From an uncultured Burkholderiales bacterium (GTDB lineage: Bacteria > Pseudomonadota > Gammaproteobacteria > Burkholderiales > Burkholderiaceae_C), in the NCBI GenBank assembly GCA_903828695.1, contig CAIKNE010000005.1:1-44279 (forward strand): a DNA stretch of 44,279 bases. Direction: 5' to 3'. Both the position numbers and the translations under genes were made by a program. Shown in pieces: positions 1 to 44,279 of the stretch; positions within the stretch are counted from its first letter, which is position 1, and every line of letters starts with the position of its first letter. The notes under the pieces are model-generated. The model worked only from the letters and a program-made list of their open reading frames with translations. It was not told the DNA's origin and ran no database searches.

Positions 1-2
1 CT

Positions 3-104
3 ACGCTTGGCTTGAAATCTGCAGTTGGAGTCCTAGGAGATGTCGGTTTCCTAAAGGCACGTTTTATGCATGTATTGGCGTATCAATCATTCCAACGCCT
101 TTAA
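3..104 (+). CDS. 3' end of an unidentified gene (partial)
   Basis: An open frame enters from the left edge and stops with TAA at 102-104, giving 33 C-terminal residues (from TLGLKSAVGV to AYQSFQRL). The composition is protein-like: aliphatic residues alternating with Gly and charged residues. It ends 14 bases before the next ATG, as expected of an upstream neighbour. The fragment is too short to assign a family. The competing frame here is also open to the edge but gives a Cys/Trp/Pro-rich peptide that looks less natural. Confidence 0.35.
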   Translation, partial: TLGLKSAVGVLGDVGFLKARFMHVLAYQSFQRL

Positions 105-118
105 GTGCGGTTTACACA

Positions 119-991
119 ATGAGTATCAGTTCCTTAAATACTAATCTACATAGCCAAAATGTAGCTTTTAGCAGTTCAGTAGCCAGTAATGCCAATTTAC
201 AGTCCCTGGGCTCGGCTTTGAACGGAGGTGATTTATCCGGGGCAAAGAATATCTTCTCAGCTTTGTCTCAGAGTGCTTCAAGTGTCAATTCTGATGCCTC
301 TACGCAAACCTTGATGGGCAAATTAGGAGACGCCTTAAACGGCGGTCACCTCGTTCAAGCGCAACAAATTACGAGTGCTTTACAAACTCTGCAAGGTCAA
401 TCTAGCATCAGTAATCCTTTGTTCGGTGACACTAGCAACTCATCTACCAGTTCCGGATTGAACGATTCCTTATTCAGTGCACTCTCCCTTAGCGGTGTCG
501 ACTCTGGGAACGCAACGACTCTTGCGGGTTTATCTTCTCCATCCCCAACTGGAATGGTTAGCCAAGCACAAGAAATTGCTCAGAATATGGACAATTTTTT
601 AAATAATTTACTTACCACGTTGCAATCAAAAAATTCAAGTGGTTCTTCAAACGCCGCCTCTAGTGTGCTCTCTAAAACAAATCCTTATGGCACTTCAAGC
701 TCCAATCAAATGTCTAGTGGACTTCAATCGTTGATACAGCAATTGGCCAAGGATCCCAATGCGGCTTCAGGACTGAACACAAGTGCTAGCGCAGCAGGTA
801 ATAGCACGGCAACATCAAACACAAGTTCAAAAGATCCTCACGTATCAGATTTGCAAAGCAGCTACGACACATTGATTGCTTCCCAAGGGGGTAGCGGTGG
901 GTCTTCTTCACTGATTTCATTTTTGCAAAATTTTGAAACCAACATGAAAAGCATGCAATCCTCTGGTGGTTTTTTAAATCTTCAAGCTTGA
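119..991 (+). CDS. Ser/Asn/Gly-rich protein with a duplicated helical motif
   Basis: This 290-residue protein belongs to no family I can name with confidence. Residues 29-49 and 68-88 are copies of one motif (pattern LGxALNGGxLxxAxxIxSAL; 13 of 21 positions identical, 39 residues apart), which looks like a small helix-turn-helix hairpin. The rest is low-complexity Ser, Asn, Gly, Thr and Gln with short amphipathic stretches. There is no signal peptide, membrane segment or cysteine. Similar 'LGxALxxGxLxxAQ' repeats occur in uncharacterised proteobacterial proteins; that comparison is from memory. The ATG at 119 is chosen because an upstream gene seems to end at 104, although the frame stays open to the window edge. 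No good ribosome-binding site is visible. Confidence 0.75.
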   Translation: MSISSLNTNLHSQNVAFSSSVASNANLQSLGSALNGGDLSGAKNIFSALSQSASSVNSDASTQTLMGKLGDALNGGHLVQAQQITSALQTLQGQSSISNPLFGDTSNSSTSSGLNDSLFSALSLSGVDSGNATTLAGLSSPSPTGMVSQAQEIAQNMDNFLNNLLTTLQSKNSSGSSNAASSVLSKTNPYGTSSSNQMSSGLQSLIQQLAKDPNAASGLNTSASAAGNSTATSNTSSKDPHVSDLQSSYDTLIASQGGSGGSSSLISFLQNFETNMKSMQSSGGFLNLQA

Positions 992-1158
992 TTGTGCTGT
1001 TGGGCGACCAAATTTTTTTAAGGTCCTAAATATCTAATGTTGGAGCTCCTTTAATTAGGTCTAGGCTTTTGGTTAAATCCGCCCGAAGTACACTCACTCC
1101 CAAAAGGACTCTGCTTAGAGGATCACTTCTCCTTCTTCTTTTACTCCAGGACGCATTC

Positions 1159-2217
1159 ATGATTCGTTTTAAGTCAATTGTTATTTTTGTAAGTTTTATT
1201 TTTTGTGTTTCAAAAATGTCGATAGCACAGGTAGTGTCCAACCAGGCTGCTCAGTCAGCCCCTGGGGTCCAAGAGTTGGAAGTAGAGGTGTATGCCAAGT
1301 CGTCTGCGCTTGATCTTAATCTTACGCAGTTGGAGTATCCCTATCCCGTTCATTTTTTTGATACACAGCTTAGTGGTGTTGCGGTAAAAATGGCTTATAT
1401 GGATGTCATGCCTGTTGGAAAACCAAGAGGGAGCGTGATTCTCTTTCACGGTAAAAACTTTTCAAGTGATTACTGGGGTTCAACAATAAAGGATCTAACG
1501 CAGGCTGGTTACCGTGTAATTGCGCCAGATCAAATTGGTTTTGGAAAGTCTTCTAAACCCGAAGTAGCGTATCATTTTGATGATCTCTGTGCAAATACAT
1601 TTCAGTTACTCAAGCATCTCCATGTCAGGGAGGTTAATGTCATTGCTAACTCCATGGGCGGAATGGTCGGTGTTCGTTTTGTAAGGCTTTACCCAAAAAC
1701 TGTTCGCAAGCTTGTACTGGAAAATCCGATCGGGTTGGAGGATTACAGCAAAGCAATACCCGCTCAGTCCAACGAAGTTCTTTTAAAGCTAGAAATGGCA
1801 CAAACTGAAGCAAGTTATCGTAAGTTTATGCACAGTTACTTTCCCAATTGGCAACCACAATTTGACAGATTTGTAGAAAACTATGTGCGCATTAAAAACG
1901 GCCCTGACTATGAACGGTTTTCGATGACATCTGCTCGAACTTTCCAAATGATTGCAGAGCGCCCAGTGGTTTCCGATTTCCCTTTGATCGAAGCGCCCAC
2001 CTTGTTGATCATTGGGCAACTAGATCATACAGTTTTTGGCAAACGTTTTGCACCGCCTGAGGCCGTAAAGTCGATGGGTGATTTTGTGAAGCTTGGATCA
2101 GATGTAGCATCAATTATTCCTCATGCAACGCTTGTTCCGGTCTCAAATGTCGGACACGTACCGCACTTAGAGGCACATGAATTATTTATGGACAGGGTGC
2201 TGCAGTTCTTAGATTAG
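1159..2217 (+). CDS. Exported alpha/beta hydrolase
   Basis: A serine hydrolase of the alpha/beta-hydrolase fold, probably an esterase or related C-C/C-O hydrolase; the substrate is unknown. The family marks run in order: an oxyanion-hole HGKNF, the nucleophile elbow in NSMGG (Ser), the acid in GQLDH (Asp), and the terminal His in VGHVPH. The ATG at 1159 (352 residues) is preferred over an upstream in-frame TTG at 1069. It is preceded by AGGA eight bases upstream and opens a typical signal peptide (MIRFKS, then a hydrophobic IVIFVSFIFCV core, cleavage near SIAQ). The 30 residues before it look like read-through of leader DNA. The product is therefore probably periplasmic or outer-membrane associated. 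It converges on the outer-membrane gene that follows. Confidence 0.85.
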   Translation: MIRFKSIVIFVSFIFCVSKMSIAQVVSNQAAQSAPGVQELEVEVYAKSSALDLNLTQLEYPYPVHFFDTQLSGVAVKMAYMDVMPVGKPRGSVILFHGKNFSSDYWGSTIKDLTQAGYRVIAPDQIGFGKSSKPEVAYHFDDLCANTFQLLKHLHVREVNVIANSMGGMVGVRFVRLYPKTVRKLVLENPIGLEDYSKAIPAQSNEVLLKLEMAQTEASYRKFMHSYFPNWQPQFDRFVENYVRIKNGPDYERFSMTSARTFQMIAERPVVSDFPLIEAPTLLIIGQLDHTVFGKRFAPPEAVKSMGDFVKLGSDVASIIPHATLVPVSNVGHVPHLEAHELFMDRVLQFLD

Positions 2218-2258
2218 GACGTAGCACAGGCGCGGTGAGGGCGATGCGTAGAAAACGG

Positions 2259-3020
2259 CTAAAAACAGTAGCCTATTCCGACTAATGCGTTGTAATAACT
2301 ACCGCCTGAGCTTACAGAATAATTGGCCTGGCGGCCAGATAGTGTTATGGAGTTAGACTGGTTGTTGTCTGTTTTGTTCACGAAATTAAACTCGCTGAAT
2401 GCATAAAACTGATTTGAAATTAAACTTCTAAATCCTAGACCTATTTCTGAACCTCTGAGGGTTATACCTTGATTGACGTTCGTCACGGGTGCTGGCGTGG
2501 GCGGTGTAACCGTATAACTTTTCTCTACCGTTCCCCAAACATAGCCTAATTTTAGGTAAGCCAGGGAGTTGGGCGTCATAACCCAAGCCGGTGTTAAGCT
2601 AATGGAGTAGTTACCTTTGTTTTGTAATTTTCCGCTAATGCTCGTGGACGCGGGTGCAGAAATAAAGAGTCCGTAGTTGTTGTTTGAAGATTTAACCGGG
2701 TGGACATCCAAGCTTACGCCAATCAGAAAATCGTCATTAATAGCTTTTAAATAGCCGCCAGTTATAACGCCGCTTAGACTAGTACTGTCGCTGATGGAGG
2801 GCGTTATAGTTGCAATTTGTTGCCCACTGGCGAGACTAAGTGGTGTACTAGATATATTCAGATTGGTTTTGCTAAAACCAATTCCTACTTGCTCATAGAG
2901 TCCTTCGAATTTGTTTTGGGCAACGGCTGCGGGCAATGTAAATGTCAGCAACATTAACTGAGTGATCAGCTTGAATGAGCGAAAGTTGATATTCGTGGGT
3001 AAAAGCTGAGTCTTATGCAT
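2259..3020 (-). CDS. Outer-membrane beta-barrel protein
   Basis: This 253-residue protein starts with a long basic N-terminus and a hydrophobic core ending in PAAVAQ, a signal peptidase I-type site. The mature part shows alternating polar and apolar residues with Gly and aromatic pairs (GVITGGYLKAI, LAYLKLGYVWG, NQFYAFSEFNF). It ends in an aromatic-rich strand with C-terminal Phe (GIGYCF), the recognition mark for barrel assembly by BamA. Size and pattern suggest an eight-stranded OmpA/opacity-like barrel with no periplasmic peptidoglycan-binding domain. The ligand is unknown. It is monocistronic and faces the exported hydrolase convergently. Confidence 0.75.
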   Translation of the reverse strand: MHKTQLLPTNINFRSFKLITQLMLLTFTLPAAVAQNKFEGLYEQVGIGFSKTNLNISSTPLSLASGQQIATITPSISDSTSLSGVITGGYLKAINDDFLIGVSLDVHPVKSSNNNYGLFISAPASTSISGKLQNKGNYSISLTPAWVMTPNSLAYLKLGYVWGTVEKSYTVTPPTPAPVTNVNQGITLRGSEIGLGFRSLISNQFYAFSEFNFVNKTDNNQSNSITLSGRQANYSVSSGGSYYNALVGIGYCF

Positions 3021-3142
3021 TAATCACATTTTATACACGTATGTTAAATTTTACCCAATACCCTATTAAAGCATTTTATTTTGATAGGTTTTTCTTTTTT
3101 TAAAATGTAATAGAAGTAATTCATTTTTCAATCAATAAGTTT

Positions 3143-5791
3143 CTATTGGAGTGCGTATAAAGCAGCTTCAGCAATATGCGCAGCATCGACCTGGAAAAAC
3201 TCCCTGAGTGCAGATCTCGTATCACTTCGCCCAAATCCATCTGTGCCCAAACAAACGTATTTACGCCCTAAGGGCAGGTAGGCCCTGATGGTCTCGGGCA
3301 AGGCTCTTACGTAGTCGCTCGCGGCAACGATAGGGCCTGAGCTTTGCATGAGTTGTGTTTCAATGAAAGGTCTTCGGTCTGATTCCTGCCCCTTGATGGC
3401 TAACTTTTCAAACTCTAAGCCATCCCTTGCCAGCTCACTCCAACTGGTGACGCTATAAATGTCCGATTCGATTCCTTTATCTTTTAAAATTTTCTGAGCT
3501 TTTACGACCTCCGTCATGATGGCTCCAGAGCCCATCAAGGTTACCCGTTTTACTTTGGATTTACTCTTGGATTTTTCAGACTGATCGGTACTAGAGAATT
3601 TATAGCAACCTTTGATGATGTGCTCAGTGTTAATATGTTGAAGGCTCGGTTGTTCGTAATTTTCGTTCATGAGCGTTACATAATAGAAAACATCCTTTTG
3701 TAATTCCATCATCTCATGCATACCGTAATCAATGATGGTTGCCATTTCATAGGCATAGGCTGGATCGTAAGCTTTACAGTTTGGAATAGTTGCCGCTATT
3801 AAGTGGCTCGATCCGTCTTGGTGTTGTAGGCCTTCACCGCCCAAAGTGGTTCTTCCAGATGTAGCGCCTAACAAAAATCCTCTAGACCTTTGATCAGCTG
3901 CCGCCCAAATCGCATCCCCCACTCTTTGAAATCCAAACATTGAGTAGTAAATGTAGAACGGCAACATCGGTAGCCCGTGGACGCTGTAACTAGTGGCTGC
4001 TGCAGTCCAACTCGCTATGGCTCCAGCTTCGCTGATTCCTTCCTCTAAGATTTGACCATCCAAGGCCTCTCTATAACTGAGTACAGACCCAATATCTTCA
4101 GGTTCATATCGCTGACCAACGCTTGAGTAAATTCCAACCTGTTTGAATAAGTTGGCCATACCAAAAGTTCTGGCCTCATCTGCTACGATGGGTACGATGC
4201 GTGGGCCCAGTGTTGGCTCTTTCAGTAAATTGCCAAGTAACCTAACAAACGCCATCGTGGTTGACATTTCCTTTCCGTTTGCATCGACCGCAAAAGCGGC
4301 GTAGGACTCAATCTTTGGAATATTTAGTGCAGGGGCGTCACTGACCCTTTGAGGTATATATCCTCCAAGTGCTGCGCGCTTTGAGTGTAGGTACAGCATT
4401 TCTGCAGAGTTTTCCTCAGGTTTGTAAAACTCTAAGTCAATGACTTGTTGATCCGTCATAGGAAGGTTAAAGCGGTTCCTAAATTCTATGAGGGCAGCTT
4501 CATCGAGTTTCTTTTGGCTGTGGGTGGTCATCTTGCCTTGACCGGCGCTACCCATGCCGTAGCCTTTCTTGGTGTGGGCCAAGATAACAACAGGTTGTCC
4601 GCTATGTTTTGCGGCTTGTGCGTAAGCTGCGTAAATCTTCACCAAATCATGACCGCCTCTTTTGAGCCTGTCAATTTGTTCATCCGTCATGCCCTGTGCT
4701 AGTTGGGCTAGTTCTGGGTTCTGGCCAAAAAAATGATCTCTGTTGAATCTACCGTCTTTGGCTGCAAAAGTTTGCATTTGTCCATCAACCGTATTGGAAA
4801 ATGCTCTTATGAGCGCAGCGTTCGCATCTCGAGCAAAAAGCCCATCCCAGTCACTACCCCAAATAAGTTTAATGACTTTCCATCCGGCGCCTACAAAGAG
4901 TTGCTCTAGCTCGTCAATGATTCGCCCGTTTCCCCTTACGGGGCCATCCAGTCTTTGCAGGTTGCAATTGACCACCCAAATCAGATTATCCAAGCGCTCG
5001 CGAGAGGCGAGTGTTAGCGCACTCATGCTCTCGGGCTCATCCATCTCGCCGTCGCCAAATACTCCCCATACTTTTCTGCCCGTGCAGTCGAGTAATTTTC
5101 TGTGAGTCAAGTAACGCATAAAGCGTGCATGGTAAATGGAGCTGATGGGACCTATACCCATCGAGCCCGTTGGAAATTGCCAAAAATCGGGCATCAGCCA
5201 CGGGTGAGGATAAGAGCTTAAACCCCGGGCACCTCTTGAGGGTGCAGTGATCTCTTGTCTGTAACTAGACAGATCATTTGCATTCAATCTGCCCTCCAAA
5301 AAAGCCCTTGCATAAACGCCGGGTGCGCTGTGGGGTTGATAGAAAATTAAGTCACCCACCTGAGAGTCATTTCTGCCCTTGAAGAAATGATTAAATCCAA
5401 CCTCAAATAAATCTGCAGCGCTAGCATAGCTTGAGATGTGACCGCCTAATTCTCCGTATGCAGCGTTGGCCCTCGCAACCATTGCTAATGCATTCCAGCG
5501 CATCAGCGAACCCAACTTTTCCTCGATCGCTAAGTCGCCAGGGAAGGAGGGTTGTTCCTCAACAGTAATAGTGTTGATGTAGTGGGTCACTAAGTTGGGA
5601 GACCACTTAACGCCTAATTTTGAAGACAGAGTATGCAAGGCGTCAAGGATGTAATGTGCCCTATCAGTGCCTTGAGACTTCAGGAGTGAAGTAAATGCCT
5701 CCAGCCATTCGTGGGTTTCACCCGGATCGTTGTCCGTATTCAGCTCTGGATGATGCGGCAAAAAGGACGGTATGTAATTTGGTGTATTCAT
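3143..5791 (-). CDS. aceE: Homodimeric 2-oxoacid dehydrogenase E1 (AceE/MdeB type)
   Basis: The thiamine-diphosphate-dependent E1 subunit of a 2-oxoacid dehydrogenase complex, which decarboxylates pyruvate or a close analogue and passes the acyl group to E2 lipoate. At 882 residues it matches homodimeric AceE (about 885). The ThDP/Mg2+ motif runs from GDGEMDEP at residues 246-253 to NCN at 275-277, then LQRLDGPVRGN as in E. coli AceE. A short Lys/Ser-rich insertion (SEKSKSKSKVK) precedes the C-terminal transketolase-like domain. No aceF (E2) or lpd (E3) is adjacent. Instead an Lrp-type regulator is divergent, the arrangement known for Pseudomonas putida mdeR-mdeB, where MdeB is an E1 that prefers 2-oxobutyrate. 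It may thus be a second E1 rather than housekeeping pyruvate dehydrogenase. Confidence 0.92.
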   Translation of the reverse strand: MNTPNYIPSFLPHHPELNTDNDPGETHEWLEAFTSLLKSQGTDRAHYILDALHTLSSKLGVKWSPNLVTHYINTITVEEQPSFPGDLAIEEKLGSLMRWNALAMVARANAAYGELGGHISSYASAADLFEVGFNHFFKGRNDSQVGDLIFYQPHSAPGVYARAFLEGRLNANDLSSYRQEITAPSRGARGLSSYPHPWLMPDFWQFPTGSMGIGPISSIYHARFMRYLTHRKLLDCTGRKVWGVFGDGEMDEPESMSALTLASRERLDNLIWVVNCNLQRLDGPVRGNGRIIDELEQLFVGAGWKVIKLIWGSDWDGLFARDANAALIRAFSNTVDGQMQTFAAKDGRFNRDHFFGQNPELAQLAQGMTDEQIDRLKRGGHDLVKIYAAYAQAAKHSGQPVVILAHTKKGYGMGSAGQGKMTTHSQKKLDEAALIEFRNRFNLPMTDQQVIDLEFYKPEENSAEMLYLHSKRAALGGYIPQRVSDAPALNIPKIESYAAFAVDANGKEMSTTMAFVRLLGNLLKEPTLGPRIVPIVADEARTFGMANLFKQVGIYSSVGQRYEPEDIGSVLSYREALDGQILEEGISEAGAIASWTAAATSYSVHGLPMLPFYIYYSMFGFQRVGDAIWAAADQRSRGFLLGATSGRTTLGGEGLQHQDGSSHLIAATIPNCKAYDPAYAYEMATIIDYGMHEMMELQKDVFYYVTLMNENYEQPSLQHINTEHIIKGCYKFSSTDQSEKSKSKSKVKRVTLMGSGAIMTEVVKAQKILKDKGIESDIYSVTSWSELARDGLEFEKLAIKGQESDRRPFIETQLMQSSGPIVAASDYVRALPETIRAYLPLGRKYVCLGTDGFGRSDTRSALREFFQVDAAHIAEAALYALQ

Positions 5792-5895
5792 AAGGTAACT
5801 CTATACGATATATTGTCGAATAATATGCTTTTTATGCCCTGAATTAGATCGTTTGAAGTATAAAATTCTTTATATTTTAAAAAATGAAGAATTAA
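5792..5895. promoter_or_regulatory. Divergent promoter region, E1 gene / Lrp regulator
   Basis: These 104 bases separate the E1 and Lrp-type start codons and are strongly AT-rich (for example TATAAAATTCTTTATATTTT at 5859-5878). They must hold the promoters of both genes. Lrp-family proteins usually bind degenerate AT-rich sites in such regions and control their own gene and the divergent one. I could not identify a specific operator. Confidence 0.5.
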
Positions 5896-6369
5896 ATGAA
5901 TTTAGATGCGGTTGATTTGAAAATCCTTGAACAGCTTCAAGAGGACAGCTCTTTGACCAACGTGGAGTTGGCAAAGAGGGTTCACCTATCAGCTTCTCCG
6001 TGCCTGATGCGCGTTAAAGCATTAGAGAGCGAAGGGGTCATTAAGCGTTACGTAGCTTTATCTGATCCGCACAAACTAGGGCTAGGACTGAATGTTTTTA
6101 TATCAATCAGCTTAAAGGAGCAATCCAAGCTTGCACTTTCTGACTTTGAAGCTAGCATTTGTAAGCACGAGGAGGTGATGGAGTGTTATTTGATGACTGG
6201 TGATAGCGACTATTTGATTCGCGTCGCTGTGGCCGATATTGCTGCCCTTGAGCGGTTCATTTTGGAGCGTCTTACCCCCATTCCTGGAATTGAAAAAATA
6301 CGATCGAGTTTTGCATTAAAGCAAGTTCGTTACAAAACAGCCTTACCCCTCAAATCTATAGCCTCATAA
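5896..6369 (+). CDS. Lrp/AsnC-family transcriptional regulator
   Basis: A 157-residue feast/famine regulator. The N-terminal helix-turn-helix lies at about residues 18-45 (TNVELAKRVHLSASPCLMRV), followed by the conserved EGVIKRYVAL strand. The C-terminal RAM/AsnC effector domain carries the usual VMECYLMTGDSDYLIRVAV block. It probably binds an amino acid or 2-oxoacid and acts on its own promoter and on the divergent E1 gene, with which it shares 104 bases. The same gene pairing is known for mdeR/mdeB in P. putida and for bkdR near 2-oxoacid dehydrogenase genes. Length and domain order are normal. Confidence 0.93.
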   Translation: MNLDAVDLKILEQLQEDSSLTNVELAKRVHLSASPCLMRVKALESEGVIKRYVALSDPHKLGLGLNVFISISLKEQSKLALSDFEASICKHEEVMECYLMTGDSDYLIRVAVADIAALERFILERLTPIPGIEKIRSSFALKQVRYKTALPLKSIAS

Positions 6370-6432
6370 ACAGTTAGAATTTGACAAATTTTATTATCTG
6401 CTGAGTACGCAATTCATACAAAGGGACCTTCA

Positions 6433-7476
6433 ATGTTAGAAAAATTTGTAAAAATTCTTTCTAAAGATATGGCGATTGATTTAGGAACCGCGAACACGTT
6501 GATCTATGTTTCTGGTCAAGGTGTGATTTTGGATGAGCCCTCGGTAGTTGTCGTTAAAAACGAAGGTGGATTTAGGGCTAAGCGCACAGTTTTAGCGGTG
6601 GGTAATGAGGCAAAGGCAATGATCGGGCGCGTACCAACTGGACTGGAGGCTATCCGCCCGATGAAGGACGGGGTCATAGCGGACTTTACGGTCACAGAAT
6701 TGATGATCAAATATTTCATCAAAAAAATATATAAAAACTCGCTGCTTCGCCCCAGTCCTCGCATTGTGATTTGTGTGCCATGTGGATCCACCCAAGTCGA
6801 GCGAAGGGCTATCAGAGAGTCCGCTCTTGGTGCTGGTGCTTCGCAAGTTTTTCTCTTGGAAGAACCCCTCGCTGCTGCTATCGGTGCTGGAATCAACATA
6901 TCCGAAGCAGTGGGTTCTATGGTGGTCGATATTGGTGGTGGGACGACCGAGATTGGTGTGATCTCCTTAGGAGGCATGGTCTATAAATCCGGCGTAAGAG
7001 TTGGCGGCGATAAATTTGACGAAGCTATCGTCACTTACGTCAGACGTAATTACGGAATCTTGATTGGGGATCAAACGGCAGAGGCCTTAAAGATCAAGAT
7101 TGGTATGGCATATCCAGGCCTAGAGATACTTGAAATGGAAGTTAATGGGCGTAACTTAAATCAGGGCATGCCCCAAAGCTTCACGATCACCTCGTCCGAG
7201 ATTATGGAGGCTTTGACGGATCCGGTGAATGAACTGGTTTCAGCCATTAAATTAGCGTTGGAGAATACCCCTCCAGAATTAGGAGCAGATATTTCTGAGC
7301 GGGGAGTGATGATGACTGGGGGAGGAGCCTTATTAAGGGGCTTAGACCGTTTAGTGCAAGAGGAGACAGGCCTGCCCGTTCTAATCGCTGAGGACCCCCT
7401 GGGTTGTGTCGCCAGAGGTTGCGGCATGGTGCTGGATAATTTAGATGCATCCGTTAATATCTTCTCCAATGATTGA
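6433..7476 (+). CDS. mreB: Rod-shape actin homologue MreB
   Basis: A bacterial actin that forms membrane-associated filaments and guides lateral cell-wall synthesis through the MreCD-RodA-PBP2 complex. Its 347 residues match the usual length. The actin-fold nucleotide motifs are all present: [10 protein letters not shown] (phosphate 1), [11 protein letters not shown] (phosphate 2) and [10 protein letters not shown] (adenosine). The N-terminal [12 protein letters not shown] can form the amphipathic membrane helix seen in Gram-negative MreB. An AAGGGA sequence lies upstream of the ATG. In most proteobacteria mreB leads an mreBCD operon, but here a DUF2798 gene and then opposite-strand genes follow, with no mreC or mreD. 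It is either a relocated mreB or a second copy. Confidence 0.96.
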
Positions 7477-7521
7477 TGCTGCCTGCTGTGAGCTAATGCG
7501 CCGGGCATTATGCTTTAACTA

Positions 7522-7761
7522 ATGTTTGCAAAACCTATTGTCGTATTTGCGGTGTTTATGGGCTTTTTCACATCGCTCACCCTGACTGGGATCATTACCC
7601 TAATTAGGCAGGGTTACGGAGATCAATTTTTTGGGCAATGGACTCAACTTTGGTTACTTGCCTATCCGGTCGCTGTAGTTTGTATTGTTATATACAGACC
7701 CATTGCTAACTACTTAACCCAAAGGTTTTTAGAAATATCAGAAACTCAGAGTTACGACTAG
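7522..7761 (+). CDS. DUF2798 small membrane protein
   Basis: A 79-residue protein with two hydrophobic segments, about residues 3-27 (a short IVVFAVFMGFF core running into LTGIITLI) and 43-62 (LWLLAYPVAVVCIVIYRPIA). The pattern of a first helix ending in GIITL, a short loop with a Gly-Gln-Trp element, then a second helix ending in a Pro-containing basic stretch, is that of DUF2798 (PF11391). Members sit in the inner membrane and have no assigned function. It starts 45 bases after mreB and may be co-transcribed, but nothing links it to cell shape. Confidence 0.75.
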   Translation: MFAKPIVVFAVFMGFFTSLTLTGIITLIRQGYGDQFFGQWTQLWLLAYPVAVVCIVIYRPIANYLTQRFLEISETQSYD

Positions 7762-7836
7762 CGTCTGAATTGACCAGAGCGTTGGTTGGAAACTTAAACT
7801 GTTGGTGTTGTTAGTCACAAAATGATGCATCAAAAA

Positions 7837-8865
7837 TTAGTCTTCAACCATATTGGACTGTTTAATCACCATAGCTAATTTCGTCCGCTCAGCATTTATA
7901 AACTGGCTAAAACTCTCTCTAGTTCCTCCAACTGGCTCGATTCCCCCTGTGCGCAAGCGGCTTGCGGTTGCTTCATCTTTCATTCCCGCATCAATGGCTT
8001 TGGCCATAGCATCGAGGATAGCTTCCGGAGTACCTTTAGGTGCATGGACTCCAGCCCAGTGGGCCATTTTTAATTCTGTAAAACCCTGCTCGACAGCCGT
8101 TTTGAGCTCTGGGAGTGCCGTTAAACGTTGTGTCCAAGTGGTTGCAAGGGCGCGAATACGGCCACTTTTTAGGTGTGGCAAAACAATATTACTTGCCTCA
8201 GATGTTGCATCAACTTGCGCGCCAATAACTGCATTTAAAGATTCAGATCCGCTCTTAAATGGAACCACTTTAAAGTTTGCGTTGTGTTTGAGATTAAGAA
8301 GTTCTGCGACAAAGTGGGGTGTACTGCCTGAACCTGCGGTGGAAAAATTGAGACCATTTGGCGTTTGCGACTTTTGAACCAAATCTTTTAGGCTCATGTA
8401 AGGCGAGCTCTCGGGAACGATGATGATCGAGGGTGCAAGGGCAATCATCGCAACAGGTACAAGATCAGTGTCTTTATAGGGCATTGATTTTTTGATCAAG
8501 CTGTTTGTAATGACGCCTGAGGCGCTAATTAAAAACGTGTATCCATCCGGTGGACTTTTTGAGACAAAGTCCGCGCCTAATGTGGTCCCACCGCCGGGTT
8601 TGTTATCGATTATTATGATTTGTTTTAGATACTTAGCTGCACCTTCACCCCCAGCCCGTCCAATCAAATCGTTTGCGCCTCCCGCGGAGAAGGGAACAAT
8701 AAAGTGAATTTGTTTACTGGGCCAAGCCGCGGGAGCGGCTTGACTGGTCAAGGCACTCATTCCAGTCAGTCCACCTAATAATCCCTTGCCTAGTGCGTCT
8801 AGTGAGAGCGCGCTTTGGACAACTTTCTTTAATACGTCGCGACGAGCGTTGGATTCATTCAGCAT
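7837..8865 (-). CDS. Bug-family TTT substrate-binding protein
   Basis: A 342-residue periplasmic solute-binding protein of the Bug/TctC family, which binds carboxylates and hands them to TctAB-type permeases. It shows WPSKQIHFIVPFSAGGANDLIGR at the start of the mature part, then IIDNKPGGGTTLGADFV and AGSGSTPHFVAELL, all typical Bug blocks. The N-terminus carries a twin-arginine-like RRDVLKK before a weak hydrophobic segment and a site near TSQAAP, so Tat export is likely. No TctA/TctB permease lies in the window, so it would use one encoded elsewhere. It is the last gene on the minus strand after HAAT system A, 66 bases below livF, and may be co-transcribed with it. Confidence 0.9.
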   Translation of the reverse strand: MLNESNARRDVLKKVVQSALSLDALGKGLLGGLTGMSALTSQAAPAAWPSKQIHFIVPFSAGGANDLIGRAGGEGAAKYLKQIIIIDNKPGGGTTLGADFVSKSPPDGYTFLISASGVITNSLIKKSMPYKDTDLVPVAMIALAPSIIIVPESSPYMSLKDLVQKSQTPNGLNFSTAGSGSTPHFVAELLNLKHNANFKVVPFKSGSESLNAVIGAQVDATSEASNIVLPHLKSGRIRALATTWTQRLTALPELKTAVEQGFTELKMAHWAGVHAPKGTPEAILDAMAKAIDAGMKDEATASRLRTGGIEPVGGTRESFSQFINAERTKLAMVIKQSNMVED

Positions 8866-8931
8866 GATTTAAAAATCTCCATGGATGGAAAAAGGGGGCT
8901 GATGAGCAACGCCTTGTGCCAGCAGTTAATC

Positions 8932-9660
8932 TTAGTGATGTGAACCAGTGCCCAAGTAGGCGGCCTTGACGGCGGGATCATTTTTCAGTTGCTCGGCTTC
9001 ACCATGCACTGAAATTTTCCCGTTTTCAAGCACATACCCATAATCAGCTACGTTTAAAGCAGCCGCAGCAAACTGCTCCACCAGCAGCATGGTGACCCCT
9101 TCGCTTTTGAGGCGTTGTATGATTTTGAAAACTTCTTCTACCAAAATAGGCGCAAGTCCCATTGAGGGCTCATCTAAGAGAACCACTTCTGGGTTGAGCA
9201 TAACAGCGCGAGCCATTGCTAACATTTGTTGCTCACCACCCGATAAAGTCCCCGCCAGTTGGTTGCGGCGCTCTTGAAGCCTTGGGAACAATTCCATTGC
9301 ACGTTCCAAGTCGCCTTTTACATCCCCTTTGGGGCGACTTCCTGTTAGTCTGGGAAACGCACCCAGGAGTAAGTTATCGGTTACGCTCATGGTCGAGAAA
9401 ACGCGTCGTCCCTCTGGAGAGTGCGCAAGCCCTAATTTAGCGATCTGATTGGACTCAAGACCTTGGATGCTTTTACCGTTCAGGGTAATAGTACCTGCGG
9501 TGGGCTTGATCATTCCTGAAATTGCCCTCATCGTGGTCGTTTTACCAGCCCCGTTGGAGCCGATGAGGGTCACTACTTTGCCTTTGGGTACGTTGATAGA
9601 TATGCCTTGAAGGACGAGGACCTTCCCATATCCGGCTTGTAAGTTCTCAATGTTTAACAT
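8932..9660 (-). CDS. livF: HAAT ABC transporter ATPase, LivF type (system A)
   Basis: One of the two cytoplasmic ATPases that drive a Liv-type importer of branched-chain amino acids, amides or similar solutes. Walker A is GSNGAGKTT at residues 34-42, the ABC signature LSGGEQQ is at 138-144 and Walker B VVLLDEP at 158-164. The switch region reads LLVEQF, with the Gln that normally replaces the switch His in LivF proteins. Its 242 residues are normal for LivF. It lies 64 bases downstream of the livM-livG fusion and shares its direction. The substrate cannot be read from the ATPase. Confidence 0.93.
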   Translation of the reverse strand: MLNIENLQAGYGKVLVLQGISINVPKGKVVTLIGSNGAGKTTTMRAISGMIKPTAGTITLNGKSIQGLESNQIAKLGLAHSPEGRRVFSTMSVTDNLLLGAFPRLTGSRPKGDVKGDLERAMELFPRLQERRNQLAGTLSGGEQQMLAMARAVMLNPEVVLLDEPSMGLAPILVEEVFKIIQRLKSEGVTMLLVEQFAAAALNVADYGYVLENGKISVHGEAEQLKNDPAVKAAYLGTGSHH

Positions 9661-9724
9661 GCTAAATGTGCTCTCGTATTAATCGGTTGTGGGATTTAAA
9701 AATTTCTAATTGACACTTATAGAT

Positions 9725-11653
9725 TTAGGCCGGTGTTGCGCCCAAATAAGCTTCAACGACTCGGGGGTCTGCTTGAATGTCAGCAGGCTTTCCGTCAGCA
9801 ATTTTTTGTCCAAAATCCAAAACACTAACTCGGTCGCAAATGCTCATCACCATATCCATATGATGTTCAATCAAGATTACAGTTATTCCACTTTCTTTGA
9901 TTTTGCGAATGATGTTGACCAACTCCTTGATGTCCGGGGAGGTAAGTCCTGCAGCGGGTTCGTCAAGTAGCAAAAGTTGTGGGTCTAGGGCTAGAGCGCG
10001 AGCAATTTCTAAGAGGCGTTGGCGCCCGTAGGGTAAATTTCTTGCCTCCTCAAACGCCAGGTCCGCAAGTCCAACAAACTGTAATAAGCCGTAGGCCTTT
10101 TGATTTGCTGTTTTTTCTTCGTGGGAGTAACGAGGCGTGTGCAGTGCAATATCAAGTAAATTGCTTTCGAATGTGTGATGCAAACCCACCAAAACGTTTT
10201 GTAGGGCAGTCATCTCGCCAAAGAGTTGGACGTTTTGAAAGGTTCTTGCTATTCCTGATAATGCAATTTCAGAGGAGGTTCGTCCGATGATGGTTTTGCC
10301 CTCAAAATCAATTTGTCCTGCAGTTGGATGATAAATGCCTGTAAGCACATTCATCATGGTGCTCTTACCCGAACCGTTGGGACCGATTAAGCCGTGAATA
10401 GTTCCGCGCTCAACGGTTAAGCTCACGTCATTGATAGCCTTTAGACCACCAAATTGCATCAAAATATTTTCTGCTTCCAAAATATTCTTTGTTGCTGAGG
10501 TGCTTTGATGGTGATTTATGCCGTTCATAGCATGGCTTGAGGTGTCTAAATCTATAGACTCTGTTTTGTGATTGCGTTTGAATGCAGTTTTGAAAAAGCC
10601 AATAATACCGTCTTGCAAATAATAGACAACAAACAAAATCATTAATCCAAAAATAGACAATCTCCAGTCTGTGATGTTTGTCAATACAAAGGAGAAGGCT
10701 GCGAGTGAGCAAGTACCTATCACCGGTACTAAAGTGGATTGAATTGAGGTCCTCTTTCTACTAACCGCTATGACTGCACCAATGAATATTGCTGCAGCAA
10801 GGGTAGAGGATACGATCTGAAATGTACCCAAATCATCAAGCAACTTGGGTAGTAAAACAATAATTGCAGCTCCAAGGATGGATCCTGAGCGAGTCTTGCG
10901 CCCCCCCATGATCGTCGCAAGTAGGAACAAAACTGTTAATTCAAAGTTATAGGTGTTTGGGGAGATGTACTGTTCTGAATAGGCATACAGGCTACCTGCA
11001 AGTCCAGCAAATCCTGCACTGATGACGAATGCTAAAACTTTGTATTTGTAGACAGAAACACCCATACAGTCTGATGCAATGGGGCTGCCTCTCAAAGCTT
11101 CAAAAGCGCGACCTAATTGTGATTTAAGAATTCTGTGAACAACCAAAAGCGATACGGCTAGGAAAAAGCAAACGACCCAGTAATAGGCTTGGTCATCTAA
11201 TTTGTAGCTCCCAATTGTGGCTTTGGAAATCTTGATGCCCATCGGACCCTCCGTCATGAAGGTCATCTCATTGATCAAGATTTGAATAATCGTACCAAAG
11301 GCCAAGGTTACCATTGCCAAATAAGGTCCCGATACTCTGAGTGCTGGCAGAGCTAGGACTGCACCGAAGAGCGCAGTGATAAGGATACCCATTGGCAATA
11401 TGAGCCAAATAGGGGCAGAAAACTTTAGGAATAAAACGCCTACTGTGTAAGCCCCAATTCCAAATAGCCCTGAATGGCCCAGTGAGACTTGGCCGGTATA
11501 TCCCACAACAATGTCTAATCCAAACAGTAATATGGAGTAGATCATGATCGTCTCGATCAGATGGATGTAGTAAGGATTGTGGTTAACGAGTGGCACCATG
11601 ACCAGGGCCGCAAAACCAATCAGCGCAAAGATCCAATTATTCTTATTTGACAT
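9725..11653 (-). CDS. livM: HAAT permease-ATPase fusion, LivM-LivG (system A)
   Basis: A single 642-residue protein joining a LivM-type inner-membrane permease to a LivG-type ATPase. The permease half (about 1-335) has the LivM signature YTGQVSLGHSGLFGIGAYTVGV and many hydrophobic helices, including extra segments near 300-345. A linker of about 50 polar residues follows. The ATPase half begins near 390, with Walker A GPNGSGKST at 424-432, a LivG-type signature LPYGRQ at 540-545, Walker B LLLLDEP at 560-566 and a switch His at 597 in LIEHH. LivM-LivG fusions are known in several proteobacteria. The gene starts two bases after the livH stop, so the two are surely co-transcribed and probably translationally coupled. 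Confidence 0.94.
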   Translation of the reverse strand: MSNKNNWIFALIGFAALVMVPLVNHNPYYIHLIETIMIYSILLFGLDIVVGYTGQVSLGHSGLFGIGAYTVGVLFLKFSAPIWLILPMGILITALFGAVLALPALRVSGPYLAMVTLAFGTIIQILINEMTFMTEGPMGIKISKATIGSYKLDDQAYYWVVCFFLAVSLLVVHRILKSQLGRAFEALRGSPIASDCMGVSVYKYKVLAFVISAGFAGLAGSLYAYSEQYISPNTYNFELTVLFLLATIMGGRKTRSGSILGAAIIVLLPKLLDDLGTFQIVSSTLAAAIFIGAVIAVSRKRTSIQSTLVPVIGTCSLAAFSFVLTNITDWRLSIFGLMILFVVYYLQDGIIGFFKTAFKRNHKTESIDLDTSSHAMNGINHHQSTSATKNILEAENILMQFGGLKAINDVSLTVERGTIHGLIGPNGSGKSTMMNVLTGIYHPTAGQIDFEGKTIIGRTSSEIALSGIARTFQNVQLFGEMTALQNVLVGLHHTFESNLLDIALHTPRYSHEEKTANQKAYGLLQFVGLADLAFEEARNLPYGRQRLLEIARALALDPQLLLLDEPAAGLTSPDIKELVNIIRKIKESGITVILIEHHMDMVMSICDRVSVLDFGQKIADGKPADIQADPRVVEAYLGATPA

Positions 11654-11655
11654 GA

Positions 11656-12534
11656 TTAAACTTTCTTAATGGCTGATTTACCAAACAAACCAGCAGGCTT
11701 AACTGCCAGTACTAGAAGTAGTAAAACCAACCCCGGAACATCTTTATACCCAGTTGACAAGTAGAACCCTGTCGTTGTCTCCGCAATCCCTAAAATGATT
11801 CCACCAATGATGATGCCCATACCACTGGTTAATCCCCCGATGATCGCAACTGCAAAAGCCTTAAGCCCAAGAACAGAGCCCATAGTTGCCCCTGTGAGGG
11901 TCAAGGGGGCAATTAAAACACCTGCAAAAGCAGCGCTCATTGAGGACAATGCGTAAGAGAAAGTAATCACAAGCCCAGTGTTGATACCCATTAATTTTGC
12001 GGCGTCACGGTCATTGAAAGTCGCAACTACAGCTTTTCCGTAAATGGTCTTTCGGTTGAAAAATTCAACGGCAACCATCATCAAAATAGCCCCAGCTATA
12101 ACCAGTATTTCCATTGGAAGCACGTTAGCGCCTAGCACTTTCATGGGAGCTTCTGGTAATGGGGAGGGGAAGCGAAGGTCATCACGTCCCCAGATATTTT
12201 CTGCAACGTTTTTAAAGATAATACCCAAGGCAATGGTTGACATGATCCAACCAAACTCACTCTTAATTTTTATCGCTGGGCGAACGCCTATGCGCTCTAC
12301 AAAAGCGCCCTGAATGAGTCCAAACACCCCAACTATGGGGAGTGCAAGCCAATAGTTGATTTGCATGACATCCACTAAGGTTAGGCCAACCAAGGCTCCA
12401 AGCATTAATGCATCACCTTGTCCAAAATTGAGTGTGTCGGATGTGGCAAAAGTCAGTTGATAACCAAAGGCGATGACTGCATAGATCATCCCTAAAGCGA
12501 TGCCGCTATAAATGAGTTGCAGTAAGATTTCCAT
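11656..12534 (-). CDS. livH: HAAT ABC transporter permease, LivH type (system A)
   Basis: An inner-membrane permease of a Liv-type importer, 292 residues with about eight hydrophobic helices. Family blocks include the N-terminal QLIYSGIALGMIYAVIAFGY, the NFGQGDALMLGA block, and ATFNDRDAAKLMGI, the cytoplasmic loop that contacts the ATPase. It ends with LLLLVLAVKPAGLFGK, a standard LivH/LivM C-terminus. It lies 111 bases below the binding-protein gene, with an intrinsic terminator between them, and two bases above the livM-livG fusion. Confidence 0.93.
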   Translation of the reverse strand: MEILLQLIYSGIALGMIYAVIAFGYQLTFATSDTLNFGQGDALMLGALVGLTLVDVMQINYWLALPIVGVFGLIQGAFVERIGVRPAIKIKSEFGWIMSTIALGIIFKNVAENIWGRDDLRFPSPLPEAPMKVLGANVLPMEILVIAGAILMMVAVEFFNRKTIYGKAVVATFNDRDAAKLMGINTGLVITFSYALSSMSAAFAGVLIAPLTLTGATMGSVLGLKAFAVAIIGGLTSGMGIIIGGIILGIAETTTGFYLSTGYKDVPGLVLLLLVLAVKPAGLFGKSAIKKV

Positions 12535-12553
12535 AATATTAATTTTTTCTGAA

Positions 12554-12594
12554 TAATAAAAAAAGCACCAATCCTCTTTGAGAGGTTTGGTGCT
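12554..12594 (-). terminator. Intra-operon intrinsic terminator, binding protein / livH
   Basis: Read on the minus strand, 12594-12564 forms a 13-bp hairpin (AGCACCAAACCTC paired with GAGGATTGGTGCT, one mismatch, five-base loop). Six U residues follow directly (12563-12558), then ATTATT. This is a standard rho-independent terminator. It sits after the binding-protein gene and before livH in the same operon, so it should leave more binding-protein mRNA than permease mRNA. Confidence 0.88.
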
Positions 12595-12645
12595 ATTTTA
12601 GAAGAAATATTGGGCTTTGGAGCCCAAATTTAGCCCGATGAGTCT

Positions 12646-13860
12646 TTATTTCTTCGGTTGCTTAACGCGAAGATCAGCACCTTTTTTACGGTCCTCTTCA
12701 TACGCGTATACAACTTTACCGCCCTTGACTTCACCAAAGACTGGAATATTCAAAGTAATGGCTTCATGGTCATCTTTATTGAATGGTTTGTTATAGACAG
12801 TAACCACACCTTCGACTTTGTCTTGAAGGTTCTCAAGAGCATCTTTGATCTTCTTACCGTCTGTGGAGCCTGCCTGTTTGATAGCAGCAGCTAGCAGATA
12901 GATTGAATCATAAGCTTGTGCAGCTGAAACGGGGGACTCAATACGACCGTTCTTTGGCTTCACATTTTTGAGGTAAGCATCAATAAATGCTTTACGCTTT
13001 TGCGTGTTCGGCTCTTGAATAAAGGTCTCTGGCATGCGAGCTCCTTCACCGCCAGGTCCAGCGTTATCAATGAAGTTGGACATGGATAGTGTCCAGCTTC
13101 CAATCATTGGTACTTTCCAGCCTAGTTTTGTCATGCCATTGGCGATTTGAGCCAATTCAGGACCAATACCGTAAGTCAAAATAACTTCAGCTCCGGCTTC
13201 TTTAGCTTTTAAGAGTTGAGCTGTCATGTCAACGTCTTTAATGTTGAACTTTTCAACAGCTACAGGCGTGATATTTTTAGCTGCTAAGGCTTTAGTTAAG
13301 TCGTCCTTACCCAATTGTCCGTAGTTAGTAGAGTCAGCCAAAATTGCAACTTTGGTGAATTTGCGTCTTGTAATGGCTTCTTCAACAATCATTGGAGCTT
13401 GTATAGAGTCATTGGCAGAGTTTCGGAAGATATAGTTGTCTGGAAACTCTGGTGGTAAAAATTGTTTGGTAACTATAGAACCCGTTGCTACGTTGTTCAT
13501 GACTGGGATCTTGGCCTCTTCATACAGGCGCTGAGAAGCAAGTGCTACTCCGGTGTTGATGAAGCCAACAGTTGCGACTACTTTCTCTTTGTTAATCAAC
13601 TCTTCGGCGATTTGAACACCACGCTCGTTTTTGGCTTCGTCATCGCGCTCAACGGCAACTAATTTTGCTCCTAATACGCCGCCGTTTTTATTGATTTCTT
13701 CAATGGCGATTTTTACACCTTCACGCATACTCACACCCATTGAGGATGATCCGCCCGTGTATGGGCCTGTCACGCCAATTTTGATGTCGTCTGCTGCGAA
13801 GCCAAGACTGGCTGAAAGCATCATTGCAACCATTGAGCTCTTTTTGAAACCTTTGATCAT
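12646..13860 (-). CDS. HAAT substrate-binding protein, LivJ/K type (system A)
   Basis: A periplasmic binding protein of the Leu/Ile/Val-binding (peripla_BP_6) family, 404 residues. The N-terminus MIKGFKKSSMVAMMLSASLGFA is a signal peptide cleaved near GFAAD. The mature protein opens with IKIGVTGPYTGGSSSMG, then GVKIAIEEINKNGGVLGAKL, the usual ligand-lobe blocks. It is the first gene of the minus-strand system A operon and is separated from livH by a terminator. Ligand choice cannot be inferred safely; family members bind branched-chain or aromatic amino acids, amides or aromatic acids. Confidence 0.93.
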   Translation of the reverse strand: MIKGFKKSSMVAMMLSASLGFAADDIKIGVTGPYTGGSSSMGVSMREGVKIAIEEINKNGGVLGAKLVAVERDDEAKNERGVQIAEELINKEKVVATVGFINTGVALASQRLYEEAKIPVMNNVATGSIVTKQFLPPEFPDNYIFRNSANDSIQAPMIVEEAITRRKFTKVAILADSTNYGQLGKDDLTKALAAKNITPVAVEKFNIKDVDMTAQLLKAKEAGAEVILTYGIGPELAQIANGMTKLGWKVPMIGSWTLSMSNFIDNAGPGGEGARMPETFIQEPNTQKRKAFIDAYLKNVKPKNGRIESPVSAAQAYDSIYLLAAAIKQAGSTDGKKIKDALENLQDKVEGVVTVYNKPFNKDDHEAITLNIPVFGEVKGGKVVYAYEEDRKKGADLRVKQPKK

Positions 13861-14051
13861 GTTTTTCCCTATAGAAAAAGTTATAAATTCGTCAAGTTAG
13901 TTACCAGATTAAGGTAAATCTTCCAGTAACCCATATTACCTAGTTTTATCGGGTTTATTGTTAATTGTTTACCCTAGTCCTGACCCGAGTGGGAGAGTAG
14001 GCATGGATCCAATAAGCTAAGCCTTTTAGTTTTTGCGTAGTTTTGTCAAGG

Positions 14052-14078
14052 TTGCGTGACTTCGGTTGCGACTATACT
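14052..14078 (+). promoter_or_regulatory. Possible sigma-70 promoter of the DUF1993 gene
   Basis: TTGCGT at 14052-14057 and TATACT at 14073-14078 resemble -35 and -10 boxes with a rather short 15-base spacer. They lie 34 bases before the ATG at 14112, which leaves a short leader. Their position inside a longer open frame supports starting the gene at 14112. Confidence 0.4.
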
Positions 14079-14111
14079 GCGAAGGTTAAAAAACTAAACC
14101 GGATTTGTATC

Positions 14112-14633
14112 ATGTCAACTACTTTGTCTAGCACCAGCATTCCTGCCTTTTTGAATATTTTGGGAAATCTCTCCCACTTAATTGAAAAAGCGCAATTAGA
14201 CGCGAAAACAAGAGGGTATGACTCAAAGGTGTTGGTGGATTTTAGGTTCGCTCCAGATATGTTGCCCTTGAAAAATCAAATTCTAATTGCTTGTGATGCA
14301 GCAAAGTTATGCGTTGCTCGCGTTTCAGGCCTTGAGGCCCCCAAGTTTGCTGATTCGGAGGTCACCTTAGAGGACCTGCAGGAGAGAATTCAAAAGACAT
14401 TAAACTGGATTCGAAGCGCACCGGCACACGCTCTTGATGGACTTGAGGATAAGGAAATCACCTTCCCTGTGGGCAAGGAGGCGACTAAAACTATGCGAGC
14501 CCAGGACTATGTAAGTTTTTGGGCGTTGCCAAATGTGTATTTTCACGTTACCACGGCCTATAACATTTTGCGCCACAACGGTGTTCAAATCGGGAAACGT
14601 GACTACTTGGTAGGATCTGCCGATTTGGTGTAA
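14112..14633 (+). CDS. DUF1993 family protein
   Basis: A 173-residue cytoplasmic protein matching DUF1993 (PF09351). It opens with SIPAFLNILGNLSHLIEKA, then the block VLVDFRFAPDMLPLKNQI and a C-terminal FWALPNVYFHVTTAYNILRHNGV. The family resembles the four-helix DinB-like fold, and its function is unknown. I start at ATG 14112 rather than an in-frame upstream ATG at 14043, because the upstream stretch carries promoter-like boxes and the shorter start matches family N-termini. The gene sits alone between two HAAT operons that point away from it on either side. Confidence 0.85.
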   Translation: MSTTLSSTSIPAFLNILGNLSHLIEKAQLDAKTRGYDSKVLVDFRFAPDMLPLKNQILIACDAAKLCVARVSGLEAPKFADSEVTLEDLQERIQKTLNWIRSAPAHALDGLEDKEITFPVGKEATKTMRAQDYVSFWALPNVYFHVTTAYNILRHNGVQIGKRDYLVGSADLV

Positions 14634-14822
14634 TTTCATCCGATGAAATGCATTTTTATGCCCCATAAATGGGGCGTTATGGATGACCAACTATTCTTAT
14701 ATTCTTATTCGTAGTATCCCTATAGCCTGAGCTATATTGTTACTGAAATGGTTACACTTGCCCCATATCAGGTTGCGACTCGATGGGGGGTAATCTTTTT
14801 TTTAATGAGTTAGGAGTTGTGG

Positions 14823-15596
14823 TTGTCACAAGAAATATTGCTTGACATTCAAAGTCTCACCAAAGAGTTTAAAGGCTTTGTAGCTGTGAATGATGTGAGT
14901 TTGAACGTCACTCGCGGATCCATTCATGCTTTAATTGGTCCCAATGGGGCGGGCAAAACAACGCTTTTTAACCTACTGACCAATTTTCTGGTTCCAACCC
15001 GGGGTAACGTTTTCTTCAAAGGAGTCAACATAACCCATGAAAAGCCAGCGCAAATTGCAAGGCGAGGGATTGTTCGCTCTTTTCAAATTTCAGCAGTTTT
15101 TCCACATATGAGTGTGCTCGAAAATGTTAGAGTTGCTTTGCAACAAAAGCAAAATGTTGGCTTTAATTTTTGGCAATCTGAGAAATCCCTTCACCATCTA
15201 CACTCCAGAGCGCTAGAGCTTTTAGATTCTGTTGATTTGCATAATTTTGCAGATGAACTTGCTGTTAATCTTCCCTACGGCCGTAAGAGAGCCCTTGAAT
15301 TAGCAACTACTCTTGCTTTAGAGCCTGAGTTGATGCTCTTGGATGAGCCTACCCAAGGGATGGGGCATGAGGATGTTGACCGAGTGACCCAGTTGATTAA
15401 GAAAGTTGCAGCGGGCAGAACGGTATTAATGGTTGAACACAATATGAATGTGGTGTCATCCATTGCGGACAGAATCACTGTCCTTCAAAGAGGTACTGTA
15501 ATCGCAGACGGTACTTATCGGGATGTTTCCAAAAATCCTTTGGTCATTGAGGCTTACATGGGCTCAACGGATAACGAGCTCGTAGGGGCTCATTAA
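14823..15596 (+). CDS. livG: HAAT ABC transporter ATPase, LivG type (system B)
   Basis: The first ATPase of a second, complete Liv-type importer. Walker A GPNGAGKTT lies at residues 39-47, followed by the LivG-type signature LPYGRKRALELA, Walker B LMLLDEPTQG and a switch His in MVEHNMN. The likely start is TTG at 14823, with TAGGAG ending six bases upstream. The other in-frame TTG at 14817 touches that ribosome-binding site and is less likely. With 257 residues the length is normal. The same operon continues with livF, a binding protein, livH and livM, an order unlike system A, so the two systems are not a recent tandem duplication. Confidence 0.92.
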   Translation: MSQEILLDIQSLTKEFKGFVAVNDVSLNVTRGSIHALIGPNGAGKTTLFNLLTNFLVPTRGNVFFKGVNITHEKPAQIARRGIVRSFQISAVFPHMSVLENVRVALQQKQNVGFNFWQSEKSLHHLHSRALELLDSVDLHNFADELAVNLPYGRKRALELATTLALEPELMLLDEPTQGMGHEDVDRVTQLIKKVAAGRTVLMVEHNMNVVSSIADRITVLQRGTVIADGTYRDVSKNPLVIEAYMGSTDNELVGAH

Positions 15597-15643
15597 GTTG
15601 CCTCGTAAACATCCCAAATAGAACTAATTTCAAAAAAGAATAT

Positions 15644-16366
15644 ATGAAAAGTACCTCCTCTACAGAGTTGCTGAAAATCGAGAATTTGCAGGCCTGGTAC
15701 GGTGAATCTCATATCCTTCACGGCGTTGATCTAAGCGTCAATAAGGGGGAGGTCGTGACGCTTTTGGGCAGAAATGGTTCTGGTCGTACGACTACACTCA
15801 GAGCCATCATGGGTCTCACGGGCACTCGTACCGGCTCTATCAAAGTAAACGGGGTAGAGAGTATCGCCCTCAGTGCGCATCAAATCGCTAGACTCGGGTT
15901 GGGTTACTGTCCCGAGGAGCGAGGCATTTTCTCATCCCTGACGACGTATGAAAATTTGATTCTGCCTCCGAAAATTAAGGGGACTGACGGTGGTATGTCG
16001 GTGAGTGAGATTTACGCAATGTTTAGCAACTTAAAAGAGCGCGCTGATAGTCCTGGAACCAGGCTCTCTGGTGGAGAGCAGCAAATGCTTGCAGTGGCTA
16101 GAATTTTAAGAACAGGCGCCAGGCTTCTCTTGCTTGATGAGATTTCTGAGGGACTTGCGCCCGTTATTGTTCAAAAACTTGGCGTGATGATTGCGACGCT
16201 TAAACAAGCAGGTTTTACGATTATTTTGGTCGAACAAAATTTCAGATTTGCAGCGCCCTTGGCCGATCGCTTTTATGTGATGGAGCATGGCCAAATTGTT
16301 CAACAGTTTAGTCATGCAGAGTTGCCCTCCAAGATGGCAATGTTGCATGAATTCTTAGGTGTTTAA
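15644..16366 (+). CDS. livF: HAAT ABC transporter ATPase, LivF type (system B), Walker A Lys to Arg
   Basis: The second ATPase of system B, 240 residues. The ABC signature LSGGEQQ (141-147), Walker B LLLLDE (161-166) and the LivF-type VEQN switch region are intact. Walker A, however, reads GRNGSGRTT at 42-50, with Arg48 (codon CGT) where nearly all ABC ATPases have the phosphate-binding Lys. Walker B is followed by IS instead of the usual PS. Lys-to-Arg changes here usually cripple hydrolysis, so this subunit may bind ATP with altered kinetics while LivG does most of the work. I have a vague memory of the same change in other betaproteobacterial LivF proteins, so it may be a subfamily trait. 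Confidence 0.9.
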   Translation: MKSTSSTELLKIENLQAWYGESHILHGVDLSVNKGEVVTLLGRNGSGRTTTLRAIMGLTGTRTGSIKVNGVESIALSAHQIARLGLGYCPEERGIFSSLTTYENLILPPKIKGTDGGMSVSEIYAMFSNLKERADSPGTRLSGGEQQMLAVARILRTGARLLLLDEISEGLAPVIVQKLGVMIATLKQAGFTIILVEQNFRFAAPLADRFYVMEHGQIVQQFSHAELPSKMAMLHEFLGV

Positions 16367-16434
16367 TTTCGGTTCAGTTTTAGTTTTGTTTGATTGATTT
16401 TTTTTGATTTATTTAATTGAAGGATGAATTTGCT

Positions 16435-17637
16435 ATGAAGTTTATTAAAAAAGCCCTTAATATTGCACTCGGAGTTGCTCTTGTATCTCCTCTCATGTCC
16501 CAAGCTGGTAACGAAGTCGTTATTGGCGATATCGACGATATGTCCGGTGTCTACGCAGACGTCATCGGCCAAGGCGGCGTAGAGCTTGTCAAAATGGCGA
16601 TTGAGGATTTTGGAGGAACTGTTTTAGGTAAGAAGATCACCTTTATCAGCGCTGATCACCAAAATAAGCCAGATGTTGGATCTAGTAAGTTTAGAGAGTG
16701 GGCAGATAAGAATGAGTTGAATATGCTGCTAGGTGGAGCTAATACTGGTGTTAGCTTGGCAATGGCTAAAGTAGCAGGCGAGAAAAAGGTTCCCTTTATC
16801 GCCGTTGGAGCTGCAGGCTCATCTTTGACCAACGCAGACTGCACACCCTATACCGTTCATTATGGTTACGACACAACTTCACTTGCCAACGGAACTGCGA
16901 AAGTAATTACCGAGAACGGTGGGAAGACTTGGTATTTCTTAACAGCTGACTATGCTTTTGGCACGCAACTTCAAAATGCTGCGACTAAAGTGCTGACTGA
17001 GAACGGTGGCAAATCGCTTGGCTCAGTCAGAGTGCCATTATCAGCGACTGATTTCTCATCTTTCCTACTCCAAGCACAGGGATCTAAGGCACAGGTGTTA
17101 GGTTTGTCTAATGCGGGCGGTGACTTCACAAACTCATTGAAAGCTGCTAACGAATTTGGAATCACTAAAACAATGAAGCCAGCGGCTTTGTTAGCCTTCA
17201 TTAGTGACATTCATAGTCTGGGTTTAAAAACCGCCCAGGGTCTATACCTGACAACAGGTTGGTACTGGGATATGAACGATGAGACTCGTGCTTTCTCCAA
17301 ACGCTACTTTGCTAAGATGAAGAAAGAGCCGACGATGACTCAGGCAGCGTATTACTCAGCGACTATGAATTATTTGAAGGCGGTGAAAGCTGCCGGTACC
17401 ACTGATTCTGACAAAGTAATGGCTGAGTTGAAGAAAATGAAGATCAATGACTTCTTTGCCAAGGATGCTTACATCCGTGCCGATGGAGTCTTGGTGCACG
17501 ATATGTACGTTATGCAAGTAAAAACACCTCAGGAATCCCAGTACCCATGGGATTACTACAAGTTAGTGAAGAAGGTTAAAGGTGAGGAGGCATACGGTCC
17601 TTTGTCTGACTCAACATGCCCCTTTGTCAAAAAATAA
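16435..17637 (+). CDS. HAAT substrate-binding protein (system B)
   Basis: A periplasmic binding protein of the peripla_BP_6 family, 400 residues. ATG 16435 is preceded by GAAGGA ten bases upstream and opens the signal peptide MKFIKKALNIALGVALVSPLMSQA. The mature part has VVIGDIDDMSGVYADVIGQGG and a C-terminal domain with MTQAAYYSATMNYLKAV. It is closer to the subgroup often annotated as urea/amide- or aromatic-acid-binding than to classic LivJ, and differs clearly from the system A protein. Two Cys near the C-terminal end and middle (DCTPY, DSTCPF) may form a disulphide. It lies between livF and livH, an unusual internal position. Confidence 0.92.
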   Translation: MKFIKKALNIALGVALVSPLMSQAGNEVVIGDIDDMSGVYADVIGQGGVELVKMAIEDFGGTVLGKKITFISADHQNKPDVGSSKFREWADKNELNMLLGGANTGVSLAMAKVAGEKKVPFIAVGAAGSSLTNADCTPYTVHYGYDTTSLANGTAKVITENGGKTWYFLTADYAFGTQLQNAATKVLTENGGKSLGSVRVPLSATDFSSFLLQAQGSKAQVLGLSNAGGDFTNSLKAANEFGITKTMKPAALLAFISDIHSLGLKTAQGLYLTTGWYWDMNDETRAFSKRYFAKMKKEPTMTQAAYYSATMNYLKAVKAAGTTDSDKVMAELKKMKINDFFAKDAYIRADGVLVHDMYVMQVKTPQESQYPWDYYKLVKKVKGEEAYGPLSDSTCPFVKK

Positions 17638-17690
17638 TCTTTGATACATGTCCTCTTTTAACAACTCTTATTTGCTGATGCTGACTCAAT

Positions 17691-18575
17691 ATGACTGATA
17701 TTTTTGGAATACCTGTTCAAGTCATATTGGGTCAACTATTGTTGGGACTGGTGAATGGCTCTTTTTATGCCATGCTGAGCCTAGGACTGGCAGTTATATT
17801 TGGACTCCTAGGAGTTGTTAATTTTGCGCACGGCGCTTTCTACATGTTGGGTGCCTATGCAACTTGGGTTCTTCTAGACGTATTCGGACTGGGTTATTGG
17901 TGGGCGTTACTTTTGTCCCCATTGGCCATTGGACTTATTGGGATCATCTTAGAACGGTTATTTTTAAGGCATCTTTATAAAGTTGATCCGCTCTACGGTT
18001 TGCTTTTAACGTTCGGTCTTTCCTTAATTGCTGAGGGAGTGCTTAGAGAGGTCTTCGGCTCCTCTGGACAAACCTACCCTGTGCCCGAACTCTTACAAGG
18101 GACTATGGATGTAGGCTTTATGAATTTACCCATTTACAGAGTGTGGGTGATTGTCTCCTCCCTAACCATTTGCTTTTTCACTTGGTACCTGATTGAGCGG
18201 ACTCGGTTGGGAGCAACTTTGCGAGCAGCAACAGAGAACCCCAAACTCGTTCAAGCATTTGGTATCAACGTGCCTATCATCGTGATGTTTACCTACGCAG
18301 GTGGTGTTGCATTGGCCGCGCTTGCTGGAGTGCTCTCGGCTCCTGTGATCCAAGTTTCCCCACTGATGGGCTCGTCACTAGTCATTGTGGTTTTTGCTGT
18401 GGTCGTTATTGGTGGCATGGGCTCCATCATGGGCTCTATTTTGAGCGGAGTGGGCTTAGGGATCATCGAAGGATTCACCAAGGTTTTATACCCAGAGGCA
18501 TCTAATATCGTTGTTTTCCTTATTATGGCAATTGTTTTGTGCTGGCGTCCTGCTGGTTTATTTGGTAAAGAGTAG
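17691..18575 (+). CDS. livH: HAAT ABC transporter permease, LivH type (system B)
   Basis: An inner-membrane permease of 294 residues with about eight hydrophobic helices. It carries LLLGLVNGSFYAMLSLGLAV and GVVNFAHGAFYMLGAYATW, the classic LivH N-terminal blocks, the ATPase-contact loop LRAATENPKLVQAFGIN, and the C-terminal WRPAGLFGKE. It follows the binding protein by 53 bases and is three bases upstream of livM, so the permease pair is co-expressed. Confidence 0.94.
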   Translation: MTDIFGIPVQVILGQLLLGLVNGSFYAMLSLGLAVIFGLLGVVNFAHGAFYMLGAYATWVLLDVFGLGYWWALLLSPLAIGLIGIILERLFLRHLYKVDPLYGLLLTFGLSLIAEGVLREVFGSSGQTYPVPELLQGTMDVGFMNLPIYRVWVIVSSLTICFFTWYLIERTRLGATLRAATENPKLVQAFGINVPIIVMFTYAGGVALAALAGVLSAPVIQVSPLMGSSLVIVVFAVVVIGGMGSIMGSILSGVGLGIIEGFTKVLYPEASNIVVFLIMAIVLCWRPAGLFGKE

Positions 18576-18578
18576 AAA

Positions 18579-19526
18579 ATGCAAATCTCACGTACCAATA
18601 TTTTTTATGTCCTCTTGTTGTTGTTAGCCTTGCTAGCACCCTGGGTAGGTGTGTATCCGATCTTTCTTATGACCATCATTTGCTATGCAATATTTGCATG
18701 TGCATTTAACTTGATGCTGGGTTACTCTGGAATGCTTTCATTTGGTCATGCGGCCTATTTTGGCGTGTCCTCATACGTTACCGCTTGGTTACTGACTGCA
18801 AATGCTTGGTCTACAGCTGGGGCATTACTGGTCGGAGCCCTTGCATCAACCTTATTAGGTCTTCTCATTGGTCTAATTGCCATTAGGCGCTCAGGTATTT
18901 ATTTTGCAATGATCACCTTAGCTCTTGCGCAATTGGTTTACTTTGTCTGTTTACAAGCTCCCTTTACGGGCGGTGAAAACGGTATACAAGGTGTTCCCCG
19001 TGGTGATCTCTTTGGGTTGATATCCTTGACAGATGACCTATCAATGTATTATTTCGTTGTGATTGTGTTTGTATTGATATTCCTATTGATCCAACGCATT
19101 GTTCACTCACCTTTTGGTCAGATTTTGAAAGCGATTCGGGAAAATGAACCGCGCGCTGAATCTTTGGGATATTTCGCAGACCATCAAAAATTGCTTGTCT
19201 TCGTGCTCTCCAGCACTTTGGCTGGCCTTGCAGGTTCCCTTAAAACACTAGTACTTGGGTTTGCAACGCTCTCCGATGTACTTCAATCAACTTCGGGTGA
19301 GGTTATTTTGATGACCATGTTGGGGGGAGCAGGAACATTTTTTGGCCCTGTCCTTGGCTCCGCAATTGTGGTGGCGCTTCAAAACCTACTGTCTGATAGA
19401 GTTGGCTCATGGGTCACTGTGATCATTGGTGCTATATTTGTCATTTGCGTGATGGCGTTTAGACGTGGTATTGTTGGAGAGTGGTTGGCCTATCAAGACA
19501 GGAAAAGAAGCACCTCAGCAACCTAG
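18579..19526 (+). CDS. livM: HAAT ABC transporter permease, LivM type (system B)
   Basis: The second inner-membrane permease of system B, 315 residues with about eight to ten hydrophobic helices. LivM marks include NLMLGYSGMLSFGHAAYFGV, the ATPase-contact loop KAIRENEPRAESLGYF, and GAGTFFGPVLGSAIVVALQN. It completes the set LivG-LivF-binding protein-LivH-LivM. Unlike system A, the permease is not fused to an ATPase. The stop codon at 19524-19526 lies inside the first copy of a nine-base tandem repeat. Confidence 0.94.
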   Translation: MQISRTNIFYVLLLLLALLAPWVGVYPIFLMTIICYAIFACAFNLMLGYSGMLSFGHAAYFGVSSYVTAWLLTANAWSTAGALLVGALASTLLGLLIGLIAIRRSGIYFAMITLALAQLVYFVCLQAPFTGGENGIQGVPRGDLFGLISLTDDLSMYYFVVIVFVLIFLLIQRIVHSPFGQILKAIRENEPRAESLGYFADHQKLLVFVLSSTLAGLAGSLKTLVLGFATLSDVLQSTSGEVILMTMLGGAGTFFGPVLGSAIVVALQNLLSDRVGSWVTVIIGAIFVICVMAFRRGIVGEWLAYQDRKRSTSAT

Positions 19527-19545
19527 TCAACCTGGTCAACCTAGT
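19519..19545. repeat. 9-bp tandem repeat over the livM stop codon
   Basis: Three head-to-tail copies: CAACCTAGT, CAACCTGGT, CAACCTAGT. The first contains the TAG stop of livM. The copies differ by one base, as expected of a slipped-strand duplication. Confidence 0.85.
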
Positions 19546-19554
19546 ACCAAAGCT

Positions 19555-19604
19555 ACAGCATCTCAACCCTAGTTGATGACCGAAGCCAAGATCATCAATG
19601 CTGT
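19555..19604. repeat. Inverted repeats between convergent genes
   Basis: An inner pair TTGATGA (19573-19579) and TCATCAA (19592-19598), with a 12-base loop, is nested inside ACAGCA (19555-19560) and TGCTGT (19599-19604), with an unpaired bulge on one side. This lies between the convergent livM and histidine kinase genes. It may act as a weak bidirectional terminator, although there is no U tract. Confidence 0.4.
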
Positions 19605-19634
19605 CTTGACCATACAGCTATCCCTGTGCTTATG

Positions 19635-21029
19635 TTAGAGCGGCAGTTTCACTGTAACCTGAGTGCCCTCGACCTCGGGTCTGACTTGTATGCTCAGGGT
19701 GCCGCCTAATAGTGAACAAGTTTTTTGAGCGATAGGTAAGCCCAACCCCACACCGTGTTGGGAGTGGTCCTGTCCGCGCCAAAATGGGGTGAGCATTTTT
19801 TCAATATCACCAGCCCAAACACCTTCTCCGCTATCACGAACTTTAAAAAGAACACTCTGCTCATGCAAGTTGAGCTCAAAGTTTACGGTCATTCCGCCGT
19901 AGTTAAAGGCGTTATCAATTAAATTCGTTAATATTTCTTTGAGCAAAGTTGCATTGGTTTTGAATTGAATTTCGCCAAGAGCAATGGGATCTAGGGTTAA
20001 ATTAAATTCCTTAGAACTTTTGCTAAAAATTGGCTCCCATTGGTTTTTGATGTCGTTAACAAAAGATCCTAGTTCTATTGCAGACATTTCTATGCTGTTG
20101 ACGCCCTCGGATCTGGCAAGCGTCAGTAATTGTTTAACCAATTGAGTCACCCGGGCTGAAGCCTTACTAAGTTCACTAAGTACCTCTTGATCAGGGGGGG
20201 CGCTTGGACTTGCTTGAGTGGTTCGCATCAAATCGTCAACCAAGAGCTTGATACCGGCCAAGGGGGTCCTGAGTTGATGTGCTGCGTCGGAGATAAATCT
20301 TCTTTCGTGTGCGATTGCCTCTTGCAAGCGCTGCAATAAATCGTTGATATGGCTAATCAGCCCCCTCAGCTCAACGGGGACTTGAGATAAGGGAATAGCT
20401 GAAAGATCATCTATGCCGCGCAGGGATACGGCGTTATTGATTGCATTGGCCGGAGCAAGACCGTAGCGAATCCCTGCAAACAGCAACGGAACAATAAAAA
20501 CAGCCAATCCGATTGCGGGTAGAAAAATAGCTGCAGCTAACTCTTTTGAGATTTGATTTCTTTTTGCCTGCGATTCACCAACAACGACCCAAGCGTAGCC
20601 GCGACTTTGTTTGTTCTCCATTCTGATCGCAACCACGCGAAGGCTACCGTTGTCTGTATCGGAATCAAAAAATAGGGGGACACCGGCTTTTTGTTGATCA
20701 GCGCTTGGGGGCAGGGTGAGGAGTGCGTTACCGATTAGTTTTTTACCGTTCTGATTGATCACCATGAATCTGGACGGGGAGAGTGAATCGAAAATCAAAT
20801 AATCCGCTGTGTGTGTATCTGCCGCAAACACGGGGCCCAGGGGATCCCAGTCCAGTTGTGTAGCAAGAGCTAAGGCATCATCCTTTAATATCCTGTCAAA
20901 GGAGATTTGAGCAGAGCGACCCGCTAGCCAAAAAGCTACCAAAGTTGCTGCAAGTGCTGATGCAACCCACAGCCAAATGAAGGTGAGTACAAGATTTCTT
21001 CGAAGGCTCTCGGGTTGGAAGATATTCAT
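19635..21029 (-). CDS. Sensor histidine kinase, TctE-like
   Basis: A membrane sensor kinase of 464 residues. A first membrane helix at about 14-37 and a second at about 166-187 enclose a small periplasmic sensor domain. A HAMP-like linker follows, then the HisKA box with phospho-acceptor His251 in DAAHQLRTPLAG. The ATPase domain has the N box around Asn373 (NLIDNAFNYGG), G1 DSGEG at 399-403 and G2 GVGLGLP from 426. The H-box wording and size are those of the TctE/QseC group, which often senses carboxylates and controls TTT uptake. Its start overlaps the upstream regulator gene by four bases (ATGA). The neighbouring uptake genes are HAAT rather than TTT, so the stimulus is open. Confidence 0.92.
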   Translation of the reverse strand: MNIFQPESLRRNLVLTFIWLWVASALAATLVAFWLAGRSAQISFDRILKDDALALATQLDWDPLGPVFAADTHTADYLIFDSLSPSRFMVINQNGKKLIGNALLTLPPSADQQKAGVPLFFDSDTDNGSLRVVAIRMENKQSRGYAWVVVGESQAKRNQISKELAAAIFLPAIGLAVFIVPLLFAGIRYGLAPANAINNAVSLRGIDDLSAIPLSQVPVELRGLISHINDLLQRLQEAIAHERRFISDAAHQLRTPLAGIKLLVDDLMRTTQASPSAPPDQEVLSELSKASARVTQLVKQLLTLARSEGVNSIEMSAIELGSFVNDIKNQWEPIFSKSSKEFNLTLDPIALGEIQFKTNATLLKEILTNLIDNAFNYGGMTVNFELNLHEQSVLFKVRDSGEGVWAGDIEKMLTPFWRGQDHSQHGVGLGLPIAQKTCSLLGGTLSIQVRPEVEGTQVTVKLPL

Positions 21030-21694
21030 GATGATTCCTCCAGCGCGTAGCCCGTTCCTCGAACGGTGGTAATTGCAACCCCCTTATTGGCGAGCTTACG
21101 TCTTAACTTGAGGATATAAATTTCGACAGCATTGGCTGTAAAGTTTGTGTCCCAACTAGACATTGCAGAAACGATCCTGCCCTTTGGAACTGCTTGCCCA
21201 CAAGCGCCCATCAAAAGCTCAAGCAGTGTTGCCTCTCGGGGGGTTACTAGGATGCGCTGCTCGTTGTGAAATAGTTCACGACTCTCAGTGTTAAACGCGA
21301 GTTCACCCAACCGAAGTATTGGGTTCATATTTCCCGTTCTTCTTCTGACGATGGCACGAATTCTGGCTATCAGCTCAGGAGGCTCAAAGGGCTTTGTTAA
21401 GTAGTCATCGCCGCCGCTGTTGAGGCCTAAAATCCTGTCTTGCAATTCATCTCGTGCTGTAAGTATCAAGACAGCGTGTTTGAGTCCTTTAGAGCGCCAT
21501 TGTTTTAGGACTGAGATGCCGTCCATCTTTGGAAGGCTTAAGTCTAAAACAGCGATATCATAGGATTCAGTCAGCGTAGCCGATAAGGCAAGGTCTCCGT
21601 TCTCAACCGTATCGACTTGCCAGCCCTCGGCCAATAGGGTGCGTTTCAGGCCAAGCCTTAGGGCGGAGTCATCTTCAACTATCAGTACGCGCAT
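21026..21694 (-). CDS. OmpR-family response regulator, TctD-like
   Basis: A 222-residue response regulator. The receiver domain has the acidic pair in VEDDS (residues 6-9), the phospho-acceptor Asp51 in VLDLSLPKMDG and Lys101 in YLTKPFEPPEL. The C-terminal half is an OmpR/PhoB winged helix (VTPREATLLELLMG, then VEIYILKLRRKL and TVRGTGYAL). It is the first gene of a two-gene operon with the histidine kinase, overlapping it by four bases. It starts only 38 bases from the divergent CorA-type gene, which it could therefore regulate. Confidence 0.93.
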   Translation of the reverse strand: MRVLIVEDDSALRLGLKRTLLAEGWQVDTVENGDLALSATLTESYDIAVLDLSLPKMDGISVLKQWRSKGLKHAVLILTARDELQDRILGLNSGGDDYLTKPFEPPELIARIRAIVRRRTGNMNPILRLGELAFNTESRELFHNEQRILVTPREATLLELLMGACGQAVPKGRIVSAMSSWDTNFTANAVEIYILKLRRKLANKGVAITTVRGTGYALEESS

Positions 21695-21732
21695 GTTATA
21701 AAGGTTTCACAGAGATTGTGTAAGATGTCAAG

Positions 21733-22842
21733 ATGAGAGTATTTAAGATAACACAAAATTCGGTCCAAGAAAGTGACGTTCTTCCTGAGTCCCTGCCCGC
21801 TGAGGGGTACTTGTGGATGGCATTTGCCAGGCGTGAGTTTGAGGTACTGCAACAGTCGGTTCAAGAAACGCTTGAGCGATTGTGTCAGGTGCAGATTGTA
21901 GATCTTCATATCACCGATATGTTGAATAATCAATTGCCCTCGCATTTTGACTTCTCCTCGGATTACGATTTACTTGTTTTTAGACGCCTTGCCTCAGGGC
22001 AAACCGAAACGGATCTAAGTGATCCTGGGGCGGTCTTGCATACCCCGAGCCAAAGGGGCGGTCCCTCTGTTTTGCGTAAGATCGATACCAGTCCAATCGC
22101 ATTTTTGGTGATGTCTGGAATTTTGATTACGGTTCATCCAACCGATTGCTCTGTTCGGGATAGCTTTGCAACTCGACTCATTAATTCAGTACAGACTGTC
22201 TCCCCCAGTGCTGGGTCCCCTGTCAACAGATTGCCTCATAATCCCTCTGATTTAATGCTTCGCATTGTCAGTCAGATGGTGGATGGATATTTGAATTTGA
22301 GGCGAGAGTTGACGAGAGAGTTGGATCACTGGCAAAGTGAATTATTAAATCCAAGAACTCGCTTCAAAAATTGGAGTACGCTATTGGATGCAAGGTTATC
22401 ACTGCATATGCTGGACGAAATTAGCGAAGACCAACGTTCCGCTATTCAAGACTGGATTGACTCTTTAAACACCTCGGGTAAGGAGTTTGAGAGTACCCCA
22501 AAGGAGTTAGAACTCTTAAAGCTAAGAAGTAGGGATGTGTTAGAGCACATTGAACGTGTCGTGCATCATGTAAGGCGATTAGAGCAAAGTGCAGAGACAG
22601 CTGTCGAGATGCACTTTAATGCGCAAAGTAACCGAACCAACGACATTATGAGAACGCTGACGGTGCTAACGGCAATCTTTTTGCCCCTTAACTTGATCAC
22701 CGGTTTTTTTGGTATGAACTTTGAGAACTTTCCCTACATTCATTCTGAAAATGGTCTATTTTGGACGATCGCGATTATGGGGATTATTAGCCTTGGCTCA
22801 GTGGTATTCTTTTGGCGAAGAAAGTACTTGGGAGATCACTGA
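21733..22842 (+). CDS. CorA/ZntB-type divalent metal transporter
   Basis: An inner-membrane metal-ion transporter of the CorA superfamily, 369 residues. A large cytoplasmic domain rich in charged helices (including HIERVVHHVRRLEQSAETAVEMH) leads to two C-terminal membrane helices. The first ends in the selectivity signature GMN at residues 327-329, followed by FENFP; the second spans about 343-362 and ends in WRRKYL. The GMNFENFP wording is typical of ZntB-like and proteobacterial CorA proteins, so Zn2+ or Mg2+ are both possible. The gene is divergent from the TctDE-like two-component operon with only 38 bases between start codons. Confidence 0.9.
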   Translation: MRVFKITQNSVQESDVLPESLPAEGYLWMAFARREFEVLQQSVQETLERLCQVQIVDLHITDMLNNQLPSHFDFSSDYDLLVFRRLASGQTETDLSDPGAVLHTPSQRGGPSVLRKIDTSPIAFLVMSGILITVHPTDCSVRDSFATRLINSVQTVSPSAGSPVNRLPHNPSDLMLRIVSQMVDGYLNLRRELTRELDHWQSELLNPRTRFKNWSTLLDARLSLHMLDEISEDQRSAIQDWIDSLNTSGKEFESTPKELELLKLRSRDVLEHIERVVHHVRRLEQSAETAVEMHFNAQSNRTNDIMRTLTVLTAIFLPLNLITGFFGMNFENFPYIHSENGLFWTIAIMGIISLGSVVFFWRRKYLGDH

Positions 22843-22925
22843 GGGTTGACGGCTAAAAGTGCCCCCCAACGAGTAGGGGACACGGCTCGGTTGAACTACT
22901 GAGGACCTTAGAGTTGCTCGGTAGA

Positions 22926-23261
22926 TTACTGGCCCAGGCTCCAGATCTGTGTTGATCTGGCGCCACTTCGACAATAGGCAAGCACTGGGCCCTTTGCATG
23001 TTCAATAACCTGTGCGAATTCTTTGACCAATCCTTCTGTGAGTTGTCCACTTGTAAAGGGTATGCTGTGAAATTCTAAGCCTAGTTTCTCGGCCTGTGCC
23101 TTAACTTCTAGGGAGCTAGGTTGATCAGGGCCGCCTTCACCGTCAGGGCGGTTGCAAATAATGGTTTTGTAACCAAGTGCTTTGATTTCTTCTAAATCGG
23201 ATATTTCTATTTGAGGGGCAGTTGCGAAAGTAGGAGTATGGGTGGTAATTTGAGCGCTCAT
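22926..23261 (-). CDS. DUF442 / beta-lactamase hydrolase-like phosphatase domain protein
   Basis: A 111-residue protein of the DUF442 family (PF04273, TIGR01244). It has the dual-specificity-phosphatase-like N-terminal block LEEIKALGYKTIICNRPDGE and a catalytic loop CRSGARS with Cys97 and Arg102. The loop is like that of the phosphatase/rhodanese superfamily. In other bacteria the domain stands alone or is fused to sulfide-metabolism hydrolases (Blh, persulfide dioxygenase-like); sulfur transfer or phosphatase activity is possible. The gene is isolated between the CorA-type and channel genes and is 61 bases downstream of the channel on the same strand. Confidence 0.85.
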   Translation of the reverse strand: MSAQITTHTPTFATAPQIEISDLEEIKALGYKTIICNRPDGEGGPDQPSSLEVKAQAEKLGLEFHSIPFTSGQLTEGLVKEFAQVIEHAKGPVLAYCRSGARSTQIWSLGQ

Positions 23262-23321
23262 GGGGTTTGGAGGTATTCGTAATTAAGAGAATTTAGGGAT
23301 GTTAAAGGTGACTGATTGGCT

Positions 23322-24971
23322 CTACGTCTTTAAAAACTGAGGTGAGCCTTGGATCTGCTTCCAAAGCTCTGCTTCGCTGGGGCTTAAAAGCTCGGTGAGT
23401 TTTTGCATTGTCTCCGCTGGCTGGTGTTGAATTAAGATACCCAGTTGACGAATTCTTGATAATTTTTTAACGTAATGCTCAAGTGCCTGATCGGTGTTGT
23501 TTGCGATTTGACGAAGTGGTTGAGGAATTAGATTCTCAGACATATTGAATTCGTATAAAACTTTGTCAATGACGCCTTTAAGTTGCTCGGGCGAGAGGTT
23601 CAGACGCTTGCCCTCATTGATTACAAACTCGTTCTTAAGGTCAATAGGCAGGCCTTGTTTGAGTCTGTTGTAAAGAGCTATGCCAAGGTTGTTTTTGTCT
23701 GAATGTAGCTCATCTGAGAAAGATGATGCAAGCAAAGCCGATGGTATTGCAAATATGCCGACCCCAATGACCGCCATCAAAATAGTCATGATTCGCCCAA
23801 TTGGCGTGACGGGTGTTAGGTCCCCATATCCAACTGAGCTTAGGGTGACGACGGCCCAGTAAACGGCGCTGGGAATGTTCTCGTATTTGTCGGGCTGACT
23901 GTCGTGCTCCATTAAATAAGCCAAGCTAGCCGCTAGCACGACCATCAACATCATGACAAAAAGAGCGGCCGCCAAAATGGGAGTTTCTCGCGTAAATACG
24001 CGCTTGAGCACTGCGGTGGAGTTGTTTTGCTTTGTGATCTTCAACAGCCTCATCAGCCTAAAAACCCGCAGGAAACGAAGATCGAATAAGTGGTGCAAGA
24101 AAAGTTCTAAGAAAAAGGGTGCGATCGCTAGGAGATCGATAATTGATGAAAATTTAAGTGAGTGCTTGACTCGACCTGAAAACCATTTCTTAAATACTGG
24201 ATCCTCAACGCATGTATACAGCTTGAGAAAGTACTCGACCGTAAATAAACCAACTGCAATTGAATCAATAATCAGAAACTGAGTGCTCAGCACATAGTGA
24301 ATAGATTCAACAGACTCAAAGACTACTGCAATCACTGAGATAACCACCCACCAGGCAATTAGACTCTCAAACATGTCGTGTATTGCACCGCCGTATTCGC
24401 TGGGAAAAACTATTGAATACATTTTTTGGCGAAAAGTTCGCTTTGCATTGAGCGCCATGAACTCATGATAAGCAGGGATCAGTACTCTAAAGAGCTTGAG
24501 CATCCTGAGTAACCTGAGGAATCTGAGTACTCTCAGGTCTATGGGTAGGAATGCTTGAAAATAAAACGGCGCAACAGCTAAGAAATCAATAACGGCAAAG
24601 GGACTTAATACATAAGCCCCGCGTGCTGACCATTTGTTTTTGAATTCTTTGTCCTCGGGTGCAAGGTACAAACGCATCAGATATTCTATGGTGAAGACAA
24701 TGACAGAGAAAACATCAAAGACATGAAAGAGTTGTTCGTGCGCTTGAAAAATGGCCGGTATGCGCTCCACCACTAATGCAAAGAGATTGATGATGATCAG
24801 AAAACTAATCCAACCGTCAACTTGTTGATGCTTGTTGCCTTCCACTTCTGGATCAAGTAAGAAGGTATAGATTTTTTGTCGAACCGTTTGACAACGACCC
24901 AAAGCCTCCCCCAAAGCCAGGGGCGTTGACGGAGTTGTTTGAAGGCTAGAGGAATTCAGAGCAGAACTCAT
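23322..24971 (-). CDS. K+ channel-like protein with two voltage-sensor domains and one pore
   Basis: An inner-membrane voltage-gated cation channel homologue. Residue numbers below count from the in-frame TTG at 25034; the ATG at 24971 is residue 22 and the likelier start (549 residues). The first voltage sensor has S1 at about 73-92, S2 102-122, S3 140-158 and S4 with Arg168, 171, 174, 177, Lys180 and Arg183 at three-residue spacing. A linker leads directly to a second sensor: S1 224-240, S2 253-272, S3 294-312 and S4 with Arg320, 323, 326, 329, Lys332 and 335. Only then comes a pore: S5 351-375, the K+ filter SVGYGD at 400-405 and S6 413-437. About 130 cytosolic residues follow. The first sensor lacks a pore. 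No ribosome-binding site is clear at either start. Confidence 0.9.
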   Translation of the reverse strand: MSSALNSSSLQTTPSTPLALGEALGRCQTVRQKIYTFLLDPEVEGNKHQQVDGWISFLIIINLFALVVERIPAIFQAHEQLFHVFDVFSVIVFTIEYLMRLYLAPEDKEFKNKWSARGAYVLSPFAVIDFLAVAPFYFQAFLPIDLRVLRFLRLLRMLKLFRVLIPAYHEFMALNAKRTFRQKMYSIVFPSEYGGAIHDMFESLIAWWVVISVIAVVFESVESIHYVLSTQFLIIDSIAVGLFTVEYFLKLYTCVEDPVFKKWFSGRVKHSLKFSSIIDLLAIAPFFLELFLHHLFDLRFLRVFRLMRLLKITKQNNSTAVLKRVFTRETPILAAALFVMMLMVVLAASLAYLMEHDSQPDKYENIPSAVYWAVVTLSSVGYGDLTPVTPIGRIMTILMAVIGVGIFAIPSALLASSFSDELHSDKNNLGIALYNRLKQGLPIDLKNEFVINEGKRLNLSPEQLKGVIDKVLYEFNMSENLIPQPLRQIANNTDQALEHYVKKLSRIRQLGILIQHQPAETMQKLTELLSPSEAELWKQIQGSPQFLKT

Positions 24972-25283
24972 TATCAAAGGGGAGAGTGGTGATGTTTTAA
25001 AAGTGCTGAGTCCAAACCAAGAAACGTCCACCAATCAGCAAATGTTTCGATGTTGAGGTCAGTTTTACGCGTACCTTTATCTACCCAATATTTTCACATA
25101 TCTTTAAGCGATTCTTAAGGTTATTACAGCCCAATTCATGGGGATGGGTAGACTATTTGCGTTGGCTATAGAGTAGGCATTTTTAGAATTAACTTAATTA
25201 ATCCCTTAGTATTCATATTGTGTGATGGAGCGACTTTATGGATACGTCTGAGTGCGATTCCTATCAAACAACTACAATGGTCA
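24972..25283. other. Gene-free stretch upstream of the thiC riboswitch
   Basis: It holds the leader of the channel gene (minus strand) and, further right, the promoter region of the thiC transcript. It is AT-rich around 25180-25220. I see no convincing gene, tRNA or repeat, and could not place a confident -35/-10 pair. Confidence 0.5.
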
Positions 25284-25373
25284 GACACTCCGGGGTGTAC
25301 GCATAGTGCGTGCTGAGATGGACATACCAAACCCGAAAACTTGATCCGGTTCACACCGGCGTAAGGAGAGGTC
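25284..25373 (+). ncRNA. TPP riboswitch (THI element)
   Basis: The thi-box landmarks occur in order: ACACTCCGGGGTGTACGC (helix P2 side), the conserved CTGAGATGG near 25313, then AACTTGATCCGGTTCACACC (25338-25357) and GGCGTAAGGAGAG closing the aptamer. The CUGAGA and GAUCCGGUU elements form the pyrimidine- and pyrophosphate-binding sites. It lies about 90 bases before thiC, the commonest TPP-riboswitch target in proteobacteria, and should shut off thiC when thiamine pyrophosphate is abundant. Confidence 0.95.
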
Positions 25374-27354
<1,981 letters not shown>

Positions 27355-27382
27355 ACGCAGATCTTTAGGCAGGGGGCAATTA

Positions 27383-27418
27383 ACAAGGGCTAAATTTTGG
27401 ATTTAGCCCTTGTATTTG
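27383..27418 (+). terminator. Probable terminator after thiC
   Basis: ACAAGGGCTAAAT at 27383-27395 pairs perfectly with ATTTAGCCCTTGT at 27401-27413, giving a 13-bp stem with a five-base loop 29 bases after the thiC stop. The tail is TATTTGCC, a weak U tract, so termination may be inefficient or factor-aided. Confidence 0.65.
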
Positions 27419-27758
27419 CCACTTTTTAACTTATATTTATCATTAAACTGCTGATTTAGTTGCTATATGCCCCAAATACTGGCATAGTAACGGCTTCGAT
27501 ATTCAAGTCGTGTTGTTGTTGTTCGGTTGACCTGTGCTTAACCCACTGCTGGTAAATTAATTTTACCGGCCTTTTGTGGACCAAGTTATCTCCCTCTCAC
27601 CATCTTTGCCCTCTTGAGCTTCGCCCACGGGGGGATCGGTCCAAAGAACTTCCTCCCCTATTTTTTTCAGCAAGCATTATTGCGGTTTGCAATTTGCAAA
27701 TCATTTACAGGATCTGGTCAAGATGGAATAAGTCCTCTTGGCCCCAAAGGAGCGGGAT
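27419..27758. other. Gene-free stretch, thiC to infA
   Basis: About 340 bases without a convincing gene; the short overlapping frames from about 27574 are Cys/Leu/Pro-rich and lack start signals. It holds two small symmetric elements: GGTAAA-N5-TTTACC at 27551-27567, followed by a weak T run, and the 15-base palindrome TTTGCAATTTGCAAA at 27686-27700. The infA promoter must lie here. The palindrome, about 60 bases before the infA start, could be an operator. Confidence 0.45.
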
Positions 27759-28025
27759 ATGGCAAAAGAAGAAATGTTGGAGATGAACGGAGTGGTTAAC
27801 GAAGTTTTGCCTGACTCTAGGTACCGTGTGATGTTAGATAACGGTCATGGACTAATTGCTTATACAGCGGGCAAGATGAGAATGCACCACATTAGAATTT
27901 TGGCCGGCGATAAAGTAACCCTTGAGCTCTCTCCCTACGATATGACGAAGGGTCGTATTACATTTAGACACATTGCCGGTAAGGGACCCTCGTCTGGGCA
28001 TGCGCCAAAGCGAAAAACTTATTAA
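27759..28025 (+). CDS. infA: Translation initiation factor IF-1 (long form)
   Basis: IF-1 binds the ribosomal A site of the 30S subunit during initiation. This 88-residue protein has the S1/OB-fold blocks [23 protein letters not shown]-like [16 protein letters not shown] and [11 protein letters not shown] typical of IF-1. Beyond the usual end near residue 72 it carries a basic tail ([15 protein letters not shown]). ATG 27759 has AGGAG six bases upstream; the extra residues from TTG 27738 are not used by the family. Betaproteobacteria often carry two infA genes, a 72-residue one among ribosomal-protein genes and a longer one like this. It is followed, with a one-base overlap, by a methyltransferase gene. 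Confidence 0.93.
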
Positions 28026-28708
28026 TGTCTCACCCTGAGGGTGAGCAGACAAGCTACAAAATTAAGGTTGAGAGTGTCGAGGTCGATGGTGGTAAAACAC
28101 TTGAAATTCGCTCCTTGCTTGACCGTATGCAATTCTCAGATGATGAAGGAATCGCAGAGGCCTTGGGTATCTCCTCTGCGCAGTGGCCCCTTTTTGGTCT
28201 GGTCTGGCCTTCTGAGCAAAAACTCGCGAACTTGATGCAAAAGTGGGTTTTACCCATAGGTCCAATATTAGAGATTGGATGCGGCTTAGCCCTTGCAAGT
28301 CTAGTAATCCATAGAAGGCTTGGCGATATCACTGCAAGCGACTGCCATCCCCTAACGGAGGCGTTTCTAAAGCACAACCTAGCCCTAAACGATTTGCCCT
28401 CTATGAAGTACGCTGTAGGTCACTGGTTTAGGGACAATCCAAACCTGGGGCGGTTCTCCTTAATTATTGGGAGTGATGTCTTATATGACCGTATGTATCC
28501 CGCCAATTTAGCTCAGTTTATACAACTGCATGCGCTTCCCAGTTCGCAGGTCTTAATCGTTGATCCCAACCGGGGCAACAGCTCTGAATTTTGTAAGTTT
28601 ATGAAAAACAATGGTTTCACCTTGACTCAGTCCATGCTGAAAGGCCCCTTGTTCGATTACAGTCCCTATAGGGGACGATTGTTAAACTTCGTTAGGGATG
28701 AGGGTTAA
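28025..28708 (+). CDS. Class I SAM-dependent methyltransferase (METTL21/Nnt1-like)
   Basis: A 227-residue methyltransferase. Motif I ILEIGCGLALAS lies at 81-92, the acidic residue after strand 2 in ASDCHP (about 106), and motif IV/post-I IIGSDVLYD at about 147-155. The DVLYD block and the preceding WP-S/x-EQKLANLM segment point to the PF10294 group of lysine or small-molecule methyltransferases. Its ATG shares one base with the infA stop (TAATG), so it is probably translated by reinitiation after infA. The substrate is unknown; modification of a translation component is only a guess from context. Its 3' end overlaps the convergent small membrane-protein gene by 17 bases. Confidence 0.85.
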   Translation: MSHPEGEQTSYKIKVESVEVDGGKTLEIRSLLDRMQFSDDEGIAEALGISSAQWPLFGLVWPSEQKLANLMQKWVLPIGPILEIGCGLALASLVIHRRLGDITASDCHPLTEAFLKHNLALNDLPSMKYAVGHWFRDNPNLGRFSLIIGSDVLYDRMYPANLAQFIQLHALPSSQVLIVDPNRGNSSEFCKFMKNNGFTLTQSMLKGPLFDYSPYRGRLLNFVRDEG

Positions 28709-29084
28709 AGCGCACTATGTTGAGTTTGTCCATAGCGTAGGTATTGTTTTCCTCGCTATCTGCGAGCACCCAACCCTCGGTTAGTAGTCTGGTCATGTAC
28801 TGTTTGTTATACAAAAAAGACATGATGATTTGGAACAAGCCAAACGTGAAGCAAGTCAGCACGAAGTGAAACAAACCGACGGCTATTTCTCCTCGGTACA
28901 CCGGTACAAACCAACCAAACACCAAGTAGCTCCAGGACCAACCTACATAGCCGTTTTTAACAATACCTGAGGCTGGGTGGCGCACCAGTACCTTTCTTTG
29001 AAGCCCTACCAGTGCAAATCCAAAAATAAAGGGCGTTAACACAACAGCCAATATGACCCAGTTCCAAAAATCTAAATCTTCCAT
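28692..29084 (-). CDS. Small membrane protein, HrgC-like
   Basis: A 130-residue protein with one clear hydrophobic helix at the N-terminus (about 8-28) and one or two more around residues 50-95 (WSYLVFGWFVPVYRGEIAVG, then LFHFVLTCFTFGLFQIIM). The core pattern G-W-SW-YLVFG-FVP--RG---- followed by NK-Y---LL--G resembles proteins annotated HrgC-like, of unknown function. ATG 29084 has AAGG nine bases upstream; an in-frame TTG lies two codons earlier. It is convergent with the methyltransferase, overlapping by 17 bases, and divergent from the CoA-transferase gene. Confidence 0.7.
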   Translation of the reverse strand: MEDLDFWNWVILAVVLTPFIFGFALVGLQRKVLVRHPASGIVKNGYVGWSWSYLVFGWFVPVYRGEIAVGLFHFVLTCFTFGLFQIIMSFLYNKQYMTRLLTEGWVLADSEENNTYAMDKLNIVRFNPHP

Positions 29085-29201
29085 TGTCAAAAGCCTTGTG
29101 TGAATTTGTGGGTTTTCATTGAGAAGTCAGTCACCCGCTTTAGAGTATAAACGTATGATGTTTTAAACAACCCTTTCGGGTCCATTGCTGCGACTCTCAA
29201 C

Positions 29202-30383
29202 ATGACGAAAATATCTGCTTCCTCTGCACTGTCCCGCTTTAGGGTCTTGGATTTATCCCGAGTCCGGGCTGGTCCCGCGTGTGTTCGCCAATTGGCTGAT
29301 TTTGGGGCAGACGTCATTAAGATAGAAAACGTGAATCCTGAGGACTTAGCAGGCCCTAGGGAGAGCTCGGACTTTCAAAATCTTCACCGCAACAAACGCT
29401 CAATGACTCTTAATTTGAAGTCCCCACAGGGGCTCTCGATTTTTAAGGAGTTGGTTAAAACAGCCGATGTAGTTGTTGAAAATTACAGGCCTGACGTCAA
29501 GTACCGCCTGGGTATTGACTATGAGGCCCTAAAGCTCGTCAACCCAAAAATTATCTTGGTGAGTATTTCAGGCTTTGGGCAAGACGGACCCTACGAAAAA
29601 CTCCCTGGTTTTGATCAACTTGCGCAGGGTTTATCCGGACTCATGTCCGTCACCGGCAATCCTGGTGAGGGCCCCATGCGTGTGGGTGCTGCAGTGGCCG
29701 ATGTGGCGGCTGGTTTTTTAGCTGCTATGGGGGTTTTAACCGCTTTACTGGAGCGAGAGGTCAGCGGGGAGGGGCAATGGGTTCAGTCCAATCTCTTGCA
29801 AGCAGGACTTGCATTGCTAGACTTTCAAGCTGCTCGTTACACCATGTCCGGTGAGGTGGCAAAGCAAATGGGCAATGACCATCCTACTTTTATGCCGACC
29901 TCAGCTTATCAAACAAAGGACGGCTACATCAATATCGCAGTCTCAGGTTTGGGGATGTGGGAGAAGTTTTGTGCTTGCATTAAGCGAGATGATTTACTTG
30001 AGGACAGTGAGTTTAAAACGGGTCCCGGACGCTCCAAAGGTCGAGCTCGGCTGAACTTGGAGATCAATAAAACCACCTCCACCAAGTCCACTGATGAATG
30101 GATGAAAATGCTTACTGCTGGCGGTGTCCCGTGTGGTCCCATTTACACCATGGACCAAGTGTTTGCCGATCCACAGGTTCAACACCTGGGGGCGAGTGCA
30201 CCCGTGAATCATCCTGAGCTTGGGGAGTTGCACTTGCTCAATCAGCCTGTTAAGTTGTCCCGAACCCCAGCAAACTTAAAGACCGCATCGCCCATTAGGG
30301 GCGCGCACACGCGCGAGGTACTCATTGAGCTTGGACTGGGCGAGCAGGCGATCGAGAACTACTTTGCACAAGGCGTCGTTTAA
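29202..30383 (+). CDS. Family III CoA-transferase (CaiB/BaiF)
   Basis: A cytoplasmic CoA-transferase of 393 residues that moves CoA between acyl-CoA and free carboxylates. Family blocks are FRVLDLSRVRAGP, QLADFGADVIKIE, FQNLHRNKRSMTLNLKSPQG, ADVVVENYRPDV and ISGFGQDGP. The catalytic Asp is Asp167 in GAAVADVAAGFLAA, which forms the glutamyl/aspartyl-CoA anhydride. It is the first gene of a plus-strand catabolic run; the crotonase gene follows after 74 bases. It could activate a dicarboxylic or hydroxy acid taken up by the nearby Bug protein. The acyl substrate cannot be read from sequence. Confidence 0.93.
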   Translation: MTKISASSALSRFRVLDLSRVRAGPACVRQLADFGADVIKIENVNPEDLAGPRESSDFQNLHRNKRSMTLNLKSPQGLSIFKELVKTADVVVENYRPDVKYRLGIDYEALKLVNPKIILVSISGFGQDGPYEKLPGFDQLAQGLSGLMSVTGNPGEGPMRVGAAVADVAAGFLAAMGVLTALLEREVSGEGQWVQSNLLQAGLALLDFQAARYTMSGEVAKQMGNDHPTFMPTSAYQTKDGYINIAVSGLGMWEKFCACIKRDDLLEDSEFKTGPGRSKGRARLNLEINKTTSTKSTDEWMKMLTAGGVPCGPIYTMDQVFADPQVQHLGASAPVNHPELGELHLLNQPVKLSRTPANLKTASPIRGAHTREVLIELGLGEQAIENYFAQGVV

Positions 30384-30457
30384 TTCTTACTGCTTAGTTG
30401 CTGTCCTCTTTTTAAATTTTCACCAACCTTACCAACTTAATCAAGTTCAAACACACC

Positions 30458-31240
30458 ATGTCAAAAGTCATTACCCGAAAAAACGGAGCTATCGCAGAAA
30501 TTATCATCTCCAATCCAGAAAAAATGAACGCAATGACCATGGATATGTGGCACGCCATTCCTGGTGCGCTCCAAGAGTTTGACAAAGACCCCGAGGTCAG
30601 GGTGATCGTGATATCGGGGGACGGTGAAAAAGCCTTCATCTCGGGTGCTGACATTACTCAGTTTGATAATTTGCGAGGAACAGAAGACGCTCAGGCTCAG
30701 TACAACGCTTGTGTCAGTGCGGCGTATGCAGCCCCCATTATTTGCTCTAAACCCGTGATTGCTAGCATTCGCGGTTACTGCTTTGGGGGGGGGCTAGGGT
30801 TCGCGTCCTCTTGTGATGTTCGCATCTGCGCAGAAGATGCGCAGTTCAGAATGCCTGCTGCGCGTTTAGGACTTGGTTACGATCCAATCGGTGTCAAGCG
30901 TTTTATGGATATCTTGGGTGCATCAAACACTGCGGACATCTTTTTCTCGGCAAGAAGGTTTGACGCTCACAACGCACTACACATGGGGTTTGTGAGTCAA
31001 GTGCACCCTGTTGGTGAGTTACGCGCGAAGACCATGGCGTACGCGCAGATGGTGTCTGAAAATGCACCGCTCACAATGGCAGCAGCAAAATTTGCAATTC
31101 GTCAAGCACTTCTAGATTCACCAGAAAAAGATTTAACGACCGCAAGGGCAATGGTCAAAGAGTGCTATTCCAGCGAAGACTACAAGGAGGGAAGAAATGC
31201 GTTTGCACAGAAACGGACCCCTGTATTTAAAGGAGTATAA
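30458..31240 (+). CDS. Crotonase-fold enoyl-CoA hydratase/isomerase family protein
   Basis: A 260-residue crotonase-superfamily enzyme acting on acyl-CoA thioesters. The oxyanion-hole elements are present: SGADI at 62-66 and the Gly-rich RGYCFGGGLGFASSCDVRI from 105. The block that holds the two hydratase glutamates in classic enoyl-CoA hydratase reads FRMPAARLGLGYDP, so the first Glu is Ala134 and no Glu occurs at the second site. Hydration as in FadB-type enzymes is therefore doubtful; isomerase, hydrolase or decarboxylase chemistry is possible. It lies between the CoA-transferase and a Bug protein whose GTG start follows by three bases, so these form one operon. Confidence 0.88.
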   Translation: MSKVITRKNGAIAEIIISNPEKMNAMTMDMWHAIPGALQEFDKDPEVRVIVISGDGEKAFISGADITQFDNLRGTEDAQAQYNACVSAAYAAPIICSKPVIASIRGYCFGGGLGFASSCDVRICAEDAQFRMPAARLGLGYDPIGVKRFMDILGASNTADIFFSARRFDAHNALHMGFVSQVHPVGELRAKTMAYAQMVSENAPLTMAAAKFAIRQALLDSPEKDLTTARAMVKECYSSEDYKEGRNAFAQKRTPVFKGV

Positions 31241-31243
31241 AAA

Positions 31244-32245
31244 GTGTTGAACCCCCCCCATTGCAATCCCCGCAGGGCTAGAGCCTGTAATTCTCGTGTC
31301 TTCTTTTGTGCTATGCTTTTTCTGTTGCAGTCAGTTTGTGCTCAAACCAGTTATCCAGATAAACCCATTAAACTGCTTGTAGGTTACCCACCCGGTGGTT
31401 CTGCAGACTTTGTGACGCGAGTCACTGCAGACGAGTTATCCAAAGAACTTGGTGTTGCGGTGTTGGTTGACAACAAGCCTGGCGCTGGTGGCTCGATTGC
31501 TGCGGAGCTTTTGTCTAAGTTACCCGCAGATGGGTATAGCTTCGCCGTCCTCGGCCCCCACGCCCTAATCAAAGCTCTTTTTCCTAAGCTTGGCTTTGAT
31601 CCCGACAAGGAACTTTTACCCATCACGAGCCTGGCTGTTGGGTCGATGATTATTTGCGTGAATCCTAAAACCCCCTTCAAGACTCTTAAGGAGTTGATTG
31701 ATTTTGCCAAATTACATCCTCAACAACTCTTCAGCGCCGCCTCTGGCAATGGATCTACTCCCCACTTGGCAGCAGCTTTGTTCGAGTCCAGTGCAGGCGT
31801 CAAGTTCTCAACCATTCAGTTCAAAGGGGGCGGCGCTGCAGCGCAGTCAACCATGGCTGGGGATACACAAGTGATGTTTGCAACACCACCCACGGTGCTC
31901 GGATTTATCAAAGCTGGAATGCTCAGGCCACTATCTGTTACGACAGCCAAGGCCTCACCAGCGATACCCGCAATCCCTGGTGCCCTTGAGAGCGGCCTTG
32001 TAGGGTATGACACCAATTTCTCGTTCGGTTTGTACGCACCCAAGGGTACTTCAACCGAGGTGATGAAAAAGGTTTTTGACGCAGTCTCCAAGGGCCTTCA
32101 GCACAACGGCATTAAAGAACGCTTTGCGTTCCAAGGTATGGATGTTTACACCTCTAAATCGATCGAGGCCTTTGATAGCGAATTAAAGGCTGATGCGCCC
32201 AATGTATATAAGGCCGTTAAAGAATCGGGTGCTAAGGTGGAGTGA
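31244..32245 (+). CDS. Bug-family TTT substrate-binding protein
   Basis: A periplasmic carboxylate-binding protein of 333 residues. It has the blocks YPDKPIKLLVGYPPGGSADFV, VDNKPGAGGSIAAELL and ASGNGSTPHLAAALF seen in Bug/TctC proteins. The start is GTG 31244, with AGGAG eight bases upstream. It opens a signal peptide with a basic start (RRARACNSR), a VFFCAMLFLLQSV core and cleavage near VCA-Q. It begins three bases after the crotonase stop. Its place before the dehydratase and tetronate genes suggests it captures the acid they degrade; no TctAB permease is encoded nearby. Confidence 0.92.
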   Translation: MLNPPHCNPRRARACNSRVFFCAMLFLLQSVCAQTSYPDKPIKLLVGYPPGGSADFVTRVTADELSKELGVAVLVDNKPGAGGSIAAELLSKLPADGYSFAVLGPHALIKALFPKLGFDPDKELLPITSLAVGSMIICVNPKTPFKTLKELIDFAKLHPQQLFSAASGNGSTPHLAAALFESSAGVKFSTIQFKGGGAAAQSTMAGDTQVMFATPPTVLGFIKAGMLRPLSVTTAKASPAIPAIPGALESGLVGYDTNFSFGLYAPKGTSTEVMKKVFDAVSKGLQHNGIKERFAFQGMDVYTSKSIEAFDSELKADAPNVYKAVKESGAKVE

Positions 32246-32291
32246 GCTGTGGCCACCTCCCTTTGGCTAACATTCAAATACAATTACTTTC

Positions 32292-34037
32292 ATGACTGAT
32301 AAAAAAACAACCCAGCCCTCCATACCCTCCAGTGGTCTGCGTAAGGGACTTACGAATTATGGGGACACCGGTTTCTCTCTTTTTCTTCGAAAAGCGTTCA
32401 TCAAAGGAGCTGGTTACTCTGATAAAGCTTTAGATCGAGTAGTGGTTGGTATTGCCAACACGGCTAGTTCGTACAACCCGTGTCACGGAAACGCCCCACA
32501 ACTGATAGAAGCCGTTAAGCGGGGTGTGATGTTGGCGGGTGGGTTGCCTATGGATTTCCCGACCATCTCAATTGGTGAGAGTTTTGCACAGCCAACAAGT
32601 ATGTTTATGCGCAATTTGATGTCCATGGATACGGAGGAGATGATACGAGCTCAACCCATGGACTCGATTGTGCTCATCGGGGGCTGCGATAAAACCGTTC
32701 CAGCCCAGCTCATGGGCGCTGCCTCCGCGGGTATCCCATCGATTCAATTGATTACGGGATCGATGCTAACGGGTTCGCACCAAAACGAGAGAGTCGGGGC
32801 GTGTACGGACTGCAGGAGGTATTGGGGTAAGTTCAGGGCTGGTGAGATTGACGAGCAGGAAATATCTTTGGTCAACAACCAACTGGTTGCAAGTGTTGGG
32901 ACATGCTCGGTGATGGGAACTGCCAGTACCATGGCTTGTGTTGCAGAGGCTCTTGGTATGACCGTACCCGGCGGCGCCTCCCCCCCCGCGGTAACAGCGG
33001 ACAGGATTAGGGTTGCTGAGGAGACCGGGGCTCAAGCCGTAAAAATTGCTCAAAACCAATTAACAATCGACAAAATCATCAATGCGGATTCGCTTGAAAA
33101 TGCCATAAGAGTTTTGCTGGCCATTGGTGGGTCAACCAACGGTATAGTCCACTTAGCGGCGATTGCTGGGCGTGTAGGTTTAGAGATCGATATGCAAGCG
33201 CTGGACAAAATGGGGCGTGACACGCCTGTGCTCCTGGATCTAAAGCCCTCTGGGTCTCACTATATGGAGGACTTTCACCGTGCGGGCGGTATGGCTACGT
33301 TGCTAAGAGAGTTAAAGCCTTTGTTAAAGCTAAATGCGATGACCGTAATGGGGCGCACTTTGGGTGAGCAAATTGAACTCAACGGTCCTGGTTTTACACA
33401 AGATGTGATTCGCAGTTTTGCAAATCCCATTTACCCACAAGGCGCTATCGCCGTGCTAAAGGGCAACTTAGCTCCAGGCGGTGCTGTTATTAAACAGTCC
33501 GCTGCAAACCCAGAACTCATGGAGCACGAGGGGCGGGCAGTGGTGTTTGAGAATATGCAGGATATGACCACTCGCATTGATCGTGAGGATTTGGACGTAA
33601 CTCCCTCGGATGTGCTCGTCTTAAAGAATATTGGACCCAAAGGCGCACCAGGGATGCCTGAGGCTGGATATCTACCGATTCCCCAAAAATTAGCACGTAT
33701 GGGCGTCAAAGACATGGTCCGTATTTCAGACGGACGGATGAGTGGCACAGCCTTTGGCACCATCGTCTTACACGTGACGCCTGAGTCCGCTGTAGGTGGT
33801 CCACTGGCACACGTGAGGAGTGGTGACCGAATTAGACTGAGTGTAAAAAACAGAGAGATCACTTTACTCATCAGCGATGAAGAACTTAAAAAAAGAGGTC
33901 TGGACAATCCGGTGCATGAGCCTGTTGCAGAGCGCGGTTACAAGAAGCTATTTTTACAATCCGTCACGCAAGCAGATCAAGGCGTTGATTTTGATTTTCT
34001 GCGATCTGCTGTCATTCACGGGAAAACACCGAAATAA
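32292..34037 (+). CDS. IlvD/Edd-family sugar-acid dehydratase
   Basis: An Fe-S dehydratase of the IlvD/Edd family, 581 residues, converting 2,3-dihydroxy acids to 2-oxo acids. Likely cluster ligands are Cys64 (YNPCHG), Cys132 (GGCDKT) and Cys205 (GTCSVMG), and the C-terminal active-site block RISDGRMSGTAFGTIVLH contains the catalytic Ser. The pattern of three Cys fits both the dihydroxy-acid dehydratase (IlvD) and the pentonate/hexonate dehydratases. Because it sits between a Bug binding protein and tetronate-pathway genes rather than with other ilv genes, I favour a sugar-acid substrate, but true IlvD activity is not excluded. Confidence 0.9.
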   Translation: MTDKKTTQPSIPSSGLRKGLTNYGDTGFSLFLRKAFIKGAGYSDKALDRVVVGIANTASSYNPCHGNAPQLIEAVKRGVMLAGGLPMDFPTISIGESFAQPTSMFMRNLMSMDTEEMIRAQPMDSIVLIGGCDKTVPAQLMGAASAGIPSIQLITGSMLTGSHQNERVGACTDCRRYWGKFRAGEIDEQEISLVNNQLVASVGTCSVMGTASTMACVAEALGMTVPGGASPPAVTADRIRVAEETGAQAVKIAQNQLTIDKIINADSLENAIRVLLAIGGSTNGIVHLAAIAGRVGLEIDMQALDKMGRDTPVLLDLKPSGSHYMEDFHRAGGMATLLRELKPLLKLNAMTVMGRTLGEQIELNGPGFTQDVIRSFANPIYPQGAIAVLKGNLAPGGAVIKQSAANPELMEHEGRAVVFENMQDMTTRIDREDLDVTPSDVLVLKNIGPKGAPGMPEAGYLPIPQKLARMGVKDMVRISDGRMSGTAFGTIVLHVTPESAVGGPLAHVRSGDRIRLSVKNREITLLISDEELKKRGLDNPVHEPVAERGYKKLFLQSVTQADQGVDFDFLRSAVIHGKTPK

Positions 34038-34071
34038 TTGGTAGTCTTGAACAAATAAAGGAATTCGATAC

Positions 34072-34983
34072 ATGCAAAATCCTCACCAAACTGTCGTGGG
34101 TCTGATTGGACTGGGCGCAATGGGGCGCGGAATGGCTGAGTCTTTGAGGAGGGGGGGATTTGAGGTCCATGTTTGCGATGTCAGGCACGAAGCTGCAAAA
34201 GCATTTGCAGAAAATGGCGGCGTTGCCCACCAAACCCCTCAGGATTTGGCTAAACTCTGTAATGTCGTCATCAGCGTTGTGGTGAACGCGGACCAAACTG
34301 AACAAGTACTCTTTGGTGCGCAAGGCGCAGCCCAGTCCCTCCAAAAAGGCAGTGTCTTTGTGATGTGCTCAACCGTTACCCCCGCTTGGTCAGTTGCGCT
34401 TGAGCAAAGACTTGCTGAGACGGGAATCCTTTATTTGGACGCTCCCATCTCAGGTGGAGCAGCAAAAGCTAATTTAGGTCAAATCACGATGATGACCGCA
34501 GGAAGCGCTAAGGCTTATGAGTTGTGCAATGATGTGCTGAACGCTATGGCTGCGAAGGTTTACCGCTTGGGAGACAAGGCGGGTGCGGGGAGTAAAGTAA
34601 AAGTGATTAATCAATTGCTGGCAGGTGTGCACATTGCCGCTGCAGCGGAGGCGATGGCCCTTGGTATTCGAGAGGGGGTGGATCCTAACTCGCTTTACGA
34701 GGTGATTACGAATAGTGCGGGAAATAGTTGGATGTTCGAGAACCGTATGCCCCATGTACTCGCAAGCGATTACACACCGTTGTCTGCGGTTGATATTTTT
34801 GTAAAAGATTTGGGTCTGGTACTAGATATGGCAAGGACCACTAAATTCCCTTTGCCTTTATCGAGTACAGCCCATCAAATGTTCATGCAGGCCTCGACCG
34901 CTGGTTTTGCGAAAGAGGATGACAGTGCGGTTATTAAAATATTTCCGGGAATTGAGTTGCCCCAACCAAAAGATAAAGTCTAG
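34072..34983 (+). CDS. ltnD: L-threonate dehydrogenase-like (beta-hydroxyacid dehydrogenase)
   Basis: An NAD(P)-dependent beta-hydroxyacid dehydrogenase of 303 residues, related to 3-hydroxyisobutyrate dehydrogenase. The Rossmann motif is GLIGLGAMGRGMAESL (from residue 10), the substrate-binding block DAPISGGAAKANLG (from 123), and the catalytic Lys177 with Asn180 in GSKVKVINQLLAGVH. Next to OtnK, OtnC and OtnI homologues it fits LtnD, which oxidises L-threonate to 2-oxo-tetronate. AAGG lies about 10 bases before the ATG. A 12-base tandem repeat starts at its TAG stop codon. Confidence 0.9.
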   Translation: MQNPHQTVVGLIGLGAMGRGMAESLRRGGFEVHVCDVRHEAAKAFAENGGVAHQTPQDLAKLCNVVISVVVNADQTEQVLFGAQGAAQSLQKGSVFVMCSTVTPAWSVALEQRLAETGILYLDAPISGGAAKANLGQITMMTAGSAKAYELCNDVLNAMAAKVYRLGDKAGAGSKVKVINQLLAGVHIAAAAEAMALGIREGVDPNSLYEVITNSAGNSWMFENRMPHVLASDYTPLSAVDIFVKDLGLVLDMARTTKFPLPLSSTAHQMFMQASTAGFAKEDDSAVIKIFPGIELPQPKDKV

Positions 34984-35029
34984 AGTAAAGCCCAGAGTCA
35001 AGCCTAGAGTCAAGCCTATAGTCACGCCA
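34982..35029. repeat. 12-bp tandem repeat starting in the ltnD stop codon
   Basis: Four head-to-tail units: AGAGTAAAGCCC, AGAGTCAAGCCT, AGAGTCAAGCCT, ATAGTCACGCCA. The middle two are identical and the outer two differ by two or three bases. The first base pair of unit 1 is part of the TAG stop at 34981-34983. The array fills half of the 92-base gap before the kinase gene. Confidence 0.88.
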
Positions 35030-35075
35030 GACCCTATACCTCTATCTAATTCTGATTTTTCAAAAAGAATAAAAC

Positions 35076-36353
35076 ATGAAACCAATTTTACTGGGCTGTA
35101 TAGCAGATGATTTTACGGGTGCTACGGATCTGGCCAACAATTTGGTTCGAGCCGGGATGCGCGTTATCCAAACGGTTGGTGTACCCGAGGGAGATCTAGA
35201 AATTGATGTCGATGCAGTTGTGATCGCATTGAAGTCCAGAACCATAGCACCTGAAGTGGCTGTTGAGCAATCCCTTAAAGCGCTTGCTTGGTTGAAAAAA
35301 TGTGGGGCACATCAGATTTACTTCAAATACTGTTCTACCTTTGACAGTACGGATCAGGGCAATATCGGACCTGTCACGCATGCACTTATGCAGGCAATGT
35401 CTGCTTCTTTTACAGTTGTGACCCCTGCATTTCCAGACAATGGGCGCACGATTTTCAAAGGGCATTTGTTCGTAGGTGATGTCCTATTGTCTGACTCATC
35501 GATGCGTAACCATCCCCTGACTCCGATGAGCGACTCCAACCTGGTCAGACTAATGCAAGCGCAGTACCCAGATCCAGTTGGACTTATTGACTACAAGGTC
35601 GTCTCAAAGGGGTCTGTAGCCATTAAAGAACGTATCACTGAGTTAACGCGTCAGGGTATAAAGGCAGCTGTCGTTGATGCACTCAGCAACACTGATTTAG
35701 TGGAGTTGGGGTTGGCCGTTAAAGACTTACCCCTCGTCACAGCAGGTTCGGGCTTGGCGATTGGACTCCCTCAAAACTTTGGTCTCAAACCGAGTCTTTC
35801 ACAAACTCATTTGCCCAGTCCTTATGGTCACAGAGCCATATTGTCGGGGAGTTGCTCTGAGATGACTCTAAAACAAGTTGAGCATTTTAAGAAACAAGGG
35901 CACCCCTTCTTTGCACTCGATCCCATGGAGTTATCTAGAGATTGGAGTTATTTAGATCAAGCGGTGCAATGGGCGAGGTCAGAATTTACCAAAAGTGAAG
36001 GTCCGGTTCTGATTTATTCAACCTCAGCGCCCGAACAGGTGAGATCTGTTCAAAGGGAGTTGAGTGTTGGACAAGCCGGAGAGCTCGTTGAGAAAGCCAT
36101 GGGGGAGCTTGCGCGTGCGTTGATTCAAATGGGCGTTGGTCAACTCTTGGTCGCTGGAGGCGAGACCTCCGGGGTATGTGTTCAGTCTCTCAAAATCACT
36201 CAGTTACAAATTGGCCCTCAAATTGATCCCGGCGTTCCTTGGTGCTTTGCAAGGACTCCGAGCAGTTTGCACTTGGCCCTGAAGTCTGGAAATTTTGGGC
36301 GTGAAGATTTCTTCAGCTACGCTTGGTCAGTGCTTGATCAGCAAACAGTTTAA
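35076..36353 (+). CDS. otnK: 3-oxo-tetronate kinase (DUF1537 family)
   Basis: A four-carbon acid sugar kinase of 425 residues. The N-terminal substrate domain opens with LLGCIADDFTGATDLANNLVRAG, the family hallmark, and has KYCSTFDST and VTPAFPDNGRTIFKGHLFV. The C-terminal nucleotide domain shows LSGSCSEMT and LLVAGGETSGVCV. This subgroup phosphorylates 3-oxo-tetronate at C4. It stands between the threonate dehydrogenase and the decarboxylase, eight bases before the latter, matching the published ltn/otn order. A tandem repeat separates it from ltnD. Confidence 0.93.
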   Translation: MKPILLGCIADDFTGATDLANNLVRAGMRVIQTVGVPEGDLEIDVDAVVIALKSRTIAPEVAVEQSLKALAWLKKCGAHQIYFKYCSTFDSTDQGNIGPVTHALMQAMSASFTVVTPAFPDNGRTIFKGHLFVGDVLLSDSSMRNHPLTPMSDSNLVRLMQAQYPDPVGLIDYKVVSKGSVAIKERITELTRQGIKAAVVDALSNTDLVELGLAVKDLPLVTAGSGLAIGLPQNFGLKPSLSQTHLPSPYGHRAILSGSCSEMTLKQVEHFKKQGHPFFALDPMELSRDWSYLDQAVQWARSEFTKSEGPVLIYSTSAPEQVRSVQRELSVGQAGELVEKAMGELARALIQMGVGQLLVAGGETSGVCVQSLKITQLQIGPQIDPGVPWCFARTPSSLHLALKSGNFGREDFFSYAWSVLDQQTV

Positions 36354-36361
36354 TAAATTCT

Positions 36362-37069
36362 ATGGATGAAAAATTAGCTAGGCAGGAGATATGCCGCGTT
36401 GGACGAAGTCTGTTTGAGCGGGGTTTAGTGCACTCTAGTGCAGGCAACATAAGCGTCAAAATACAGGACGGATTTTTGATCACGCCCACAGATGCGGTGT
36501 TGGGTTTTTTGGATCCCAATCACATTAGTAAAGTGGATCATAACGGCAACCATATTAGCGGGGACAGGCCCAGCAAGACACTGGGGCTACACCAAGCTAT
36601 CGTTCAAGCATCTTTGAAGAGTTATCCTAGCACTTCTTGCGTTATCCATACACACAGCACCTATTGTGTTGCTTTGACTGTGCACAAGACGTCGGGCACA
36701 TTCTTAGACGCACAAGACGCCAGCACTACCCGTGTTTACAAGGAGCTCTTAGCTCCCATCACCCCGTACTTTGTGATGAAAGTAGGGCATGTACCATTGA
36801 TCCCTTACAAGCGTCCTGGTGACTCTAATGTTCCTTCTTTGGTGAGCCAGGTGATTGAGGACTATGCAACACGGGGTACTCCCATTCGCTCGGTGATGCT
36901 GAGCGCTTTAGGCCCCTTGGTCTGGCACGATACACCCGCCCAGGCCATGGCAGCACTAGAGGAGTTGGAGGAATCGGCCAAGCTTTCTTTCTTAACGCAG
37001 CCTCATAGCTCTTGTTTGGACAACGCTCAAATTCAAGAACTGAGGGATGTTTTTAAAGCCGTTTGGTAG
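36362..37069 (+). CDS. otnC: 3-oxo-tetronate 4-phosphate decarboxylase-like (class II aldolase family)
   Basis: A metal-dependent class II aldolase-fold protein of 235 residues that would decarboxylate 3-oxo-tetronate 4-phosphate to dihydroxyacetone phosphate. The metal His pair is His96/His98 in IHTHST. Phosphate-loop blocks HSSAGNISVK and ITPTDAVLGFLDP match OtnC. Two residues differ from fuculose-aldolase-like proteins: the catalytic Glu position reads Thr73 (RPSKTLGLH), and the third metal His position reads Leu183 (LSALGPLVW, where others have ANHGP). His143 in VGHVPLIPY might substitute. I suspect these are subfamily traits of betaproteobacterial OtnC but cannot confirm it. The gene lies eight bases after otnK. 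Confidence 0.9.
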   Translation: MDEKLARQEICRVGRSLFERGLVHSSAGNISVKIQDGFLITPTDAVLGFLDPNHISKVDHNGNHISGDRPSKTLGLHQAIVQASLKSYPSTSCVIHTHSTYCVALTVHKTSGTFLDAQDASTTRVYKELLAPITPYFVMKVGHVPLIPYKRPGDSNVPSLVSQVIEDYATRGTPIRSVMLSALGPLVWHDTPAQAMAALEELEESAKLSFLTQPHSSCLDNAQIQELRDVFKAVW

Positions 37070-37130
37070 TTTGTTTTGTGTGTAAGAGGTATAAGACCTA
37101 TCAGTTGATCAATAATTTTGAGAGAAATGA

Positions 37131-38063
37131 ATGCCTAATTTTGCTGCGAATTTGTCCATGATGTACACAGAGGCTCCTTTTTTGGACCGATTTGAGTTGG
37201 CTGCTCAAGACGGCTTTAAGGCGGTTGAGTATTTGTTTCCCTATGCGTGGCCTGCGAGTGAGTTGGCTCAGCGTTTAAAAGCAAACGGTTTAACACAGGT
37301 GCTGATGAACGCCCCGCCAGGAGGCGTAACCCCTGAGTCGATTGAACAGGCTTGGAGCAGTGGGCAAAGAGGACTGAGCTCATTGCCCCCTTACAGGGAT
37401 GAATTCAAACAAGGCTTTATGCTAGCGCTTGAATATGCTCAAGTCTTGGAGTGTCCCAGAATTCACGTTATGGCAGGACTGATTCCGCAGCCGGACAGGC
37501 AGAGTTTAGAAAGACCCTCAGAGCTCTCTGTGCCCTTGCAAACGAGCAGCGACGCTGTACACACCATCAAACACATGCGAGAGTGCTATTTGGAGAATTT
37601 GTCCTGGGCCTGCGAACAGGCGTTAAAGGTTGGGCGAGACGTTTTAATAGAGCCTATCAATACACGCGATATTCCCTATTTCTTTTTGAATAAACAGTGC
37701 GATGCGCACCAAATCATCCAAGAGCTTGGGTGCAAGAATTTGAAGGTTCAAATGGATTTGTTTCACGCTCAAAACGTAGAAGGTGATTTGGCAACTAAAA
37801 TTAAAGAGTACTTGCCAAGCGGGCGAGTGGGTCACTTTCAAATAGCGGGGGTACCCAAGCGTCATGAGCCAGATACGGGTGAGTTGAATTATCCCTTCCT
37901 ATTTGATCTCATTGATGAGCTCGGTGAAGCCGCTTCTTGGACGGGGTGGATAGGGTGTGAATACAACCCCTTAAGAGGCGCAGAAAAGGGTGGGACCTCG
38001 GCGAGCCTGGGGTGGCTCAGATCTTATCAGCAAGCCAAAGGCCTTAACCACTTTGGCAAGTAG
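37131..38063 (+). CDS. otnI: 2-oxo-tetronate isomerase / hydroxypyruvate isomerase family
   Basis: A TIM-barrel isomerase (AP endonuclease 2/Hyi family) of 310 residues, interconverting 2-oxo- and 3-oxo-tetronate. Family blocks are [39 protein letters not shown], the catalytic Glu in [17 protein letters not shown] and the second in [10 protein letters not shown]. It is about 50 residues longer than the usual 258-260; most of the excess is a segment after HVMAGL (about residues 114-150) lacking in typical members. With LtnD, OtnK and OtnC it completes the pathway from L-threonate to dihydroxyacetone phosphate. It starts 61 bases after otnC and ends the run. Confidence 0.9.
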
Positions 38064-38175
38064 GACTGTGGGTAGTGAGCGATTAAACCGCCAGATCTCT
38101 CCAAACTTCTAGAACCTATGATCTCCTATACCTCAGCTCAGAATGTTATTTATTTGCAATCCATTTGCTTTCAAA

Positions 38176-38811
38176 ATGCTATCAAAATCAATTAAAACCG
38201 TACTGAACTTATTTCTGCTGAGCGCGTGCGCGCTAACAACCACTGCTTGGGGTGGTGCTGGGTTGCTGGGGATGGATCATGAGGTGCCTCTTGATCAATC
38301 GGGTATTTGGGCAAGAAAGTACCAGACCAGTCTAGAGTTCGGATCTGCTGCGCTGGTCATCGGCGGCGCCCTATGGGAAGGCAGTGATACACGCCTTGGA
38401 CAGACTTATTGGAAATCAATTGATTCCATGTTGATGGGGGACGTTTCTGCAACCGTTTTAAAAGACGTCTTTAGACGTCAACGCCCCATAGACGGAAATA
38501 ACCCCAACAATTGGTTTCAGCCCTCGGGAAATGCAAGCTTCCCAAGCGGGGAGGTGACCCACATCACCTCCGTCGTCACACCGTTTATTGCCGAATACGG
38601 TCAACAAAACCCAGAAGTCTGGTTGCTCGCACTGCTTCCTATGTATGACGGCTTGGCCCGACTTAAATCTCAGGCACACTGGCAGTCCGATGTTCTGGGC
38701 GGCGCTGCATTGGGTGTGTTCTCTGGTCTGCACGCTCACAATTTGACGCAGTCTTGGACGGCAAGTGTATTGCCAGGTGGATTTACGATTGGATACCGCA
38801 AGGTATTTTGA
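38176..38811 (+). CDS. PAP2-family phosphatase, exported
   Basis: A phosphatidic-acid-phosphatase type 2 family protein of 211 residues from ATG 38176 (an in-frame ATG at 38143 adds 11). It starts with a signal peptide (MLSKSIK, then VLNLFLLSACALTTTAWG). The three PAP2 motifs appear in order: KDVFRRQRP (KX6RP), FPSGEVTH (where the usual PSGH reads PSGE), and RLKSQAHWQSD (RX5HX3D). The Glu variant of motif 2 is frequent, to my memory, among periplasmic proteobacterial PAP2 proteins. It probably dephosphorylates a lipid or nucleotide phosphate in the periplasm. No ribosome-binding site is obvious. The following cupin gene starts 13 bases after the stop. Confidence 0.85.
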   Translation: MLSKSIKTVLNLFLLSACALTTTAWGGAGLLGMDHEVPLDQSGIWARKYQTSLEFGSAALVIGGALWEGSDTRLGQTYWKSIDSMLMGDVSATVLKDVFRRQRPIDGNNPNNWFQPSGNASFPSGEVTHITSVVTPFIAEYGQQNPEVWLLALLPMYDGLARLKSQAHWQSDVLGGAALGVFSGLHAHNLTQSWTASVLPGGFTIGYRKVF

Positions 38812-38824
38812 TAGGGGACGCAAA

Positions 38825-39370
38825 TTGAATGAACCTTTAAACACGAAGGTCTTGACCGCTGTTTTAGAAGACCGAATGCCTTACCAAAAGCCCCAACCTT
38901 GGGGGATGAGGCCGGACATGGTGGTTAAAGACTTAATGACCGATGACCCCAAAATGTGGGCTACCATTGCTCCTGGAATCACCTCTCGCCCCATTCATCT
39001 GAATGTGACGGGGGGGTACTATGTACATTTGCTGAGAGTGACGCGATCGGGATTGTTGCAACGTCACCGTCACTCCGGACAAGTTCATGCCTACGTGATT
39101 AGGGGCAAATGGCTCTACCTTGAGCATGACTGGGTGGCAGAGGAGGGTAGTTATGTGTTTGAGCCTCCAGGGGAGACGCATACCTTAATTGTTCCTGATG
39201 ATTGCAAGGATATGGTGACTCTTTTTACGGTTCACGGGTCTTTAATGTATGTTGACCCCCAAGGTAACTCACTCGGGTATGATGATGTTTTTTCCAGAAT
39301 AGATAAGTACCGGGCTCATTTTGAGAGCGTTGGACTTGGGGCTGACTATGTTGAGAATTTCATGCGTTGA
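38825..39370 (+). CDS. Cupin protein, 2,4'-dihydroxyacetophenone dioxygenase-like
   Basis: A single-domain cupin of 182 residues. Cupin motif 1 reads HRHSGQVHAYVIRGKWLYLEHDW, with three His as metal ligands, and motif 2 FEPPGETHTLIVPDD with the fourth His. The wording matches DAD-type cupins, which use Fe to cleave aromatic hydroxyketones, and ChrR-like relatives. I start at TTG 38825 because AGGGGA lies six bases before it and no in-frame ATG comes earlier; ATG 38876 is the alternative (17 residues shorter). It follows the PAP2 gene closely. Substrate and true activity are unknown. Confidence 0.82.
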   Translation: MNEPLNTKVLTAVLEDRMPYQKPQPWGMRPDMVVKDLMTDDPKMWATIAPGITSRPIHLNVTGGYYVHLLRVTRSGLLQRHRHSGQVHAYVIRGKWLYLEHDWVAEEGSYVFEPPGETHTLIVPDDCKDMVTLFTVHGSLMYVDPQGNSLGYDDVFSRIDKYRAHFESVGLGADYVENFMR

Positions 39371-39392
39371 AGCCTAATTAAACGAGTTTTTC

Positions 39393-39420
39393 ACAGATTC
39401 TGGCCGTATTGTTAATCTGT
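39393..39420. promoter_or_regulatory. Inverted repeat upstream of the quinone oxidoreductase gene
   Basis: ACAGATT at 39393-39399 and AATCTGT at 39414-39420 are perfect 7-base inverted repeats with a 14-base spacer, about 64 bases before the next start codon. They could be an operator for the oxidoreductase gene or a weak stem ending the cupin transcript; no T run follows. Confidence 0.35.
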
Positions 39421-39483
39421 CTTGGAGTACGCAAACTCCCTTGATTTTGCAATTGCTAATTAATTTTTTGACTGGTTTTACAA

Positions 39484-40485
39484 ATGACAACTGAAATGCA
39501 ATACATGGATCACGGTTTGGGTGGTGGCCCTGAGGTTTTGGTTAGTGCGCAAGGTCCAGTGCCTTTGGTCAAAGCCGGTGAGGTGCTGATCAAGGTGGTG
39601 TATGCGGGCGTCAACCGACCCGACGTGTCCCAGCGATTGGGGAAATATCCGCCTCCTGCGGACGCCTCCAAAATTATGGGTCTTGAGGTCTCAGGGGAGG
39701 TCGTAGAGTTGGGTGCGGGTGTTGCGAATTTTAAGGTCGGAGACCTGGTTTGTGCACTTTGTAACGGGGGCGGTTACGCAGAGTTTGTGAGTGTTCCCAG
39801 TGGACAAGTACTCCCAGTTCCCAAAGGCCTATCGATGCTAGAAGCGGCTGCGTTGCCGGAAAATTATTTCACTGTTTGGACCAACGTTTTTCAGCGTGGA
39901 CGGTTAAATGCTGGCGAGAATTTTCTTGTTCACGGGGGGTCTTCTGGAATAGGGCTGACAGCGATTCAACTTGCGAAAGCTTTTGGTGCCAAGGTATTTT
40001 GTACGGTCGGTACTGAGGACAAAGTCAGCGCATGTCTGAAGGTCGGGGCGGATGTAGCCATCAATTACAGGACAAAAGACTTTGTTGAAGAAGTAGCGGA
40101 GAACACCCAAAAAATGGGGGTGAATTTGATTCTGGATATGGTTGGTGGAAGTTATATTCAGCGCAATATCAAATCTCTAGCGCTTGACGGTAGGCTGGTG
40201 CAAATTGCCTTCCTACAGCCCTCCAAAGTGGAGGTGGACTGGATTCAACTCATGTCTAAGCGTTTGACATACACAGGTTCTACACTGCGTCCTCGCACAG
40301 CTCAGGACAAAGCACAAATTGCCAACGAACTCAAAGAGCGTGTTTGGCCTCTTTTGGAATCTAAGGCTGTTGCGCCTGTCGTGTACAAAGTATTTGACTT
40401 AATTGAAGCCTCTAAGGCCCACGCACTGATGGAGTCATCCCAGCATATTGGCAAAATCATGTTGAACGTATCTGCAAACGCCTAA
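39484..40485 (+). CDS. NAD(P)H-quinone oxidoreductase (PIG3/zinc-independent MDR family)
   Basis: A medium-chain reductase of 333 residues without the zinc Cys ligands. The GroES-like domain has VVYAGVNRPDVSQRLGKYPPP and IMGLEVSGEVVELG. The Rossmann part has FLVHGGSSGIGLTAIQLAKAFGAKV (about 145-169), typical of NADPH-dependent PIG3 (TIGR02824) quinone oxidoreductases. It ends with QHIGKIMLNV, as the family does. It would reduce quinones or enones in the cytosol. It stands alone after a 113-base gap that carries an inverted repeat. Confidence 0.92.
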   Translation: MTTEMQYMDHGLGGGPEVLVSAQGPVPLVKAGEVLIKVVYAGVNRPDVSQRLGKYPPPADASKIMGLEVSGEVVELGAGVANFKVGDLVCALCNGGGYAEFVSVPSGQVLPVPKGLSMLEAAALPENYFTVWTNVFQRGRLNAGENFLVHGGSSGIGLTAIQLAKAFGAKVFCTVGTEDKVSACLKVGADVAINYRTKDFVEEVAENTQKMGVNLILDMVGGSYIQRNIKSLALDGRLVQIAFLQPSKVEVDWIQLMSKRLTYTGSTLRPRTAQDKAQIANELKERVWPLLESKAVAPVVYKVFDLIEASKAHALMESSQHIGKIMLNVSANA

Positions 40486-40552
40486 GGGGTCAATCCGTTT
40501 TTTGGTTTAGTCCCGCGCGGAGCAGGTCGTACAAAATAGGTGATTGATATGT

Positions 40553-40990
40553 CTAAAGACGATCTCGCTTTGTAATTATTTTGACGAGCCTCATCGCCAG
40601 TCCACCAAACACCTTGGAGAGGGTATAGCGGTGGGTCGCAAAAAGTCTGTAGCACAGGCCAAAGGCGGGTTGCAGTGCACGAATGCCCAGGAACCAAGAA
40701 AGTCGTTTTAGACCTACGAGTCCGTAGGCGAGCTGAAACGCTTGGACACCAATGAGTATTTGTCCACCCGGCGTTACGGCGTGTATGTTGGCCAGTGCGC
40801 TCTGGCAAGTCACGCCGCTTAAAGTGTCAAGCGCTTCGGTTTGGCGCACATCCATGAATCCAAGTCTTCCCTCTGTGTCCCTTGCGCTCAGATAAATCAT
40901 CTCCGCCTTGCATAGGGGGCAGTTCCCATCATAATAAAGTGTGAGAGCGGGGGGCAGGGATGCGGTGGTGTAGTTTTGATCAATTGCCAT
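40553..40990 (-). CDS. DCC-family thiol-disulfide oxidoreductase (DUF393)
   Basis: A 145-residue protein with the family mark YYDGNCPLCKAEM near the N-terminus (DGxCPLC; the two Cys are the presumed redox pair) and the conserved GLKRLSWFLGIRALQPAFGLCYRLFATHRY C-terminal helix region, typical of DUF393. ATG 40990 is chosen; an in-frame TTG at 41035 would add 15 residues. Members have no firmly known role. The gene is convergent with the quinone oxidoreductase and divergent from the pterin dehydratase. Confidence 0.88.
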   Translation of the reverse strand: MAIDQNYTTASLPPALTLYYDGNCPLCKAEMIYLSARDTEGRLGFMDVRQTEALDTLSGVTCQSALANIHAVTPGGQILIGVQAFQLAYGLVGLKRLSWFLGIRALQPAFGLCYRLFATHRYTLSKVFGGLAMRLVKIITKRDRL

Positions 40991-41110
40991 TGTGTGGAAT
41001 AAGAGCAGGAGCCCGTCCTTTTTAATACGCTGCAAACGTATTCTAGGATCTTTAGTGAAAATATGATTTAAACTTCATTTTTAATCGGATTAGCTGTATG
41101 GCTTCTTATC

Positions 41111-41419
41111 ATGGTCAAATTAAATTCAACTGAGGCGATTTTTAATAAACATTTAAGTGCATTACCCACTTGGTCTTTCGCTGAAGAGCCCGATCACATC
41201 ACGCGCATTTTTGTATTTAAAGATTTCGCTGAGGCTTTTGGATTCATGACCTGCGTAGCGCTTGTCGCTGAGCAACTCAACCATCACCCAGAGTGGATGA
41301 ACGTTTACAACAAAGTGACGATTAAGTTAAGTACTCACGATGTGGGCGGATTGAGTGAGAAAGATTTTGAGCTAGCCGCTCGCATCAATCTTATATACCT
41401 AAAATTTGAACATGAATAA
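41111..41419 (+). CDS. phhB: Pterin-4a-carbinolamine dehydratase
   Basis: A small enzyme of 102 residues that dehydrates 4a-hydroxy-tetrahydropterin, recycling the pterin cofactor of aromatic hydroxylases. The active-site pattern is intact: [16 protein letters not shown] (His-His and Pro-Glu-Trp), then [17 protein letters not shown]. No phenylalanine hydroxylase gene is adjacent, as is common for stand-alone copies. The final eight bases overlap the start of the amidase gene, so the two are probably translated together. Confidence 0.93.
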
Positions 41420-42791
41420 TCACAACCCAGCGCCTCGCCGTTTAAGCATAGATCAACTTGTCAATAAAATCCACGCCGGAGCGCTAAGCTATTCTGCTTT
41501 GATTGAGCAGTGCTTGCAGGAGGCTCAAAAAGAGAATGCGGCGCACGTTTTTACTAAAACTTACCACCCATCCGCTCTCGCCGTTGCGCACCACGCCGAC
41601 GCGCAATTAAAAGCGGGCGTTACTTTGCCGTATCTTGCTGGTCTACCCATTTCGATTAAAGATTTGTACGATGTGAGTGGTGAGGTGACGACCTCAGGCT
41701 CTTTAGTGCGAAGGGGATGCAAGCCTGCAAACTCTGACGCTTTGATCGTCAAGCGCATAAGAGAATCTGGGATGGCGATTGTGGGTAAGACCAACATGAG
41801 CGAGTTTGCTTTTTCGGGGGTTGGAATTAATCCGCATTTGGGGACCCCTCAAAACCCGTGTGATCCTGTTAATCACCGAATTCCAGGGGGCTCTAGTTCG
41901 GGGGCAGCTGTTAGCGTGGCACTGGGTTTAAGTGTTGCCGCTATTGGCTCGGATACTGGTGGATCCATTCGAATTCCAGCTGCGCTTTGCGGTCTTGTCG
42001 GCTTTAAAAGCACGATGAACAGAGTACCAACCCAAGGGGCCGTTGAGTTGTCGAGGTCCTTGGATACAGTGTGCGCTATGACCACCAGTGTGAGCGACTG
42101 TTTAAGCATAGACGCCGTATTGTCGGGGGCTCGCCTTGACGTTAAAGCCAGAGACCTAAAGGGTGCAAGGTTTGCAATCTCTAAAACCATGATGCAAGAT
42201 GATTTAGAACCTGCGGTTGCAAAGGCTTTTGAGCGGACCTTGAGTCTTTTGTCAGGCAAGGGTGCGGTGATTACTGAGATTGAACTGAGCGAGTTAAATG
42301 AAATTGCTCAAATCAATGCGCCTGGTGGACTCTCTCCGATTGAGTCCTATGCGGCTTGTAAAGAGTTTGTAGACCATGAATCCCATCAAATGGATCACCG
42401 CGTGCTCCAGCGCATGATGCTTGGGAAAGGGGTTTCTGCGGCTGATTACATCAAATTATTGGACAACAGACAAGACTGGATCAAGAGAACTTCTCGCGTG
42501 CTGGCCCCCTTTGACGCACTGATCAGTCCAACGGTCCCGATGCAGGCGCCTAAGACGCAGCCTTTAATGGATTCGGATGAAGAGTTTTTTAGGGTTAACC
42601 GACTCTTACTGCGGAACACTTTTGCCATTAACTTCCTTGATGGCTGTGCTTTCTCTTTGCCGATGCAGATTGAAGACGAGTTACCGATGGGTTTGATGTT
42701 GTCTGCTAGTGCAGGGCTCGACGCTCGTCTAGCTGAGATTGCGCTGGGCACGGAGTGGGCCCTTGGCCACACAGCTCCAAAGCTTCTATAG
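41412..42791 (+). CDS. Amidase (amidase-signature family)
   Basis: A hydrolase of 459 residues with the Ser-cisSer-Lys triad: Lys83 in PISIKDLYD, Ser161 in [10 protein letters not shown] and Ser185 in [11 protein letters not shown], each at the usual spacing (24 residues between the two Ser). It is the size of GatA and of general amidases. No gatB or gatC is adjacent, and the sequence after the triad differs from GatA, so an amide or amino-acid-amide hydrolase is more likely. ATG 41412 overlaps the phhB end by eight bases; TTG 41406 is a less likely start. The substrate is unknown. Confidence 0.9.
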
Positions 42792-42818
42792 CGACCTTAG
42801 GATCTTGTGCGCTTGGGC

Positions 42819-43511
42819 TTAACCTTTAACTAAGGACAGCACATCCTCAAGTGAGCGCCCCGTGTGCGAGGGCTTGGGTCCAAGTGTCTCAAATGGTAGG
42901 TCTTGGCGGTTTATCCAAAAGCTTCTGAATCCAAACCAAGTTGCCCCCAAAGCGTCCCAAGAGTTACTAGATACAAAAAGTACCTCGCGCTTATCGACTG
43001 CATAATTTTGTAATACCAGGCCGTAACTCTCTGGGGAGGTCTTAAATTGTCTGACCGAGTCCACCGAAATGACCTTATCTATGAGTGTTGTCATCCCCGC
43101 ACTTCTGACCGCAGTCGCTAACATTTCGGGACTTCCATTGGAGAGGATCGCTGACCTATAGCCCCTCTTTTGCAGATCATGCAGAACCCCCAAATTCTCG
43201 GGAAATGCTTTAAGCTCTGCGTATTGGTCTAGTAACTCTTTTTGGGCGTGTGAGGTCAGTTCGAGCTTTAAGCGTTGACAGGAGTAATTGAGCGCCAAGC
43301 GGGTGATATCCCAAAAGGACTGATAATGCCTGCTGCCGTTAGGATTGTGGGGGTCACTCATGGAGATGAGCCTTGAGTACTCAATTTGTTTGTCTCTCCA
43401 CATGAGTGAGAGTTCCTGACCGTGCCCAGGAAACAAAGTCTCGGCCATTTTGGAAACAGAGTAAACGTCAAAGAGCGTGCCATAAGCATCAAAAACGACA
43501 ATTTTGAACAT
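42819..43511 (-). CDS. Type II haloacid dehalogenase (HAD superfamily)
   Basis: A 230-residue HAD hydrolase. The nucleophile is Asp8 in VVFDAYGTLFDVYSV, motif 2 is ILSNGSPEML, the Lys lies in VRQFKTSPESYGLV, and motif 4 reads VSSNSWDALGATWFGFRSFWINRQ. The SSNSWDALGA wording and the DAYGTLFD start are specific to L-2-haloacid dehalogenases, which replace halide with hydroxide through an aspartyl ester. The start is supported by GAGGA six bases before the ATG. A GC-rich hairpin with a U run lies 30 bases upstream in its leader. Confidence 0.92.
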   Translation of the reverse strand: MFKIVVFDAYGTLFDVYSVSKMAETLFPGHGQELSLMWRDKQIEYSRLISMSDPHNPNGSRHYQSFWDITRLALNYSCQRLKLELTSHAQKELLDQYAELKAFPENLGVLHDLQKRGYRSAILSNGSPEMLATAVRSAGMTTLIDKVISVDSVRQFKTSPESYGLVLQNYAVDKREVLFVSSNSWDALGATWFGFRSFWINRQDLPFETLGPKPSHTGRSLEDVLSLVKG

Positions 43512-43540
43512 GACAAATCCTCAATGGAATAAGCATTACT

Positions 43541-43560
43541 AAAAAAAGGGGGCACCCCCC
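43541..43560 (-). terminator. Hairpin plus U run in the leader of the dehalogenase gene
   Basis: On the minus strand the sequence reads GGGGGGTGCCCCC followed by TTTTTTT: a 5-bp all-GC stem with a 3-base loop and seven U. It resembles a minimal intrinsic terminator or attenuator, 30 bases before the dehalogenase start codon. Confidence 0.5.
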
Positions 43561-43622
43561 ATTGCATCTGCAGATAAGCTGAACTCTATCATATACATAT
43601 TATTTTAAGGAGACCGTTAAAA

Positions 43623-44009
43623 GTGAAAATAACCTATTTTTGTCTACTCATCGCCGGCTTGATGCCTATACTTTGTACTGCCATTGCAAAATGGGGATTT
43701 AAGGATTTTGATAATCACAATCCGCGTCATTGGTTATCTGTACAAACAGGATTTAGAGCTAGAGCAAATGCCGCTCAGGCCAATAGCTTTGAGGCCTTTC
43801 CCTTGTTTGCCGTCAGTGTGATCTGCGCTCTGGGTGCACAGTCCGAGTTAGATCTATTGGCCGGTCTTTGTTTGTTGTTTATTGGCTTTCGCCTTTTTTA
43901 CATCTTTGCCTACATAACCGACCGTGCTACGTTTAGGACACTGATGTGGGTTGCGGCATTGGGCTGTGTGATCGGTAATTTTGCACTCGCTATCAGTGCG
44001 ATAACTTAA
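43623..44009 (+). CDS. MAPEG family membrane protein
   Basis: A 128-residue inner-membrane protein with about four hydrophobic helices. It matches the MAPEG group (microsomal glutathione S-transferase-like) through the loop GFRARANAAQANSFEAFPLFAVSVI, with the conserved Arg-Ala-N-A-Q-NS-E pattern, and RLFYIFAYITDRATFRTLMW. The start is GTG 43623, with AAGGAG about ten bases upstream. Bacterial members of this subgroup lack a proven substrate. It is divergent from the dehalogenase gene. Confidence 0.9.
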   Translation: MKITYFCLLIAGLMPILCTAIAKWGFKDFDNHNPRHWLSVQTGFRARANAAQANSFEAFPLFAVSVICALGAQSELDLLAGLCLLFIGFRLFYIFAYITDRATFRTLMWVAALGCVIGNFALAISAIT

Positions 44010-44071
44010 TAACTCTGTACCTCGCCGTACCCAAAATTCATCGTGAATTTAATTTGAGTGGGTGGGTTTGC

Positions 44072-44091
44072 TCTGGTCTGGTCTGGTCTGG
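44072..44091. repeat. Pentanucleotide repeat (TCTGG)4
   Basis: Four perfect tandem copies of TCTGG lie in the gap after the MAPEG gene. It is a short array of the type that varies in length by slippage. Confidence 0.85.
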
Positions 44092-44224
44092 TAGAGATAG
44101 GGAACAGGGCAATAGATTGGGGCACGCTGCACGCTGTAAGTTTTAGGTGGTGCACTCGTAGCGGTTGCGGTGCGCCATCTCTGCCCCCTTACATATAGTT
44201 GAAAGTAGGCGGAGAGTGGGGGCC

Positions 44225-44279
44225 TTACTTGCTGATGATGTGGCAAGCAGCTTTAATGCCCTTCGGCTTTTTCATCTCC
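44225..44279 (-). CDS. 3' end of an unidentified gene at the right edge (partial)
   Basis: A minus-strand frame enters from the edge and stops with TAA at 44225-44227, giving the 17-residue C-terminus EMKKPKGIKAACHIISK. The basic, hydrophilic ending looks like a genuine protein tail, but it is too short to assign. The 215 bases between it and the MAPEG gene show only the TCTGG repeat. Confidence 0.35.
   Translation of the reverse strand, partial: EMKKPKGIKAACHIISK

Follow-up and report, generated by a model that had tools for sequence, protein, structure and literature searches.

In the voltage-gated channels known to date, each pore module is served by one voltage sensor, and the K+ pores of the known relatives are tetramers. 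An S1-S4 unit without a pore is the layout of Hv1, and in both Hv1 and the voltage-sensing phosphatase the sensor is not directly followed by a pore. Tandem arrangements have been described in protists, whose Kv-like channels are described as built of two 6TM repeats ("tandem repeat 6TM") (PMC7576140). In many of the proteobacteria sampled in the present work, one-sensor "ion transporter" open reading frames (ORFs) of roughly 300-400 aa were found.

Freshwater bacteria also carry a conserved K+-channel protein with two complete sensors ahead of a single pore. It is described here from the window, by which is meant the whole stretch of DNA analysed, 44,279 nucleotides from an uncultured Burkholderiales bacterium. 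None of the papers listed in searches of open-access literature deals with a bacterial sensor-sensor-pore channel, and the protein is apparently an undescribed variant of the Kv-like channels.

Layout of the gene and its protein

The gene was located at 23322-24971, where a preliminary description made from the sequence had correctly placed it; the strand, left unstated there, is established as minus by translation, which gives 549 aa, the plus strand being full of stops in this region. An alternative TTG start is possible 63 nt upstream (25034). The features are:

23322..24971, minus strand: channel gene, 549 aa, with ATG at 24971 and stop at 23322-23324; Pfam PF00520 twice and PF07885 once
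24486..24830, minus strand: first sensor (VSD1), residues 48-162, with S4 at 145-162 (nt 24486-24539); from model helices and conserved charges
24363..24485, minus strand: inter-sensor linker, residues 163-203, an S4 extension and a short helix with an RTFRQK motif, no pore; from its fixed length, the hydropathy and motif test and the model
24027..24362, minus strand: second sensor (VSD2), residues 204-315, with S4 at 297-314 (nt 24030-24083); from conserved charges
23658..24026, minus strand: S4-S5 linker, S5, pore helix, filter TLSSVGYGD (nt 23820-23846) and S6, residues 316-438; from phmmer alignment to Kv channels and the conserved filter
23325..23657, minus strand: cytosolic helical tail, residues 439-549; from AlphaFold2 helices

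The domains thus follow the order S1-S4, a 41-residue linker, S1-S4 again, S5, the SVGYGD filter, S6 and a helical tail. Pfam returned two Ion_trans stretches and one Ion_trans_2 (pore) stretch at residues 341-417, with no other Pfam domain in the 549-aa protein. The basic residues of S4 are R147, R150, R153, R156, K159 and R162 in sensor 1 and R299, R302, R305, R308, K311 and K314 in sensor 2, in agreement with the earlier claim of two full S1-S4 units with six basic residues per S4 at three-residue spacing. S5, the filter and S6 follow the second sensor only, as had also been claimed, with one Ion_trans_2 match and a single filter, TLSSVGYGD, at residues 376-384. Aligned with each other, the two sensors of the window protein are 36% identical across 134 residues (E 2e-27 in this single comparison).

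An AlphaFold2 model of the monomer was built from a shallow alignment of 55 rows comprising two-sensor and one-sensor members; it reached a mean pLDDT of 84.0 and a pTM of 0.71, the packing of VSD1 lying beyond its reach, and replaced a poorer model made with two-sensor members only (45 rows, mean pLDDT 72.3). VSD1 is among the best-predicted parts, with helices at 48-69, 79-106, 124-141 and 146-174 (block pLDDT about 87-95), and a short helix (180-188) is placed between the sensors. The helices of VSD2 span 195-219, 222-256, 274-291 and 298-315, and beyond them come 318-328, 330-355 (S5), 366-378 (pore helix) and 390-438 (S6), the pore being weaker, with block pLDDT about 72-85. In a Foldseek search against the PDB, the best 50 matches were all Kv1, Kv2, Kv4 or KCNQ chains, and the query-normalised TM among them was low, 0.31 at most, which we ascribe to the extra sensor and to uncertain domain placement in a monomer model.

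The tail was modelled as helices at 448-456, 461-480, 486-491, 493-516, 518-528 and 531-542. Its length, given previously as 130 residues, is rather about 111-126, depending on where S6 is taken to end; the accompanying statement that it holds no recognised domain stands, with no Pfam family above cut-off in residues 424-549. TerB matches below the Pfam cut-off were seen in the tails of two relatives only, L017:6021-6974 and L022:1859-3061 (E 0.003 and 0.011), and TerB is a possible identity for this otherwise unrecognised segment.

Conservation, spread and gene surroundings of the two-sensor family

From the loci, 219 different related ORFs were collected, leaving out any shorter than 230 aa and any that lack a preceding or a following stop within the locus. 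By BLAST, 103 of these (window included) span both sensors and the pore, defined as a query start below 70 and an end above 410; with a protein from Gemmobacter they make up a 104-member alignment.

A degenerate pore hidden between the two sensors was considered and rejected. The highest 19-residue mean hydropathy within linker 163-203 in any of the 104 members was 0.91 (median 0.27), whereas the nine transmembrane helices that were measured have medians of 1.14-2.45. The linker is 41 residues long in 103 members and 42 in one, none of the 104 has a filter-like motif in it, and each protein has exactly one [ST][VI]GYGD. In the AlphaFold2 model this segment consists of a long S4 extension and the short helix only, with no pore helix. 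The structure prediction for which the preliminary description had called thus revealed no such pore, in line with the hydropathy and motif test, and the pore in each repeat that marks two-pore or two-repeat channels is absent, all 104 members being without a strongly hydrophobic linker segment or a filter there.

Each S4 charge and counter-charge, in VSD1 and VSD2 alike, is present in 95-100% of the 104 members. In VSD1 the counts are D86 101, F93 103, E96 104, R100 104 and D129 104, and along its S4 R147 99 (H in 4, G in 1), R150 100 (K in 4), R153 104, R156 104, K159 103 and R162 102. In VSD2 they are D236 102, F243 104, E246 104 and D279 104, followed in S4 by R299 103, R302 103, R305 104, R308 104 and K311 104, with position 314 R in 98 and K in 6. 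The filter residues T376, L377, S379, G381, Y382, G383 and D384 are invariant (104/104). Since the sequences were selected for their resemblance to the query, and most belong to one genus and its relatives, these counts describe the family and not independent events.

The selection test is better evidence than the conservation counts. It was carried out over 36 pairs, each sequence being used once, as a ratio of sums with saturated pairs dropped, and gave dN/dS values of 0.036 for VSD1 (31 pairs), 0.042 for VSD2 (33), 0.016 for the pore (33), 0.068 for the linker (29) and 0.065 for the tail (28), absolute values that are rough, many pairs being close to synonymous saturation and the set of dropped pairs varying by region. 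Purifying selection is strong on both sensors, and about equal on VSD1 and VSD2.

These data also bear on whether the arrangement is an artefact limited to the window, produced by a frameshift, an assembly error or the fusion of two genes. A few relatives are indeed broken: at L136:589-2383 VSD1 and VSD2-pore lie in different frames, and at L025:3772-5439 a stop parts them, each a case of decay or assembly error. Against this stand the 103 different single ORFs (window included) that reach from the first sensor through the pore, the spanning matches listed for 75 of the 84 genomes in the window's genus, and the purifying selection on both halves. The artefact was therefore rejected, its probability being negligible, and the frameshifted fusion raised earlier as a ground for doubt was not borne out; the sensor-sensor-pore order belongs to a lasting family and is not a one-off.

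Further copies were found in the window's own genome. Contig C41 carries two different two-sensor genes side by side (L031:6623-9837), 39-44% identical to the window protein, and another copy is split between the ends of contigs C33 and C145; its two pieces overlap, differ slightly and were counted as one gene. The genome probably has four such genes, two of them adjoining. Within the genus, a match at E 1e-20 or better is present in 82 of 84 genomes and, among the matches listed, 75 genomes have one that runs across both sensors and the pore (starting by residue 61 and ending at 411 or later); the other nine show, among those matches, shorter ones or none (two being without any), and some of the assemblies are incomplete.

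Outside the genus, full-length forms are patchy. The family sample (299 genomes) held seven genomes with a match at 1e-60, four of them full-length (the window's own genome, G027 and G006 of its genus, and G334 of genus g85), the order sample (250) two full-length (own and G900), the class sample (321) one (own) and the phylum sample (397) two (own and G1318); in the samples for genus g85 and for the genus of G900, 22 of 60 and 1 of 11 are full-length. Each sample is a draw, with score limits and a ceiling on the number of candidates, that includes the window's own genome, and so they bound and do not measure the spread. A scan of genome contigs returned 485 stretches encoding relatives, the best 80 of which bear titles of Limnohabitans, Rhodoferax, Polaromonas, Comamonas, other Comamonadaceae, Burkholderiales or betaproteobacteria, with one Oxalobacteraceae and one Methylococcaceae.

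In a check for a mobile origin, 11 of 72,556 plasmid records matched at E 1e-20 and 10 of 50,697 phage records at 1e-5, none with a match that covered 80% of the query. One of the plasmid genes, from the freshwater alphaproteobacterium Gemmobacter aquarius (L125:2707-4182), covers 62% of the query; its 491-aa product, annotated only as "ion transporter", reads sensor-sensor-pore, a diverged two-sensor channel in which some S4 charges are lost in both sensors. A 6.9-kb IMG/VR "viral" contig (L154:1-1341) carries a 53% relative and is perhaps misfiled host DNA.

In the window, the gene stands among a CorA-like gene, a small BLH-phosphatase gene (PF04273) and a divergent thiC-like gene, the names other than that of PF04273 being given by eye. 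Elsewhere, further channels are frequent neighbours. Among 76 two-sensor loci, 16 with under 2.3 kb downstream were left out; of the remaining 60, 35 have a GYGN and then a GWGN channel downstream, 4 a partial or variant set and 21 none. Examples of the pair are L016:5799-7671, L017:5102-6977, L018:7823-9698 and L020:3837-5701. The first gene reads TITSGYGN in 34/37 and the second TI[IV][SA]GWGN in 39/39, and the two overlap by 4 nt in 23 of 37 GYGN/GWGN pairs. Asn in place of Asp together with Trp in place of Tyr suggests a heteromeric, perhaps non-selective channel.

The odd-filter pair and two two-sensor genes are packed into about 6 to 8.3 kb in L016, L017 and L018, and in L017 and L018 the cluster also includes a Nav-like gene, named by eye and, for that of L017, by PF00520. 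Such Nav-like one-sensor genes adjoin a two-sensor gene at L017:7861-8676, L018:4763-5623 and L019:8549-9346 and 10842-11639, with filters read by eye as TLESWAD (L017, L018) and TGDGWSD (L019). Just upstream of a two-sensor gene, L017:2777-3361 encodes a 195-aa protein with, by eye, a hydrophobic stretch close to the N-terminus and no Pfam match, and ORFs resembling it occupy the same place in L016, L018, L023 and L033. The presence in some Limnohabitans of clusters combining K+-type, Nav-like and two odd-filter channels may hint at an electrical physiology of freshwater bacteria.

Proposed gating, alternative roles and origin of the first sensor

We propose, with moderate confidence and on the grounds of sequence, conservation, selection and model, that the protein is a K+ channel of the Kv type: VSD2 would gate the pore in the usual way, and VSD1 would serve as an additional working sensor in series, giving eight sensors per channel. 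The K+ channel part of the proposal is much surer than the coupling part, in which the role of VSD1 is what we infer. Judging from the filter and the relatives, four subunits would form one K+ pore; if it is tetrameric like those relatives, two sensors per subunit would make eight. VSD2, beside the pore, would couple to it through the usual S4-S5 linker. The S4 of VSD1 is predicted to run on as one long helix into the fixed-length linker that ends at S1 of VSD2, and for an S4 continued into a linker of constant length a mechanical coupler is expected rather than a loose tether. VSD1 would lie outside VSD2, moving its gating charges in the same field, and by pushing on VSD2 would shift the voltage dependence of opening or make it steeper, with gating in two stages. 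Somewhat short of an even chance, we place the more specific picture in which four VSD1s, arranged as an outer ring, detect the voltage and act via the S4-to-S1 linker on the inner VSD2s, with two separable gating steps. The channel may also co-assemble or act with the downstream GYGN/GWGN pair of many relatives.

The series arrangement VSD1-VSD2-pore is favoured because VSD1 is complete, under selection and followed by a coupler-like linker, and among the roles previously floated for the first sensor, that of a modulator fits best, a fit that is unproven. Points against it are the sister genes without VSD1, the 9 of 84 genus genomes without a spanning match among those listed, and the loss of S4 charges in Gemmobacter. 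The sisters (387-401 aa; L022, L024, L032, L127, L129, L133 and L134) manage without VSD1, which is thus dispensable for such genes to persist; this would suit a structural, assembly or docking module whose charges are kept for folding or topology with no part in gating. Docking is conceivable, with two close or overlapping one-sensor genes (GYGN and GWGN) downstream at 35 of 60 loci. However, a mere scaffold should need fewer kept residues than are found in VSD1, where every S4 position from R147 to R162 is kept in 99-104 of 104 members, plus F93 (103), E96 (104) and D129 (104). This role therefore fits less well; it is unlikely and ranks next after series coupling.

Far less probable still is that sensor 1 acts alone as a proton or cation path in the manner of Hv1, the proton path having been among the earlier suggestions. 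Its poreless S1-S4 layout does match that of Hv1. On the other hand, the mid-S1 position N62, seven residues before E69, which from this spacing to the next Glu we take to correspond to the Hv1 selectivity-filter aspartate (D112 in human Hv1), is N in 93, S in 10 and A in 1 of the 104 members, and never acidic. Against the PDB, VSD1 alone matched KCNQ2 best (E 4e-6), then KCNQ4, then bacterial Nav and Kv2/Kv4 sensors, with no Hv1 in the best 60 of 118 matches, and a full S4 charge set would speak against a leak path. The proton path is therefore disfavoured.

The origin of VSD1 is a separate matter, compatible with any of these mechanisms. It is possible, although we lean away from it, that VSD1 descends from a channel of two repeats whose first pore was lost, or was taken over from the sensor of an adjacent one-sensor channel, and did not arise by duplication of the protein's own sensor. 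By BLAST, the window's VSD1 is slightly nearer the sensor of the GWGN neighbour (98.6 bits) than the best VSD2 (92.4), and a tree of 82 sensors sets VSD1 among the one-sensor channels and not beside VSD2, a placement that is weakly supported (89/69) and involves a long branch. Against such an origin, a single clade of VSD1, VSD2 and the sisters was not rejected (AU p 0.42), the RQK motif before S1 begins both halves of the window protein, and a second filter is absent in all 104 members. In the tree, VSD1 (without the long Gemmobacter branch) forms one well-supported group and VSD2 another, with sister L135 nested inside; the AU tests rejected none of five groupings. Both duplication and capture remain candidates, since tree, AU tests and BLAST favour neither decisively. 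The main branching order is common to the VSD1 and VSD2 subtrees (a group of L139, L031, L016b, L018 and L144, then L128, L126 and the rest), and the two sensors therefore appear to have travelled together.

By eye, the one-sensor sisters (387-401 aa) open with a linker-like stretch before the RQK motif, and no remnant of VSD1 (S4/S2 motif) was found within 700 nt upstream in the seven tested, an eighth, L135, having been read by eye in three frames only. Both observations suit loss of VSD1, without proving direction. A split pair of sensor and channel genes as ancestor, considered for a long match in G1144, was rejected, L150 being an ordinary one-sensor channel.

Relation to known channels

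A natural, widely kept protein that has two intact sensors for each pore module would make it possible to ask directly how many sensors can serve one K+ pore, whether one sensor can be coupled to another, and what linker after S4 such coupling needs. The system is tractable, being small and bacterial, with natural one-sensor sisters that serve as controls. If the series proposal is true, one sensor would gate another before the pore within one natural protein.

The Kv channels (Shaker/Kv1, Kv2, Kv4, KCNQ) are among the closest known families. A phmmer search of PDB sequences places the Kv1.2-Kv2.1 chimera and Kv2.1 first (E about 5e-23, covering VSD2 and the pore), with an alignment that runs through S4-S5, the filter and S6. 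VSD2 has the basic S4 and the S2/S3 counter-charges of a Kv sensor beside a pore (102-104 of 104), and SVGYGD is a K+ filter of the T/S-V-G-Y-G kind; the S4 spacing and the filter are those of Kv channels. The match to NF040645 (hyperpolarization-activated voltage-gated K+ channel) reached 60.2 bits, below its curated cut-off of 300 bits. Unlike Kv channels, which have one sensor per pore domain, the window protein has two sensors to one pore, and for this reason it is a Kv variant and not a plain member.

From Hv1 and the voltage-sensing phosphatase the protein differs in that its sensor is joined to a complete K+ channel and that the S1 position, presumably equivalent, is non-acidic. The bacterial one-sensor "ion transporter" channels (PF00520 and PF07885) share with it a related sensor, the pore and part of the tail, but are without VSD1. 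The protist tandem Kv-like channels resemble it in carrying tandem sensors in one chain; each of their repeats, however, is described as a full 6TM unit (PMC7576140), whereas the first repeat of the window protein is poreless.
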